A DNA stretch of 64,000 bases from Streptococcaceae bacterium (GTDB lineage Bacteria > Bacillota > Bacilli > Lactobacillales > Streptococcaceae), in the NCBI GenBank assembly GCA_022484805.1, contig JAKVKP010000003.1:124001-188000 (forward strand), in the 5' to 3' direction. A model generated the notes under the pieces. The model was given only the letters and a program-made list of their open reading frames with translations, was not told the DNA's origin and ran no database searches. Shown piece by piece: positions 1 through 64,000 of the stretch (the stretch's first letter is position 1; every line of letters starts with the position of its first letter). The position numbers and the translations under genes were made by a program.

Positions 1-609
1 TTGGTTAATTTTTAGAGCACCTCTTGAACCACCAAATACTACAACGGTTTTGCGGTTGGAGTCTAAGCCATAGCTTTCTAATGCCTTTGTTTTTTGAGTT
101 TCAGCCACGTCCTGCGCTCGTGGATTACCAGTTAAAATAACCTTATCCTTTGGAAATGCTGAAGCCGCCTCCTTAAAACTAATCGCAATTTTGCTGACAT
201 ATCGGCTCAAAAATTTATTAGTGACCCCAACGACACTATTTTGCTCATGAATAATGGTGGGAATTTTTAATTTAGCCGCCGAATAAACAACTGGACCGGA
301 AACATAGCCGCCAGTCCCAATCACAATATCAGGTTTAAAATCTTGAATCATTTTTTTAGCATGCCTAAGGCTATTTAGAAATAGATAGACCGTTTTTAAA
401 TTTTGCGGGCTGAGTGAACGCCTAAAGCCTTGAATTTCAATCGTTTTAAAAGGAATTCCCGCTTTTGGCACTATCTTTTGTTCCAGCCCTTTATCCGTAC
501 CAACATATAAAAATACCGTATCAGGATAAGTTTTTTTGACATAATTAATGAATGCAAGTGCTGGATAGATATGACCACCTGTTCCACCGCCTGTTACTAA
601 AATTCTCAT
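1..609 (-). CDS. murG: MurG, lipid II synthase (partial, cut by window edge)
   Basis: UDP-GlcNAc:lipid I GlcNAc transferase that makes lipid II on the inner membrane face, the last intracellular step of peptidoglycan precursor synthesis. About 203 residues are visible and the C-terminal part lies outside the window. Seen: the N-terminal loop GGGTGGH at residues 7-13 and the second glycine motif GGSRGA near residue 196, both typical of MurG. The ATG follows an AAGGA ribosome site about 10 nt upstream. It lies 162 nt downstream of murD on the same strand, as in dcw clusters, but no ftsW-like gene sits between them. The product is certain; only its completeness is unknown. Confidence 0.96.
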
Positions 610-771
610 ATTAATCGTTTCCTTTTCTAAAAAGCTTTGAGGACCATTTGTGCTCAGAAAAACTATATGAACGCCAAATGAAAGGACAATGCTAATGCAC
701 TGCAGAAAGCTAAAGCATCTATTAAATTAAATAGCACTCAAAGCTAGCGCGATTGCTAAAATTTTTTTGTT

Positions 772-2139
772 CTACTTGGCTTCTTCTTGTTTAAAATGTT
801 CAAAAAGGCTGATAAATTCGTCGCCTCGAATTTCAAACGTCTTATACTGATCCCAGCTCGCATTAGCTGGAGATAAAAGAATCGTATCTTCCGGCTGTGC
901 TAAGTGATATGCATAATTGGTCGCCTCAGTTAAACTGTTAAACTGCTTAATTTGTGTGATGCCTGCTTTTTCGCCAGCCGTCACCAATTTTTCTTTTGTT
1001 TCACCGAAAACGAATAAACCTTTTAAACCACGGATAGCACCTACTAATTCATCAAACGAATTACCTCGGTCTAGACCACCTGCTAATAAAAACACTTTTT
1101 GATTATTAAAGCCGCTCAAGGCGCGTTCAGTTGCTAAGATATTTGTGGCTTTAGAATCATTATAGAAACGAATACCATTAATCTGCCCTAGATATTGAGT
1201 TCGATGCTTAACACCACTAAATGCGGACAAGCTCTGTTTAATTACTTCATTATCAATACCAATTAATTTGGCAACTGCAATCGCAGCAAGTGCATTTTCA
1301 ATATTATGCTGGCCAGGTACGCCCAGTTCAGTGGTCTCCATAATTTTTTCAGCTTTATAAAATAGATGGTCCTCCTCTAAGTAAGCACCCTCTACCTTTC
1401 CTTCAGTCGAAAATGGAACCACGGTAGCTTGAGTTTTTTCTGCCAATTGACGTAACTCTGCTTGATTGAAATTAATCACCAGAAAGTCAGACGCCGTTTG
1501 ATTTTTCTGAATTTGCCATTTTGCAGCAACATAAGCTTCTCGAGTGCCATGATAATCCAAATGAGCGGAAAAAATGTTGGTAATCACCGCAATATTCGGT
1601 CTAAACTTTTGAATGCCCATTAATTGAAAGCTTGATAATTCAGTCACCATGTATTCATCATGTTTCACTTTTTCTGCGACGATACTCGCAGGAAAACCAA
1701 TATTACCAGCAAGATGACCAATTCGACCACTATGATTAATAATATCAGCAATCATCGTTGTTGTCGTTGTTTTACCATTCGTCCCTGTTATACCAACAAT
1801 ATTTCCTTCGCAGACACGGTAAGCAAGCTCAACTTCAGTAATGATTGGAATTTCTTTTTCAATTGCCCGAATAATTAACGGATTGCTGTATGGAATCCCC
1901 GGATTTTTAACCATTAAATCAAAGGATTCATCTAATAACTCTAAAGGATGTGAGCCTGTGATGACTCGAATGCCAAGTGTCATTAAATCCTGAGCCTGTG
2001 GATTATCTGCTAATGGCTTACCGTCGTTTACGGTTACCAAAGCGCCTAAATCATTTAATAATTTTGCCGCACCAAACCCACTTTTTGCGAGACCTAAAAC
2101 TAATATTTTTTTATTTTTATAATCCATGATTTGCTTCAC
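772..2139 (-). CDS. murD: MurD, UDP-MurNAc-L-alanine:D-glutamate ligase
   Basis: Cytoplasmic ATP-dependent ligase adding D-Glu to UDP-MurNAc-L-Ala. The 455 residues match the family length. Seen: the Mur-ligase ATP loop GTNGKTT at residues 119-125, an N-terminal Rossmann-like UDP-binding segment (VLGLAKSG) and the C-terminal ligase domain with DSKATN and [10 protein letters not shown]. The start is taken as GTG because AGAGG lies 8 nt upstream; the next ATG (codon 5) would be 20 nt from it. The gene upstream is an unrelated Phd/YefM-like gene and not mraY, so the usual dcw order is broken here. A good extended -10 sequence precedes it, so murD and murG probably have their own promoter. Confidence 0.97.
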
Positions 2140-2186
2140 GATGAGCGCCTCTTTCTTATTCGTTGATTTGACTTGATTAATTAATA

Positions 2187-2195
2187 ATTATATCA
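2187..2195 (-). promoter_or_regulatory. Putative extended -10 promoter for murD-murG
   Basis: Read on the minus strand this is TGATATAAT, a consensus extended -10 element, about 50 nt upstream of the murD GTG and just after the terminator hairpin of the gene before it. No convincing -35 box is seen, which is tolerated by extended -10 promoters. Inferred from sequence only. Confidence 0.5.
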
Positions 2196-2203
2196 CTAAA
2201 AAC

Positions 2204-2256
2204 AATAATCCAGAGCACCTAATTCAAAGTATAACCGAATTGAGTGCTGGATTATT
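2204..2256 (-). terminator. Rho-independent terminator after the Phd/YefM-like gene
   Basis: Long imperfect hairpin: outer arms AATAATCCAG / CTGGATTATT enclose further pairing (AGCAC...GTGCT and AATTC...GAATT). On the minus strand it is followed by GTTTTTAG. It begins 7 nt after the stop codon of the 2264-2767 gene. Confidence 0.75.
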
Positions 2257-2263
2257 GAAAAAA

Positions 2264-2767
2264 TTATTGAACATCTGCAATCCTAAAATATGTATCTGAC
2301 TCAGGAATCAAAGATAGCGTCATTCGCTGTGAATTATTTCGATTTCGATAAACGAGCTGTTCAGAATCCATCAATTCACTTTCCATCAAATTTGTACCAC
2401 CATAGCTTGATTTTTTAGTAATGAAACCTAGAGCAACAAGCTCGTCATCCAATGTTTTAAGTGTAAAGGAATGATGAAAAAACTTTTTAAAAACTTTTTC
2501 AGCCTCGAGACTTTTAAAAGTCTTTTCTTCAGTATGTCCTACTTCACTTACTTCTGCTGCTTGTTTTTCAGGTAATTCTATTTCACCTTGTAGCTGACCA
2601 ACTAAGGTTTCATACTGAGATTGGCTAATCATCACGCCAGCCACTTTCTCCCGATTGAAGATATAGACACCTGTTTGAGTTTGCTCAGCTATCTTAAAAA
2701 CTTCAGTCGGTGATTTTTTGACATCCGTAATGGATGCAGTTGGTACTTCGAGTTTTTTAAAAGTCAT
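2264..2767 (-). CDS. Phd/YefM antitoxin-like protein, no toxin partner
   Basis: A 167-residue protein whose first ~55 residues resemble the Phd/YefM antitoxin fold: an N-terminal segment ending in a stretch like 'VYIFNREKVAGVMISQSQYE', the typical strand-turn-strand-helix of these DNA-binding antitoxins. The rest (about residues 60-167) is longer than in a standard antitoxin (80-90 residues) and I cannot assign it. No RelE/Doc-like toxin gene flanks it, so a role as an orphan regulator is as likely as a toxin-antitoxin role. The start is the ATG 8 nt after a GGGGG ribosome site; an in-frame ATG 15 nt upstream lacks one. It ends in a strong terminator. Confidence 0.7.
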   Translation of the reverse strand: MTFKKLEVPTASITDVKKSPTEVFKIAEQTQTGVYIFNREKVAGVMISQSQYETLVGQLQGEIELPEKQAAEVSEVGHTEEKTFKSLEAEKVFKKFFHHSFTLKTLDDELVALGFITKKSSYGGTNLMESELMDSEQLVYRNRNNSQRMTLSLIPESDTYFRIADVQ

Positions 2768-2791
2768 TTGGCATACCCCCATTTCATTCTA

Positions 2792-3493
2792 TCACAAACG
2801 CTTACTTTGGAAAATTAAAATTAACATCTGTGTAATTTTTTTTCGTTCAAACGGACAATCTAATTGATCCACAAAAATCTGTTTATCAAACTTAAATTGA
2901 TTTAAATTTAACGCATCCTTGGTTATCAATAAATCTACTTTATCATCAAATGGTAGATAAAAAAATTCAAAATTAAAAATTCTCCCATAAATTTGATCAA
3001 ATTTATCCATTTCTGACTTTGAGATACGTTCTGTAAAACCAATATGGATGTTTGGATTCACCTTTTCTTGTTCTAAAAGTCGGCAATAATGCGTTTTTAT
3101 TTCAGAAAATGATAATTTCAAACATAATAATTGCTTACTGCTTTCAATCCATTGATCCATACCCTTGATAATCATATTAGTACAAGTCGTTTGATGACCA
3201 TATATAAACAAATCAATATGCAAATCAAAGAGCGCCTCTTTAAATTGTGGTAACTGATTGGCAACGATCAAGGTCAACTTTTCGATTTGGCGCGAATGAT
3301 GTTTAAACTGAAAAAACTGATAATAGTCACGAAAACTTTCATGCTTTAATAATAATAAAAATAAATACTTCATTTCTTCCATTGATAACTCAAAACAAAT
3401 CTGAATTGGTTGCACTTGCTGAAGAAACTGGTTAAAGCTTGAATTTTTCTTAAAATAGTCAACTGTATGACGTAAATGTTTAATCCGGTGCAT
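2792..3493 (-). CDS. Mga-like regulator, C-terminal half (frameshifted)
   Basis: A 233-residue ORF that reads as the C-terminal part of an Mga/AtxA-type transcriptional regulator: helical central region, then an EIIB-like end ('VDLLITKDALN...IFVDQLDCPFERKKI'). It is the continuation, in the -1 frame, of the 3505-4077 ORF carrying the HTH. The shift occurs at a run of nine A (plus strand, 3507-3515); one extra base there would join the two into about 430 residues, close to the family length. It has its own ATG with AGAAGG 6 nt upstream, so separate translation is also possible. Family assignment is by pattern only and the ligand is unknown. Confidence 0.6.
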   Translation of the reverse strand: MHRIKHLRHTVDYFKKNSSFNQFLQQVQPIQICFELSMEEMKYLFLLLLKHESFRDYYQFFQFKHHSRQIEKLTLIVANQLPQFKEALFDLHIDLFIYGHQTTCTNMIIKGMDQWIESSKQLLCLKLSFSEIKTHYCRLLEQEKVNPNIHIGFTERISKSEMDKFDQIYGRIFNFEFFYLPFDDKVDLLITKDALNLNQFKFDKQIFVDQLDCPFERKKITQMLILIFQSKRL

Positions 3494-3504
3494 GCATTCC
3501 CTTC

Positions 3505-4077
3505 TTAAAAAAAAATTGCCATTGCCTGTTGATTAACACTTGAAAAATGTTTAATATGCGTTTTTATTTTAATATAATCATAAATTGACTGGCTATAGCT
3601 ATGTCGATACTCCATTAAATGAACCTCCATGAAATCATAAATAAACTTTTGAATGCACTCCTCACGCCCGAGTAATCGACCACGATTACAGGTTAAATGA
3701 TAACGCTTCAATTCCTTATCTAAACCCATTAAAAAATCAAAGCTGACCACAAGATTACTTGAGTCTTGTAAAATCATCTGTTTCATATATTGAAAAACTT
3801 TTGAATCATGAATTAACCTTTTTTTTAAGAAGATTAATGCAAACTGATGATGCACAATGAAATAGACTCTTAAATTTTTGATTTCCAATGAGAATGATTG
3901 CATTAAGCCTAAAATAATAATTTGTTGCTCGAGTGATTTGACCTGAGCTCTGACCGTTTTAATACTGCATGTCAGATGATTGGATAATTTTTCTAAACTA
4001 CTACTCGAACGGTTTGCGAAATATTCCAAAATGGATAGTAATTTTAAATTCTCTTTACTACTTGCAAATAACTTCAA
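3505..4077 (-). CDS. Mga-like regulator, N-terminal HTH half (frameshifted)
   Basis: The N-terminal half of a probable Mga-family DNA-binding regulator. Seen: a winged-helix HTH at about residues 8-55 (LKLLSILEYF...LEKLSNHLTCSIKTVRAQVKSL) followed by helical sequence. The start is taken as TTG at 4077, 6 nt after a GGGGGG ribosome site, which places the HTH right at the N-terminus as in the family; an upstream in-frame TTG at 4131 has no ribosome site. The reading frame ends in a poly-T tract (ATT TTT TTT TAA), where the 2792-3493 ORF takes over in the -1 frame. It is either a pseudogene, a phase-variable gene or a frameshifting gene. It follows recO and its terminator. Confidence 0.6.
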   Translation of the reverse strand: MKLFASSKENLKLLSILEYFANRSSSSLEKLSNHLTCSIKTVRAQVKSLEQQIIILGLMQSFSLEIKNLRVYFIVHHQFALIFLKKRLIHDSKVFQYMKQMILQDSSNLVVSFDFLMGLDKELKRYHLTCNRGRLLGREECIQKFIYDFMEVHLMEYRHSYSQSIYDYIKIKTHIKHFSSVNQQAMAIFF

Positions 4078-4204
4078 AGAAATCCCCCCCAAAAAATAAC
4101 TAAAATATTTTCTTGAATCAGCATCTTTCAATCAATGCCGATTTCGCAATTCATAATCGATTTCTCCCCTAACCGATTAGCAAATATCATACCATATTAA
4201 AAAT

Positions 4205-4237
4205 GAAAAAAGACTAGCCGAATTAACTCAGCCAGTC
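4205..4237 (-). terminator. Terminator of nrdD-nrdG-recO transcript
   Basis: Minus-strand hairpin GACTGGC / GCTAGTC with a loop that contains the recO stop codon, followed by TTTTTT. It separates recO from the Mga-like regulator. Confidence 0.75.
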
Positions 4238-4975
4238 ATTCATATGATCAATGAATTTCTTACTTTTTAAATTTAAACCAACATATTCCGTATAAATTAA
4301 ATCAATCAAAATCCTAATTTTCCGCTTCATATCTGGTTTTATTTTTATTTCATTAAGAAGTACCAAATCAACCTTAGAAAAAAGTCCCAAAAAATAAAGC
4401 ACATTTGGATCCTCCTTAGCCAAATTGAGGTTTTGCTCTTGATGATTCTGACAAACAACACCTTGTAGAGCCCACGAAAAATCAAAGGGCTGCGCTATCT
4501 TACCACAAATTTGACATTGCTCAAAATCAAGGTAAACACCAAAGCGTGACAAAATTTGAATTTCAAATATAAAAGTTACCACCTCGGCATCCATTCCTCT
4601 TTCAACCAAATTAATCGACTCGAGTAAAAATGAAAATAATGGCTGATCGTGTATTCGGTCTTCAATTGCCATATCAACCAAATTAAGCATATAGGTTACA
4701 TAGGCCGTTAAAAAAATATCCGACTGAATTTGTCTAAAAATTTTAGTATCTGAATGTGTCCTAATAAATGACAAGCCCTGATCATTTAAATTAAGCACAA
4801 ACTGAGATACTGACATCGGCTGAATCATATCTTTTGATTGAAAACGCTGCCCATTACCACCTTTAATAAAAATCATCTGTTTACCCGCCTTAGCCGTAAA
4901 CAATTTAACTAGCTTATCTTTTTCTTTATAATCTCGATTGTATAAGACAATCCCTAATGTTTCTACTTCCTTCAC
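4223..4975 (-). CDS. recO: RecO, DNA repair protein
   Basis: RecFOR-pathway protein that helps load RecA onto SSB-coated single-stranded DNA and anneals strands. 250 residues, normal length. Seen: N-terminal OB-fold (ETLGIVLYNRDYKEKDKLVKLFT), helical middle and a C-terminal zinc-finger-like CxxC (CQICG) near residue 156 with CQNH about 20 residues later. The start is GTG with an AGG 6 nt upstream. It begins 7 nt after the nrdG stop, so it is probably translated from the nrdD-nrdG transcript; an unusual partner, since recO is often next to era. Confidence 0.93.
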   Translation of the reverse strand: MKEVETLGIVLYNRDYKEKDKLVKLFTAKAGKQMIFIKGGNGQRFQSKDMIQPMSVSQFVLNLNDQGLSFIRTHSDTKIFRQIQSDIFLTAYVTYMLNLVDMAIEDRIHDQPLFSFLLESINLVERGMDAEVVTFIFEIQILSRFGVYLDFEQCQICGKIAQPFDFSWALQGVVCQNHQEQNLNLAKEDPNVLYFLGLFSKVDLVLLNEIKIKPDMKRKIRILIDLIYTEYVGLNLKSKKFIDHMNDWLS

Positions 4976-4982
4976 ATTTCAC

Positions 4983-5582
4983 CTAAATCAGCTTTTTCTT
5001 ATGTAGCTGCTCATATTTTTGTTCGCCATCATTTAATTTATGCCAAATTACAACTTGATGCTCTTTTAATGAACGTTTTACATCAATAATTCTCTGATTA
5101 CTTGAACCCCTGAATTGTAGCATCAAATTCATTTTATCCTTTTCAAAGCGACCGTCAACTAAAATATCAATTAGTGATAGTAATTCTTTTTTATCAGCAG
5201 TTTCTAATTGTAATTCTTCCCAGGTATAGCCAGACCAAGACCAAATATCCTTTTCAGGTAACTCTTTTCTGATGCGTTTAACTAATGGCAAAACAACCCC
5301 CGTATTCAAAAAGGGTTCTCCGCCTAATAGAGTTAAACCTTGAACATAAGGCTCAGCCATATCTTTCATAATTTGAGCTTCAAGCTTTTCATCATAGGGT
5401 TTACCATACCTAAAGCTTTGCGCTGCAACATTATAACAGCCCTCACAGGCAAAAGGACAACCTGAAACATAAAGTGAATTTCGAACACCTTCACCATCAA
5501 CAAAATTAAATGCCTTGTAGTCAGCAATATAATTTTGGGATAAATTTTGACTTTGCCATTCCTGTGGCTTTGGATTGCGCAT
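4983..5582 (-). CDS. nrdG: NrdG, anaerobic RNR activating enzyme
   Basis: Radical-SAM enzyme that installs the glycyl radical on NrdD under anaerobic conditions. 199 residues. Seen: the 4Fe-4S motif CxxxCxxC at Cys42, Cys46, Cys49 (SGCPFACEGC) and the SAM-binding glycine stretch LLGGEPFLN. ATG at 5582 lies 8 nt after AGAGG; the in-frame GTG at 5591 directly abuts that ribosome site and is rejected. It lies 128 nt downstream of nrdD on the same strand and forms the functional pair with it. Confidence 0.95.
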   Translation of the reverse strand: MRNPKPQEWQSQNLSQNYIADYKAFNFVDGEGVRNSLYVSGCPFACEGCYNVAAQSFRYGKPYDEKLEAQIMKDMAEPYVQGLTLLGGEPFLNTGVVLPLVKRIRKELPEKDIWSWSGYTWEELQLETADKKELLSLIDILVDGRFEKDKMNLMLQFRGSSNQRIIDVKRSLKEHQVVIWHKLNDGEQKYEQLHKKKLI

Positions 5583-5710
5583 TTTATTCACCTCTTTTAC
5601 AAATCAACGACACATTTTTCAGTTGAAAAAGGACCGCCAAATCCAAATAATAGCTTGGAAAGGCCATCCATTTTTCAAAATCATATGTTTTATAGTATGT
5701 TAAACATAAA

Positions 5711-7903
5711 TTATATATTACCTGTTTTACCAGCCATATGTTTAACACGACTAGAAATTTCCTTATGACGTCCATGAACCATTGGACGTGCTTGAGGATT
5801 GCCTAAATAGCCACAAGTTCGTTTAACCACGTCAACCGTTTTTGGATCATTATTACCACAGTTTGGACATTCAAAGCCACGTTCTGTTGGTGTAAAATCG
5901 CCTTCAAAACCACAAGCATAACATTTATCAATCGGTGTATTTGTACCTAGATAGCCAACACGATCGTAGGCATAATCCCAAACTGCTTCTAAAGCCTTGG
6001 GATTTTGCTGTAAGACTGGATATTCACAATAATGAATAAAGCCACCTGAACAATATTTTGGATAATCCTTTTCAAAGTCTAATTTTTCAAAAGGTGTTGG
6101 GTTTTTACGCACATCATAATGGAAAGAATTAGTATAGTATTCTTTATCAGTAATGTCTTTTACCAAACCAAACTTTTCAGTATCTAAACGACAGAAACGA
6201 TCGGTTAATGATTCTGATGGTGTTGAATAAACAGAGAAATGATAACCATATTCATCGCCCCATTGATCTGCCATTGCCTTCATTAAGCTCAAAATTTCAA
6301 CTGTAAATTGCTTAGCTTCAGGATTCTTTTCCCAGTCGCCGCCATAAAAAGCAGTTGCCACTTCATACAAACCAATATACCCCATTGAAACCGTTGCACG
6401 TTTATTTTTAAATAGTTCGTTTACTGATTCCGATTTATTTAAACGTCTACCAAAGGCACCATATTGATATAAAATTGGCGCATTGGCAGGTGTTGCTTCT
6501 TTACAACGTTCAACTCGATACACCAAAGCATCCTTTAAGACTTCCAAGCGTTCATCTAATAACTTCCAGAATTTTTGTGTGTCACCATGTGATTCTAGTG
6601 CAATCCGCGGCAAATTAAGTGTGACAACTCCTAAATTCATTCGCCCTGAATTAACTTCATTACCATTACTATCTTTCCAGCCTTGTAAGAAGGAACGACA
6701 GCCCATTGGCACTTTAAACGATCCTGTCAATTCTACAATTTTATCGTAGCTTAAAATATCAGGATACATCCGTTTCGTTGCACACTCTAAGGCTAGTGTT
6801 TTAATGTCATAGTTTTGATCCGAAGGTGCCATGTTTAAGCCACGCTTCAAAGTAAAAATCAATTTAGGAAAAATGGCCGTCCGATGCTCACTACCAAGAC
6901 CTTTTATCCGAATTTCTAAGATTGCACGTTGAATTTCACGCTCAAACCAAGAAGTACCTAAGCCAAAGCCTAACGAAGTAAATGGCGTCTGACCATTTGA
7001 GGTGAAAAGTGTATTAATTTCATATTCCAAACTTTGCATCGCATCATAAATATCTTTTTTCGTTTTAGTGCGTGCATAGTCTTCTTGTTTTTCTGGCAAA
7101 ATCCACTCTTTAGCATCTTGCAAATGCTTGTGATAATTCTTTTCTGCAAATGGCGCTAACAATTCATCTACACGATCAGCTGAACAACCACCGTATTGAC
7201 TTGAAGCCACGTTGGCAATAATTTGTGAGATTTGAGCCGTCGCTGTTTGAATTGATTTTGGTGGCTCAACATCTGCATTACCAATTTTAAAACCATTATT
7301 TAACATCCCTTTAAAGTCAATTAAGCAGCAATTTGTCATTGGTGTATACGGATGGTAATCTAAATCATGATAATGAATTTCACCCTTTTGATGCGCATTT
7401 GCCACATGTGGAGGTAACATTTTTAAACCAATTGATTTGCCCACAATTCCTGCTGTTAAATCACGTTGAGTATTAAAAACATCACTATCCTTATTGGCAT
7501 TTTCGTTGACCACCGCTTGATCTTTAGAAATTAATTTACCAATTGTAAAATTAATATCTGTTGCCTTTGAACGCGAAAAATCACGTTTTGTCCGATAATT
7601 AATATATTCTTCAGCCAAATCATAGTGATTATATTCAAGTAATACATGCTCAACTATATTTTGAATTTCATAAATTTTAACATTTTTTTCAAAACGTTCA
7701 TAAATCTCCGCAACAACCGAATCAGTAATATTTTGAAGTTGCTGATGACGAATTGAATCTACCGAACCAATCGCTGTCTCCAACGCCTTGTATAAGGCAT
7801 CATAAATTTTAGAGGCATCAAAATCCACTAAACGACCATCACGTTTAATGACTTTAATACTCTTGTCTGGATTTGTTGTTGTTGTTTTCTCTAATATCAT
7901 CAT
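5711..7903 (-). CDS. nrdD: NrdD, anaerobic ribonucleoside-triphosphate reductase
   Basis: Class III ribonucleotide reductase, oxygen-sensitive glycyl-radical enzyme making dNTPs for anaerobic growth. 730 residues, family length. Seen: N-terminal ATP-cone (VIKRDGRLVDFDASKIYDAL), the NCCLIDFKGML stretch of the catalytic barrel, a C-terminal zinc site with two CxxC pairs (CYACG, CPNCG), and the glycyl-radical loop RTCGYLG with the radical glycine near residue 698. Two sequences matching the NrdR box lie 70-130 nt upstream, so repression by NrdR (controlled by ATP/dATP) is likely. It is divergent from the aminopeptidase gene. Confidence 0.97.
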   Translation of the reverse strand: MMILEKTTTTNPDKSIKVIKRDGRLVDFDASKIYDALYKALETAIGSVDSIRHQQLQNITDSVVAEIYERFEKNVKIYEIQNIVEHVLLEYNHYDLAEEYINYRTKRDFSRSKATDINFTIGKLISKDQAVVNENANKDSDVFNTQRDLTAGIVGKSIGLKMLPPHVANAHQKGEIHYHDLDYHPYTPMTNCCLIDFKGMLNNGFKIGNADVEPPKSIQTATAQISQIIANVASSQYGGCSADRVDELLAPFAEKNYHKHLQDAKEWILPEKQEDYARTKTKKDIYDAMQSLEYEINTLFTSNGQTPFTSLGFGLGTSWFEREIQRAILEIRIKGLGSEHRTAIFPKLIFTLKRGLNMAPSDQNYDIKTLALECATKRMYPDILSYDKIVELTGSFKVPMGCRSFLQGWKDSNGNEVNSGRMNLGVVTLNLPRIALESHGDTQKFWKLLDERLEVLKDALVYRVERCKEATPANAPILYQYGAFGRRLNKSESVNELFKNKRATVSMGYIGLYEVATAFYGGDWEKNPEAKQFTVEILSLMKAMADQWGDEYGYHFSVYSTPSESLTDRFCRLDTEKFGLVKDITDKEYYTNSFHYDVRKNPTPFEKLDFEKDYPKYCSGGFIHYCEYPVLQQNPKALEAVWDYAYDRVGYLGTNTPIDKCYACGFEGDFTPTERGFECPNCGNNDPKTVDVVKRTCGYLGNPQARPMVHGRHKEISSRVKHMAGKTGNI

Positions 7904-7973
7904 TTTAAAACACTTCTCCCTCTGTAGTTCTCTTATATTTTATAAGAATTACAAAGAATTTACAATAGTAAAT

Positions 7974-8031
7974 ACACTATATCTTGTGTTTTAATTTAGA
8001 AATTTTAATTATGACACACTATATATTGATA
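7974..8031. promoter_or_regulatory. Paired NrdR boxes upstream of nrdD
   Basis: Box 1 is ACACTATATCTTGTGT (7974-7989), nearly identical to the known NrdR consensus acaCwATATaTwGtgt. Box 2 is ACACTATATATTGATA (8016-8031), a good match in its left half. The starts are 42 bp apart, about four helical turns, so both boxes face the same side of the DNA as known for NrdR tandem sites. They lie just upstream of the nrdD promoter region. Nothing else is seen in the rest of the 290-nt divergent gap apart from the aminopeptidase promoter. Confidence 0.8.
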
Positions 8032-8144
8032 TAGCTACCTTTACAAGCTCAATAATGATAACGACTTCATAGAAATTTAATTACAAGTATAATTTAACTA
8101 ATCACTTATTCATTTATCGTAATTTAGCTTCAGTTTGCTTCTCA

Positions 8145-8174
8145 TTATCACATTTTTTTTAATTTTGCTATAAT
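8145..8174 (+). promoter_or_regulatory. Promoter of the M42 aminopeptidase gene
   Basis: Extended -10 TGCTATAAT (TATAAT at 8169-8174) with a weak -35-like TTATCA (8145-8150) at 18-bp spacing. It lies 20 nt before the start codon, giving a very short leader that still includes the AGAGG ribosome site. Confidence 0.6.
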
Positions 8175-8194
8175 TGACATTAGAGGTGAAATTG

Positions 8195-9268
8195 ATGTTA
8201 AATGAAAAATTACTCGAGGATTTAGTCAATTCGGATGCTATCGCAGGCAACGAACAAGAAGTTCGAAATATTTTTAAAAAAGAGGTTCTTCCCTATGCTG
8301 AAAATATCAGCTATGATGGTCTTGGTTCAATCATTGCGCAAAAAGGAACTGAAGGACGAAAAATTTTATTCGCATCTCACATGGATGAGGTTGGCTTTAT
8401 GGTCACCAAAATTACCGAAAAGGGCTTTATTGAATTTCAAACAATTGGGGGCTGGTGGGCACAGGTCATGCTAGCACAGCCTGTTCGAATTACAACGCGT
8501 AGCGGTCAAAAAATTAAAGGTGTAACTGGTAGTAAGCCACCACACGTCTTAAGCGCTGAAGTCAGAAACAAGGTCTATGACATAAAAGATATGTTCATCG
8601 ATGTTGGCGCAAGCTCAAAAGAGGAAGCTGAGAATTGGGGTATCAGACCTGGAGATATGATTACGCCAGATACAAAATTCGAGCGCTTAAATCAAGGTAA
8701 GCTCCTACTTGCCAAGGCTTGGGACAATCGAATTGGTACAGCTGCTGTCATTGAAGCTTTTAAACAGCTGAGTCAAGAAAAGCTAGAAACACAAATATTT
8801 GTTGGCGGTAATGTTCAAGAGGAAGTTGGCTTACGTGGCGCAACCACGGCAACCCATTTAATTAATCCGGATATTGCCTTTGCCGTTGATACAGGAACCG
8901 CTGGTGATACACCCGGTATGACAAGCAAAGAAGCTGATAGTATTTTAGGAGCTGGTCCACAAATATTCATTTATGATGCTTCAATGCTACCACAACGTGA
9001 ATTACTCAATTTTGTAACCGACTTAGCTGATCATGAGGAAATTCCGTATCAGCTAACCGTTATTGCTGGTGGCGGTACCGATGCTGGTAAAATGCATTTA
9101 ACAAAAAGTGGCATTCCATCACTCGCACTTGCAGTACCAGTACGCTACTTGCACTCTGCAAATTCAATTATTCATGAAGATGATTATCTTAATCTAGTTA
9201 AACTAATCGTAGCAATCGGCAAGCATTTAAATCAAAACGCCATTCAATCGATTCTAAACTATGATTAA
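8195..9268 (+). CDS. pepA: M42-family glutamyl aminopeptidase (PepA-type)
   Basis: Cytoplasmic dinuclear-metal aminopeptidase that removes acidic or other N-terminal residues from peptides. 357 residues. Seen: the metal/catalytic motifs SHMDEVGF (His62, Asp64), AWDNRIGTA (bridging Asp), QEEVGLRGA (catalytic Glu and metal Glu), AVDTG and the C-terminal RYLHSANS histidine. The ATG at 8195 has AGAGG 8 nt upstream; the longer frame from TTG at 8174 would start inside the promoter. Monocistronic, closed by a hairpin shared with the convergent aldo-keto reductase gene. The M42 assignment is firm; exact substrate preference is not visible. Confidence 0.9.
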   Translation: MLNEKLLEDLVNSDAIAGNEQEVRNIFKKEVLPYAENISYDGLGSIIAQKGTEGRKILFASHMDEVGFMVTKITEKGFIEFQTIGGWWAQVMLAQPVRITTRSGQKIKGVTGSKPPHVLSAEVRNKVYDIKDMFIDVGASSKEEAENWGIRPGDMITPDTKFERLNQGKLLLAKAWDNRIGTAAVIEAFKQLSQEKLETQIFVGGNVQEEVGLRGATTATHLINPDIAFAVDTGTAGDTPGMTSKEADSILGAGPQIFIYDASMLPQRELLNFVTDLADHEEIPYQLTVIAGGGTDAGKMHLTKSGIPSLALAVPVRYLHSANSIIHEDDYLNLVKLIVAIGKHLNQNAIQSILNYD

Positions 9269-9333
9269 TTTAATTTTGAATTCAAAGCAATTATCAATTA
9301 AGATTTCTCAAAAATAATATAATTTTATATAGT

Positions 9334-9379
9334 AAAAAAGTGTATGAAAGGGGAAAAATGGCCCTGCATACACTCTTTT
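9334..9379. terminator. Bidirectional terminator between convergent genes
   Basis: Stem AGTGTATG (9339-9346) / CATACACT (9367-9374), preceded by an A-run and followed by CTTTT, so it works in both directions for the aminopeptidase (+) and the aldo-keto reductase (-). Confidence 0.7.
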
Positions 9380-9427
9380 ATGACCTTAATTAATTACTAA
9401 AAATTTAAAACATAATATAGCAATCAA

Positions 9428-10405
9428 TTATTTCAAATTTTGAGAGATATCGTTTAGTCGAGCGATATCTTTTCTTGAAAGCTCAAAATTTAATGTACCA
9501 ACATTTTCCTGTGCCTGTTGCAGCTTAGAAGCACCTGGAATCGCTAAAACAGTATCACCTTGAGCATTTATTAGCCAATTTAAAGCAATTTGAGAAATAC
9601 TCTTGTCATAATTTAAGGCAATTCTTTTTAATTCCTTATAAAGTGGTTCTGTTTTTTTCAACGTTCTAGATGTTAAGCTCGATTGTAGCTTTCTAAAACG
9701 ACTAATTTTAGCTAATGCTTCTGGATGCTCATGGAATCGACCAGTTAAGAGCCCTTGCTGTAATGGTGAATAGGCAATAATCGTAATACCAAGTTCTTTA
9801 GCTGCATCTAACGTGCCATTTTTCTCTGGATTACGATGTAATAAATTGTATTTAACTTGATTAGAAGCTAATGTCATTCCGTATTCCTTCAATAGCTGGT
9901 GTGCTTTTATCATTTGCTTAGCAGAAAAATTACTAACACCAATTTGTTTTATTTTATTTTTTTCAGCAATTGATACCATTGCCTCAATTTGTTTTCTCAA
10001 TGGCGATCTAGAGGTTGGCTGATGGATTTGGTATAAATCAATTGTTGGTACTTGTAAATAAGTTAATCGTTCATCAATTGTATTTTTAATTGATGAAGCA
10101 GAGCGTGCCAATGGGAACCATTTACTCGCAATCAAAGGCTGAGTAGCTAGCATTCGTTCATGTTTTAGACGCTGCGTAACCTCACCAATAAATGCTTCAG
10201 AGGTGCCATTACCATAAATCTCTGCTGTATCTATCCAATTCATGCCATGCTGCAAGGAATACTTAATTATTTCATAAACAGTTTCTGTTTCAGTACTACC
10301 CCACATCGAATTTTTATTGGTATCTTTTGTACTATATTGCCATGTACCTAATCCAAGTGGTGAAAGATATAGATCGGTCTGGCCTAATCGTCTAAGCTGA
10401 TTCAT
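9428..10405 (-). CDS. Aldo/keto reductase
   Basis: NAD(P)H-dependent reductase of the aldo-keto reductase superfamily, cytoplasmic (beta/alpha)8 barrel, 325 residues. Seen: the catalytic tetrad elements DTAEIYGNG (Asp, Tyr), SKWFPLA (Lys) and YQIHQP (His), plus IGVSNFSAKQ and the nucleotide-binding SPLQQGLLTG and IPGASKLQQAQEN. AAGGAG lies 9 nt before the ATG. It is divergent from a MarR-type gene 93 nt away, the usual layout for a MarR-controlled detoxification enzyme. The substrate is unknown; a second reductase gene lies just beyond the regulator. Confidence 0.9.
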   Translation of the reverse strand: MNQLRRLGQTDLYLSPLGLGTWQYSTKDTNKNSMWGSTETETVYEIIKYSLQHGMNWIDTAEIYGNGTSEAFIGEVTQRLKHERMLATQPLIASKWFPLARSASSIKNTIDERLTYLQVPTIDLYQIHQPTSRSPLRKQIEAMVSIAEKNKIKQIGVSNFSAKQMIKAHQLLKEYGMTLASNQVKYNLLHRNPEKNGTLDAAKELGITIIAYSPLQQGLLTGRFHEHPEALAKISRFRKLQSSLTSRTLKKTEPLYKELKRIALNYDKSISQIALNWLINAQGDTVLAIPGASKLQQAQENVGTLNFELSRKDIARLNDISQNLK

Positions 10406-10498
10406 AATAAATGACTCCTTCTTTAAGAATTATTATGGTCTGATGTTTGTATAATGTGCTATTATAATTAAAAATACTTTAAAATTAGGATGAGTGAA

Positions 10499-10957
10499 AT
10501 GAACGATGCTGATTTACTGCGCTATTTAATCAATTCTGTCCAAAAGGAAGGACAGAAAAAATATACCGAATTATTAGCACCTCTTGGTATTACGCCTAAT
10601 CAAAGTGAGGTCCTGCAGGTACTCGGAAAACAGGAACCCTTATCATTGAAAGAACTGGGCAGCCTATTAATTTGTGAAAGTAAAAGTCCAAGTCGCTTGG
10701 TTCAAAGATTAGTTATAAATGGCTTTATTTATAAAAGTCAGGCAATTGATGACAATCGAAAATCAGTTTTACACCTAACCGCCAAGGGTCGCGAGCTACT
10801 ACCTTACATTAAAGAAAAAGAAAATTTATTTAATGAACATAATATTGCTTCGTTATCAGATATTATCGACCTCAAAACGTTTATTTCAGTATTAAAATTT
10901 CAAATTAAAGGTACCGAAAGCGAACAGAAAATAAAAAAGAGATTGAACATAGATTAA
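10499..10957 (+). CDS. MarR-family transcriptional regulator
   Basis: Winged-helix DNA-binding protein, 152 residues. Seen: N-terminal helix, the recognition helix region LSLKELGSLLICESKSPSRLVQRLV (about residues 50-75) and the wing with DDNRKSVLHLTAKG. Flanked on both sides by aldo-keto reductase genes and probably controls one or both in response to reactive aldehydes or drugs (inference). Start: ATG at 10499, 8 nt after AGGA; the first in-frame ATG at 10490 overlaps that site. A TATAAT lies at 10463-10468. Its stop codon lies within the shared terminator stem. Confidence 0.85.
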   Translation: MNDADLLRYLINSVQKEGQKKYTELLAPLGITPNQSEVLQVLGKQEPLSLKELGSLLICESKSPSRLVQRLVINGFIYKSQAIDDNRKSVLHLTAKGRELLPYIKEKENLFNEHNIASLSDIIDLKTFISVLKFQIKGTESEQKIKKRLNID

Positions 10958-10981
10958 TCAGAAGTTTGATTAATCTATGTT
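10946..10981. terminator. Perfect 14-bp hairpin shared by convergent genes
   Basis: Arms at 10946-10959 and 10968-10981 are perfectly complementary with an 8-nt loop; ATTTTTC follows on the plus side. The stop codons of both the MarR gene (10955-10957) and the opposing aldo-keto reductase (10980-10982) fall in or at the stem, so one hairpin ends both transcripts with no spacer. Confidence 0.8.
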
Positions 10982-11957
10982 ATTTTTCTAGCTCAGCCAT
11001 TAATACCCCCGGATATCGACTACCATATGTATTACTTTCATCAAACGCATGATTTAAAAGAGTCATTACCTCAGAATCAAGAATAATTTCACTTGCTGCA
11101 ATATTTTCGTTGATATGTTGAATTGATTTACTTCCGGGAATTGCAACTAAATTACTATTTTTCTGCAACAGCCATGCTAGAACTAATTGTGAAGAAGTAA
11201 TTCCTAATTTTTGAGAAAGCTGTTTAACATTTTCAAAAACCTTTTGATTGGCGATTAGATTTTCATCTTGAAATCTAGGCATATATTGACGAACATCTTG
11301 ATTAGCTAAATTTGAATTAAAATTATCGGTAAAAAAGCCTCTCCCTAGTGGACTATAGGCAACAAAGCCAATACCATTTTCTTGCAAATAAGGTAATATA
11401 TTTTTTTCAACATCACGGCTCCATAAAGAATATTCACTCTGAACTGCTGTTAATGGATGTGTCTGATGTGCTTTTTGAATAGTTGTTAATGAAGCTTCTG
11501 ATAGACCGATATATCTTACTTTACCTTCTTCAACTAATCGTGCCATTTCACCAATACTTTCTTCAATTGGCACATCAGGATCTACACGATGCAAATAATA
11601 GAGATCAACATAATCTCTATCTAAACGCTTTAATGATTTTTCAATTTCTGTTCGAATGTAATCTGGATGACCATTCACTCTTTTTTGATTCAATTGCATT
11701 TCCTGAATGCCGACCTTAGTCGCAACTGTAAGCTCCTGCTGAAGCCCTTTGATTGCCTTTCCAAGCAATTTTTCATTATGCCCGTTTCCATAGACATTAG
11801 CAGTATCAAATAATGAAATACCATTATTGACTGCTTGCCTAATTGCTTCAATTGAAGCTGTATCATCGGCAGCCCCATAAGTACTACTCATCCCCATACA
11901 GCCTAAGCCAATCGTTGAAACCTTTAATCCTTGTGTACCTAAATTTCTTGTTAACAT
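10980..11957 (-). CDS. Aldo/keto reductase (YajO/AKR13-like)
   Basis: Second aldo-keto reductase of 325 residues, clearly different from the one at 9428. Seen: GLGCMGMSSTYG at residues ~17-28, DTANVYGNG (Asp/Tyr), ATKVG (Lys), DLYYLHRVDPDVP (His) and the C-terminal cofactor-binding IPGSKSIQHINENIAA. The 'GLGCMGMS' start is typical of the YajO/AKR13-type reductases. AAGGG lies 8 nt before the ATG. A strong promoter with a palindromic operator lies upstream, so expression is probably repressed until an inducer is present. The substrate is unknown. Confidence 0.9.
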   Translation of the reverse strand: MLTRNLGTQGLKVSTIGLGCMGMSSTYGAADDTASIEAIRQAVNNGISLFDTANVYGNGHNEKLLGKAIKGLQQELTVATKVGIQEMQLNQKRVNGHPDYIRTEIEKSLKRLDRDYVDLYYLHRVDPDVPIEESIGEMARLVEEGKVRYIGLSEASLTTIQKAHQTHPLTAVQSEYSLWSRDVEKNILPYLQENGIGFVAYSPLGRGFFTDNFNSNLANQDVRQYMPRFQDENLIANQKVFENVKQLSQKLGITSSQLVLAWLLQKNSNLVAIPGSKSIQHINENIAASEIILDSEVMTLLNHAFDESNTYGSRYPGVLMAELEK

Positions 11958-11985
11958 CTAATTTTCCCTTTCTAAACAACAATAA

Positions 11986-12044
11986 TTCAATAGTTAAGTT
12001 CCATTTAGATGATACATCATCTAAATTTATATTTCAATAGTTAA
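11986..12044 (-). promoter_or_regulatory. Promoter with palindromic operator and flanking direct repeats
   Basis: Minus-strand promoter TTGAAA (12037-12032), 17-bp spacer, TATCAT (12014-12009). A perfect palindrome with 11-bp arms ATTTAGATGAT / ATCATCTAAAT and a 2-bp centre (12003-12026) covers the -10 box and part of the spacer. It is flanked by two copies of TTCAATAGTTAA (11986-11997 and 12033-12044). The arrangement predicts steric repression of the aldo-keto reductase gene; the binding protein is not identified. Confidence 0.65.
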
Positions 12045-12140
12045 AACAGATATATTTAAATATATATGACTAGTCATTTATTTAAAGAGTGAATAGAATA
12101 ATTAAAGATTATTTGGCAATATTTTTATTATTCAAAATGC

Positions 12141-12206
12141 TTAAAATTTTTTTGGATTAATAGTAAAAAGGACACTTTTAATACAAATCTCGACTTGACC
12201 AGACAT
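12141..12206 (-). CDS. Candidate 21-residue micro-ORF with consensus SD
   Basis: ATG with AAGGAG exactly 6 nt upstream opens a 21-codon frame (begins MSGQVEICIK, ends TINPKKF). It lies between the trmD terminator and the aldo-keto reductase operator, in an otherwise empty 557-nt gap. The ribosome site is better than that of many real genes here, but the peptide matches nothing I recognise. It may be a small protein, a leader peptide or the 5' stub of a decayed gene. Confidence 0.3.
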   Translation of the reverse strand: MSGQVEICIKSVLFTINPKKF

Positions 12207-12229
12207 GCCAATCTCCTTATTTTTAAGCA

Positions 12230-12268
12230 CTCAAAAAGCCCTAAAATCAAATGATTTAGGACTTTTTT
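12230..12268. terminator. Terminator downstream of trmD
   Basis: Hairpin AAAGCCCTAAAATC / GATTTAGGACTTT with T-runs on both sides (TTTTT on minus, TTTTTT on plus). It is the first clear terminator after trmD, about 250 nt beyond its stop, and lies between the two micro-ORFs. Confidence 0.65.
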
Positions 12269-12300
12269 AATTTAATAAATGAATGACCCCCAATCTCAAA

Positions 12301-12333
12301 TCACTTTTGATAATTCAGAGGCATCTCTGTCAT
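12301..12333 (-). CDS. Candidate 10-residue micro-ORF with very strong SD
   Basis: GGAGGA ribosome site 7 nt before an ATG; the frame is MTEMPLNYQK then stop. It is followed 33 nt later by the terminator hairpin at 12230-12268. Possibly a leader peptide or the start of a deleted gene. Nothing else supports it as a gene. Confidence 0.25.
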   Translation of the reverse strand: MTEMPLNYQK

Positions 12334-12514
12334 TTATCACTCCTCCAAAACCTCGATGTTTTTAACACGACTCTAAAACCTCAAATAAAAAATTAGGGTC
12401 TTAATTTGGTCATTTAAGGGATAAATCCTTTCAGAACTGAATCGTTCATCTAGTTAAAATTTGATAATCTTAACAAAATTATAATCAATTATCAAACAAA
12501 TCAACAACTGCCTA

Positions 12515-13240
12515 TTAATTATTTTCTTCTTCCTGAATATCAACTAATAGCTGCACCATTTCATCCGTCAAGGAGTAACTTTCAAGTAAATCAGGACGCC
12601 TCTGTTTAGTTTTTCTGAGGCTTTCCTTCAATCGCCATTGACGAATTTTTTCATGATTACCAGAGGTCAAAACCTCAGGCACACTCATTCCTCTGAAATC
12701 GGCTGGCCTTGTATATTGAGGGTACTCTAATAAGCCATTTGAAAAGGAATCATTCTCGTGTGAAGCGGCTTGCCCTAAAACTTCCGGTATTAAACGGACG
12801 GTCGCATCAATTATCGATATTGCTGCCATTTCGCCACCAGTTAAAACAAAATCACCAAGTGAAACCTCATCCGTAACTAGGTTTTTAATGCGTTCATCAT
12901 AGCCTTCATAATGTCCACAGATAAAGACAAGCTGTTCTTCCTGAGCAAAATCTTCCGCCATTTTTTGGGTAAACTTTTTACCTGCTGGGTCTAATAAAAT
13001 CACCCGAGATTTGGGTCCTTCGATACTTTCAAAAGCATCAAAAATCGGTTGCGGCAACAATAACATGCCCTCTCCACCACCATACGGATAATCATCAACA
13101 TGCTTTTGATTATTAGTTGCAAATTGACGAAAATCAACTGTTTGAATCTCTACAAGCTCTTTTTCCTGCGCCTTACCAATCATAGAATGATTCAAAACAT
13201 CAAACATCTCAGGAAAAATGGTCAAGATATCAATCTTCAT
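12515..13240 (-). CDS. trmD: TrmD, tRNA (m1G37) methyltransferase
   Basis: SAM-dependent methyltransferase that makes m1G37 next to the anticodon and prevents +1 frameshifting. 241 residues, usual length. Seen: [13 protein letters not shown] start, [25 protein letters not shown] and the trefoil-knot SAM pocket ([13 protein letters not shown]). Start: the ATG at 13240 has GAAGGA 7 nt upstream; a TTG one codon earlier is unlikely. It overlaps the end of rimM by 11 nt, showing translational coupling. rplS, its usual downstream partner, is absent. Confidence 0.96.
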
Positions 13241-13751
13241 CAATAAGTCCTTCCATTAATTCAATGGTAACCTGACCTTTATTTAAATCAATTAACTTGA
13301 CTACCGATTCAATATAGGGAATCAAGACATCTTTTTTGCCAGAACGTGCAATCACCCAAACATCATTAGCCCCTGGTGATAAAATTTCTTTAATTTTACC
13401 AATCGTTTCTCCAGTAGCTGTAACTACTGTCAAACCAATAATTTGATGATAATAATATTCATTTTCTGGTAGCTCATTGCCATCAGTTTTTTCAACTTTC
13501 AAAATACCATCACGATATTTCTCCACATCATTAATCGAAAAATGCCCCTCAAAACTCAATAAATCAAAATTTTTATGCTTTCTATGACTCTTAACAATCA
13601 ATTCTATTGGCTGTTTATCGGCTTGAAACAACGTTAAGCGATTACCCTTCTTATAACGTAACTCAGGAAAATCAGTTTGAGAAATCACTCGAACTTCACC
13701 TTTTATACCTTGCGTATTCACAATTTTACCTACATTCAAATATTCGGTCAT
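13230..13751 (-). CDS. rimM: RimM, 30S ribosome maturation factor
   Basis: Binds S19 and assists 30S head assembly and 16S processing. 173 residues with the N-terminal RimM barrel ([19 protein letters not shown], GxKGEv-type motif) and C-terminal PRC-barrel ([23 protein letters not shown]...NDVWVI...LIPYI). Third gene of rpsP-khpA-rimM-trmD. Confidence 0.95.
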
Positions 13752-13830
13752 ATGCCATCCTCTATATTATTAATTATATTATCTCCATTATACCAAAAAA
13801 CACACTGATGATTGCAAACAAAAAAGAGAC

Positions 13831-14088
13831 CTAGGCCTCTTCTTTTTTGTCTAGAATATTTAAACGTATTTTTTTATCGCCTTCAATACGAACACTATAA
13901 ACAATTGTACGAATTGCCTTAACAATCCGACCTTGCTTACCAATCACACGTCCGATATCCTCTGGATTAACCGAAAGATTATATTCCAAAAAATCATCAG
14001 ACTCACCGATTTCTAGTTGAATTTCTTCAGGAAAATCAACCAATGGCTTAACGATTGTTAAAACTAAATCCTTAACGTCATGCTTCAT
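13831..14088 (-). CDS. khpA: KhpA, KH-domain RNA-binding protein
   Basis: Small KH-domain RNA chaperone (YlqC family), 85 residues. The GxxG loop is GKQG at residues 50-53 within EDIGRVIGKQGRIVKAIRTIV. In related bacteria KhpA acts with KhpB to tune cell elongation and division. Position between rpsP and rimM is the conserved one. Confidence 0.93.
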   Translation of the reverse strand: MKHDVKDLVLTIVKPLVDFPEEIQLEIGESDDFLEYNLSVNPEDIGRVIGKQGRIVKAIRTIVYSVRIEGDKKIRLNILDKKEEA

Positions 14089-14215
14089 AAGACACCTTCT
14101 TTTAAAATGGCTAAATTACTTAGAAAATTGATACTTAATGACTTTTTCATATCCAAGATAGGCATTGATAAAGTTCAAGTAAATCTTAATCTCTATGTAA
14201 AATTAATGAATGACC

Positions 14216-14491
14216 TTATTTTTTAGCGTATTTAGCTTCGTGGAATTTCTTCATTACGCCTTCTTTAGATAAGATATTGCGAACAGTATCAGAAGGTTGC
14301 GCACCTTTACCTAACCAGTCAATAATTAAGTCTTCCTTGATGTTCACTTCGGCTGGATCTAATAATGGATTGTAAGTTCCCACTGTTTCAATAAAACGAC
14401 CATCACGAGGTGAACGTGAATCTGCTACAACGATACGATAAAAAGGTTTTTTTCTAGAACCCATACGTTTTAAACGAATTTTAACTGCCAA
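14216..14491 (-). CDS. rpsP: Ribosomal protein bS16
   Basis: Structural 30S protein, 91 residues ([35 protein letters not shown] is diagnostic of bS16). The start codon is TTG, 7 nt after GGAGG; no ATG is available, so an important ribosomal gene here uses a weak start codon with a perfect ribosome site. First gene of the rpsP-khpA-rimM-trmD operon, driven by a strong promoter 32 nt upstream. Confidence 0.96.
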
Positions 14492-14522
14492 TTTGGCACC
14501 TCCATAAATTATTTACTTTATT

Positions 14523-14550
14523 AGTATATCAAAAATAATACAGGTGTCAA
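14523..14550 (-). promoter_or_regulatory. Strong promoter of the rpsP operon
   Basis: Minus strand TTGACA (14550-14545), 16-bp spacer ending in TGA, TATACT (14528-14523). The best sigma-A promoter match in this part of the window; 32 nt before the rpsP TTG. Confidence 0.8.
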
Positions 14551-14670
14551 GTTTTTTTCTTTACACCTCAATAAAAAATTGAAATATTAGATTCTGATAA
14601 GCGCAAACCTCATGCAATGGCTGCTAAATCGGAAAATCTGTCAATAATCACTCGGATATCTACAAATAAT

Positions 14671-14841
14671 CCAAGCTTTCTGCGAAACATCGGGAAATAC
14701 GCACAACATGAAAAGTAATTTGAAAGCATTTTCAAAACTGTAGCATACAAAGCAAGCTTGAGCAGCACTAAAAAATAATCGTTTGGAGACGATTGTTAAA
14801 GAGCCATATTAATCATTTTAGTCAAATCAGTCCAATTTGAC
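14671..14841 (-). repeat. Dispersed structured intergenic repeat, copy A (downstream of proS)
   Basis: Homologous over the same 171-nt length to 50823-50993 on the opposite strand, and partly to 34223-34361. Shared blocks: TCAAATTGGACTGATTTGA (identical core in all three), an internal hairpin (here AATCGT / ACGATT, 14777-14794, then a T-run on the minus strand), a block like GCTTGC..TTTGTATGC, and an end block with TTTCGCAGAAAGC. In each case the element follows a gene in the gene's own direction. It fills most of the 392-nt gap between proS and the rpsP promoter. Confidence 0.7.
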
Positions 14842-14850
14842 ATCAAGCCA

Positions 14851-14882
14851 CAAAAAAGACGGGCTTTCACCCATCTCTTTCA
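14851..14882 (-). terminator. Terminator of the uppS-to-proS transcript
   Basis: Minus-strand hairpin GATGGG / CCCGTC (one G-U pair), loop TGAAAG, followed by TTTTTT. It begins directly after the proS stop codon. Confidence 0.8.
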
Positions 14883-14883
14883 A

Positions 14884-16584
<1,701 letters not shown>

Positions 16585-16754
16585 TCAAAACTCCTAATCA
16601 TATACTTTTTATCTATATTCCTCTTAATTAATAACAACTAGTCAATATTGATTGCTACTATTGATTGATAGAGCACATTATCAATTCATCAAAAAGAGGT
16701 CATCTAATTCATTATAAATAATAAACTCTTAAAATTAAACTAAATCTCAATCAT

Positions 16755-18014
16755 TTATCGATTAAACAACCTAGAAATATCATTCCAGGTCACAAGTACC
16801 ATTAATACCACCATGAAAACCATACCAACCACAGTAATAATTCCCTCTTTTTCCTGTGATAATGGCTTCCCACGAACAGCCTCAATTAGGTTCATCAAAA
16901 TTTTACCACCATCCAATGCTGGAATCGGCAATAAATTAAAAATACCTAAATTCATTGAAAGTGCCGCCATCAATGCCAACACGGACTGCCAGCCTTGTTT
17001 TGAGACCGTCGAGCTAAGTTCAAAGATCATAACTGGTCCACCAAGCTTGTCCAAATCTGGTTTAGCAATTAAATTTCCCAAGGCCTTGAAAATATTCATA
17101 GAAACCTGCCAAGCTCGTGTAAAACCGCCTGTAATCTTAGCTAGGAATGAACGATCTAAGGGCTGAGTAATTCCTATTAAATAGCTCTTTTCTCCATTAT
17201 TTTCTTGTAATTTCGGCTTCACCGTAGTCTCAAAACTCTTATTGTCTCGCTCAACCTGCCAGGTCATTGCTTGACCTTCAGAATCATTTATTTCTGAAAC
17301 TAAATCATTCCAATTAGAAATTGAATGGCCATCAATTGATATGATTTGATCATCTTCCTTTAAACCTGCAGCAGCTGCCGCTCCGTCTTCTGTTACTTGT
17401 CCGATACGATTCGTTGAAGCTGTCTCAACTCCACCTTGTGCAAAAATAAGGATAATAAAAATGACGATGCCGAGGATAAAATTATTCATTGGTCCGGCAA
17501 AATTAGTCATCATTCGCTGAGATAGCTTCGCTGATTGAAACTGTACGTCAATTGGAGCAATTCGCAAGATCGTACCATCTTTTTCAATAATCGTTGCATC
17601 ATGGTTAACTGAAAAGCTTTGACTTTCGCCATTCACCAAGCCAGTAATCGTCAAATCATAAACTAAGTCATAATCTGTCACCTGAATTGGCAAGCCTTCA
17701 GAAAGTTGCTTTTCAAAAAGATTAATCTGAATTACCTCACCATTTGGCGCAATTTCTAAGCTTGCTGGTGTACCTGTCTTAATTTCTTGATCATCTTCAC
17801 CCCAGCCTGCCATTCGAACATAACCACCTAATGGCAAGATGCGAACGGTATAAGTTGTTCCGTCCTTGCCTTGATGACTAAAAATTTTCGGCCCCATACC
17901 AATTGCAAATTCACGCACCAAAATGCCTGATTTTTTGGCAAAATAAAAATGCCCAAATTCATGAATAACGACAATAACGCCAAAAATAATAATAAAAGTT
18001 AAAATTGTTTGCAT
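16755..18014 (-). CDS. rseP: RseP/RasP-type intramembrane site-2 metalloprotease
   Basis: Membrane-embedded zinc protease that cuts anti-sigma factors, signal-peptide remnants or peptide pheromone precursors (Eep/RasP homologue). 419 residues. Seen: HEFGH at residues 18-22 in the first membrane segment, a PDZ domain at about 205-270 (IGQVTEDGAAAAAGLKEDDQIISIDG), and the second catalytic motif LPIPALDGGKI near the C-terminus with two more membrane helices. It starts 5 nt after dxr and is surely co-transcribed with it. Confidence 0.94.
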   Translation of the reverse strand: MQTILTFIIIFGVIVVIHEFGHFYFAKKSGILVREFAIGMGPKIFSHQGKDGTTYTVRILPLGGYVRMAGWGEDDQEIKTGTPASLEIAPNGEVIQINLFEKQLSEGLPIQVTDYDLVYDLTITGLVNGESQSFSVNHDATIIEKDGTILRIAPIDVQFQSAKLSQRMMTNFAGPMNNFILGIVIFIILIFAQGGVETASTNRIGQVTEDGAAAAAGLKEDDQIISIDGHSISNWNDLVSEINDSEGQAMTWQVERDNKSFETTVKPKLQENNGEKSYLIGITQPLDRSFLAKITGGFTRAWQVSMNIFKALGNLIAKPDLDKLGGPVMIFELSSTVSKQGWQSVLALMAALSMNLGIFNLLPIPALDGGKILMNLIEAVRGKPLSQEKEGIITVVGMVFMVVLMVLVTWNDISRLFNR

Positions 18015-18019
18015 ATTTT

Positions 18020-19162
18020 CTACCTAATCTTTCGAGAGACACGCACTCTAGTCTCTTCGTCTATCCTAATAATTTTATCTATATCTAAATCTGTAACTTC
18101 TTGATGTGTTTCAACCGCTTCAGTAATTAACTGTTCAATTTCCAAAAATGTAATTTTACCTTGTAAAAAAGCAGAGACTGCAATTTCATTAGCCGCATTA
18201 TATACAGTTGGATAACTACCACCCTGCTCGCCAACCTGATAGGCTAGTGCCAACATTGGAAAACGTTGAAAATCCATTGCTTCAAAATGCAGCTGACCAA
18301 TTTCAGCCAGATCAAAGCTCTTTTTATTATAAATCTTTAAATGGTTTGGATAAGTCAGCGCATATTGAATTGGCTGGCGCATATCATTTGCACCTAATTC
18401 TGCAAAGCTTGCACCATCCTTCATCGTAATCATAGAATGGACAACACTTTCACGATGTAAAATTGTCTTGATTTGATTATAAGGTAAATCAAATAAAAAA
18501 TGTGCTTCAATTACTTCAAGCCCTTTATTAACCATCGTTGCTGAATCAATAGTGATTTTTTGCCCCATTGACCAATTTGGATGATTTAATGCATCCTCAA
18601 CTGTAACGCCTTCAAGCTCTGCTCTTGTACGATCACGAAAGCTACCACCACTTGCGGTTATTGTTACCGAAGCAACATCCTCACGTCGAACCCCCTGCAA
18701 GCATTGCAAAATAGCTGAATGCTCGCTATCAACCGTCAAAAGAGGCACTTTGTTTTGCTTAGCCAATGCAGTAATGAAATCCCCTGCCATCACCAGTGTC
18801 TCTTTATTAGCAATCGCAATTTGACGTTTTAATTCAATTGCGCGAATTGTTGCATGAAGACCAACCGAGCCCATCACAGCCGTTAAAATTAAATCGTAAT
18901 CCGTTGAGGCAAGCTCAACTAATCCTTCAAGCCCACTGAAAACGGTTATTTCTGGAAAATCATGCTTCAAATCTTGTGCAAATTGGGGATTACCAGCAGT
19001 AACAAATTTTGGCTTAAAGTCGCGAATAATTTCACGCGCACGTACAATATTTTGATTAAATGAAAAGCCGACTAGTGAGAACTGCTCTGAATGATTTTGA
19101 ATCACATCTAAAGTATTACCACCAACTGATCCAGTTGCCCCAAGTAAACAAATTTTTTTCAA
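18020..19162 (-). CDS. dxr: Dxr (IspC), 1-deoxy-D-xylulose 5-phosphate reductoisomerase
   Basis: NADPH-dependent enzyme of the MEP pathway converting DXP to MEP for isoprenoid synthesis. 380 residues. Seen: nucleotide loop LLGATGSVGGNTL at residues 6-18, ANKETLVMAGDF, metal-binding VDSEHSAILQCLQG, ITASGGSFRD and the substrate loop HPNWSMGQKITIDSATMVNKGLE. The start is TTG, 6 nt after AGGAG. It lies between cdsA and rseP, the order known from bacilli with the MEP pathway. Most lactic acid bacteria use the mevalonate route, so its presence is of taxonomic interest. Confidence 0.96.
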   Translation of the reverse strand: MKKICLLGATGSVGGNTLDVIQNHSEQFSLVGFSFNQNIVRAREIIRDFKPKFVTAGNPQFAQDLKHDFPEITVFSGLEGLVELASTDYDLILTAVMGSVGLHATIRAIELKRQIAIANKETLVMAGDFITALAKQNKVPLLTVDSEHSAILQCLQGVRREDVASVTITASGGSFRDRTRAELEGVTVEDALNHPNWSMGQKITIDSATMVNKGLEVIEAHFLFDLPYNQIKTILHRESVVHSMITMKDGASFAELGANDMRQPIQYALTYPNHLKIYNKKSFDLAEIGQLHFEAMDFQRFPMLALAYQVGEQGGSYPTVYNAANEIAVSAFLQGKITFLEIEQLITEAVETHQEVTDLDIDKIIRIDEETRVRVSRKIR

Positions 19163-19171
19163 GTTAAGCTC

Positions 19172-19963
19172 CTAAAAAATATTAAATAAATGCATAATTG
19201 GAAATACAAAGATTAAGCTATCAAAACGGTCCAAAATACCACCATGACCCGGTAAAATATTACCTGAATCTTTAACACCAAAATGACGCTTGATTGCACT
19301 TTCAACCAAATCACCAAATTGGGCAAAGGCACTAAATAAAACAGTTAAAATCAACATAATCCAAAGTGAGTATGGGAAAATGGCTGGTTTCAAGAACGCG
19401 AAAATCAAAGTGATGACAACCGCTGATAAAATACCACCAAGTGAGCCTTCAATTGTCTTATTTGGTGAAATGGCTGGATAAAGCTTATGACGACCAAATT
19501 TCATGCCAAACATATAAGCGCCAATATCTGTCGCCCAAACAATGCAAAGTACAAAAAGCAAAATTACAAAACTACTTTGACGTGCGGTCACTAAATTTTG
19601 AAATCCGACACCACAATATAGGCTGACGATTAGAGGAAATCCTGCCTCATCAATCGTATAAACATTCTTTGAAAATACGGCGCCACCCAGTAAAATGAAA
19701 GCAACTAAAGTAAATAAGAGCCATGATGCATCCGTTGGCATGAATGTCAAATAATGCTGCACTGGAAAAGCGAGTACAACAGCACCTATCAGTGACAAAA
19801 TACCTTCAAAAGATAATAAATCTAAATTTCTCATTTTAAATAGTTCATAAACAGCAATACCTGCTAGAATGGCTGCTAAAACTTGTAAAAGGATACCACC
19901 AAAATAAATTACTGGTAGAAAAACAGCCAAAGCAACCACTGCCGTAATAACTCGTGTTCTCAT
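19172..19963 (-). CDS. cdsA: CdsA, phosphatidate cytidylyltransferase
   Basis: Integral membrane enzyme making CDP-diacylglycerol from phosphatidate and CTP, the branch point of phospholipid synthesis. 263 residues, about eight hydrophobic segments. The C-terminal signature is present (SAFAQFGDLVESAIKRHFGVKDSGNILPGHGGILDRFDS), with the metal/CTP-binding Asp residues. Between uppS (26 nt) and dxr (9 nt). Confidence 0.95.
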   Translation of the reverse strand: MRTRVITAVVALAVFLPVIYFGGILLQVLAAILAGIAVYELFKMRNLDLLSFEGILSLIGAVVLAFPVQHYLTFMPTDASWLLFTLVAFILLGGAVFSKNVYTIDEAGFPLIVSLYCGVGFQNLVTARQSSFVILLFVLCIVWATDIGAYMFGMKFGRHKLYPAISPNKTIEGSLGGILSAVVITLIFAFLKPAIFPYSLWIMLILTVLFSAFAQFGDLVESAIKRHFGVKDSGNILPGHGGILDRFDSLIFVFPIMHLFNIF

Positions 19964-19989
19964 TTAATTACAATCCCCCTGTTAAATTT

Positions 19990-20748
19990 TTATTTATTTA
20001 AACCACCAAATCGACGATCCCTATTTTGAAAATCATTAATTGCCAAATCTAAAGATTTTTCATCAAAATCTGGCCAATACTCCTGCGTGAAATAAAATTC
20101 AGTGTAAGCTACTTGCCAGAGCAAGAAATTAGATAAACGATGCTCACCACTTGTCCGAATCAGAAAGTCTGGATCACGATACTCAATTGGTAATCGATTT
20201 GTCATCAAAGAGGTAGAAACCAATGCTTCATTAATATCACCAGGATTAATTTCTCCCAGTACGACACGCTCAGTAATATCCTGTACCGCCTTAACAATCT
20301 CTACACGACCACCATAATTTAGAGCGAAATTTAAAATTAATCCAGTATTAAAACGAGTTGCTTCTTCAGCCTTGAGCGCATACTCCTTTGTTTTTGCAGG
20401 CAAGCCATCCAAATCACCCATCATTTGTACCTTAACATTGTTTGCCTTTAACTCGGGTACAAAATTCTCATAAAAATCGATTGGCAATCGCATCAAAAAT
20501 TCAACTTCATTTTCAGGTCTTGACCAGTTTTCAGTCGAAAAGGCATAGACAGTCAAAACCTTGACGCCAATCTCATTGGCGCGTATTGTTACTTTTTTTA
20601 AGGCATCCATTCCAGCCTTATGACCAAATACTCTTGGTTTACGTTTATTTTTAGCCCAACGACCATTTCCATCCATCACAATCGCTATATGATTGGGGAT
20701 TTTCCCAGTTGGTTGTTGAGGCATCGTTTTCGTGAAAAAATTTAGCAC
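19990..20748 (-). CDS. uppS: UppS, undecaprenyl diphosphate synthase
   Basis: Cis-prenyltransferase making the C55 lipid carrier for peptidoglycan and other wall polymers. 252 residues. Seen: HIAIVMDGNGRWA with catalytic Asp26, GHKAG, VLTVYAFSTENWSRP and the C-terminal RTSGEHRLSNFLLWQ and E-FT-W-D motifs. The start is GTG with GGGAGGG 7 nt upstream. First gene of the block, presumably with a promoter in the 219-nt gap before it, where I see no clear -35/-10 pair. Confidence 0.96.
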   Translation of the reverse strand: MLNFFTKTMPQQPTGKIPNHIAIVMDGNGRWAKNKRKPRVFGHKAGMDALKKVTIRANEIGVKVLTVYAFSTENWSRPENEVEFLMRLPIDFYENFVPELKANNVKVQMMGDLDGLPAKTKEYALKAEEATRFNTGLILNFALNYGGRVEIVKAVQDITERVVLGEINPGDINEALVSTSLMTNRLPIEYRDPDFLIRTSGEHRLSNFLLWQVAYTEFYFTQEYWPDFDEKSLDLAINDFQNRDRRFGGLNK

Positions 20749-20910
20749 TTTTCAGCCCTCCCATGCCTTTAATCATATCATAAATTAAGAAAATTATTAG
20801 CTAGTTTTCACAAATTAAAGAAAAATCAAAAAATTAACTGCTTAGCTTTTCAACAGCTTGTTTTCACGTTGTTAGAATTTAGTTCAAATTAAAATTTATA
20901 ATTTATTAAT

Positions 20911-20936
20911 AAAAAAAGCCTCGATAATCGAGGCTT
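20911..20936 (-). terminator. Terminator of the LapA-domain gene
   Basis: Stem GCCTCGAT / ATCGAGGC extended by AA/TT, minimal loop, followed on the minus strand by TTTTTTT. Just after the 20968 stop codon. Confidence 0.85.
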
Positions 20937-20967
20937 AATAATAATTTGAATTACTGATAAGGAAATA

Positions 20968-21252
20968 TTACTTCTTTTTTAGTTGCTTTTGTAAATCTGA
21001 AATCTCTTTTTGTGTTTCAGACTGCATATCTGAAACAATTTTTTTGACATCATTTCTTTTAATTGACCAGCCGGTAAAGACTCCCAAGACATAGACACCT
21101 AAAATCAAAAAAAGTAATGGTAATTTTACTGAAAAGAAAATAATTGTTAAATCAACTGCGTTCATATTTTGAAAAGCAAAAATAACAATTAAGATTAAAA
21201 TAATCAATGCAATGACTCTTTTAGGTGTTGCAAGCTTTTTCAAAGTATCCAT
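20968..21252 (-). CDS. LapA-domain (DUF1049) small membrane protein
   Basis: 94-residue protein with two membrane helices (about residues 13-30 and 42-62) and a charged coiled-coil tail (KKIVSDMQSETQKEISDLQKQLKKK) facing the cytoplasm. The NAVDLTIIFF.VKLPLLFLILGVYVLGVFTGW stretch is typical of the LapA/DUF1049 family; in E. coli relatives take part in LPS assembly control, but the Gram-positive role is unknown. Single-gene unit: GGAGG upstream and a strong terminator downstream. Confidence 0.8.
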   Translation of the reverse strand: MDTLKKLATPKRVIALIILILIVIFAFQNMNAVDLTIIFFSVKLPLLFLILGVYVLGVFTGWSIKRNDVKKIVSDMQSETQKEISDLQKQLKKK

Positions 21253-21372
21253 TTCGAGACCTCCTCTAAATTAAATTCACAAGAATTATAACATTTAGTT
21301 TTTCTTAGATACATTATAATGCTTGAAAATATCGTTATAAAATAACGTTTTCCTTCCGGAATAGGTCTATTA

Positions 21373-21735
21373 TTAATAGCTATTATATTCGTAATTATTA
21401 ATTTGATCCAAATTATTAATTACAGCTGACATAAAAATAATTGAAATGACAATCGTCAATACAATCACCACAAGTTGAATGATGAACATGATTAAGCCTG
21501 CTCGATTCCATGTTTCTTGAACCTTTTTGAATGTTTCAAACTCATCATCTGTGTAGCCGCCATCGCGCCAAGCCCATTCGTTCCCTTTTGCACCACAGAC
21601 GAAAATCCAGACAATATTGAAAAATGGAATTAGACATAATAAAGGCAAATATGTTTTATTACCTATTCCCCAATAAATATTGAGTGCAAATGCACCCCAG
21701 TTCCATTTTTTTAACCCAGTTGGTACCTCGTTCAT
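21373..21735 (-). CDS. Small membrane protein of the KWNWGAF family
   Basis: 120 residues. Begins with a short cytoplasmic part then KKWNWGAFALNIYWGIGNKTYLPLLCLIPFFNIVWIFVCGAKGNEWAW, and ends with a further membrane helix (about residues 80-105) and a polar tail. The WNWGAF...WGIGN core recurs in the 29540-29878 protein, so this window holds two paralogues. Members are sometimes labelled 'ribonuclease G' in databases but show no nuclease motif; I treat the function as unknown. AAGGAG lies 7 nt before the ATG. Confidence 0.7.
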   Translation of the reverse strand: MNEVPTGLKKWNWGAFALNIYWGIGNKTYLPLLCLIPFFNIVWIFVCGAKGNEWAWRDGGYTDDEFETFKKVQETWNRAGLIMFIIQLVVIVLTIVISIIFMSAVINNLDQINNYEYNSY

Positions 21736-21837
21736 AACTACAGCTCCTTTTTAAAATATAAATAATAATAACTTGAAACAATATAAATATACACTATTCT
21801 TGCCTTTTTATAAACCAAAAAGAAGCGGCAACAGCTC

Positions 21838-21897
21838 TTTGCGAATTTTCCGCTTGGGCATTGACTAATCGCTGCCCCATTGCCGCCGATAAAAAAA
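21838..21897. other. G+C-richer inverted-repeat block of unknown role
   Basis: In the 261-nt gap between two small genes. GCGGCAACAGC at the left pairs with GCTG....TTGCCGC at the right (GCGGCAA/TTGCCGC and CAGC/GCTG), with richer G+C than its surroundings. It has no reading frame with a ribosome site. Could be a small structured RNA or the remnant of an element. Confidence 0.35.
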
Positions 21898-21932
21898 TGC
21901 TAAAATGGCTTGTTTTTCACTTTTTAGCCATT
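21887..21932 (-). terminator. Terminator of the DUF1307 lipoprotein gene
   Basis: Minus-strand stem AATGGCT / AGCCATT with a 15-nt loop followed by TTTTAGCATTTTTTT; about 65 nt after the lipoprotein stop codon. A degenerate match to the dispersed repeat (AATAATCCAGCTTT..) lies in between, near 21950. Confidence 0.55.
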
Positions 21933-21996
21933 AATGTGCGTCAATAATCCAGCTTTGATGAGCCACCGGAAAATTTTTGTCTCAACATCAAATAAT

Positions 21997-22458
21997 TTAT
22001 TCGGTCTTTTTGAACCCTTTATCTAAAAGTAAAGCCTCACTTTTTTTCAAGCTGACGCCATTCTTTTTAGCTGAACTATCCGTTATCATCCCTGGAACTT
22101 GGGAAACTTCATCTAAATCAACTTTCGAATAATCAATTTTAACATTTTCAATTGCAGCTGTGTCCGTATATTTAATTGTATCAGAATAGCCTTCTATACC
22201 TTGAGTTGCCTCTAAAGCTTCATCAAGTAAGACTTTGGCTTCCTCCTTTGTAGTTACCCCCAAAGAGGTATAAGGAATTTTATTAACTGAGGTTTGCTCA
22301 ATTACCTTATCACCCTTGGCTTTATAGGTTACAGTCATCTCCACACCGTTTTGAGACAGGCTGTACTCCGAAGTGGTCTCCTTAGTACCACAAGCTGTCA
22401 ATAGCAAAAAAAATAATCCCAAAACAAGACTTATCCCAAATAATCTTTTTCTTTTCAT
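21997..22458 (-). CDS. YehR-like (DUF1307) lipoprotein
   Basis: 153-residue exported lipoprotein: basic start, hydrophobic stretch and lipobox LLTAC with the lipid-modified Cys at residue 23. The mature part (VEMTVTYKAKGDKVIEQTSVNKIPY, AKVLLDEALEATQGIEGYSDTIKYTD) matches the DUF1307/YehR pattern. Function unknown; anchored to the outer membrane face. AAGGAGG lies just upstream of the ATG. A single gene. Confidence 0.82.
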   Translation of the reverse strand: MKRKRLFGISLVLGLFFLLLTACGTKETTSEYSLSQNGVEMTVTYKAKGDKVIEQTSVNKIPYTSLGVTTKEEAKVLLDEALEATQGIEGYSDTIKYTDTAAIENVKIDYSKVDLDEVSQVPGMITDSSAKKNGVSLKKSEALLLDKGFKKTE

Positions 22459-22653
22459 AAAATTGTCCTCCTTTTTATTAATAAAATAATTATATCAAAC
22501 AAATAAACGTTATAAATAACAAAGTGCCTCAATACACTCAATGATTAATGCAAAATAAAACCAAATCACAAAAAAGAGTGACGTCTAAAAAAGGATTAGC
22601 TTCTCTAGGAAGCATTCAACAGATGTGAACCAATACGCAATCTCTGAAAAAAT

Positions 22654-22711
22654 AAAAAAAGGCAGATATCGAACAGCTTTAAAAAGCTACCCTTTGTATC
22701 CACCTTTTTTT
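22654..22711 (-). terminator. Terminator of the CoA-binding protein gene
   Basis: Nested hairpin: outer A-run plus GATA pairs with TATC plus T-run, inner AGCTTT / AAAGCT. T-rich on the minus-strand 3' side. A degenerate copy of the dispersed repeat may lie just left of it (22594-22650). Confidence 0.55.
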
Positions 22712-22736
22712 AAAATTATTAAGTATAGAATAGCTT

Positions 22737-23183
22737 CTATCCCTTATCTTTAAGCTTTCTCAAGCCTGAATAAGCATATTCAACCTTGATGCAACGATTC
22801 ATCACAATGTCATTGCGGTGATTGGCCTTTAATATATCCGCTGCTTCATCACTTTCCAAATCTAATTGTGCCCAAAAAACATCTGCATCTGTTTCAACGA
22901 AATCTTTAGCAATTTCAGGTAAAAATTCACTTCGACGGAAGATATCGACAATATCAATATGCTCTGGAATATCTTTGAGATTGGCATATACTTGTTCGCC
23001 TAAAACAGTTTCTCCCGCTAAAACCGGGTTCACAGGGAAAATGCGATAACCATCCTTTTGCAAGCCTTCAGCGATTAAATAGCTCGTTCGATCTGGACGA
23101 TTGCTCAAACCAACCACTGCAATATTTTTAGCTTTTTTTAAATAGCCAAATATCGTTTCTTGACTTGGATTTTCAAAACTCAT
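22737..23183 (-). CDS. CoA-binding domain protein (YccU-like)
   Basis: 148-residue single-domain Rossmann protein of the succinyl-CoA-synthetase CoA-binding type: KNIAVVGLSNRPDRTSYLIAEGLQKDGYRIFPVNP, then DIVDIFRRSEFLPEIAKD and VWAQLDLE-like strands. It is a stand-alone nucleotide/CoA-binding protein; the cellular role is unknown. Start ATG at 23183, 8 nt after GAAGG; a GTG three codons earlier overlaps the ribosome site. It lies 285 nt downstream of upp, across the duplicated upp end. Confidence 0.85.
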   Translation of the reverse strand: MSFENPSQETIFGYLKKAKNIAVVGLSNRPDRTSYLIAEGLQKDGYRIFPVNPVLAGETVLGEQVYANLKDIPEHIDIVDIFRRSEFLPEIAKDFVETDADVFWAQLDLESDEAADILKANHRNDIVMNRCIKVEYAYSGLRKLKDKG

Positions 23184-23261
23184 TTCAAACACCTTCTTTT
23201 CACTAACTAATTAACTAATCACTGTTCATTGTTCACTGCTCACCGTTAATTGTTAACTAAC

Positions 23262-23501
23262 CTACTTCGTGCCAAACAATCTATCGCCTGCATCGCGTTG
23301 GAAGAAATTTCGCCTATTGACTTGCGTAGCAAGTCAGAGCGCTTCATTCTTCCGCCTTTTCCTACGAAAATGGTAGCCCTTGAGGCGCTCTTTCATTTTC
23401 GTAGGGCTCCTCGGAGATGCTTGTAATACTCGTTAATCTACTAGAATGTACTTTCAAATTAGATTTGACTACTTCGTACCAAACAATCTATCGCCTGCAT
23501 C
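23262..23501. repeat. Element-like block flanked by 33-bp direct repeats at the upp 3' end
   Basis: The last 33 bp of upp (23469-23501) recur with one mismatch at 23262-23294. Between them lie 174 bp packed with inverted repeats: GACTTGC/GCAAGTC (23319-23335), GGAAGAA/TTCTTCC (23300-23306, 23347-23353), AGAGCGC/GCGCTCT (23336-23342, 23385-23391) and a 12-bp pair CCTACGAAAATG/CATTTTCGTAGG (23361-23372, 23394-23405), the last two interleaved. CCTCGGAGATGC at 23409-23420 is an inverted copy of upp 23497-23508. No coding frame is seen. Confidence 0.6.
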
Positions 23502-24098
23502 TCCGAGGCCTGGCACAATATAGCCATGCTCATTCAAGCGTTCATCTAAGCTTGCAGTATAGATATCTACATCAGGGTGTGCCTTTTGTAGTGCCTTAAC
23601 CCCTTCTGGTGCTGAAACTAAACAGACAAACTTAATATTGCCTGCACCACGTTTTTTCAAGGAATCAATCGCTAAAATAGCAGAGCCACCTGTCGCCAAC
23701 ATTGGATCAACAACGAAAATTTGACGTTGGTCAATATCTTCAGGAAGCTTCACTAAATATTCAACAGGTTGTAAAGTTTCTTCATCACGATACATACCGA
23801 TATGACCAACCTTAGCAGCTGGAATTAAAGAAACAATGCCGTCAACCATCCCAATACCAGCACGTAAAATTGGTACAACCGCTAATTTTTTACCTGATAA
23901 AGTTTTTTGAACTGTTTTGGTAATTGGTGTTTCAATTTCAACATCCTCTAAAGGTAAATCACGACTGACTTCATAAGCCATTAACATCGCAATTTCATTG
24001 ACCACCTCACGAAAAACCTTAGTCCCTACATCTTTTTGACGAATGATTGTTAATTTATGCTGAATTAATGGATGCTCAATTACTTGAAATTTTCCCAT
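23469..24098 (-). CDS. upp: Upp, uracil phosphoribosyltransferase
   Basis: Pyrimidine salvage enzyme converting uracil and PRPP to UMP. 209 residues, the exact family length. Seen: [18 protein letters not shown]-like N-terminal part, [15 protein letters not shown] loop [12 protein letters not shown] and the uracil-binding C-terminus [17 protein letters not shown]. Start: ATG at 24098 with AAGGAG 7 nt upstream (a TTG two codons earlier is not needed). The last 33 bp of the gene are duplicated downstream, see the block at 23262-23501, so its 3' end was probably the target of an insertion or duplication that left the protein intact. Confidence 0.97.
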
Positions 24099-24261
24099 TT
24101 GCAAGCTCCTTTTCTATTGTAAAAACATTACTCAGATAATATTAAAACATTGCCTACGCACTTTTTCAATGATAACGTTATAAAATTAAAAGTTTAAAGC
24201 CTTTTATTTATTAAAAAATTCAGTTAGAATGGATAATGACTATTATTCTAGGAGGTTTATA

Positions 24262-25524
24262 ATGCAATCATTTTTTGAAGAATTACAAGCACGTGGCTTA
24301 ATTTATCAAACCACTGATGACGAAGCACTAAAAGATAAGCTAGACAATGAGAAAATTAAGCTTTATATTGGTTTTGATCCGACTGCAGACAGCTTGCATA
24401 TCGGTTCGCTTGTCCCTATTTTAATGCTAAGACGTTTTCAATTAAATGGTCATACGCCCTACGCCTTAGTCGGTGGCGGTACTGGTATGATTGGCGATCC
24501 ATCATTCAAGGATACTGAACGTAGCTTAAATACGACTGAAACCGTTCAAAATTGGTCAAATGCAATTCGTGACCAATTAGCGCAATTTATCGATTTCAAT
24601 GCCAAAGAAAATCCAGCAACCATTGTTAATAACTATGATTGGCTAGGTTCACTTTCATTAATTGACTTCCTACGTGACACAGGCAAAAACTTCACAATCA
24701 ACTATATGATGAGTAAAGAGTCCGTTAAACGCAGAATTGAAACAGGTATTTCTTACACTGAATTTGCTTATCAATTATTACAAGGCTATGATTTCCAGAA
24801 GCTATTTGAAGATTACGGTATTGAGCTTCAGGTTGGTGGTAGCGATCAATGGGGCAATATCACAACAGGTACCGAGCTAATTCGCAAGGAAACTGGCAAA
24901 CAAGGTTTTGGTTTAACTTTGCCGCTAATTACAACTGCAGATGGAAAAAAATTCGGTAAATCAGAAGGTAACGCTATTTGGTTAGATGCGAAAAAGACAA
25001 CACCTTATGAATTTTACCAATTTTGGTTAAATACAACCGATGACGATGCCATTCGCTTCTTAAAATACTTCACTTTCCTTTCACTGGAAGAAATTGCAAA
25101 GATTGAAAGTGAATTTAACGAAAATCGTGGCTTGCGTTCCGCTCAAAAAATCTTGGCGCGCGAGGTAACAGCCCTTGTTCATGGTCAAGAAGCCTATGAA
25201 CAGGCAGTTCATATCTCAGAGATTCTTTTTGGTGGTGGCGATTTAAAAACCTTGAAAGTAAAAGATATCAAGGTTGGTTTAAAGGATGTTGCAACTTATA
25301 ATGTAACAGCAGAGACACCACTTAATCTTGTCGATTTTTTAGTTGAAGCAAAAATCTCGCCTTCTAAGCGTCAAGCACGTGAGGATATCACTAATGGCGC
25401 TATTTACATTAATGGCGAACGCCAACAGGTGTTAGATTACACGCTTTCTGATACTGATAAAATCGAAAATGAACTTACCGTCATCCGACGTGGTAAAAAG
25501 AAAAACTTTTTAGTTCAATACTAA
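24262..25524 (+). CDS. tyrS: TyrS, tyrosyl-tRNA synthetase
   Basis: Class I synthetase charging tRNA-Tyr, 420 residues. Seen: HIGH-like LHIGS near residue 48, tyrosine-binding [17 protein letters not shown]-like KFGKS near residue 233 and a C-terminal S4 RNA-binding domain ([31 protein letters not shown]). The ATG at 24262 has AGGAGG 6 nt upstream; the longer frame from 24229 lacks one. No T-box leader is seen in the short upstream gap. One of the few plus-strand genes; divergent from upp. Confidence 0.97.
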
Positions 25525-25532
25525 GACCAATT

Positions 25533-25585
25533 AAAAAAGCACATGAAATTCGTTGAATTAAAACGTTAATTTCATGTGCTTTTAT
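25533..25585. terminator. 16-bp bidirectional terminator
   Basis: Perfect 16-bp stem (25535-25550 with 25568-25583), loop 17 nt, A-run before and T-run after. Ends tyrS (+) and the opposing surface-protein gene (-). Confidence 0.85.
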
Positions 25586-25616
25586 GCTTCTTAAGCGTTC
25601 AATGCTCTAGTAGCAA

Positions 25617-28600
25617 CTACTTATGTTTTTCAAAATTTACTTTTTTATGTACAGTCACAGCTACCAGCACCAAAATTAAAACTGTACCTACAACAACCAA
25701 CTGCCAGCTATTCTTTTCATTCGTAGCAGGCAAACCATCACTTGAAATTGCTCCTCCATTACCTCCTGTACTAAGCGCAGCACCAGTCGTAGGATCAATC
25801 AGCACATCATTCACTCCTGCTGTTAATTGATTTAATAAATCACCAGTGCTTTCATCGGTTTGATTATTAACTGGAATACCCGAGCCAACAATAACATTCG
25901 TATTATTACCTGTATTGCCCTGAGTACCCGAGTTATTCGATGCATTGGTAACAGAGCTATTATTACTGTTATTATTGCTATTATTTGTAGTATTGTTCGT
26001 ATTATTATTCGTTGAAGAGCCGGTACCACCAGATGAATTTGTATTATTAGATGAACCGTTATCATCATTATTTGAACCATTATCGTCATTATTGTTGTGA
26101 TTATTTAAAATATTTTCAAAAATTTTGCCTAATTCTTCAAACATACTACCTAAATCAAGTGAAACATTGACTTCATTGTTATTAGTATTCTCACTATGAT
26201 TATCTGATGAATTATCGTTACTGTTATTGTTTTCGCTATGATTATCCGACGAATTATCATTGCTATTGTTGTTTTCACTATGATTATCTGATGAATCATC
26301 ATTGCTATTATTACTACTGCTGTCTGACGAGCTGCCATCATCAGAATTATTACCACCAGTATTGCCATTTTCAAGCATTTCACGAATTAAATCGATTAGT
26401 TCATTAATGGTGTCAAAGGCTTGCGAGTTATTATTATCATTGCTTGCCTGATTATTTTCAATCAAATCCTTAATAATATCAGCTAATTCAGTCATTGAAT
26501 CCTTAAAGGCGTTTGAAATAGCCTCAAGAGCATCCGCAAGAGAGTCAAGGTCAATATCAATATCAACGTCTACATCACTATCGCCGCCATTGGCAGTATT
26601 GGTATTGTTATTATTATTGTTGTTGTTATTATCATTATTGTTATTGGTAGTACCACCGCCACCACCATTATCACCATTACCGTTACCGTCACCATTGTCA
26701 TCGCCATTGCCATTGCCATTATTATCGTCATCATTGCCATCATCCGTAACCCAAACTCGGACTGTTTTGCTAGCGCCTGGGATGCTGTAGGTCACTAGAT
26801 ATGGCGAGGTCGTAACCTCAGCAGTGCTTACCAAATCAGCACCTGTTACGGTTACTTGATTGTATGGTACATTATTTCCTGCCTTATCCTTAGCTGATAA
26901 AAAATAATATTCTGCGTTATAGGTCGCCCCAACTTTAAGTGTAATATCCTGACCGTCAACATGAGTTAAATTAATTTCAGCTTGATTTTCTAAGACATTG
27001 ACATAAACTGTTTTACTCGCTCCATCTACTTTATAGGTTACTGCAAAAGGTGTCTCGGTAACTGCTTCTGTTGAAACTAAGTTGGCGCCTTCAACAATAA
27101 CCTCGGCAAAGGGCACATCAGTACCCTTTTTATCCTTGGCAGAAACAAAATAATTTTCGGGATCATAATCATCACCAACGTATAAATTAACATTATTACC
27201 ATCAACGTTTGCCAGATTAATTTCGGCTTGATTGTCTAGCACATGAACATTAACCGTTTTACTCGCTCCAGGAATACTATAGGTTACTTGATATGGAAAG
27301 CCTGGAATCGTCGGAGAAATAGTGCTTACGTAGTCGGCACCAGTTACAGTTACTTGGCTATAGGGCACATTGAGACCTGCTTTACTGACCGCTGCCAAGA
27401 AATAATCTTGCGCATTGTAGGTTTCGCCCACATAGAGATAGGCATCATTACCATCAACCTTTTGCAAATGAATATCAGCTTGATTTTCTAAGACATGAAC
27501 ATTAACTGTCGTACTCGCACCATCAACAGCATAAGTTACTTGATACGGGTTATCAACTGGTGTCACATCAGCCGTACTTACCAAATCAGCACCTGTCACA
27601 GTAACGTCTTCATAGGTTAGATCTGCCCCTGTCTTATCCTTCGCCGAAACAAAATAATCTTCCGGATCATAATCATCGCCAACAAATAAAACAACATTAT
27701 TTCCACTAACTGTGGCAAGATTAATTTCTGCTTCATTTTCCAAGACATGAACAGTTGCATATCTCGTAATACCGTCATATGTGTAAGAAACTTGATAATC
27801 ACCGACTTGATTCATATTGACAGCAGCGCTATTGACCGTCATTTGACTGGCAGTTAAGCTGGCGCCCGCCGCACTCGTTGCCGAAACAAAGTTTTTAGTC
27901 GCATCCCAGCTATCGCCAACATAGAGTGTGCAATCCTTTAAATTGATTGCCGCAACATTTTTAACAGTAATATTGGCAACTCGAATAATTTGCTCACCCT
28001 CAACGGTATAGGTATAGGTTACCGGATAAACTGCTGGTACCGCAGTATTAACAGTGCCAGAGGTTGTAATTAAACCAGATGACCAGTTCACAGTGCCTCC
28101 ATCTTTATCATAAGCGGCAACGAAGTTATCAACTGGCGACCATGTAGAACCCTTATCAATCGTTGAATCCTTCACGGTCAAATCTGCTGAGCGTACGAGC
28201 AAATCAAGCACTAGGGCATCTGATGCCGTAATATTACCTAGTGTTTTTGAAGCTTGTGTTTCTTGCACCCAGATATATAAATCATAATTACCCTTGGCTT
28301 GAGCGCCGTAGCCATTGGCAGCACCAGTTGAAATTGTTAAATCCTTTGATCCAGCAACACCCTCACCATACTTCACCAAATTACCAGCAGAATCGACAAT
28401 TTTATAGGCCAATTGACTCGTACTTGGCACATTAGTTGTCGTTGTGTAGGTTCGATTTGTATTCGTCCGCATAAAGGTATCATCATTATCACTATAAGTA
28501 AACCCTTCTAGACCCTTGATTACTGGATGCGCCACAGTCGAATTAACAATTGTTAAACGATAATTTTTCTTTGTACTATCTGAATGAACATCATAGTAAT

Positions 28601-29498
28601 AATTTACCGGACTGGTTGTATATTGTAAACGTTGCGTTTGCCCTGCATACTGCTTGCTACTGACAATCGGTGAAGCAAAAATAATTTTATTGGTGCTAAT
28701 ATTGGTTCCTGGACGATAACCAAACATACTATTAGATGAATATGCAGGAATTGTCGTTCCATAACCCGGTGACCAATTTGCAGCGGAAGGTGTTCCGCCA
28801 CAAAAATACCCAAGCAAATGTTGAGAGCCACCTGAAAGTTTAGTGACGTTTCTGGTAATCGCAATCATTCCAAGACCAGACTCAGAAGCTACAATATTAG
28901 GTGTTGTTGTGCCAAGCTTATATGTGTTTTTCCCTTCCGTTTCATTGGTTCCATATGGCAAATATATATATGAATTATTCACATACCTAGTTGTCGATAC
29001 ATCATACCAAGCTAAAGAACTTGCAACCGATATTTGTCTATCAATTGCTTCAAAACCACCATATGTATCCGTGCCCTCACGAACTTTATTACCCCACTTA
29101 AAGGGCTCTGATATATCATATGCTCCCGGATGGTGCCCATCATTATAATAATTTAGCTCCCAAGCTCCTGTTGCTAGAACATGTTCTGAATAGAAAGTCA
29201 GGGCTGTGTTGTCCGAAGCACCTGTTTTTGTTGACTTTGCCTTCCAAAGAATAGGAGTTTGAGCAGCTTCACGCGTACCAACCGTACCTGGAAAATGGGC
29301 AGAATAACTTGAACTTGCTAGGGGATGTCGATATTTCCCAATATAAACATTATCTCCTGCATTAATAACTACCCCTCTTGACAATGAGGGTGTATCTTCA
29401 GCCGCCGCAGCCTGCTTGACCTCAGTATTTAAAAGCAAGGCAAAGGTACCAACAGCCGATACTGTTAAAATACCATATTTGATTATTTTATTTTTCAT
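25617..29498 (-). CDS. Cell-wall-anchored repeat surface protein with LPATN sorting signal
   Basis: 1293-residue exported protein. In order: signal peptide (ILTVSAVGTFALLLN...AAAA, about 1-35); N-terminal domain of unknown fold to ~435; six tandem Ig-like units of 75-83 residues to ~912 (each with YVGDDYDPENYFVSAKDK-like and V-VHVLENQAEINL sequences); a D/N/G/S-rich stalk to ~1210 with short amphipathic helices (LADALEAISNAFKD, INELIDLIREML); then LPATNE, a hydrophobic helix and a basic tail (HKKVNFEKHK). This is sortase-substrate architecture with an N in place of the usual G. Likely an adhesin or surface-layer-like protein (inference). Start at the second ATG, 9 nt after AAGGAG. The stalk holds nucleotide repeats open to length change. 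Confidence 0.85.
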   Translation of the reverse strand: MKNKIIKYGILTVSAVGTFALLLNTEVKQAAAAEDTPSLSRGVVINAGDNVYIGKYRHPLASSSYSAHFPGTVGTREAAQTPILWKAKSTKTGASDNTALTFYSEHVLATGAWELNYYNDGHHPGAYDISEPFKWGNKVREGTDTYGGFEAIDRQISVASSLAWYDVSTTRYVNNSYIYLPYGTNETEGKNTYKLGTTTPNIVASESGLGMIAITRNVTKLSGGSQHLLGYFCGGTPSAANWSPGYGTTIPAYSSNSMFGYRPGTNISTNKIIFASPIVSSKQYAGQTQRLQYTTSPVNYYYDVHSDSTKKNYRLTIVNSTVAHPVIKGLEGFTYSDNDDTFMRTNTNRTYTTTTNVPSTSQLAYKIVDSAGNLVKYGEGVAGSKDLTISTGAANGYGAQAKGNYDLYIWVQETQASKTLGNITASDALVLDLLVRSADLTVKDSTIDKGSTWSPVDNFVAAYDKDGGTVNWSSGLITTSGTVNTAVPAVYPVTYTYTVEGEQIIRVANITVKNVAAINLKDCTLYVGDSWDATKNFVSATSAAGASLTASQMTVNSAAVNMNQVGDYQVSYTYDGITRYATVHVLENEAEINLATVSGNNVVLFVGDDYDPEDYFVSAKDKTGADLTYEDVTVTGADLVSTADVTPVDNPYQVTYAVDGASTTVNVHVLENQADIHLQKVDGNDAYLYVGETYNAQDYFLAAVSKAGLNVPYSQVTVTGADYVSTISPTIPGFPYQVTYSIPGASKTVNVHVLDNQAEINLANVDGNNVNLYVGDDYDPENYFVSAKDKKGTDVPFAEVIVEGANLVSTEAVTETPFAVTYKVDGASKTVYVNVLENQAEINLTHVDGQDITLKVGATYNAEYYFLSAKDKAGNNVPYNQVTVTGADLVSTAEVTTSPYLVTYSIPGASKTVRVWVTDDGNDDDNNGNGNGDDNGDGNGNGDNGGGGGTTNNNNDNNNNNNNNNTNTANGGDSDVDVDIDIDLDSLADALEAISNAFKDSMTELADIIKDLIENNQASNDNNNSQAFDTINELIDLIREMLENGNTGGNNSDDGSSSDSSSNNSNDDSSDNHSENNNSNDNSSDNHSENNNSNDNSSDNHSENTNNNEVNVSLDLGSMFEELGKIFENILNNHNNNDDNGSNNDDNGSSNNTNSSGGTGSSTNNNTNNTTNNSNNNSNNSSVTNASNNSGTQGNTGNNTNVIVGSGIPVNNQTDESTGDLLNQLTAGVNDVLIDPTTGAALSTGGNGGAISSDGLPATNEKNSWQLVVVGTVLILVLVAVTVHKKVNFEKHK
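26194..26319 (-). repeat. Three tandem 42-bp units in the surface-protein stalk
   Basis: Units start at 26194, 26236 and 26278 (plus coordinates), coding for SENNNSNDNSSDNH-like 14-residue repeats. Being a multiple of 3, unit loss or gain keeps the frame and changes stalk length. Confidence 0.8.
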
Positions 29499-29539
29499 CT
29501 TACGCATCTCCTTACTACCAAACCTTGAATTGATTAAAC

Positions 29540-29878
29540 TTAATTACTTACTGCCACAATAAATGCCAGCAAGAAAAAAATAGCTAAGATTAATAATGAA
29601 AAGAGCATGATGGACCAAATGGCATTAACAATGCCTAAAACATTCCACAATTTTTCGCCCTGCTTCATTTCTTCAATCGTCTGATAACTCCCTTTTTCCC
29701 ATAACCACTGATAACTGTATAGACCGCCGATAACTGAAATCACCAGATTAATCCCCGGTATTGCTCCCAATAGCATTAACGGTACATTATTTTTCATACC
29801 CCAAATCCATGTTAAGCCAAATGCACCCCAATTCCATTTTGGTAATGCCACCTGCTTATTATTTTTTTCTTCTGTCAA
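29540..29878 (-). CDS. Small membrane protein, paralogue of 21373-21735
   Basis: 112 residues with PKWNWGAFGLTWIWGMKNNVPLMLLGAIPGINLVISVIGGLYSYQWLWEKGSY, then a C-terminal membrane helix. Shares the WNWGAF..W-WG--N core with the 21373-21735 protein. Function unknown. The start is TTG, 8 nt after GGGGGAG; a longer frame starting 33 nt upstream would run through the ribosome site. Located 41 nt upstream of the surface-protein gene on the same strand, probably in one transcript. Confidence 0.7.
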   Translation of the reverse strand: MTEEKNNKQVALPKWNWGAFGLTWIWGMKNNVPLMLLGAIPGINLVISVIGGLYSYQWLWEKGSYQTIEEMKQGEKLWNVLGIVNAIWSIMLFSLLILAIFFLLAFIVAVSN

Positions 29879-29896
29879 AATCGGTTCTCCCCCTTT

Positions 29897-29930
29897 AAGA
29901 GGTTGGGACAAAAGCCTGCACCTCTTTTTT
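29897..29930. other. Hairpin directly upstream of the 29540-29878 gene
   Basis: AAGAGGT (29897-29903) pairs with ACCTCTT (29920-29926), followed by a T-run on the plus strand. The inner sequence TTGGGACAAAAGCCTGC resembles the 'GGTTGGGACAAAAG' hairpins common in Firmicute intergenic DNA. No plus-strand gene precedes it, so it is either a stray terminator or a leader hairpin just before the ribosome site. Confidence 0.4.
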
Positions 29931-29934
29931 AATA

Positions 29935-30310
29935 TTTATAATTTACAGGACCTATGCGAAAACAACTAAGTGGCATTTACTCTCTTGTTCTACGAGTCCT
30001 TCGCAAAAATGAAAGATTTTACACAAAATGTAAAATACCATTAAATTGCTAACACGTCTGAATTTTACTTTCCAGCGTAGCGATAAGCTTTGTTTGAAAT
30101 GATTTATCATACAAGCAAATACCAGCATGGTAAACTTGAGCGTCAGCTCACAGTGTTATCTGACGAGCTAAATCGAGCTGTACTTGTTTGAACTTTCCTG
30201 CTCAATTTAACACCATTTTCTAGGTCACTGAACATCTTTTGTTCCACCTTCATTTCTACAGCATTACCCAAACAACGCAAATAGCCCAACCATTTGAATT
30301 GTTTTCAATC
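29935..30310 (-). other. Unexplained coding-like stretch
   Basis: In the 836-nt gap between 29878 and 30715 the minus strand has two fairly long open stretches in different frames: one of about 52 codons ending at 30143 (contains MKVEQKMFSDLENGVKLS, inner ATG at 30235 with AAGGTGG 8 nt upstream) and another of about 63 codons beyond it (contains MLVFACMINHFKQSLSLRW). Local inverted repeats (GTCAG/CTGAC) are present. It looks like a decayed gene or a repeat element, and I cannot name it. Confidence 0.3.
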
Positions 30311-30358
30311 AAATGCTCGGTTTATTTTATCTTTCAAGTATCGTTATAAAAAAAGGCT

Positions 30359-30424
30359 TTATATACTGTGACTCTTGAGTGCTCTGCTCTGCTCTGCTCT
30401 GCTCTGCTCTGCGATTATAATCAT
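30359..30424 (-). CDS. Candidate 21-residue ORF carrying a pentanucleotide repeat
   Basis: ATG at 30424 with AAGGAG exactly 6 nt upstream, then 21 codons; codons 5-15 are made of the (AGAGC) repeat, giving alternating EQSRA residues. A change of one repeat unit would shift the frame, but all three frames close within about 30 codons, so no long gene is switched in the present sequence. Possibly the 5' end of a lost phase-variable gene. Confidence 0.3.
   Translation of the reverse strand: MIIIAEQSRAEQSRALKSHSI
30381..30410. repeat. Pentanucleotide microsatellite (GCTCT)6
   Basis: Six perfect copies of GCTCT with no interruption, followed by GC. Such perfect non-triplet repeats are rare in Firmicutes and prone to slippage. 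Confidence 0.95.
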
Positions 30425-30562
30425 GGCTTTCTCCTTGTCAACACTTATTAAAATTATTTAAGAATAAATTAATTTTATCTATTTATATTTTAATTTAATT
30501 TTAATTTAATTGCAATCTTTTATTGGACAAAGCTTGATAATTATCTGTCTTATTCTTTATAT

Positions 30563-30590
30563 AAAAAAAGGCAGGACTTTATGTCCTACC
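30563..30590 (-). terminator. Terminator of the 30715 aldo-keto reductase gene
   Basis: Stem GGTAGGAC / GTCCTGCC (one mismatch), loop ATAAA, then TTTTTTT on the minus strand; about 125 nt after the stop codon. Confidence 0.75.
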
Positions 30591-30714
30591 TCATTACCAT
30601 AAATTTACTTTTTTCCAAAAATTTGGCACACACCTTAAGACGCTACTCAGCATTATGACCAAGTATAGAGTGAAATTTCTCACTCAAATTCTTAATTCAT
30701 TTGTAGTTTGTAAT

Positions 30715-31563
30715 TTAAAAACCAGTTTGGTCTGGATTTTGTGCCAAGCCTGCCGCACCGTGCAAGCTGTCAATCAAATCAATATCCTCTGTTGATAATT
30801 TAAAATCAAAGATTTCTGTATTCTCAATAATTCTAGCCTTATGAACTGATTTTGGTAAAGGTAAGTAACCTTTGGCTAAATGCCAATTTAATACGAGCTG
30901 AGCCACAGTCTTATCATATTTTTCAGCTAAAGTTACTAACTCTGGTACTTCAAAAATCTTACCTGTACCAAGTGGTGAATAGGCTTCAGTTAAAATTGAT
31001 TTAGACTGGTTATACTTAACAATTTCTGTTTGCTGATCACTTGGATTAACAAAAATTTGATTGACCTGAGGCGTAATGTTCGCTGTTTTTAAAAGACTTT
31101 CAATATGATGCTCATGGAAATTAGAGACACCAATTGCTCGAATTTTCCCAGCCTTAACTCCTTCTTCCATTGCACGCCAAGCCTCAGCATTTGCTTCCTG
31201 CCAATGGTCACGAACCGCAATCGGATTCGGCCAATGAATTAAATACAAATCAACATAGTCTAATCCTAAGCGAGATAAAGAATCATCTAGTGCTTGTTTC
31301 CCGCCTTGATAACTGTGCGCATCATTCCACAACTTAGTGGTTACAAATAATTCATCACGAGGTAAACCATATTTTTGAATGGCACGACCAACTGAAGATT
31401 CATTACCATAAATTGCTGCTGTATCAATATGACGATAACCAGCTTCTAGGGCATCCAAAACAGACTGCTCGGCAACATCACCGTCAGGCGTTTGCCAAGT
31501 TCCAAAGCCGACTACTGGAATCTTTACACCGTTACTTAATTCAAAAGTATCCGTTAAACTCAT
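30715..31563 (-). CDS. Aldo/keto reductase (2,5-diketogluconate reductase type)
   Basis: 282-residue NADPH-dependent reductase of the AKR5-like group. Seen: GFGTWQTPDG, GYRHIDTAAIYGNE (Asp, Tyr), TTKLWN (Lys), YLIHWPNP (His), IGVSNFHEHHIESLL and the C-terminal PLPKSVHKARIIENTEIFDFKLS cofactor-binding end. Works on a range of aldehydes or keto-acids (methylglyoxal-type or 2,5-diketo-D-gluconate) in relatives; the actual substrate is unknown. Starts 88 nt after an isochorismatase-like gene on the same strand. Confidence 0.92.
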   Translation of the reverse strand: MSLTDTFELSNGVKIPVVGFGTWQTPDGDVAEQSVLDALEAGYRHIDTAAIYGNESSVGRAIQKYGLPRDELFVTTKLWNDAHSYQGGKQALDDSLSRLGLDYVDLYLIHWPNPIAVRDHWQEANAEAWRAMEEGVKAGKIRAIGVSNFHEHHIESLLKTANITPQVNQIFVNPSDQQTEIVKYNQSKSILTEAYSPLGTGKIFEVPELVTLAEKYDKTVAQLVLNWHLAKGYLPLPKSVHKARIIENTEIFDFKLSTEDIDLIDSLHGAAGLAQNPDQTGF

Positions 31564-31651
31564 CTTAAAACCACCTTTCTTATTTATCTACATTATATTT
31601 TGAAAAATAAGATTTTACCAATAATTCGTTTGAAGCAGCTAAAATTACAGC

Positions 31652-32200
31652 CTATTCAGCTAAAAATGCTTCTGTTGATAAAACTTTGGCAAAAGTTTCA
31701 AATGAAGCTAGAAAAGCATTTTGCACCTCTGCTGCACCAACACTCTGTGAATCAAAGGTCAATTGCTTGGTCGCGACTGCATTTGAAATTACAATTGGCT
31801 GGTAGCCCAACTCAAAGCTGGCTCTCGTTGTTGAATCTACACACATATGTGTCATCATACCAGTAATAACTAACTGCTCAATCTTCAATTCATCTAGAGT
31901 TTGCTTCAAATCTGTTTCATAAAATGAATTTGGAAATTGTTTTTTCACAATAATACTTTCTGAATTTGTCATTAGTCCTTGATGTAGTTTAACACCGCAA
32001 GTACCAGCCATAAAAAATGGTGCAATTTTATGACGACTGATGTGCTGAATGTAAATAACTGGTTGTTTATTTCTAATAAAAAACTTTTCTAATTGATTAA
32101 TTTGTTTTAAAGCCTGTTCAGGATTCTCTAAAGCCATCCTTCCATTTTTAAAATAATCATTTTGAACATCAACAACCAATAGTGCACGTTTTTTTTTCAT
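31652..32200 (-). CDS. Isochorismatase-like cysteine hydrolase
   Basis: 182-residue cytoplasmic hydrolase of the nicotinamidase/isochorismatase superfamily. Catalytic triad elements seen: Asp11 (LLVVDVQNDYF), Lys (VKKQFPNSF) and Cys in THMCVDSTTRASFELGY. The cis-peptide/oxyanion loop TGMMTHMC is also typical. Substrate unknown; small amides are common. Divergent from an Lrp-type regulator 111 nt away that may control it together with the following aldo-keto reductase. Confidence 0.88.
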   Translation of the reverse strand: MKKKRALLVVDVQNDYFKNGRMALENPEQALKQINQLEKFFIRNKQPVIYIQHISRHKIAPFFMAGTCGVKLHQGLMTNSESIIVKKQFPNSFYETDLKQTLDELKIEQLVITGMMTHMCVDSTTRASFELGYQPIVISNAVATKQLTFDSQSVGAAEVQNAFLASFETFAKVLSTEAFLAE

Positions 32201-32311
32201 TAAATCACTCCTCTAACTTTGATATACTTATCATAAAGAAAAAAGAAACTAACGCACAGTACTTGATGAAAAACAAAAAAACAAATTAGTTTCATAATGA
32301 AAGTAGGAAAA

Positions 32312-32728
32312 ATGGACAATATTGATAAAAAAATTATTCAGCTTCTAAAGCAAAATAGTAAAATGACAAACAAAGCAATTGGCGCGCAAATTCATATGAC
32401 TGGCCAAGCTGTCGGCAATCGAATTCTCAAACTCCAAGAATTGGGTATTATCGAACATTTTAGTATCTCTGTCCAGTATCCTCAAACACAATTAATTCGT
32501 ATTTTTATGAATTCTAATCGCTTTATACAATTTGAAAACCAAATCAATGCATTCGAAGCGATTTCAGAATTTTATAAAATTTCGGGCGGTGCGTGCTACT
32601 TTATCATTGCCCATTTTGATGCCCAAGAACTCGTAGAATTTCTTGAAATTATTGCTAAATGGTGTCGCTATAACGTTGAAAATGTTATTGAGAATAAAAA
32701 AGAAGCTAAATCGCCATCAGGGCGTTAG
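32312..32728 (+). CDS. Lrp/AsnC-family transcriptional regulator
   Basis: 138 residues: N-terminal HTH (MDNIDKKIIQLLKQNSKMTNKAIGAQIHMTGQAVGNRILKLQELGII) and a C-terminal ligand-binding (RAM-like) part. The start ATG 32312 gives the usual 'MD-ID--I--LL' family beginning; an in-frame ATG 15 nt earlier is an alternative. Divergent from the isochorismatase-like gene. Ligand probably an amino acid (inference from family). Its last codons form one arm of the terminator of the opposing degV gene. Confidence 0.85.
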   Translation: MDNIDKKIIQLLKQNSKMTNKAIGAQIHMTGQAVGNRILKLQELGIIEHFSISVQYPQTQLIRIFMNSNRFIQFENQINAFEAISEFYKISGGACYFIIAHFDAQELVEFLEIIAKWCRYNVENVIENKKEAKSPSGR

Positions 32729-32732
32729 CTTC
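32702..32732. terminator. Terminator embedded in the 3' end of the Lrp-type gene
   Basis: GAAGCTAA-CGCC pairs with GGCG-TTAGCTTC; on the minus strand it is followed by TTTTTT, ending degV. The Lrp stop codon (32726-32728) is inside the stem. Confidence 0.8.
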
Positions 32733-32751
32733 AATTTATCTATTTTAATTA

Positions 32752-33600
32752 TTAATTTACACGATGAACAGCAATACCAATTGCACCCGGACCAGTATGC
32801 ACACCTAAAGCTGGAGAGACCTCGGAGCTTAATAGTTGACGGATTTTTAAGCCACTTGACTGCAATGTTTCACGCATTTTTTCTGCAAGCTCTTTCGTAT
32901 CCGCATTAACAATAATAATATCTACTTCGTGATTTTCAGCAAAATCATGAACAAGCTGATTTATTTTTTTCAATGCCTTTGTCTTGCCACGTTCTTTAGC
33001 AACAGGATAATAAATACCCGCTTCATCACATGAAATAACTGGCTTAATATTTAAAAGCTGACCAACCATCCCTGAAACACGCCCAATTCTACCACCTTTA
33101 ATCAAGTACATCAGAGTATCGACATAAAAGAAAATTTTATTATTAATTAGCTGAGCTTCTGTTTTTGCAACAACTGTTTGAAAATCATCACCTGCTTCAA
33201 TTAAACTAGCAGCATACATCACGGATAAACCACTTGCAACTGAAATATTTTTAGTATCAATAAAGGCAAAATCTAAATTATCAAATTCCTCTGCCTGCAT
33301 GCGAATCGCATTTAAGGTACCACTCAAACCGCTAGAAATTGTAATGACAACGACTTTTTGATAGCCTTCAGACTCAATTTTCTTTAATATTTGATGAATT
33401 TGTTCACCACTAGGTGTAGAAGTCGTTGGAATTTTATCAGGCATCTGCTGATAAACTGCCTCTGGTGTAATATTCACTGAATCCTGATAGGTTGCTTCGG
33501 GGTAATGAATATTTAATGGTGCAATAAAAATCGGTCCTTTTTCAATCACCGCTTTTGGAACGTCCGTACCTGAATCAACTAATAGTGCAATTTTTTCCAT
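32752..33600 (-). CDS. degV: DegV-family fatty-acid-binding protein
   Basis: 282 residues, two-domain DegV fold that binds one fatty acid; some members are FakB subunits feeding exogenous fatty acids to FakA kinase. Seen: LVDSGTDVP near the start, the TSTPSGEQI loop with TTS motif, VITISSGLSGTLN, and YVDTLMYLIKGGRIGR. It starts one nt after the DUF1836 gene and is translationally linked to it. No FakA gene is in the window. Confidence 0.92.
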   Translation of the reverse strand: MEKIALLVDSGTDVPKAVIEKGPIFIAPLNIHYPEATYQDSVNITPEAVYQQMPDKIPTTSTPSGEQIHQILKKIESEGYQKVVVITISSGLSGTLNAIRMQAEEFDNLDFAFIDTKNISVASGLSVMYAASLIEAGDDFQTVVAKTEAQLINNKIFFYVDTLMYLIKGGRIGRVSGMVGQLLNIKPVISCDEAGIYYPVAKERGKTKALKKINQLVHDFAENHEVDIIIVNADTKELAEKMRETLQSSGLKIRQLLSSEVSPALGVHTGPGAIGIAVHRVN

Positions 33601-33601
33601 T

Positions 33602-34129
33602 TTATTTCCTCTCCATCATGACAGTATTTTCTTGTAAAACTAATTGATTGGTTAACCATTTAGAAGCAAAGCTCAGTGTTGCTAATGAAACTGCTGCTGC
33701 CGAATTTGAATAATTCGAACAATGCGTCTTAATTGTCTCATTTTCAGCTAAAATTAACCTAAACGCCATTTCTTGGCACTCACAAAAATAATCATAAGCC
33801 GCCTCAGCATCCATTTTCTTAAGCTGCCAGTCCATCACCTGCCTGATTTCTGGCAAAGTAAAACTGGACTTCATTATAGTAATCACGATAAAGCTCGCTA
33901 AATGTTTACGATTATAACGTTTCTTCTCTGGCTTCGGCGCGACGTCTTTTTTGGTATAATTATTAATCATTGTTGCCGTAAGAATGCTCTGATCATTTAA
34001 ATATAAGGGTTCCAAATGATGATTGATTAGTTGAATCACTTGATCAATATATAAATCAATTTCTGGCAATTCCGCCCATCTCGGCAACTTAAAATCAAGG
34101 ATTGCCTCATATGGTAGTGACTTTTCCAT
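33602..34129 (-). CDS. DUF1836 protein, putative DNA-binding regulator
   Basis: 175 residues, matching the DUF1836 pattern: LPRWAELPEIDLYIDQVIQLI..., MINNYTKKDVAPKPEKKRYNRKHLASFIVI and ...SFTLPEIRQVM, which reads like a MerR-type winged helix. These proteins often sit next to degV, as here. A promoter with two near-identical 15-bp repeats lies just upstream, suggesting autoregulation of the DUF1836-degV operon (inference). AGGAGG lies 7 nt before the ATG. Confidence 0.85.
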   Translation of the reverse strand: MEKSLPYEAILDFKLPRWAELPEIDLYIDQVIQLINHHLEPLYLNDQSILTATMINNYTKKDVAPKPEKKRYNRKHLASFIVITIMKSSFTLPEIRQVMDWQLKKMDAEAAYDYFCECQEMAFRLILAENETIKTHCSNYSNSAAAVSLATLSFASKWLTNQLVLQENTVMMERK

Positions 34130-34160
34130 TTCATTGCCTCCTATGGAAAGTTTTTCTTAT

Positions 34161-34205
34161 ATTATATCACGGTTATCAAAACTGTCAATTACGGTTATCG
34201 AAACC
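34161..34205 (-). promoter_or_regulatory. Consensus promoter with repeated operator for DUF1836-degV
   Basis: Minus strand TTGACA (34188-34183), 16-bp spacer, TATAAT (34166-34161): both boxes are perfect. The spacer holds GTTTTGATAACCGT and a second copy GTTTCGATAACCGT lies upstream of the -35, 22 bp away (34169-34183 and 34191-34205); the second has dyad symmetry GGTT-N5-AACC. A perfect promoter with repeats over it suggests tight repression. Confidence 0.75.
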
Positions 34206-34222
34206 TTATCAATAAAAAAAGG

Positions 34223-34361
34223 CCAAGCTTTCCAAGAAGCATCGGGAATTACGCACGAAATCACTCTTATATCTGCAAATAATCCAATCTTTCTCAGAAA
34301 CTTCGGGAATTATGCATAAAGAAAAGCTAGGAGCTATCGCATTCAAATCAGTCCAATTTGA
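34223..34361 (-). repeat. Dispersed structured intergenic repeat, copy C (downstream of xpt)
   Basis: Shares TCAAATTGGACTGATTTGA (minus strand, 34361-34343) and the end block with the copies at 14671 and 50823, but lacks the middle. The end block is doubled: 34223-34255 and 34278-34316 (the latter aligns gap-free over 39 nt with 14665-14703, with about six differences). It lies after the xpt terminator, in the gene's own direction. Confidence 0.65.
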
Positions 34362-34370
34362 GATTAAATC

Positions 34371-34407
34371 AAAAAACTAGAGTAGTCATTTAAAGCAACT
34401 ACTCTAG
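34371..34407 (-). terminator. Terminator of xpt
   Basis: Perfect 10-bp stem CTAGAGTAGT / ACTACTCTAG (34377-34386, 34398-34407), then TTTTTT on the minus strand. Confidence 0.85.
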
Positions 34408-34426
34408 CCTCCTGTTATTTAATTAA

Positions 34427-35008
34427 TTAGGCATCAGCCTCTAAAAATTCAACCTGATTATTAACAAATCCTTTAATTCTAGCTAATGATTTCACTGGAA
34501 CGTCCAAGGATTCTAATAATTCACGGCCACTTTGGAAGCTCTTTTCGATTACAATACCGATACCGACGACCTGACTACCTGCTTGCTTGCAGAGCTCTAT
34601 CAAGCCTTTTGCGGCTTGTCCATTTGCTAAGAAGTCATCAATAATCAGCACTCTATCTGCTTCTCCTAAAAACTTTCTAGAAATTGAAATCGTACTCGTT
34701 ACTTGTTTGGTAAATGAATAAACTTCAGTCGTTAATAATTCTTCATTCATCGTCAAACTCTTCGATTTACGAGCAAAGACCATCGGCACATTTAACAACT
34801 GTGCTGTGTAAACTGCAGGTGCAATACCGCTCGCTTCAATTGTCACAACCTTGGTAATTCCTAAATCAGCATAGGCATTCGCAAAGGCTTGTCCAATCTC
34901 AAACATCAATTGTGGATCAATTTGATGGGTTAAGAAACGGTCAACCTTCAAAACCTCACTACCTAAAACAATACCTTCGTCTTTAATCTTTTGCTCTAAT
35001 AATTTCAA
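34427..35008 (-). CDS. xpt: Xpt, xanthine phosphoribosyltransferase
   Basis: Purine salvage enzyme converting xanthine (and some guanine) to XMP with PRPP. 193 residues. Seen: [39 protein letters not shown] and the PRPP loop [17 protein letters not shown]. The start is TTG at 35008 with GGAG 6 nt upstream, which yields the family's normal N-terminus ([22 protein letters not shown]). The 330 nt between xpt and ftsH hold the ftsH terminator; I looked for a purine riboswitch and saw none. Confidence 0.94.
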
Positions 35009-35298
35009 AACAATCTCCAATCAATGTGATACAATAGCTCATTTTCATCATTTTTAATTATCTAAAATTCATAATATTTGATGATAATATCTCAAAATCT
35101 ATCACTAAATCATTTAATAATTCAATTTAATAACTATTTTACCAAATTATCACAAAAAATTCAGTATAATTTAAAATTAATCTAGTATCGAGTCCTTGAC
35201 AAGGCTCTCAGCTTTTTAAATTAAGTAAAGCTAAAGGTTTTAAAAATTAGTTCAATTTCAAATTACATAATCAACAAAAAAACAGCATCAATGACTAC

Positions 35299-35328
35299 AA
35301 AAAACGTATAGCAAAATTCTGCTATACG
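35299..35328 (-). terminator. Terminator of the tilS-hpt-ftsH transcript
   Basis: Perfect 9-bp stem CGTATAGCA / TGCTATACG, then TTTTTT on the minus strand, 12 nt after the ftsH stop. Confidence 0.85.
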
Positions 35329-35339
35329 TCAAATTGTTA

Positions 35340-37421
35340 TTATTCTTTAGAATCATTTGAATCTTGATTAGAATCCTGTGCTTCATGGCTATCTTTCTTT
35401 GCCCAATCCGCGATTGAATTGTCTGAAGAATTTGCTTGGCTTTCCTCAGTTTTATCCTTGTCTTTTTCCTCAACCGCACGCTTAGCTTCATCAAAAGTCA
35501 TTGCCTTTGCTTCATAAGTTTTAGAGCCTTCAGGCATTTGACCAGTTTCAAACAATGATTTAATTTGTGCTGCATCAAGTGTTTCGTACTCAAGTAACAT
35601 TTCAGCAATCAATTTATGCTTATCGCGATTTGATTCAATAATTTCATGCGCTTTAGCATGTGCTTCATTTAAAATACGACGCACTTCTTGGTCAATCTCA
35701 TAAGCAACTTGTTCAGAGTAGCCCTTGCCTTGACCATAATCACGACCTAAGAAGACTGAATGATTGCCTTCATATTGAACAGGTCCAAGCTTTTCACTCA
35801 TACCATACTCAGTAACCATCGAACGTGCCAATTGAGTTGCTTGTTCGAAGTCATTACTTGCACCAGTCGTTTGTTGACCAAAGACAATCTCTTCAGCTGT
35901 ACGACCACCTAGCAAGCCGACTAATTGTTCAAACATATCTTCCTTACTCATTAAGAATTGATCTTCTTTTGGCAAAGCAATCATGTAACCACCAGCACGA
36001 CCACGTGGCACAATTGTTACCTTATGCACAACACGTGCATTAGATAAAATTAAGCCGACGATTGTGTGTCCAGCTTCATGGTAAGCCACCATTTCACGTT
36101 CTCTCTTAGAAATCGCACGATCTGTCTTAGCAGGACCAGCAATTACGCGATCCTCTGCTTCGTCAATATCACTTGCATCAATTTTCTTTTTATTACGGCG
36201 AGCAGCTACTAAAGCCGCTTCATTTAATACATTTTCAAGCTCGGCACCTGCAAAGCCAGGTGTTTGCTGTGCAACAACCTTTAGGTCGACATCATCTGCT
36301 AAAGGCTTATTCTTAGCATGAACCTTAAGAATTGCTTCACGACCCTTGACATCTGGACGACCAACTAAAATCTGACGGTCAAAACGTCCTGGACGAAGTA
36401 AGGCTGGATCAAGCACATCTGAACGGTTAGTTGCAGCAATTACGATAACACCTTCGTTACCACTAAAACCATCCATTTCAACTAGTAATTGATTAAGCGT
36501 TTGTTCACGCTCATCATGTCCACCACCCATGCCAGCACCACGCTGACGGCCGACTGCATCAATTTCATCAATAAAGATAATCGCTGGCGCAGTTTTCTTC
36601 GCATTTTCAAATAAATCACGTACACGACTTGCACCAACACCGACAAACATTTCAACAAACTCAGAACCTGAGATTGAATAGAATGGGACGCCGGCTTCAC
36701 CCGCAACGGCTTTCGCAAGCAAGGTTTTACCAGTCCCTGGAGGGCCCTCAAGTAAAACACCTGAAGGAATTCGAGCACCAAGTGCACTAAAGCGACGTGG
36801 GTCTTTTAAGAACTCAACTACTTCAACTAGCTCTTGTTTTTCCTCTTCTGCACCAGCAACGTCAGAAAAGCGAACCTTATTGGCTTTCTTATCAGCTTCT
36901 TTTGCACGCGATTTACCAAAGCTCATCGCGCCACGTCCACCGCCACCTTGTTGACCTTGATTCATCATCATGTAGAAGAATAAGAACAAAAGAATGATTG
37001 GCAATATTGAAATCGCTAACGATAACCATAAGCTATTATTGCTTTCCGGTTGAATATCAACGGTCACACTTTTTTCTTTGGCGACAGCTGATAAATCTGA
37101 GATTGTTGAATCACTTGGTAAAATAATTGTTGAAAAGTTTTTCGTTTTGGCGCTTGTATTACCCCAAATTTTAAAACCGCTAGAATTTTTTACCGTTTGT
37201 TCATCTTTATATTCACCGGTTACTTCAATCACACTGCCAGAAGGCTGGTAATTAATTTTGCTAATCTTACCATCTTCAAGTTGTTCTGAAAACTGTGAAT
37301 ATGTTATTTCATTTACAGTTGTACTGCTGCCTTTAAAAAAGAATTGCACAACAACAACTAAAGATAGTATTAATAAAATATAAAGAAATGAATTCTTTAA
37401 AAAGCCGTTCTTATTTTCCAT
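35340..37421 (-). CDS. ftsH: FtsH, membrane-bound ATP-dependent zinc protease
   Basis: AAA+ protease that degrades misfolded membrane proteins and some regulators. 693 residues: two N-terminal membrane helices around an extracytoplasmic domain (~8-140), AAA module with Walker A GPPGTGKT, Walker B IIFIDEID and SRH ([20 protein letters not shown]), and zinc motif HEAGH in the protease domain. C-terminal tail rich in charged residues. The ATG at 37421 follows GGAGG by 6 nt; the site lies inside the end of hpt, which overlaps ftsH by 11 nt. Confidence 0.97.
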
Positions 37422-37983
37422 CAACTTCCTCCGATTCACCTAATGTTTGATAAATTTCTTCTTTTAGAACACCGACATAAGGCAAATTTCTATATTTTTC
37501 ATCAAAATCCAAGCCATAACCTACTAAAAATTCATTAGGTGTATTAAAGCAAACATAATCAGCAGAGATATCAACAACTCTACCCTCTGGCTTATCCAGT
37601 AATGTCGCAATTTTAACTGAATTTGCTTTACGATATTTAAACAAATTAACTAAATAGCTTAATGTACGGCCAGTATCAATGATATCTTCAACAATTAAGA
37701 TATCTCTTCCTTCAACGCTTGTGTCTAAATCCTTTAAAATCTTAACCTCTCCACTCGAAGTTGTGCCTCCGTGGTAACTCGATACAACCATAAAGTCCAT
37801 TTCTAAATGGTCATCAACTGCTCTCGTTAAATCCGCCAAAAACGGCACTGCGCCTTTTAAAACACCGATTACTAAAGGATTTTTCCCAGCGTAATCTTCT
37901 GAGAGCTGCTTTCCAAGCTCGTGCGTTTTAGCATCAATTTCTGCTTTGGTGAATAACACCTTTTTAATGTCTTTGTCTAACAT
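37411..37983 (-). CDS. hpt: Hpt, hypoxanthine phosphoribosyltransferase
   Basis: Purine salvage enzyme converting hypoxanthine (and guanine) to IMP (GMP). 190 residues. Seen: [33 protein letters not shown] loop [14 protein letters not shown] and [30 protein letters not shown]. Between tilS (1 nt gap) and ftsH (overlap), the conserved order in bacilli. Confidence 0.96.
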
Positions 37984-37984
37984 A

Positions 37985-39277
37985 TTAGCCTTTCCATTTA
38001 AAATATAGATTATTCTTAATTGTATCAGTTTCTGAACTTATACTCAAATAAGTTTTATTTTTTGTTAATACAGCAATTATTTTATCATTTTGTTCCAAAA
38101 TAATCGATTTTTCTCGCTCATCTATCGGAATTTTATCATCAATCAACAATCTTCTCAGCTTTTTGCTTAAATTTGCCGAAAGTTGAAGCCTATCACCCGC
38201 TTTTCTTGAACGAATCGTAATTGGTTCCATCGAATATAAAGGTAAACAATTATAGTCTAACCCTGATACCCATGAAATTGCAATCCATTCATTCTCAAAA
38301 CCTTCTGAATTCAATACACATGTCGAAATTAATGGCAGCTGATTATTCAAATCACCTACCCAAAACGCATCGTAGGTCTTGATTAAAAGCTTCTCATGAG
38401 TCAGTTTAAATTGATATTGCTTCTCATTTTCTAATATATCCAATAGCTGCTTGACAAGACCATTTGATAGATTGAAAATAGCATTCTGCTCGAGATACTG
38501 TAAAACAAAAAAATAACGCTCACTGGCTGTTAACCTTTGAAATTCTAATAAATCCACACGCCCATCATTTTGAATTTTCTGTTGATACTCAAAAAGGTGA
38601 CCTTGAATAAAATCCATCGCAAGGGTCAGCTCCTCACTTAACTCCATGATATCTTTGGCAAATTGGGGATTTTCTTTTTCGAGCAATGGTAGATATTGAT
38701 TTCGAATTCGATTTCTAAAATATGCTGCTGATTGATTGGATTCATCTTCAACAAAAGGATAAGCCAATTGGGAAAGCTCTAGTTTAGTAAATGGTAATAA
38801 TGGTCGAATTAACTCGCCATTAGCAAAGGGGCGTCGAGCTGAGATACCTGACAAATTAGACAAACGGTTACCTCGAATCAAGCGCATGAGGAAGGTTTCA
38901 GCTTGATCATCTGCATGATGTGCGGTTACGAGCTTGTCATAATCAATCATTAAACGCTGAAACACATTATAACGAAATTTTCGAGCTTTTTCTTCCACCC
39001 CAAGACTGATTTTTTCATGTTGCCAAATTACCTCATGATAAGATAATGACAGCTGAGAGGCTAATGCTCGAACGAATTTTGCATCATTGTCGCTACTTAA
39101 ACGCAACCGATGATTGATGTGAACAACTGAAATTTCAATTGGAAAATCCGTCGAAAATGCACTTAATAAATGAAGCAATGCAACCGAATCTTGACCGCCT
39201 GAAACTGCTACTAACACTCGATCATTTTTAGCAAAAAACTGTTGTTTGAGTAGATGCTGCTTAAATTTTTCGTACAT
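37985..39277 (-). CDS. tilS: TilS, tRNA(Ile)-lysidine synthase
   Basis: Modifies C34 of the CAU-anticodon tRNA-Ile to lysidine, changing its identity from Met to Ile. 430 residues. Seen: PP-loop SGGQDS at residues 26-31, [22 protein letters not shown] and [10 protein letters not shown], plus the C-terminal TilS domain ([15 protein letters not shown]). Start: ATG at 39277, 9 nt after AAGGAGG, rejecting an upstream frame that adds 21 residues. Confidence 0.96.
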
Positions 39278-39392
39278 TAAGTCTGCCCTCCTTGCCCACT
39301 TATCCTCAAAAATAAGCTGGTTCAGCCACCAAATTTTCAAATTTATTAAAAATAAACAAATCTTTAAATTTGTATATTTTCAATAAAACATC

Positions 39393-39415
39393 AGAAAACA
39401 TATGAAATGTTTTCT
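39393..39415. other. A+T-rich 9-bp hairpin between the S1 gene and tilS
   Basis: AGAAAACAT / ATGTTTTCT with a 5-nt loop in a 220-nt gap; no clear T-run, so a weak terminator or processing site at best. Nothing else is seen in this gap. Confidence 0.35.
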
Positions 39416-39497
39416 AAGTAAATGAACTTTGATATCTGTCCCAGCTTTTCACAATACTATTAATAGTCATCAAAAGTATCAGTTTGATGAATTAGTG

Positions 39498-39947
39498 CTA
39501 TTTTTTACGACCGCCACGGCCGCCACGTTTGCCTTCACGACTTCTTTTGATAGCGACAAGATGCTCTTCACTTTGACGTAAAAAACCTTTCATCATCAAA
39601 TCGAACTCTGAAAGCTCAGTCCCGTCTTTTGCATATTTTTTAGGGTCTTTTTTGAACTCAACTGGTTCACGTTCAACCTTTGGCGCTTCTGTACGATGTG
39701 CCTGAGCTGGCTTATCTATTGCTTGTTTAATAGACAAACTAATCTTACCGTCATCAGCAATTTGCATCACTTTAACGGTTACAACATCACCAACAGATAA
39801 AATATCATTGATATTATTGATAAAATCATTTGAAACTTGACTGATGTGTACTAAGCCACTTTTGCCTTCGCCCAAATCAATGAAAGCACCAAAATTAGTT
39901 ATTCCAGTTACTTTTCCTTGAAGTTTTTGCCCCACTTCGATTGACAT
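39498..39947 (-). CDS. S1-domain RNA-binding protein (YabR/CvfD-like)
   Basis: 149 residues: one S1 domain at 1-75 (GQKLQGKVTGITNFGAFIDLGEGKSGLVHISQVSNDF...GDVVTVKVMQIADDGKISLSIK), then a charged linker and a basic glycine-rich tail (KRSREGKRGGRGGRKK). Relatives (general stress protein 13, CvfD) bind the ribosome or mRNA and regulate post-transcriptionally. Position after divIC and before tilS is conserved in lactobacilli and streptococci. Confidence 0.92.
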   Translation of the reverse strand: MSIEVGQKLQGKVTGITNFGAFIDLGEGKSGLVHISQVSNDFINNINDILSVGDVVTVKVMQIADDGKISLSIKQAIDKPAQAHRTEAPKVEREPVEFKKDPKKYAKDGTELSEFDLMMKGFLRQSEEHLVAIKRSREGKRGGRGGRKK

Positions 39948-40068
39948 AAATAAAAAAATCCTCCTAAAAACGATTATAATTTAGAAACTTTAAAAACCAT
40001 TTTTATGTTCATATAAAAATGCGATCATCAATCATTGAATTACATCGCATTATCATGTCATAAATTAG

Positions 40069-40443
40069 TTATTCACTTTGGTTTGTATCTGGTAAACGAT
40101 AAACCTGTTCACCGTCTTTTGAATAGTAATACCTGTTGCGTGCAACCTTTGCTACATAATCATCATCTTCAAGCTGCTTGACTTTACGTTGATTGCTTTC
40201 AACTTCATCACTTGCCTGTTCAGATTTTTTTTGAATCTGATGAAGCTCCGTTTTTGTATCCACTAATACTGAAAATGACTTAACTAATTCAATTGTTGGA
40301 TATGTAAAAAGGATGATTGATAAAATTGCCAAGCCAGCAATCCGACGCCGACTAAAATGCTTGTAGCGGATTTTCATATTTTCATGCTTTTTAACCTCTT
40401 TAGTATACTCATTACTTAAAGTTGTTATTTTGTCCTTGGCCAT
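40069..40443 (-). CDS. divIC: DivIC/FtsB-family division protein
   Basis: Bitopic septum protein that with FtsL and DivIB activates septal wall synthesis. 124 residues: cytoplasmic basic part (1-33), one membrane helix (about 34-52), extracytoplasmic coiled coil (TKTELHQIQKKSEQASDEVESNQRKVKQLEDDDYVAKVARNRYYY). The YVAKVARNRYYYSKDGE stretch is the family signature. AGAGG lies just upstream of the ATG. Confidence 0.92.
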   Translation of the reverse strand: MAKDKITTLSNEYTKEVKKHENMKIRYKHFSRRRIAGLAILSIILFTYPTIELVKSFSVLVDTKTELHQIQKKSEQASDEVESNQRKVKQLEDDDYVAKVARNRYYYSKDGEQVYRLPDTNQSE

Positions 40444-40666
40444 TTTCTCACCTCTTTAAAAAACTACAGCGCTCGTTCAGAAACATCAATAATAAGCGCA
40501 AAATAAGGATGATGACGTTCTCTATAACGTATTATTTTGACTTATGAAGATTGTTTCTAACGCTTAAAGCCAGATTTCCACAAATGATAGTTCTCAACTA
40601 TTCTACCAAATTTATATTGGAAAGGAAATAGTTAGAACAGAATTATATTAAAAATTAATTATTTTA

Positions 40667-40924
40667 TTAATTAATTGAGTCCTCACTCAAAATTTGATAC
40701 ATGCGCTCTGCATCTTCTTTTTTGGTTGAATCCTTCATTTCTAAAACTTTAAAGGTTAAACGTTTATTACCAAAGGTAATCTCAACCTCGTCGTTCGTTT
40801 TCAAATCAGTCGAAGATTTCGCGAGTAGACCATTAACCTTAATTCGACCTTTGTCCGCTACCTCCTTTGCAACCGTTCTTCTTTTAATAATTCTAGAAAC
40901 CTTTAAATATTTATCTAATCTCAT
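40667..40924 (-). CDS. rqcP: RqcP, S4-domain ribosome quality-control factor
   Basis: 85-residue S4 RNA-binding protein (YabO/RqcP) that binds obstructed 50S-tRNA complexes and helps RqcH add Ala tails. [32 protein letters not shown] is the S4 alpha-L motif. AAGGAG upstream. Lies between the flippase-like gene and divIC, its conserved place. Confidence 0.93.
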
Positions 40925-40963
40925 ATAATCTCCTTTTTTGTCATCATATCTTAATAACCACTA

Positions 40964-42445
40964 TCACTTTAGTTCGTCCCAGCTAATGACTTTAAATTTT
41001 AAAAGACAAACAATTAGAACACCTGCACCAATTGCAGAAAGCAGTAAAACTTCGATTAGCATCTCAAAGCGTGTATCAAATTGTAAGGCTTGCTTGGCTA
41101 GCGTTACAATAACAGCCATTAGTGCAAGTGAAATCATGAATTTTTTATTGAAATAAAAGCGTTGATATTCACACATAAAATAACATAAAAAGACAATCAA
41201 TAAACTAATAATTGTCGAGAGGCTGCTACCTAAAATACCATAGGTTTTAGTAAGAAAATACGTTAATATCAGCTTACTCACTAAACCGCCAGACAAAAAG
41301 TAAATATTAATTCTTCTGCGCCCAACAATTTCATAATGATGATGTAATACTTGAATCATACTTAATAAAAAGATCGCGAGTAAATAACATGAAATTGCGG
41401 TAATTCCTTGATTATCCTTAAATAAAACTTGATTCATTAAATCAATAACTAATAGCATCCCCACCGTAATTGCTAGACTAACGACTGTAATCACTTTAAT
41501 TTTTTGTGCAAGTAGCTGTTGATACTTTGCACGATTTGTTTGATATGTGTAGGTTAACTGAGGCAGTGCCTGACTAATAATTGCCAAAGTAATTGTTAAT
41601 CCCAGCTGAACAAACGGCTGTGCTCGATCAAAAACTCCTTTTTCAACTTGAGCCGAAAAATTGGCTAAGCCAGAGGCAACTAGGGCATTTTTTACCGTAA
41701 ATGCATCAACCAATTGGAATAGCAATAAAAAAATGGCAAAATAGATGAAATTCAGGCTATCTTTAAAAAAGACAACTAAAAGCTGACTCGCTTCAGAAAA
41801 TTTAATTCGTTGTCCCAAGAGCTTAAACGGCAGACGGCGATTAAGCGTCAAAATAGCAACTAGCTCGCCCAGCGTGCTTCCTAGCATCGCTATAATTGCA
41901 GTTTGATAAACGTCAAGCTGCCAAGCACCAAACAAATAAGCACCAAGCCAGATAATCATCACGCGTACAAGCTGTTCAACAACTTGACTTTTAGCTGTAA
42001 CGTCAAGCTCTCCCTGCGACTGATAGTAGCCACGATAAACACTTAATAAGGGCGTGCAGAGTAAAGGCAAGCTTCCCGCCATAATCACTGGATAAAGCTT
42101 GATTTCTCCCATCATCATTGCCAATGGCTTACTTAATAAAACAATGATTAAAAAAAGAAAAAATGACAGCCAGCTCGTAATTTGAAAGAATTGACTCAAA
42201 TAACTAGCTCGTGAGCTTTTGGATTGTCCGGTTACTGCCTTTGCAATAAAGTTTGGCAGGGCTACTAACGAAATTGTCGTGATGATTGCCATAATTGGAT
42301 AAACCTGCTGGTAGGCATAAAAGCCTAAATCACCAACTAAATTTTGATAAGGGAAGCGATACAAGGCTGCTAATATTTTAGCAATCACGCCTGAAATAAT
42401 TAAGATGACTGCACTATTTTTTAGATTTTTTTGTTTTAATTTCAC
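40964..42445 (-). CDS. Polysaccharide/lipid flippase-like membrane protein (YabM/SpoVB type)
   Basis: 493 residues with about 13-14 membrane helices, MOP/MATE superfamily (AVILIISGVIAKILAALYRFPYQNLVGDLGFYAYQQVYPIM is typical of SpoVB/YabM). Relatives move lipid-linked wall or polysaccharide precursors; whether this one carries lipid II is unknown. The start is GTG; it overlaps the end of mfd by 32 nt, so translation is coupled to mfd. Confidence 0.88.
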   Translation of the reverse strand: MKLKQKNLKNSAVILIISGVIAKILAALYRFPYQNLVGDLGFYAYQQVYPIMAIITTISLVALPNFIAKAVTGQSKSSRASYLSQFFQITSWLSFFLFLIIVLLSKPLAMMMGEIKLYPVIMAGSLPLLCTPLLSVYRGYYQSQGELDVTAKSQVVEQLVRVMIIWLGAYLFGAWQLDVYQTAIIAMLGSTLGELVAILTLNRRLPFKLLGQRIKFSEASQLLVVFFKDSLNFIYFAIFLLLFQLVDAFTVKNALVASGLANFSAQVEKGVFDRAQPFVQLGLTITLAIISQALPQLTYTYQTNRAKYQQLLAQKIKVITVVSLAITVGMLLVIDLMNQVLFKDNQGITAISCYLLAIFLLSMIQVLHHHYEIVGRRRINIYFLSGGLVSKLILTYFLTKTYGILGSSLSTIISLLIVFLCYFMCEYQRFYFNKKFMISLALMAVIVTLAKQALQFDTRFEMLIEVLLLSAIGAGVLIVCLLKFKVISWDELK

Positions 42446-45400
42446 TTAATTTACCCATAACCGCTTTTAATTCAATTAAAAGTTGGTTTTGATTAATTTT
42501 CCGAGAGTCTAAAGTAATTACCATTTTACCATTAACATCACCTATTGTAACTGGTAATTTAGTCTCATTTAATGCCTCGAAATAATCCTGTGTTAAGAAA
42601 ATCTGTATTGCCTTACCGCTCATCTTAATCTCAACTTGGTTGCCCTTATTTTTAATCAAATCAACTAACGCATCATCTGCATACATCTTAATTAAGCCGA
42701 TTTCTAAAAGATAGGCGACGGCATCTGGATATTCACCAAATCGGTCCATTAATTCCGAAGTTAGTTCATCATACATTTCAACCGATTCAAACTCGCGAAT
42801 TCGCTTATAGATTTCAATTTTCTGGCGTTCATCCGCAATATAAGTCATTGGAATATAAGCATCAATTCTTAAATCAAGCTCAGCATTAGTCTTAAGAATA
42901 GCTTGTTCAGTACCTTGTTTCCGCTTCACAGCCTCTTCCAGCATTTGTGAATACATTTCAAAGCCGACACTATCAATAAAGCCATGCTGCTGAACACCTA
43001 GAACATTCCCTGCTCCCCGAATCGATAAATCACGCATCGCAATTTTAAAGCCACTGCCTAGCTCCGTAAAGCCCTTGATTGCCTCAAGTCGTTTTTCACT
43101 TTCCTCACTGAGCGATTTGTCTGGGCGGTACATAAAATAAGCATAAGCAATTCGATTACTTCTACCAACACGTCCCCGTAACTGATAGAGCGTAGATAGC
43201 CCCATATAATCCGCATTTTCCACAAATAGCGTATTGACGTTAGGCATATCAACACCTGTTTCAATAATCGTTGTTGTCACTAAGACATCATAAGCACCCT
43301 CCAAAAAGTCAACTAGAACATTTTCTAACTGCATTTCAGACATTTGACCGTGCGCATAGGCAATTCGTGCATCTGGGACCAAATCCTGCAGCTCTGAGAC
43401 CTTTTGTTCAATCATGTCAACACGATTGAATAAATAGAAGCATTGCCCACCGCGACTTAATTCACGCTCAATGGCATCCCGAATCACATCATAGTTTGTT
43501 TCCAAAACATAAGTCTGAACTGGATAACGATTTTGTGGCGGTGTTTCAATAATTGATAAATCACGAATCCCTAACATTGACATATGTAAGGTCCTTGGAA
43601 TTGGAGTAGCCGTCAGCGTGAGCACATCGACCTGTGCCCGTAATTGTTTCAAGCGTTCCTTATGCTTCACGCCGAATCGTTGCTCTTCATCAATAATAAT
43701 TAAGCCCAAATCGCGGAAAACAATATCCTTAGATAAAATACGGTGCGTGCCAACTACAATATCAATTTTCCCCTCTTTTAGCCGCTCGACCGTTTCAGCC
43801 TGTTGCTTTTTCGTTCTAAAGCGGGAAAGCATATCAATCTCTACTGGAAAGCCTTGAAATCTTTTAAGCATGTTTTGATAATGCTGATCCGCTAAAATAG
43901 TCGTAGGCACCAAAATTGCAATTTGCTTATGGTCATTAATCGCTTTGAAGGCTGCTCTCAAAGCAACCTCGGTCTTACCAAAGCCAACATCACCCACTAA
44001 TAATCGATCCATTGGACGTACTTTTTCCATATCACGCTTAATCTCATCAATACTTCTCAGCTGATCATCTGTTTCAACAAACGGAAATGAATCATCAAAA
44101 ATTTGTTGGCTCTCATCATCCGTAGAAAATGCAAAGCCACGCTGTGCTTCGCGTTCAGCATATAATTCAATTAAGTCATCCGCAATATCTTCAACTTGCT
44201 TAGAAACCTTTTGTCGCGTTTTTTTCCATTTTGTATCATTTAGCTTATTAATATGGGGTACTTTACCCTCACTAGCCACATATTTCGTAATTAAATCTAA
44301 GTGTGTTACTGGAATTGAAATTTTATCTGAATTTTGATAGCGAATTGTCAAATAATCTTGATGAATGCCGTTAATTTCAATCGTTTCAATACCAACGTAT
44401 TGGCCAATCCCATGATTTTTATGGACGACATAATCACCGATTTTAAGCTCGTTATAATCCTTTAGACGTTCGGCATTAGAAATTGCCTGACGTCTCGTTC
44501 TCTTCTTAGCGTATCCTTGGAACAATTCTTTTTCAGTAATTACAACAATTGATTCATCCAGAAATGAAAAACCACTACTCAAGCTGCCAATGGTTACTTG
44601 AAAAACCTTTGGTAAGATATTTTCCGAATGCGTTATCTGTGGTATCATACTAAATTCATTCAATGCTTCGACTGTTTTTTCTAAGCGTTGCTGGTCTGGA
44701 CTAAGTACAATAACTGTTTGTTCCTGCTTTTGATAACGCCTAATTTCCTCTGCCAATAAAGGTAACTGTCCAAAAAATTGTTGCATGACATGACTTGTAA
44801 AATTAAATAGCGCATCAAATCGTAAATTACCCAAGCCCTTTTGAAAGACTGAAAAGAAAGTCAGCCGTTTTTGCTGTTTCAATTGTTCGTAAAAAGGTAG
44901 AACATAGTCTTGATCAGAAAAAGCTAGACCTGTATGTAATTCAAGTGTTAAATATTCCGCGGCTTCAAGATCAATTTTATGTGCCATATCCATAATTTTC
45001 TGTAAATCATCAATGAAAATTAGACTATCCTTAGCTAAATAGCTGAAAAGGCTATAATCATTTTCATGAAAAAAACTTGAAAATTTGCTGAAATCCTGAT
45101 GATATGCCCCTTGATGAGCAGATTCAATTAACTCATTGAAATAACCAGTAATTTTATCTTTTTCCTTGCCATCAATCGTTGCAATCTTTTTATTTAAATG
45201 AGTGCTCAGATTTTCAGCACCCTTTTTCAAAGACTGTGTCGAAAAATAATTTTCAGTCGCTGGTGAAATAATATATTCATCTACTTCAGCAATTGAGCGT
45301 TGCGTCATTACGTCAAATTGACGAATACTATCAATTTCATCTCCGAAAAATTCAATTCGGATTGGATATTCAGATTCTAAGGGATAAATATCAACAATGT

Positions 45401-45929
45401 CACCCCGAATCGCAAATTCACCAGGAGTTGCAACTAAATTTTCACGCTTATAACCTAAATTGACTAAATTTTGTGATAAAAGCTGATGCTCAAATTCATG
45501 ACCAGTCTTAAATAAAATATGTGCCTGACGCCAATCCTCAGCTGATGCCAGACGTTTTTTTAAGCCCATGACTGGTGAAATGACAATCCCTGGTTGACCG
45601 CTGCTTAAAAAATCTAAAACCTCAACCCGTGCTGCACGACGTTCAGGTGAGGCAAAAGCAAATTCAGCAACAACTGCTTCGTCTGCAAAAAAGGTATAAA
45701 CTTGATTTTCACCGATAAGACCCGCTAAATCATCGGCGAGTTGCGTGGCTGCCAATTGATTTTTGACCACAACTAGCATCTGCCTTGGGAAGCTCTCATA
45801 GGCCGCTGCAATGGCAAGCGTTTTTGACGTACCAACTAAACCAGTTAACAGCTGGCGATTGGTTCGTTCAAAATTTCGTAGCCACTGTGTTATTTTTTCA
45901 TTCTTTGCAAATATTTCAACTAAATTCAT
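42414..45929 (-). CDS. mfd: Mfd, transcription-repair coupling factor
   Basis: 1171-residue ATP-dependent translocase that removes stalled RNA polymerase and recruits UvrA. Seen: UvrB-like N-terminal module, RNAP-interacting domain ([24 protein letters not shown]), helicase Walker A [16 protein letters not shown], DEEQ box ([14 protein letters not shown]), [19 protein letters not shown] and the C-terminal D7 domain. Starts 3 nt after pth. Confidence 0.97.
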   Translation of the reverse strand: [1171 protein letters not shown]

Positions 45930-45932
45930 TTT

Positions 45933-46505
45933 TCACCCGTTATACTTATTCATTAAATTAATAAAGTCATCCTTCTTAGTGTAATCCTCCGCGGCAGTAG
46001 CTGCTTTAATAATCGCAGCCTGAATAAATTCCTGATCCCTTTTGGCAAAGCTTGAGAGAACATAATTCACTACTTTTTCTTTACTATGCTCTGGACGGCC
46101 AATACCAATTTTAATACGATCAAAGGCGTTGGTTCCAATTGCGGCGATAATATCCTTAATGCCATTATGACCACCAGCGGAGCCTTTTTGTCTGAGGCGG
46201 AGCCGCCCAATTTCACTATCTAAGTCGTCATAAATGACCAATAAATTTTCTTTAGGAATGTTAAAGTAAGTCAATAAGCCACCAACCGCCTTGCCTGAAG
46301 CATTCATAAAAGTGGTTGGTTTAACTAGGTAGACTTTTTCACCATTTTGAAAATAAAAGGCGACATCTGCTTGAAAAGTTTTATCCCGCTTAAATGTAAG
46401 GCCTTGCGCTCGAGCAATTTCATCAACTACCATAAAGCCAATATTATGCTTTGTATCTTGATACTTATCACCAGGATTACCTAATCCAACAATCATTATT
46501 GCCAT
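45933..46505 (-). CDS. pth: Pth, peptidyl-tRNA hydrolase
   Basis: Recycles tRNA from prematurely released peptidyl-tRNA. 190 residues. Seen: VGLGNPGDKYQDTKHNIGFMVVDEIA with the catalytic His, KPTTFMNASGKAV, VIYDDLDSEIGRLRLRQKGSAGGHNGIKDI. The ATG at 46505 has GAGGA 8 nt upstream; a GTG five codons earlier overlaps the ribosome site. First gene of the pth-mfd-yabM-rqcP-divIC series. Confidence 0.96.
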   Translation of the reverse strand: MAIMIVGLGNPGDKYQDTKHNIGFMVVDEIARAQGLTFKRDKTFQADVAFYFQNGEKVYLVKPTTFMNASGKAVGGLLTYFNIPKENLLVIYDDLDSEIGRLRLRQKGSAGGHNGIKDIIAAIGTNAFDRIKIGIGRPEHSKEKVVNYVLSSFAKRDQEFIQAAIIKAATAAEDYTKKDDFINLMNKYNG

Positions 46506-46688
46506 TTGAAAATTCCTCACATTATCTATTTATAAAGCTATCGTAAACGCAGAAAAACGCACAAATGATTTTGTGCTTAGAAAATATTATTGCGATTTAT
46601 GATAAAGCAATTGATATTCCATAATGTCACTATTATAGCAAAAATAGCAATATAACAAAATTAATTACTTTAATTTTAATAAAAAATA

Positions 46689-46735
46689 AACCTTTATTGA
46701 CAATATCGATGACTAAGACATTATTAATAAAGGTT
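46689..46735 (-). terminator. Terminator of the thiamine ECF operon
   Basis: Perfect 10-bp stem AACCTTTATT / AATAAAGGTT with a 27-nt loop, then TATTTTTTATT on the minus strand. The rest of the 258-nt gap before pth shows nothing else clear. Confidence 0.65.
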
Positions 46736-46763
46736 ATTTATTATTATCTTTTTAATTAAGCTT

Positions 46764-47414
46764 TCAAAATAAAAGCAGTAAGTTAGCGATAATTAGAATT
46801 AATAGAATGACAATTAAACCAAACTTAGAATGTAGATAATGACATTGGTGTGTTCGCTTTTGACCTTCAACAAATCCCCTAGAATAAATTGCTTCTGTAT
46901 ATTGCTCTCGAAAGGAAAATGCACTTAGAATGGTTTTTAAATAAATCATCGGCGAATAGAAATGTAATTTTTTACCTCTCAGGATGCTCGCTTCATTTAA
47001 ATTAACTACTTCAGCTTTTAATTCGGGAAAAGCATGGATGACCACCATAATACCGTAAACAAAATTTGAGGGCAGCTTCTTTTGTTCTAAAACTAATAAT
47101 AATTCTTCTAAATCAATACCGACGGAGAAAACAACGCCTAAAATTGCAAAAGCAAAAGTTCGAAGCACCATTAAAAATGCTAAATCCTGATTGGTACCAT
47201 GAAGCACAATTGACCAGTAGGTCCCAAGGGCAGGCAAAATTGGTAGACAAAGTGCGACTATAATTGCGCTAAATTTCTTCAATACTAATAAATAAAGCAA
47301 GGCGCAAAAAATGACAAACCAATTCATCAAAGTTGATTGGGTAAATGAAAGCTCCAAGGCTAAAATAAAAATTAAAATCGTTAGCCACAGCACGTTGGTT
47401 TTTTTATATATCAT
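46764..47414 (-). CDS. ECF transporter T component (EcfT/YkoC-like)
   Basis: 216-residue integral membrane protein, CbiQ/EcfT family: several membrane helices and the coupling helix with an Ala-Arg-Gly-like motif (NEASILRGKKL and EAIYSRGF), which dock to the ATPases. Start: ATG at 47414, 5 nt after GGAGG; it overlaps the ATPase gene end by 11 nt. Third gene of the TPP-riboswitch operon, so it most likely serves thiamine or HMP uptake. Confidence 0.9.
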   Translation of the reverse strand: MIYKKTNVLWLTILIFILALELSFTQSTLMNWFVIFCALLYLLVLKKFSAIIVALCLPILPALGTYWSIVLHGTNQDLAFLMVLRTFAFAILGVVFSVGIDLEELLLVLEQKKLPSNFVYGIMVVIHAFPELKAEVVNLNEASILRGKKLHFYSPMIYLKTILSAFSFREQYTEAIYSRGFVEGQKRTHQCHYLHSKFGLIVILLILIIANLLLLF

Positions 47415-48768
47415 CAATTCCTCCCACTTGATCATTGGCTTCAGTCACTAACTTTTGACCGCTTAATTCAATATGAAATTGACTAACCTGACAGAGTGGC
47501 GCTAAGCGATGAGAAACAATTAAAAAATCTTGATATTCAGCTTTTTCTTGAATCCATCCAACAAAGTATTGGCACGCTCGCTCGTCCAAACCAGTAAACG
47601 GCTCGTCCAACAGTAAAAATGATAAGTCTAAACTCAACATACTAATCAATTGGACCATCTTCTTTTGTCCTTCACTTAAATGATATAAGCTGTAGTCTAG
47701 CTTGTCGGATAGACCGAGAAATTTTATCGCTTCATCTTGTTTTTGTCGAGCCATATCACTTATATTTTGATTGAAATCAAATTCATCCTTTGGTGTGAGC
47801 CCAACAAATTGTTTTTCAGCATCTTGAACTGCTAAAGTCAACTTGCGATAAAGTCGTTTTGTTTTTCGTAGCTTCTGACCATTAAATATCATTCTTCCTT
47901 GATATTTTTGACGTTGAACAATCGCTTTCAATAATGTTGATTTACCCGAACCATTATCCCCAGTCAACGTTGTAATACCACGATTCAACACAGTATCAGT
48001 AGCGTCAATTAAAACCCGACTATCATTTTTAATAGTAACCGCTTTCAACTCTAAAAATGGCACCTGACTTGACATTTTTTGGGTCAAGGAATAGCTTGTC
48101 GGAGCAGTAATCAAGGTGTTTAGTGGTTGTTCTTTCAAATAACCATCTTCTAGCGTAATTAAATGATCTATCACATCTTGGTAGCCTACCAAATCATGAT
48201 CTGAAACCACAATCGTCTTACCCCTATCTCTTAATTCAGCAAGTAAATGAATCAACTGATGGCGTGATTTAAGATCAATACTGGCAAATGGCTCATCTAA
48301 TAATAAAACATTAGCATCCATCGCAATCAGAACGGTCAAGGCTGCACGTTGCTTTTCACCACCTGAAAGCTGTTCTAATGGTCTATCTAATAAATCACCT
48401 GTTCCAATTTGCACGACTGCCTCACTCAACCGACTGTCAATTTCATCAGCTGGGTACCTGAGATTTTCTAAAGCAAAAATAATTTCACGTCGCAGAGTTC
48501 GCATTGTAAATTGCTGATTCGGATTCTGAAAGACAAATCCAACTAGCTTACATTTTGAATTTTGATATAATTCTGGTGCAATGCTAATTTGACCAGAATA
48601 GGTCAAGTCAGAAAAACCAGCAATTAACTTAAATAGTGTTGATTTGCCACAACCACTATCACCAACTAGGAGTGAAAACTGATTGGCTTCAAAACTAAAA
48701 TTTAAATTTTCAAAAATAATCGTCGATTGGCGCTTAAAGGATAGACTGGTCAGCTTAATACCATTCAT
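47404..48768 (-). CDS. ECF transporter ATPase with two fused ABC domains (YkoD-like)
   Basis: 454 residues with two nucleotide-binding domains. Domain 1: Walker A GDSGCGKST near residue 35, LSGGEKQR, Walker B VLLLDEP. Domain 2: GDNGSGKST near residue 271, LSEGQKKM, FLLLDEPFTGLD. The fused layout matches the YkoD subunit of the YkoEDC thiamine/HMP system. Overlaps ykoE-like gene by 4 nt (ATGA). Confidence 0.93.
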   Translation of the reverse strand: MNGIKLTSLSFKRQSTIIFENLNFSFEANQFSLLVGDSGCGKSTLFKLIAGFSDLTYSGQISIAPELYQNSKCKLVGFVFQNPNQQFTMRTLRREIIFALENLRYPADEIDSRLSEAVVQIGTGDLLDRPLEQLSGGEKQRAALTVLIAMDANVLLLDEPFASIDLKSRHQLIHLLAELRDRGKTIVVSDHDLVGYQDVIDHLITLEDGYLKEQPLNTLITAPTSYSLTQKMSSQVPFLELKAVTIKNDSRVLIDATDTVLNRGITTLTGDNGSGKSTLLKAIVQRQKYQGRMIFNGQKLRKTKRLYRKLTLAVQDAEKQFVGLTPKDEFDFNQNISDMARQKQDEAIKFLGLSDKLDYSLYHLSEGQKKMVQLISMLSLDLSFLLLDEPFTGLDERACQYFVGWIQEKAEYQDFLIVSHRLAPLCQVSQFHIELSGQKLVTEANDQVGGIDDI

Positions 48769-49328
48769 TTAGCACTCACAGCTAATTGCTGCACTTTTTG
48801 ATAAAGCTTCATGATTGTTGAAACTAATACCACACCAAAAAATAACACTGAAATAAAACGAACACAAAATAAAGCAATAACCATACCAAAGTCGTATGCA
48901 GTATACATTCTGAAATACTCATAAATAAAGCTAAAAACAGTTGTACCAATTGCGGCATAGAATAAAGCTACTTTATCAAAGCGCTTATATTTGGTAATAA
49001 AAAAGCCAAATTCTGTACCTAAACCTTGAACTAAGCCCGAAATTAAAACGGCAGGGCCAAAGTATGAACCATAAAGCATTTCGGCCAGCGCTGCTAGTAA
49101 TTCACCTAATGTTGAGCTACCCTTTTTAGGAATTAAAATACCCGCAACAGGCGCAGCCATTGTCCACATACCAAATAAAATTTCATTGGCAAACGGTGAG
49201 AGACCAAATGGCGTTAAAAATGCCTCCAATGCAACGTATAAATAACCCGCAATCATAAAAACGCCACCAAATAAAAATGCAATTAATCCTAATAAAACAA
49301 CATCTTGTAACATCCAACCTTTTTTCAT
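48765..49328 (-). CDS. ykoE: ECF substrate-binding (S) component, YkoE type
   Basis: 187-residue membrane protein with about six helices (LQDVVLLGLIAFLFGGVFMIAGYLYVALEAFLTPFGLSPFANEILFGMW is characteristic of YkoE). Probably binds thiamine or its HMP moiety. Start: the ATG at 49328 is 9 nt after GGGAG; an in-frame ATG 21 nt upstream overlaps it. First gene after the TPP riboswitch, so the operon is off when TPP is plentiful. Confidence 0.93.
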   Translation of the reverse strand: MKKGWMLQDVVLLGLIAFLFGGVFMIAGYLYVALEAFLTPFGLSPFANEILFGMWTMAAPVAGILIPKKGSSTLGELLAALAEMLYGSYFGPAVLISGLVQGLGTEFGFFITKYKRFDKVALFYAAIGTTVFSFIYEYFRMYTAYDFGMVIALFCVRFISVLFFGVVLVSTIMKLYQKVQQLAVSAK

Positions 49329-49446
49329 CAAAAAAAGCTCCCTTCGCATTCTTTGTACATAGAATCAAAAGGGGCTAATCAGGCCAGTATATTATTTCAA
49401 GCAAAATAAAAAGCGATTATTCATCACTATTATTGAACTCTACGAT

Positions 49447-49523
49447 CAACATTTTCCTTCGATGGTCCTAACCATATCAGGTTCAATGGGTATAATCTCA
49501 GCTTAACAGCACCCCAAATGTTT
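49447..49523 (-). promoter_or_regulatory. TPP riboswitch (THI element)
   Basis: Minus strand shows all conserved blocks in order: GGGGTGC, GCTGAGA, ATACCC, TGAACCTGAT, then GGTTAG...ACC and CGAAGGAAAATG, closed by P1 pairing ACATTT / AAATGT. Located about 120 nt before the YkoE-type gene. I see no strong terminator between it and the gene, so control may act on translation or through a weak hairpin. Confidence 0.97.
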
Positions 49524-49710
49524 CATGATGTACAGTCGCATTTTAACACAGATCTAAGCAAATCACAATATCTATTAATATTAATTATTGACTATTTCTG
49601 TTATAATTGAAAATGTATGAATAATCTGTAAAGTAGAATATTAGTTTAGTTTAAATTAAAACTGTTAGTAACCAATTTTTTCAATTAATTTTCAATCTGT
49701 TGCAATTTTA

Positions 49711-49724
49711 AGAAAACGTTTTCT
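49711..49724. promoter_or_regulatory. Catabolite response element (cre) upstream of ldh
   Basis: AGAAAACGTTTTCT is a perfect 14-bp palindrome that fits the CcpA cre consensus (WTGAAARCGYTTWCW, flanks imperfect). It lies about 118 nt before the ldh ATG, upstream of the likely promoter, the position from which CcpA activates lactate dehydrogenase genes in lactococci. A Rex-like half-site TTGTGA is at 49753-49758. Confidence 0.65.
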
Positions 49725-49798
49725 GTAATTTTTTTGATTTTTTTCATACTTTTTGTGACAATATGTTATGGAAATGTTAGAATATTTACGGTTAATGA

Positions 49799-50806
<1,008 letters not shown>

Positions 50807-50822
50807 AGATAATCATCTCAAA

Positions 50823-50993
50823 GTCAAATTGGACTGATTTGACAAAAAAGATAAAAATGAATGTTTGGTAGTCGTCTTCGGACGACTACCTTTTTGTATT
50901 ACTCAAGCATACTTTGCATGCCGTAGTTTTAGAAATTTCTCTAGCTTACGCTTCATGCCATGCGAATAATCCAATCTTTCTCGGAAAGATTGG
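50823..50993 (+). repeat. Dispersed structured intergenic repeat, copy B (downstream of ldh)
   Basis: Begins 16 nt after the ldh stop. Same 171-nt length as copy A (14671-14841) read in gene direction, sharing the 19-nt core TCAAATTGGACTGATTTGA, a hairpin at the same place, the block ACTCAAGCATACTTTGCATGC (A copy: GCTTGCTTTGTATGC) and the end block. In this copy the hairpin is the ldh terminator and the end block forms a perfect 10-bp hairpin at 50971-50993. The rest of the 385-nt gap holds only the ftsK terminator. Confidence 0.7.
50867..50895 (+). terminator. Terminator of ldh with TTCG tetraloop
   Basis: Perfect 10-bp stem GGTAGTCGTC / GACGACTACC closed by a TTCG loop, followed by TTTTTG. 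It lies inside repeat copy B. Confidence 0.92.
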
Positions 50994-51115
50994 ACAGAAA
51001 TATTTATCAGTCCACTTTATTATAAAACGAGATAATCTCAAAATGAGTTGGGCCTCGTGCACAGCACTTTTTTGCTAGTTAAGTAGTTGGCATGCAGTAT
51101 ATTTCAATTTCAACA

Positions 51116-51154
51116 CATCAAAAAAGTAGCCATCCAATGACTACTTTTTTGATG
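51116..51154. terminator. Terminator of ftsK
   Basis: Perfect 14-bp stem (51116-51129 with 51141-51154), loop 11 nt; the A/T-rich arm supplies a T-run on either strand. 37 nt beyond the ftsK stop. Confidence 0.8.
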
Positions 51155-51191
51155 ATTTATCCAAATTTTTAAACTAAAGGTTAAGCTATTT

Positions 51192-53456
51192 TTATTCCGT
51201 TTCCTCTTCTTTGACAACCAGCACTTCTCTTGGCTTCGTGCCAACTGCTGGGCCAATCACACCAGCCTGCTCTAATTCGTCCATTAGACGCGTTGCACGA
51301 TTAAAGCCTGTTCCGAGTCGGCGCTGTAGCATTGAAGCGCTAGCTTTTTGTGCCTCGATTACCATCGCCTTCGCATCCTCAAACAGCTCGTCTTGTCCCG
51401 ATGCTTCCTTACTATCACTCGTTTCAATTTCTTCTGGTTCAAAATGTTCGACATATTCAGCCTCACTTTGATTTTTGATAAAAGTTACGATATTTTCAAC
51501 TTCTGCATCAGATAAAAAGGCACCCTGAATTCGAATTGGATGGTTCTTATCAATTGGCTTAAAGAGCATATCTCCTCGACCGAGTAATTTTTCAGCACCA
51601 TTCATATCTAAAATCGTTCTGGAATCTATCCCACTTGAAACAGCAAATGCCATTCGGCTTGGCACATTGGCCTTAATCAAGCCTGAGATGACATCAGTTG
51701 AAGGTCGTTGAGTTGCCAAAATCATGTGAATACCGGCAGCGCGAGCCTTTTGTCCAAGCCTAATAATCGCATCTTCAACTTCCTTACTAGCAACCATCAT
51801 TAAATCTGCTAATTCATCAACAATCACCACAATCAATGGTAAATTTTCTAAAATTTCGTCTGATTTTTGAGATTCAAGCATTTTTTCTTGATAACCGGCT
51901 AAATTACGAACGCCAAGTATACTAAATAATTCATAACGTCGTTCCATCTCCTCAACCACCTTTTGCAAAGCACGCGCGGCTTTTTTAGGATTAGTCACTA
52001 CTGGTGTTAATAAATGAGGAATATCATTATATACAGATAATTCAACCATCTTTGGATCGACCATCATAAATTTAACCTGAGAAGGTTTAGCTTTCATTAA
52101 AATGCTGGTAATAATTCCATTAATTGCCACTGATTTCCCTGAACCAGTTGAGCCAGCAACTAATAAATGTGGCATCCTCGTTAAATCAAAGCTTCTCACA
52201 TTCCCTTCAATGTCACGACCTAGCGGTACCTCTAATAGATAACTACTTGAAAGTGCAGCCTCGGCAACCTCTCTAAAGGAAACCGTCATTGAGGTTTGGT
52301 TGGGAATCTCAATGCCAACTAAGCTTTTCCCAGGGATTGGTGCTTCAATTCGAATGTCACTCGTTCCTAAGGCAAGCGACAAATCTTTAGCAAGATTTTC
52401 GAATTTATTGACCCGCATACCAAGTGGCAATTTCAATTCATATTGCGTCAATGAAGGGCCAATTTTAGTGTCAACAATTTGAATGCCATCAATATTAAAT
52501 GCCTTAAAAGTATCCAAAAGAACCTGTTCACGATTACGCGCACGATGACGTTCACCATTTTGACTCTGCGCAGGTACCTTCTTCAATAAGCTAATTGGCG
52601 GTAACTCATAATTTGCATCATCTTCTGATGCCATTCCCGAAAAATGTTCCAAATCTTCAGTGGCTTCTGAAATATTAGCATCTGCATCAGCTTCATTCAG
52701 CTTCAAGTCATCAACACTATCAGCCAGCTTGACTGGTTCGTCCGAGAAAGGTTGATATGATGGCAAAGGTTGCTCGTCCAATAATTTTTCGTCCGAATCA
52801 ACAATTTTTTCTACTATATCATCCTTCACAGGACGTGCCTTTTTGACCTTTGGCGCCTTTTTAGGTCGATTGCGCCACTTCTCTAGCCATTCCATCATAT
52901 TACTAATCGAAATCGGTAGCATCATAAATAAGCCAACGAGCATTCCAATAATGGCAATAACAATACTGCCAACCGTATCAAATAAAAAATGTGTTGCACT
53001 ATAAATAATAGCACCAATTAGTCCGCCACCCAAATTTGTCACAGTTTTTAATGCAGTAAAATCATTTAGCCATAAATTGAAGGTATGACCAATAATACTT
53101 TGGTTTTGATTAGCTAATCCTAAATATAAGATTGACTGATACATCAAAATACTGGACAGATAAACAATTAACGTTCCCTTCCAAATATGACGATTATTTT
53201 TTAAAAGGTCCGTTTGACGAAATAAAATAATACTTAATAAAATAATACTTAACATTGCCAAAATTATCGCAGATTCTCCAACAATTAAACGTAATAGGTT
53301 ATAGACCACTATACCAACAAAGCCAACTTTGAAAATGCCAGCGATCAAAATTAAAATCATCGTAATGGTGATTATTATGGAACGAATCTTTGCTTCACGC
53401 GCTAATTCTTTTTTTGTTTTTCTTCTTGTTGATTTTGTTCTCGTTCGTTTCGCCAT
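51192..53456 (-). CDS. ftsK: FtsK/SpoIIIE DNA translocase
   Basis: Septal DNA pump that clears chromosome ends during division. 754 residues: four to five N-terminal membrane helices (about 25-190), acidic linker, RecA-like motor with Walker A GSTGSGKSVAING and Walker B VVIVDELADLMM, and C-terminal winged-helix gamma domain (SMLQRRLGTGFNRATRLMDELEQAGVIGP) that reads orienting sequences. GAGGTG lies just before the ATG. A single-gene unit. Confidence 0.96.
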   Translation of the reverse strand: MAKRTRTKSTRRKTKKELAREAKIRSIIITITMILILIAGIFKVGFVGIVVYNLLRLIVGESAIILAMLSIILLSIILFRQTDLLKNNRHIWKGTLIVYLSSILMYQSILYLGLANQNQSIIGHTFNLWLNDFTALKTVTNLGGGLIGAIIYSATHFLFDTVGSIVIAIIGMLVGLFMMLPISISNMMEWLEKWRNRPKKAPKVKKARPVKDDIVEKIVDSDEKLLDEQPLPSYQPFSDEPVKLADSVDDLKLNEADADANISEATEDLEHFSGMASEDDANYELPPISLLKKVPAQSQNGERHRARNREQVLLDTFKAFNIDGIQIVDTKIGPSLTQYELKLPLGMRVNKFENLAKDLSLALGTSDIRIEAPIPGKSLVGIEIPNQTSMTVSFREVAEAALSSSYLLEVPLGRDIEGNVRSFDLTRMPHLLVAGSTGSGKSVAINGIITSILMKAKPSQVKFMMVDPKMVELSVYNDIPHLLTPVVTNPKKAARALQKVVEEMERRYELFSILGVRNLAGYQEKMLESQKSDEILENLPLIVVIVDELADLMMVASKEVEDAIIRLGQKARAAGIHMILATQRPSTDVISGLIKANVPSRMAFAVSSGIDSRTILDMNGAEKLLGRGDMLFKPIDKNHPIRIQGAFLSDAEVENIVTFIKNQSEAEYVEHFEPEEIETSDSKEASGQDELFEDAKAMVIEAQKASASMLQRRLGTGFNRATRLMDELEQAGVIGPAVGTKPREVLVVKEEETE

Positions 53457-53603
53457 TATTTCACCTCGATAAAAATTATAACACAGTCTATAAACTCAAA
53501 AAAGACGAAAGGCTACGGTAAAATTGATGTTTTTTAAATTTATCATTTATTAATTCGGTTATCTTATCAGCTGAATGAAAAGACTTATTTTAAGCTAAAA
53601 AAA

Positions 53604-53629
53604 CAAAGCACCCACGTTGGAGTGCTTTG
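53604..53629 (-). terminator. Terminator of adhE
   Basis: Stem CAAAGCAC / GTGCTTTG (53604-53611, 53622-53629), followed on the minus strand by TTTTTTT. Confidence 0.85.
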
Positions 53630-53655
53630 CATATCAGAAACGATTAGCTTAACAA

Positions 53656-56247
53656 CTAGGCTTTATAATCGTAACAGATTTCGATAATTCCCTTTAATTC
53701 AGAGATTAAAGGTTCTTTTGGATTAGCAGTCGTACATTGATCTTCGTATGCTTTTTCAGCTAGATGATCGATTGTATCGGCCATTAATTTCTTAGTAACG
53801 CCTTGCGCTTTCCAGTTCATGTCAATACCAACTGTAATACCTAAATCATAAACCTTCTTCGCCAAAGCTTCAACAAGTTCTGCATTGTCCTTACCTTGTA
53901 AGCCTAAGAAACGTGCAATGTCTGCATAGTCTTGGTCAGCTCTAAAGTAATCATATTTAGGGAACATTGCATGCTTTTGTGGATCCTTCGCATTGAAACG
54001 GATGATATGTGGTAATAAGATTGCATTTGTACGTCCGTGTGGAATGCCCCATTCACCACCAACCTTGTGGGCGATTGAGTGACAAATACCTAAGAAAGCA
54101 TTGGCAAACGCCATACCTGCCATTGTTGAAGCATTATGCATTTTTTCGCGCGCTTCTGCATCACCAGTTTTTACTGACTTTTCAAGATATTCAAAGACTA
54201 GTTTAATCGCTTGCAATGATAAGCCACGTGTATAGTCACTCGCCATTACTGAAACATAAGATTCAATTGCGTGTGTTAAAACATCCATCCCTGTATCAGC
54301 AGTAACACTTGCTGGTACTGATAATACGAATTGTGGATCAATAATCGCAACATCAGGTGTTAACGCATAGTCAGCTAATGGGTATTTTGTATGATCATCA
54401 GAGTCGGTAATTACGGCAAAAGGTGTTACCTCAGAACCAGTACCTGAAGTTGTCGGAATACATACAAATTTCGCATTGATTGCTGCAGGAATCTTGTAGG
54501 CACGTTTTCTAATATCTAAGAATTTTTGTTTTGCACCGAAGAAGCTTGTTTCTGGATGTTCAAAGAACAACCACATTGCTTTAGCTGCATCCATTGCTGA
54601 ACCACCACCAAGTGCAATAATCGTATCTGGATTAAATGAAGTGAATACTTCTAAACCTTTATAAACAGTATTTGTTGATGGGTTAGGCTCAACGTCAGAG
54701 AAAACTTCGACCTTAACATCATTTTTGCGTTTTGCTAATTCGGCACGAACTAAATCTGCATAACCAAATTGAACCATACCAGGGTCACAAACAAGCATTA
54801 CACGTTCAACGTTTTCCATTTTTTGTAGATATTGTAATGAATTCTTTTCAAAATAAATTTTTGGCGGTAATTTAAACCATTGCATATTATTTCTCCGTTT
54901 AGCTAAAGTTTTAACATTAATTAAGTTAACAGCTGATACGTTTCTTGAAACAGAGTTTTTACCGTACGAACCACAGCCTAATGTCAATGAAGGAATCATT
55001 TCATTGTAAATATTACCAATACCACCTTCAGCAGATGGAGTATTCACAAGGACACGACAAGCCTTCATTCGCAAGCCAAATTTGATTTGTAAGTCTTCAT
55101 CCTCTGTATGGATAACCGCAGTATGTCCTAAACCACCTAATTCAAGCATTGCTTCACATAAATCAAAGCCATGTGCTGTTGAAGTTGCTTTTAACATTGC
55201 TAAGACTGGAGAAAGCTTTTCACGAGAGAGTGGATAATCTGCACCAACACCTTCAAGCTCAGCAATCAACATCTTAGTACCCTTAGGCACCTTGATTCCA
55301 GCTAATTCAGCAATATATTCTGCTGAATAACCAACGATTTTCGGATTAACAGCATATTTGCCTTCATTCATCACTGCATTTTCAAGCTTTTGCAATTCAG
55401 CTTTATCGCTAACGATATAACATTGATGTGCTGCAAACTCTGCCTTAACCTCTTCGTAAACTTCCTTGTCTACAATTACTGCTTGCTCAGAAGCACAAAT
55501 CATACCATTATCAAAAGTTTTTGAAACAATTAAGTCATTAACTGCACGTTTAATTTTAGCGTCCTTACAAATATATGATGGTACATTACCAGGTCCTACA
55601 CCAAGTGCTGGTTTACCTGTTGAATATGCTGATTTAACCATGGCAGCACCACCAGTTGCTAGCACTGTTGCGATACCTGGGTGATTCATCAAAGCAGAAG
55701 TTGCATCAATTGAAGGATGTTCAATCCATTGTACACAATTTTCAGGTGCACCAGCTTTAATTGCCGCATCACGAACAATTTCAGCAGCCTTGGCAGAGCA
55801 CTGTTGTGCAGATGGATGGAAAGCGAATACGATTGGATTACGCGTTTTTAAAGCAATCATTGCTTTAAAAATTGTTGTTGAAGTTGGGTTAGTTGTCGGT
55901 GTAACACCACAGATTACGCCAACTGGTTCTGCAATTTGAACAAGCCCAGTTTGCTTGTCGTCAGAAATCACACCAACTGTTTTATCATGCTTGATACTGT
56001 TCCAAATGTACTCAGAAGCATACATATTTTTGATTGCTTTATCTTCGTAGATACCACGACCAGTTTCTTCAACCGCCATTTTAGCAAGCAACATGTGCTT
56101 ATCTAAAGCAGCCATACTCATTTCATGAACGATATGGTCAACCTCTTCTTGTGTAAAGTTTTCCATTTCCTTCAAAGCGACATTAGCTTTAATTGCTAAA
56201 TCATCAATCATTTTAGCAACATCAACTTTTACTTCTGTTTTTGCCAT
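53656..56247 (-). CDS. adhE: AdhE, bifunctional acetaldehyde-CoA/alcohol dehydrogenase
   Basis: 863-residue fused enzyme reducing acetyl-CoA to acetaldehyde and then ethanol with two NADH; forms spirosomes in relatives. N-terminal aldehyde dehydrogenase (to ~440) with the catalytic Cys in FDNGMICASEQ; C-terminal iron-dependent alcohol dehydrogenase with GGGSAMDAAKAMW, PTTSGTGSEVTPFAV and metal-binding HAIESY, CHSIAHKVGGEWGIPHGR. GGGGG upstream of the ATG. The 356-nt gap before it has three TTGTGA/TCACAA sequences (Rex-like) and a palindrome shared with the second alcohol dehydrogenase, so redox control is likely. Confidence 0.97.
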   Translation of the reverse strand: MAKTEVKVDVAKMIDDLAIKANVALKEMENFTQEEVDHIVHEMSMAALDKHMLLAKMAVEETGRGIYEDKAIKNMYASEYIWNSIKHDKTVGVISDDKQTGLVQIAEPVGVICGVTPTTNPTSTTIFKAMIALKTRNPIVFAFHPSAQQCSAKAAEIVRDAAIKAGAPENCVQWIEHPSIDATSALMNHPGIATVLATGGAAMVKSAYSTGKPALGVGPGNVPSYICKDAKIKRAVNDLIVSKTFDNGMICASEQAVIVDKEVYEEVKAEFAAHQCYIVSDKAELQKLENAVMNEGKYAVNPKIVGYSAEYIAELAGIKVPKGTKMLIAELEGVGADYPLSREKLSPVLAMLKATSTAHGFDLCEAMLELGGLGHTAVIHTEDEDLQIKFGLRMKACRVLVNTPSAEGGIGNIYNEMIPSLTLGCGSYGKNSVSRNVSAVNLINVKTLAKRRNNMQWFKLPPKIYFEKNSLQYLQKMENVERVMLVCDPGMVQFGYADLVRAELAKRKNDVKVEVFSDVEPNPSTNTVYKGLEVFTSFNPDTIIALGGGSAMDAAKAMWLFFEHPETSFFGAKQKFLDIRKRAYKIPAAINAKFVCIPTTSGTGSEVTPFAVITDSDDHTKYPLADYALTPDVAIIDPQFVLSVPASVTADTGMDVLTHAIESYVSVMASDYTRGLSLQAIKLVFEYLEKSVKTGDAEAREKMHNASTMAGMAFANAFLGICHSIAHKVGGEWGIPHGRTNAILLPHIIRFNAKDPQKHAMFPKYDYFRADQDYADIARFLGLQGKDNAELVEALAKKVYDLGITVGIDMNWKAQGVTKKLMADTIDHLAEKAYEDQCTTANPKEPLISELKGIIEICYDYKA

Positions 56248-56332
56248 TGGTAAATCCCCCTAAAGTTTTTATCTAGTTGTTAAGCATTTCACATTTCCTA
56301 TTATACACATATAAAACAAAATGTAAACCTTT

Positions 56333-56527
56333 TTGTGAAATTATTTTCAAGTATATTTTTAACTGAATATTCAGAAAAATTAGATTATTTTTAAAAATAA
56401 ATCCTTTTCAGCTTAAATAAAACCGCTTTATTATCATAAATCCGTCTTGTTACTGGTTTTTTGTCCCATTGGGATGAAATACAATTAAGTATTTGTGAAA
56501 TAGTATACAATTATAAAAGATTCACAA
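56333..56527. promoter_or_regulatory. Upstream regulatory region of adhE with Rex-like sites
   Basis: Three sequences resemble the Rex operator TTGTGA-N6-TCACAA: TTGTGAAATTATTTTCAA (56333-56350), TTGTGA-AATAGT-ATACAA (56493-56510) and a lone TCACAA (56522-56527). A separate perfect palindrome CTGAATATTCAG is at 56363-56374. None is a full consensus Rex site, so this is a prediction. Confidence 0.5.
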
Positions 56528-56558
56528 TGTGTCAATCCCTTCATGATGATACAAAAAA

Positions 56559-56584
56559 AGAAACACAAGTTCACTTGCATTTCT
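56559..56584 (-). terminator. Terminator of yajC
   Basis: Hairpin AGAAA..CAAGT / ACTTG..TTTCT with a 2-nt loop; the minus strand continues with TTTTTTT. Confidence 0.75.
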
Positions 56585-56603
56585 CTTTAATAATGATATT
56601 TAA

Positions 56604-56960
56604 TTATTCAGCTGTTTTATCTTCTGAAGTCTCATTTGACTCAATTTCTGAAACAGGTTCATCAGATGCAACTACTGTTTCATCAATTTCAACTGATTCG
56701 GTAGCTGAAGTTGAAGGTTTAACTGTTTTAACTGCTGCACGATCAAATTCTAAATATACGCCTTCGCAATCTAAAGTAATCGTATTATTTGCTTCGTCAA
56801 GTTCACTCAAAACACCATGTAAACCACCAATAGTAATGATTTCATCACCAGGCTTCATATTATTTAGAAGTTCCTGTCTTTCCTGCGCTTGCTTTTTTTG
56901 ACCACGTTGCATAAACCACATTAAGCCGACCATCGCAACGATTATAATTATAAACTGCAT
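56604..56960 (-). CDS. yajC: YajC, Sec translocon accessory subunit
   Basis: 118-residue single-span membrane protein associated with SecDF. Seen: N-terminal helix (FIIIIVAMVGLMWFM), then RGQKKQAQERQELLNNMKPGDEIITIGGLHGVLSELD, the family signature, and an acidic tail rich in E, S and T. ATG at 56960 with GGAGG 6 nt upstream; the ATG two codons before it overlaps the spacer. Single gene with its own terminator. Confidence 0.94.
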   Translation of the reverse strand: MQFIIIIVAMVGLMWFMQRGQKKQAQERQELLNNMKPGDEIITIGGLHGVLSELDEANNTITLDCEGVYLEFDRAAVKTVKPSTSATESVEIDETVVASDEPVSEIESNETSEDKTAE

Positions 56961-57153
56961 TTTCATCCTCCATTATTTGTGACCCATTCATTATATAATG
57001 CTAACAGAAAACTGTTAAACTTTCAAACTTAAATTTTGTGTTTTATAAATTGTTTTATCGAATTAACAGACTTCATTTAGCAAGAAAATAGCAGTATAAA
57101 ATATATTATTTTTTCTTATTTAGTGGTAAACTTTTTTTATTAGGAGGTTTACG

Positions 57154-58929
57154 ATGATTGATTTGATTCATCCACAAAAAAATGATGAGATTGCTTTGGT
57201 TTTTCAAAATCAGGAAATCAGCTATCAAGCACTAAAATTAAACTGCAAAAAATATCAAGAGCTAGTGACTAAGCTTAGTAAGCGCTACGTTTTTATCAGA
57301 CCTGAAGCCAACTTAGAATTTATTTATTTATTCTATGCCTTGATTACTACCAATCATGTGCCAGTACTCCTACCAGATGGTCTATTAATTGAAACGTTAG
57401 AAATATTAATTAACCAAAATGCAATTGCAAATGAAGCAATTTTTTGGATGATGAAGCAAGATGACCTTAATTTAAAGCTCACAATCCCTAAAACATCACT
57501 CGCTGAATTAGAAAAAAGCAATAAGCAAACCAGCTTTTTAAGAGAATCAGAATTATTATTCATCGGCTTTACAAGTGGTACAACTGGACTACCAAAAGGA
57601 TATTATCGTGGAAAAGCCTCGTGGGTAAACAGCTTCAATGCGCTGTCCCAACTAGTACCACAGCAGGCAGGTAGTAAGGTTGCTGCCTTCGGTCCAATTG
57701 GCTACTCACTTAATTTATATGCCTTAGTTCAAGCACTCTATTTCGGGCAGACCTATTATCTTTATGAAAAATTCTCAGTTAAATCACTTCATGAATTACT
57801 CATCAAACAAGGGCATTGTAATTTATACCTTGTACCAACAATGATAAATGCATACTTAAACTATGCCGAAGAAAAACAAACTAGCTTAGAAAGTCCTGAT
57901 TTGACCATTTTCCTGAGTGGGGCCTCATTTCATCAAAAATCATTTCAGCGTTGTCAAAAAGTGCTTAAGGGTGCACGACTTTTTAATTTTTATGGTACAA
58001 GCGAAACAAGCTTTATTTCAATCAATCAAATTAAAGCAGCAACAAATCCTGATGATTTAGGAGAACTTTTTCCAAATGTTACGCTAAAATTAAAGGACAA
58101 GCATGCTTCGGTTGCAAGCGATATGCTATTTTCCGGTTATTTTAATAAACCACCACAAAAAATAAAGGATTTTCAGCTGAGCGATGATTTAATACTTAAT
58201 AAAAGAAATGTTACCTTAATCGGACGTCACCAAATGATGATTAAAAAGGGTGGTGAAAAAATTGCAATTGAAGCTTTGGAAAATTTTCTAAGTTCAATTG
58301 ATTCAATTCAGGCTTGTCTCGTTTTTGCTGAAGCTGATGAATACTATGGAGAAACAATTAGTGCAGCGATTGTCTGGCGGAAGGAACGTCAGAGCATTAA
58401 AGTAATCAATCAATTAATTATAGAAAAGCTTGCAAAAATCAAACAGCTTCATCATCTCTACACCGTCACTGAGCTACCATTAAAAACAAATCAAAAATAT
58501 GAACGACAAAATGTACGTCGTCTACTTCAAAGTCAAGTGATTGAAAGCTCGACAGGCGAACTAGCACTCACACATTCATTTTGGTTGAGTAAAATCAAAA
58601 TAGAAGAATATCAAAATAGCTTAGGCTATCAAAGCAGTCAGATGCCTTTAAGCTATTTCACACATCTATGGCAGAGCTTTGCATTAAAACAAATTGATGA
58701 AATGGAACCTATTTTGATGAATGAAAAAGTAAAAATGCTACATCAGCCACCACTTGATCAGGACTATCAGCTCATCTTAAAAATACAACGAGGTAACGAA
58801 GGACATCGAATTAAGTCCAGCTTGGATTGCCAAATTGATATGATTCAGCAGGAAAAAATATTCTTGATGGTTCAATTCAAGCTTGGATTTAAAAAAGCTG
58901 AAATTGAGGCGGTGCTAGAAAAATTATGA
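57154..58929 (+). CDS. Acyl-AMP ligase with fused C-terminal hot-dog-like domain
   Basis: 591 residues. Residues 1-460 are an ANL-superfamily adenylating enzyme: P-loop TSGTTGLPKG (140-149), FYGTSE (279-284), GRHQMMIKKGGEKI (358-371) and the C-terminal catalytic lysine region LPLKTNQKYERQNVRR (441-456). It should activate a carboxylic acid as AMP ester and load CoA or a carrier. Residues ~471-591 read like the non-catalytic half of a MaoC-type double hot-dog (FWLSKIKIEEYQNSLGYQSS..., VKMLHQPPLDQDYQLILKIQ). The next gene, overlapping by 4 nt, is the catalytic MaoC half. AGGAGG upstream. Substrate unknown; no acyl-carrier protein is nearby. Confidence 0.75.
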   Translation: MIDLIHPQKNDEIALVFQNQEISYQALKLNCKKYQELVTKLSKRYVFIRPEANLEFIYLFYALITTNHVPVLLPDGLLIETLEILINQNAIANEAIFWMMKQDDLNLKLTIPKTSLAELEKSNKQTSFLRESELLFIGFTSGTTGLPKGYYRGKASWVNSFNALSQLVPQQAGSKVAAFGPIGYSLNLYALVQALYFGQTYYLYEKFSVKSLHELLIKQGHCNLYLVPTMINAYLNYAEEKQTSLESPDLTIFLSGASFHQKSFQRCQKVLKGARLFNFYGTSETSFISINQIKAATNPDDLGELFPNVTLKLKDKHASVASDMLFSGYFNKPPQKIKDFQLSDDLILNKRNVTLIGRHQMMIKKGGEKIAIEALENFLSSIDSIQACLVFAEADEYYGETISAAIVWRKERQSIKVINQLIIEKLAKIKQLHHLYTVTELPLKTNQKYERQNVRRLLQSQVIESSTGELALTHSFWLSKIKIEEYQNSLGYQSSQMPLSYFTHLWQSFALKQIDEMEPILMNEKVKMLHQPPLDQDYQLILKIQRGNEGHRIKSSLDCQIDMIQQEKIFLMVQFKLGFKKAEIEAVLEKL

Positions 58930-59222
58930 AATTCTCGTTTACCATCAGCCAAGAGACATTGAAGCACTACGCACAGATTAGTGGCGATTTCAATGCAATT
59001 CATCAAAGCGGACTCGTTTATGGCGCATTAGTGCTTGCCATGATTGAAGCTCAAATTGAGGCACAGGTTTTAACAATTAAAGCACATTTTGATCGACCAA
59101 TCTTTATAAATCAATTGATAGAGGTTGAAATTCAAGGCGAAGCATTAATTGTGACAGTGAAACAAAAACGATGTATCCACGGCTTAATTAAATATCAAAA
59201 AAACGCAAGCTCTCCTCTTTAG
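58926..59222 (+). CDS. Small MaoC-like hot-dog dehydratase
   Basis: 98 residues, a minimal MaoC hot-dog. Seen: FTISQETLKHYAQISGDFNAIHQS with the hydratase dyad Asp21/His26 (D-x-N-x-x-H), VYGALVLAMIEAQ (the 'G-L' helix) and IKAHFDRPIFINQLIEVEIQGE (the strand that lines the tunnel). Single MaoC domains act on (R)-3-hydroxyacyl thioesters. Its start overlaps the ligase stop by 4 nt, so the two are made together, and it could pair with the ligase's C-terminal domain as HadA/HadB do in mycobacteria (inference). Confidence 0.75.
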   Translation: MKFSFTISQETLKHYAQISGDFNAIHQSGLVYGALVLAMIEAQIEAQVLTIKAHFDRPIFINQLIEVEIQGEALIVTVKQKRCIHGLIKYQKNASSPL

Positions 59223-59240
59223 AGAAGGACTTGCTTTTTT
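59205..59240 (+). terminator. Terminator of the ligase/MaoC pair
   Basis: GCAAG..TCTC pairs with GAGA..CTTGC; TTTTTT follows. The stop codon of the MaoC gene is in the loop. Confidence 0.75.
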
Positions 59241-59393
59241 AATGCAATCAAATATCTTAACATGATGGTGTCAGTTTGTACTATTCTATAGAACAAAAAA
59301 TCATAGATTATTTTATTTTCATGAAACATATTCATTTTCTGAAAATATTGATAGACTTACATTACACAGTTTTCAAGGGTTTTTTGATATTAG

Positions 59394-60569
59394 CTACATG
59401 CCTTGTTGGATGTAAAAAGCGAGTAAGAGCTTAAATTTTTGGTCGCTTGAATTAAAATCGACATTCAAAATTTCGCGAATTTTTTTCAGGCGATATTGGA
59501 CTGTGTTACGGTGCGTAAACATTATCTCACTTGTCTTAATTAAACTCGAGTTGTTAGATAAGTAAATGTGAAGCGTTTCGGTTAAATTGGCATCATTTTC
59601 TTCATCGTATTCAATTAACGGTGCGAGTATTTCATCATGGATATCACTTAATAGTTGTGTATCTTCAATCGCTAGAAATAATTTATTAATACTAGTTGCT
59701 TCATAGCGATGAATTGCAGAATTACCCGATTTAAAAGTCGAATCAATGGCATTCATTGCTTGCTTATATGCCAAAGACAGCTGATAAATTGATTCTACAT
59801 AGTCACTGATGCCAACATGCAAATGCCAAGCCTCAAAGCGATGGTTGACGAGCTCAACCAGTGTTTCAATAAAGGATTCAAAGTCTGATTGAATAACTTG
59901 ATTACAAACAATGAAAAAGTAATCCTGATATTCAAAAATACAGGCGATTAAATGATGCTTATGGACAGCCGTTTCTAATCGAGAACGAAAAATCTCATAG
60001 TCCTTAAAATCAAGATCCAAGAAATTTACATGTTGACTGCGTAATAGGATAACTGTTGACTGCGCGTCCAAGCTAAAGCTATTACGCTCTAGCTGAGAAG
60101 CATAGGCATCCTTATTATTAGGCTCAAAAATGGCATTTTTAATGCCACCCATCAATGAAAAGGAAAGCTTTTCTGTCATAAAGAGTCGCGAAATATAATC
60201 TCTCAATAAGTCAACTAGGTGAATTTCCCAAGGGATAACAAACAAAGGTAAATTGGCTGCATTACATAAATCAATAATTTTTTGAGGGATGTGATCAATG
60301 TTTCCACCTGTCATAATAATTAAACCTGCAAAGTCTACCCGAGGATAGTCAATAATTTTTTTTACAAATTGGAACAAACTTTTTTCATCTGTCACAAAGG
60401 CACAGGTAGTAATTAATAACTCATCGCCATACAAATCATCAAGATAGTCAATGCGTTCAATTGTATAAACCCAATTAAACATATTATCGATGGCTTCACT
60501 ACCTGCCAAAAGACTCATTTTATATCTTTCACGAGTTGCGTAGAAAACTGGTCTTAACTCGATTGCCAT
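59394..60569 (-). CDS. PucR-family transcriptional regulator
   Basis: 391 residues: N-terminal PucR sensing domain (AGSEAIDNMFNWVYTIERIDYLDDLYGDELLITTCAFVTDEKSLFQFVKKI...AGLIIMTGGNIDHIPQKIIDLCNAANLPLFVIPW), a central GGDEF-like linker, and a C-terminal PucR HTH (LTETLHIYLSNNSSLIKTSEIMFTHRNTVQYRLKKIREIL). Relatives activate purine, amino-acid or alanine-dehydrogenase genes. ATG at 60569, 8 nt after GGGGTG; a longer frame lacks a site. Divergent from the iron-dependent alcohol dehydrogenase, with a palindrome between them, so it likely controls that gene. Confidence 0.88.
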   Translation of the reverse strand: MAIELRPVFYATRERYKMSLLAGSEAIDNMFNWVYTIERIDYLDDLYGDELLITTCAFVTDEKSLFQFVKKIIDYPRVDFAGLIIMTGGNIDHIPQKIIDLCNAANLPLFVIPWEIHLVDLLRDYISRLFMTEKLSFSLMGGIKNAIFEPNNKDAYASQLERNSFSLDAQSTVILLRSQHVNFLDLDFKDYEIFRSRLETAVHKHHLIACIFEYQDYFFIVCNQVIQSDFESFIETLVELVNHRFEAWHLHVGISDYVESIYQLSLAYKQAMNAIDSTFKSGNSAIHRYEATSINKLFLAIEDTQLLSDIHDEILAPLIEYDEENDANLTETLHIYLSNNSSLIKTSEIMFTHRNTVQYRLKKIREILNVDFNSSDQKFKLLLAFYIQQGM

Positions 60570-60599
60570 TATAGCTTCACCCCATTTCACAATTTTTTG

Positions 60600-60613
60600 T
60601 CTGAATTTTCAGA
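60600..60613. promoter_or_regulatory. Palindrome in the PucR/alcohol-dehydrogenase divergent region
   Basis: TCTGAATTTTCAGA, perfect 6-bp arms with TT centre (one base beyond the core on each side). The 12-bp core CTGAA-WW-TTCAG recurs upstream of adhE at 56363-56374. Candidate binding site of the PucR-type protein. A TCACAA half-site lies at 60587-60592. Confidence 0.55.
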
Positions 60614-60689
60614 TAAATTAAATTATATAATATTTCAATAACATTGTAAATCCTACACTCATTTCAAGAATAAAAAAGGAGTTTTAGTG

Positions 60690-61787
60690 ATGAAAGTTAA
60701 TTTTTCTCTACCCACTTCTGTTCAGCTCGGGGACGATATTATTCAGCAATCGAGCCCACAATGGATTATTGGTTTCAAAGCTTTAATTGTAACAGGTAAG
60801 CACTCAGCCATTGCCAGCGGTGCCTTAAAGGACATTACCGATTGCCTTGAAAAAGAAGATATCAAATATCATCTTTTTGACGAGGTGGAAAACAACCCAA
60901 CAATCAAAACTTGTCAAGCCGGTGCCAAAGTGGCGAAAGCTAAAAATTGCGACTTCATAATTGCAATAGGAGGTGGTTCACCTTTAGATGCTGCCAAGGC
61001 AATAGCCGTGCTTGCGACAGACGTTTCAGCACAAAACATGGTTCAAAATAGTTTTGATACCGCTCTACCAGTCATTGCAGTTCCTACTACTTCAGGTACT
61101 GGCTCCGAGGTTACTTGTTATTCAGTAATGACTCGGGAGGATTTGGGTACAAAATTAAGCTTTGGAAATAGCTACACCTATCCAAAATTTGCCTTACTGG
61201 ACCCGAAGTATACCTATACTGTAGGTGAAAAGACAACAATTGAGACCGCAATTGATACCTTTTCCCACCTTTTTGAAGGCTACCTGTCAGTCAAAAGCAA
61301 TCCAATCACAGATATCATTGCTTTAGAAGGGCTCAAAAAATTTGGTGAAATCTTACCATACTTACTCAAACGGCAATTTACCTCTGATGTTCGAGAAAAA
61401 TTAATGTACCTTTCTTTACTCGGAGGCTTTGTTCTATCACAAACTGGTGTCACTGTCGTACATGCGATGGGCTATGCTTATACTTATCATCATCATACCG
61501 CTCACGGTGCCGCCAATGGTTTTCTAATGAACACTTATATCGGTTATTTGGAATCAATTGAGCCAGGTAAGCTCGCAATGGCAATGTCTACCATTGGGCT
61601 AGCTCGAAATGAGCTTAAACTTGCATTAGATGACTTGCTTGGTTTACCACCAATCATCGAAGCCGATATTTTAGAGCAATATACGCAAGAAACACTAATT
61701 AATCAAAAAAGTGTCGAGAATACACTTGGTGGCTTAACTTCAAAGGAGATTCTAAATCTTTGGCAGATTCAAAGCAAAATAAACTAA
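60690..61787 (+). CDS. Iron-dependent alcohol dehydrogenase
   Basis: 365-residue single-domain Fe-ADH. Seen: NAD loop IAIGGGSPLDAAKAIA, PTTSGTGSEVT and the metal site AIDTFSHLFEGYL...VVHAMGYAYTYHHHTAHGAANG (Asp, His, His, His). Oxidises or reduces a C3-C5 alcohol/aldehyde pair in relatives. ATG at 60690 has AAGGAG 8 nt upstream. Divergent from PucR; the downstream SBP and aminotransferase genes suggest that it reduces a semialdehyde formed by transamination (inference). Confidence 0.9.
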   Translation: MKVNFSLPTSVQLGDDIIQQSSPQWIIGFKALIVTGKHSAIASGALKDITDCLEKEDIKYHLFDEVENNPTIKTCQAGAKVAKAKNCDFIIAIGGGSPLDAAKAIAVLATDVSAQNMVQNSFDTALPVIAVPTTSGTGSEVTCYSVMTREDLGTKLSFGNSYTYPKFALLDPKYTYTVGEKTTIETAIDTFSHLFEGYLSVKSNPITDIIALEGLKKFGEILPYLLKRQFTSDVREKLMYLSLLGGFVLSQTGVTVVHAMGYAYTYHHHTAHGAANGFLMNTYIGYLESIEPGKLAMAMSTIGLARNELKLALDDLLGLPPIIEADILEQYTQETLINQKSVENTLGGLTSKEILNLWQIQSKIN

Positions 61788-61899
61788 ATATGGTTACACC
61801 GACAAGTTGTCGAAAAATAAAACAGTCTCGTCAATCGCCAACATCAGATTGCTTAGTTGGCTAGTAATCTAACTTCAGCTTTTTAAAAAGGAGAATATT

Positions 61900-62763
61900 A
61901 TGAAAAAAAGAAAATCATTATTATTTGGCTTATCTATTGCATTTTTTGGTATTTTATTGACCGCCTGTGGTGGTTCAAGCGAAGAAAGTAGCAACGAAAA
62001 AGTCAATGCACTCGAAGAAATCAAAAAGACAAAAACAATCACTGTCGCAACGCAAAATGATGCACCTTTTGCTTATATGGATGAAAGTACAAATGAGCTA
62101 ACAGGGATTGATGCTGATATTTTAAGAGAAATTGGTAAGCGCGCTGGTTTTGAAACCTTAGAAATGAAGCAATTTGCTTTTGAAAATCTCTTATTAGAGC
62201 TTAATAAGGGTAATGCTGATATCGTGGCTGATGGAATGTATATTCGCGATGCACGTCTAGAAATTGCCTACTTCTCAGACGTTTGGTACGAGTATGGTGA
62301 TACCATTATCACTAAAAAAGACTCAGGCTTAACTAACTTTGATGATTTAAAAGATAAAACAATTGGTGCTCAAAAAGGAACCGCATTTTATGATTTCGCT
62401 TTAGCTTGGAAGGAAGAAGGTAAAGTCAAGGATGTTGTTACTTTTGGTAAAACAACTGAACTTATGTTGGGTGTAAATACTGGTAAGGTTGATGCGATTA
62501 TTGTTGAATTGCCAATCGCTTCATATCTAATGAAAACAGATAATTCACTAGATGTTGAAATCATGGAAAGCTATGTACCAAAAGAAAAAGGACGAATTGC
62601 TTCTGCTATTAGCTTTGATAATAAAGAATTATTAGATGAGGTTAATAAATACCTTAATGAAATGAAAGAGGACGGAACTTTATTAACAATTCTTGAAAAA
62701 TATGGCTTGACGGAAGAAAACTTTGTTTCTGTTGAGGATGGAAAAACTGAAAACATTAAATAA
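61900..62763 (+). CDS. Amino-acid ABC transporter substrate-binding lipoprotein
   Basis: 287-residue exported lipoprotein: lipobox LLTAC with modified Cys23, then a family-3 solute-binding domain (TITVATQNDAPFAYMDESTNELTGIDADILREIGKRAGFETLEMKQFAFENLLLELNKGNADIVADGMYI, two-lobe periplasmic-binding fold). The ligand is probably a polar or charged amino acid or amine, not determinable here. No permease or ATPase gene is in the window; they may lie beyond the right edge. AAGGAG upstream. Confidence 0.88.
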   Translation: MKKRKSLLFGLSIAFFGILLTACGGSSEESSNEKVNALEEIKKTKTITVATQNDAPFAYMDESTNELTGIDADILREIGKRAGFETLEMKQFAFENLLLELNKGNADIVADGMYIRDARLEIAYFSDVWYEYGDTIITKKDSGLTNFDDLKDKTIGAQKGTAFYDFALAWKEEGKVKDVVTFGKTTELMLGVNTGKVDAIIVELPIASYLMKTDNSLDVEIMESYVPKEKGRIASAISFDNKELLDEVNKYLNEMKEDGTLLTILEKYGLTEENFVSVEDGKTENIK

Positions 62764-62777
62764 TTTATAAAAATAAA

Positions 62778-62827
62778 TGCCATAGCCTCGCAATCAGATG
62801 ATTACAGGGCTATGGCAATATTTAAAA
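62778..62827 (+). other. Hairpin between lipoprotein and aminotransferase genes
   Basis: Perfect 10-bp stem TGCCATAGCC / GGCTATGGCA with a 30-nt loop and no strong T-run; could act as an attenuator or transcript stabiliser between the two genes. Confidence 0.55.
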
Positions 62828-62846
62828 TTAAGGGAGCAGATTGACT

Positions 62847-64000
62847 ATGAAACTAAAGGATTTAAATTACACTGCTGAAGAAATCAAGGGATTTGCCAAG
62901 CATTATATGATTGAAACTTATGAACGCTTCGATTTTATTGCCGAGACAGCTGAAGGTATGTATCTCTATGACGAGAATGGCAGGGGCTACCTTGATTTTT
63001 ATGGTGGAGTTGCTGTAAATAATGTCGGCAACCGTAACCCGAAGGTTGTACAAGCAATCAAGGAACAGGCAGATGCAATTTTACACACTTTTAATTATCC
63101 ATATACAATCCCTCAAGCCGTTTTAGCAAAACTAATCTGTGAAACGCTTGGCATGGATAAGATTTTTTTCCAAAATTCTGGTACCGAGGCAAATGAGGCA
63201 ATGATTAAGCTTGCTCGTAAATATGGTGTAGAAAATTTTAACGCAAATAAGTATCATATCATTAGTGCAAAGAAGGGGTTTCATGGACGTACCTTTGGCT
63301 CACTCTCCGCCACTGGACAACCGAATACTAAAAACCATCTCGGCTATCTGCCAGGTGTACCCGGCTTTGATTATGTCCCATTTAACAACCTTGAAGCCAT
63401 TAAAAACGCCTATACAGCAGATACAATCGCAATTATGCTAGAGCCTGTCCAAGGTGAGGGCGGGGTCAACGTAGCAGATAAAAGCTATTTGCAAGGTGTC
63501 CGTCAATTTTGTGATGAAAAAAACATTCTACTCCTACTAGACGAGGTTCAAACTGGCTGGGGCAGAACTGGTGAAAATATGGCCTTTCAGTACTACGACA
63601 TCCAGCCTGATATCGTTTCAATGGCAAAAGGTATGGGTGGCGGGGTACCGATAGGCGCCATTTGTGCGAGTGAAAAGGTTGCCAAGGCATTTAATAGTGG
63701 CTCTCACGGCTCAACTTATGGTGGTAGCCCACTTTGCTGCGCTGCAAGCTTCGCTGCTATTTCTGAAATTATTGATTTAAAACTGGCTGAAAACGCCAAT
63801 AAAATCGGACAATACCTTCAAGAACAGCTAAAAGTACTGCCAAATATTAAAGAAGTACGCGGCTTAGGTTTATTAATTGCCGTTGAATTTAACCAACCAA
63901 TCGCTCATGATATCAAAATCAAGCTCTTTAAAAATCAAATGCTCGTAACAATGCTAGATGAATCAACGGTTCGCTTAACACCACCTTTAATTGCAACAGA
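62847..64000 (+). CDS. Class-III aminotransferase (ArgD-like, partial)
   Basis: PLP-dependent aminotransferase of the acetylornithine/4-aminobutyrate group; 384 residues visible, runs off the right edge. Seen: YLDFYGGVAVNNVGNRNPKVVQAIKEQ, NSGTEANEAMIKLARKYG, GFHGRTFGSLSATGQP, EPVQGEGGVN, LLLDEVQTGWGRTGE, and the PLP-lysine site SMAKGMGGGVPIGA. The amino-donor is probably an omega-amine, ornithine or acetylornithine. The ATG at 62847 follows AGGGAG by 11 nt. No other arginine-biosynthesis gene is in view, so a catabolic role with the upstream Fe-ADH and SBP is as likely. Confidence 0.88.
   Translation, partial: MKLKDLNYTAEEIKGFAKHYMIETYERFDFIAETAEGMYLYDENGRGYLDFYGGVAVNNVGNRNPKVVQAIKEQADAILHTFNYPYTIPQAVLAKLICETLGMDKIFFQNSGTEANEAMIKLARKYGVENFNANKYHIISAKKGFHGRTFGSLSATGQPNTKNHLGYLPGVPGFDYVPFNNLEAIKNAYTADTIAIMLEPVQGEGGVNVADKSYLQGVRQFCDEKNILLLLDEVQTGWGRTGENMAFQYYDIQPDIVSMAKGMGGGVPIGAICASEKVAKAFNSGSHGSTYGGSPLCCAASFAAISEIIDLKLAENANKIGQYLQEQLKVLPNIKEVRGLGLLIAVEFNQPIAHDIKIKLFKNQMLVTMLDESTVRLTPPLIAT

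Follow-up and report, generated by a model that had tools for sequence, protein, structure and literature searches.

A predicted biotin-regulated acyl ligase fused to a HadA-like hot-dog domain, with a HadB-like partner encoded by the next gene

The closest described enzymes are the mycobacterial (3R)-hydroxyacyl-ACP dehydratases HadAB, HadBC and HadBD, in which a silent HadA/FAS1_DH hot-dog pairs with a hot-dog that bears the hydratase-2 motif and is encoded by the next gene. In the solved HadAB, HadB carries this motif and HadA the acyl channel (PMC4491049). The (R)-enoyl-CoA hydratases MFE-2 (hydratase-2) and PhaJ share the hot-dog fold and the Asp/His dyad; MFE-2 combines its two hot-dogs in a single chain, and PhaJ is a homodimer. 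The closest described gene cluster is staphylococcal: the yhfT-yhfS (vraA-vraB) operon of Staphylococcus aureus, called only putative, is a BirA target, and repression of yhfS-yhfT by BirA has been shown experimentally (PMC6391492, PMC7235819). From the same cluster, a stable complex of VraC and VraP has been reported, together with mutants in which expression of cell-wall genes and susceptibility to antibiotics are changed (Wang and Sun 2021, as cited in PMC10620731).

The locus described here lies in a 64-kb stretch of Streptococcaceae DNA, referred to as the window, and resembles each of these systems in part. It pairs a HadA-like with a HadB-like half as HadAB does, but here an acyl ligase carries the HadA-like half at its C-terminus, each half is shorter than its counterpart in HadAB, and the predicted setting is biotin control in Bacilli instead of mycolate FAS-II. 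Unlike MFE-2 and PhaJ, it distributes the two halves over different chains, one of them fused to the ligase. It shares with the staphylococcal yhfT-yhfS/vraA-vraB-vraC-vraP genes a related ligase, VraC- and VraP-type sequences in the same order and (predicted) BirA control; however, where staphylococci have separate genes and a thiolase among them, the window has ligase and VraC fused, the thiolase lost and bioY elsewhere in the genome.

Table 1. Features of the fused ligase locus (window coordinates) and related loci.
Feature	Position	Strand	Remarks
Predicted BirA (biotin repressor) operator, GTAAAC-N15-GTTTAC	57126..57152	.	Overlaps ligase Shine-Dalgarno
ORF1, acyl ligase with C-terminal extension	57154-58929	+	591 aa
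Ligase part of ORF1, residues 1-470	57154..58563	+	Predicted acyl-AMP/acyl-CoA ligase, ANL superfamily, YhfT/VraA branch
Fused HadA/VraC-like structural hot-dog (predicted), residues 471-591	58564..58926	+	AlphaFold, Foldseek, homology to stand-alone VraC-like proteins
ORF2, HadB/VraP-like catalytic hot-dog half (predicted), Asp21-His26 dyad	58926..59222	+	98 aa, PF01575
Probable intrinsic terminator, hairpin then T-run	59198..59240	+	RNA fold; overlaps last codons of the small ORF and closes the two-gene unit
Proteobacterial ligase-thiolase loci			L101, L104, L105, L107-L114, L116-L122, L125, L127

An earlier sequence-only reading had described an ANL ligase extended at its C-terminus by about 120 residues, followed by an overlapping 98-residue ORF with a D-x-N-x-x-H motif, and both descriptions hold. 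The ORF1 stop and ORF2 start share four nucleotides (ATGA), and the small ORF contains D21-x-N-x-x-H26. ORF1 matches AMP-binding (PF00501, 1.8e-27) and AMP-binding_C (PF13193, 1.6e-6), both above cut-off, with the Pfam matches ending near residue 448; the best NCBIfam model, PRK07638 acyl-CoA synthetase, falls below its cut-off. In an alignment of 13 sequences, TSGTTG-PKG, YG-SE, D345, GR358 and K448, the C-terminal catalytic lysine, are conserved. By domains and motifs alike, the N-terminal part of ORF1 is an ANL-type acyl ligase, predicted to act on a carboxylic acid. In a midpoint-rooted tree built without outside ligases and containing several long branches, it clusters with Lactobacillales operon ligases (support 100/95), itself on a long branch of 1.78 changes per site. 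At the 3' end, RNA folding yields a hairpin of −12.9 kcal/mol (z = −2.0), the only basis for the terminator, which a consensus scanner missed; promoter and terminator consensus scans returned nothing useful at the locus.

On their own, the last ~120 residues of ORF1 have no above-cut-off match in Pfam or NCBIfam. Single-sequence searches were insufficient to identify the extension, and profiles and structure prediction were needed. AlphaFold, given 42 sequences, predicts residues 470-591 as a hot-dog with a pLDDT of 90.5, as the sequence-only reading had proposed for a structural domain, and the solved structures that Foldseek recovers with this model are hot-dog enzymes, with HtdX at the top and HadA chains also ranking among the best. 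The extension also aligns with stand-alone proteins of 113-133 aa encoded behind the thiolase gene of relatives (...PLSYFTHLWQ... with ...PKSYFLTLWQ...). A Lactobacillales profile that includes the extension (A4) matches a Paenibacillus/Psychrobacillus profile (A7) with 97% probability (E 6e-11) and a Viridibacillus-type profile with 86% probability, and the best PDB match of each of the latter two is mycobacterial HadA (5e-5 and 7e-12, respectively). Stand-alone relatives match Pfam FAS1_DH_region at up to 4e-22. The fused half contains no Asp/His catalytic motif. Predicted fold and the profile chain through relatives thus support the extension as a probable non-catalytic hot-dog of the HadA/FAS1_DH family. 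At the position where a catalytic half carries D-x-N-P-x-H, the Viridibacillus VraC homologues (L092 10242-10685, L084 10593-11036) retain N-x-N-x-L-H as a relic, which would be expected if a dehydratase half had lost its dyad.

ORF2 has an above-cut-off match to MaoC (PF01575, 4.3e-7) and contains Y-x-x-I-S-G-D21-x-N23-A-I-H26 (YAQISGD21FNAIH26), which is close to the hydratase-2 motif borne by HadB and has the Asp and His of that motif five residues apart. D21, H26 and G33 are invariant among 40 aligned sequences; in the window genus, Ala or Thr takes the place of the motif proline. A single-sequence search with ORF2 found no significant PDB chain; its AlphaFold model (pLDDT 94.2) has HTD2 and PhaJ as top Foldseek matches, with HadB also retrieved. 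In the alignment, ORF2 is a minimal hot-dog and lacks a segment that, in most relatives, separates the motif His from the central helix. These results support ORF2 as a catalytic half of HadB/PhaJ/HTD2 type, with catalysis predicted from the conserved dyad. We considered whether the HadA-like and HadB-like assignments had been mixed up and rejected this: profile A4 matches the VraP profile with only 5% probability, and since the VraC-like and VraP-like profiles show no cross-match, the two halves are distinct types. Predicted folds, together with HadA homology through relatives, support the HadA/HadB reading of the two halves.

We compared the locus with relatives across Bacilli, in which the gene order is bioY, ligase (YhfT/VraA), thiolase (YhfS/VraB), HadA-like (VraC), HadB-like (VraP), FabG-like SDR and FabK-like reductase, usually with bioY at the head. 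Among 79 named loci, all seven genes are present in 28 and both hot-dog genes in 54; of these 54, 53 keep the separate-gene order and 53 have the thiolase, the exception to the latter being the fused locus. The fusion occurs only in the window genus, in the window and in the sister species Enterococcus sp. MMGLQ5-1 (G001, locus L049), and in order- and class-level samples the other listed matches to the extension all lie in shorter frames, the 599-codon frame being found in the window (and sister) only. Thiolase, SDR and reductase are absent from the window-genus locus. The fusion thus appears to join ligase and VraC frames that a thiolase gene once separated, after or together with the loss of thiolase, SDR and reductase.

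This gene order changes how the pair is to be read. The sequence-only reading had presented it as a compact module with no ketosynthase or carrier protein adjoining, the substrate of which may be an exogenous acid; relatives indicate that it is what is left of a longer ancestral operon and no free-standing invention. There is no carrier-protein partner at the locus, but in relatives a condensing enzyme, the thiolase, stands next to the module. Neither outcome that would have refuted the sequence-only reading was seen: the extension is predicted to be a hot-dog, and ligase homologues, although they lack the extension, have it as a separate gene with the partner gene directly behind. A relative's thiolase matches acyl-CoA thiolase above cut-off, and its SDR and reductase match FabG/acetoacetyl-CoA reductase and FabK, both below cut-off. 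By gene content the parental operon looks like a complete CoA-type elongation cycle. It encodes, with an activating ligase, all four reaction types of reverse beta-oxidation (thiolase, ketoacyl-CoA reductase, hydratase and enoyl reductase), but the predicted enzymes for hydration and reduction are a MaoC hydratase of the R type, an SDR and a FabK-like reductase; the full set occurs in relatives, whereas the window retains only activation and (de)hydration. FabH and FabF were the only thiolase hits in the window's genome and that of the sister (assemblies 90% and 99% complete), and the pair therefore cannot run a full cycle alone. A DXP reductoisomerase of the MEP pathway is encoded at 18020-19162 on the minus strand of the window, in keeping with the lack of a mevalonate-type thiolase in the genome. 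In Proteobacteria (Stappia, Roseibium, Bartonella and Comamonadaceae; Table 1), the ligase and thiolase also form a pair, several beside bioY, and VraC/VraP genes were not detected.

We next consider regulation. The operator pattern has one match in the 64 kb of the window, against 0.03 expected, and elsewhere in the genome it is matched exactly only ahead of bioY and bioB. A reversed control pattern gives a similar total genome count, and hence it is the positions of the operators, not their number, that matter. In the sister, GTAAAC-N16-GTTTAC stands at the equivalent place before the ligase, and sites in that genome occur before bioY, bioB, the ligase and at two other places, the first within a coding gene and the second at the junction where a MarR-like regulator gene and rplS converge. 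The junction site is a perfect GTAAAC-N15-GTTTAC (L136, about 3911-3937; G001:C31:147410) and has no biotin gene adjoining. The genome's BirA has 324 aa and an N-terminal helix-turn-helix. Among operon relatives, BirA-like boxes scoring at least 14 of 16 precede bioY in 27 of 62 cases, compared with 1 of 151 shuffles. We thus predict that bioY, bioB and the ligase form a BirA regulon in both species of the genus. In the window's own genome, bioY and the biotin synthase gene bioB (L036 3420-3980, L037 4048-5016) each lie behind BirA-like boxes. Taken with the folds, homology, conservation and operon comparison, these sites lead us to regard it as fairly probable that the pair is a functional two-protein activate-and-(de)hydrate enzyme, that it belongs to the biotin regulon and that it descends by reduction from what looks like a biotin-sparing chain-elongation operon.

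The same sites would also suit an enzyme of identical anatomy whose pathway makes or salvages a precursor of the biotin (or lipoate) side chain, such as pimeloyl-CoA, with BirA controlling it as part of biotin synthesis and not of fatty-acid supply. Linkage to bioY, the BirA boxes and the predicted co-regulation with bioB in the window genus all speak for this, and the thiolase, SDR, dehydratase and reductase could in principle turn glutaryl-CoA into pimeloyl-CoA. However, the co-occurrence with bioD and late biotin genes that would mark de novo biotin synthesis genes is not seen: no bioD was found in its own or the sister genome, and among 27 operon carriers bioD is above cut-off in 7, with none above cut-off in 20. 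Lacking bioD, most carriers seemingly could not turn pimeloyl-CoA into biotin along the standard pathway; in the window's own genome, bioY plus bioB without bioD is apparently a set-up for dethiobiotin-to-biotin salvage. The condensing and reducing enzymes are, moreover, missing from the window-genus locus, where no thiolase was found. We consider a precursor role unlikely, and less likely than a chain-elongation-derived module under biotin control.

Comparison with the sister species bears on whether the fused pair is kept at all. The sister retains the two genes with their overlap, as well as the neighbouring genes for a 120-aa protein upstream and a PucR/CdaR-like regulator downstream. Identity is 66% for the ligase, 54% for the extension and 70% for ORF2 (~64% for the fusion protein), and dN/dS is 0.08, 0.41 and 0.10, respectively (Nei-Gojobori; synonymous sites near saturation), which makes the fused domain the fastest-evolving of the three. 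These ratios indicate purifying selection on all three parts. A chance fusion or an assembly error is ruled out by conservation in the sister together with dN/dS. The same values can be set against the possibility that the locus is a decaying remnant, with a fusion tolerated after thiolase loss, a ligase that may still use exogenous fatty acids and a dehydratase half that is being lost. Decay would account for the loss of three operon genes, the long ligase branch, the shortened VraP and the higher dN/dS of the fused domain; however, two species this divergent keep the frames, overlap, dyad, ligase motifs and operator, and dN/dS of the ligase and VraP is about 0.1. Selection on both frames thus disfavors decay, which we regard as possible but improbable. 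For a functional pair, the long ligase branch and the fast-evolving fused domain suggest that the role of the module may have shifted; the segment missing from ORF2 and its replaced motif proline also count against such a pair.

Under the reading of a functional, biotin-regulated pair, scarce biotin would cause BirA to leave the operator, allowing expression of bioY, bioB and the ligase unit. The ligase would convert a carboxylic acid to an acyl-AMP and then to an acyl-CoA (or acyl-ACP) thioester, and the fused HadA-like hot-dog would form, with the separate HadB-like protein, one double-hot-dog active site, a heterodimer suggested by the monomer folds and gene adjacency. The fused half would hold the acyl chain while Asp21-His26 of the partner interconverts the (R)-3-hydroxyacyl and trans-2-enoyl thioesters. 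The ancestral operon, from bioY to the FabK-like reductase, would most simply have run a CoA-dependent chain-elongation cycle, and a cycle with no need for malonyl-CoA needs no biotin-dependent acetyl-CoA carboxylase. We tentatively suggest, as a conjecture held with less confidence than the pair's function, that the parental operon, staphylococcal vraABCP included, is a BirA-switched, malonyl-CoA-independent elongation system that supplies acyl chains despite a biotin-limited acetyl-CoA carboxylase, and that in the window genus the fused activase-dehydratase feeds activated 3-hydroxy/2-enoyl acids into the remaining fatty-acid synthesis. We found no malonyl-CoA-independent or biotin-sparing role described for the operon in the literature searched, which does not prove that no such description exists.

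Read with its stand-alone relatives, the fusion suggests that the two small unannotated proteins encoded behind yhfT-yhfS are HadA-like and HadB-like hot-dogs. With these identities, the operon in many Bacilli would encode all steps of chain elongation, and the function of the BirA-controlled operon becomes directly testable. The physical tie between ligase and dehydratase is a natural hint that product may pass between them.

The assignments probably extend to staphylococci. At Staphylococcaceae-type loci the order is hxlA-hxlB, ligase, thiolase, genes for proteins of 127 aa and 87 aa, proP, thiD and ung, and these two proteins (L169 5632-6275, L170-L172), which have no convincing Pfam match, match our VraC and VraP profiles with 97% probability. 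From gene order and the cluster as given in PMC10620731, we infer that the hxlA-hxlB-type loci correspond to vraABCP. VraC and VraP, so far reported to affect cell-wall gene expression, are thereby open to reinterpretation, possibly as a dehydratase. A regulatory and not enzymatic role, in which such proteins would control cell-wall genes as a complex, might be suggested by the stable complex and mutant phenotypes reported for S. aureus VraCP (as cited in PMC10620731) and by the homology of the staphylococcal-type proteins to both window halves. We regard it as very unlikely given that fold, dyad and operon partners are enzymatic, that neither half resembles a DNA-binding protein and that the cell-wall effects could arise indirectly through altered lipid supply. 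Elsewhere in the window, on the minus strand at 25617-29507, lies a gene for a surface protein of 1296 aa that contains Asn-rich repeats and, at its C-terminus, a sorting signal of the LPATNE type.
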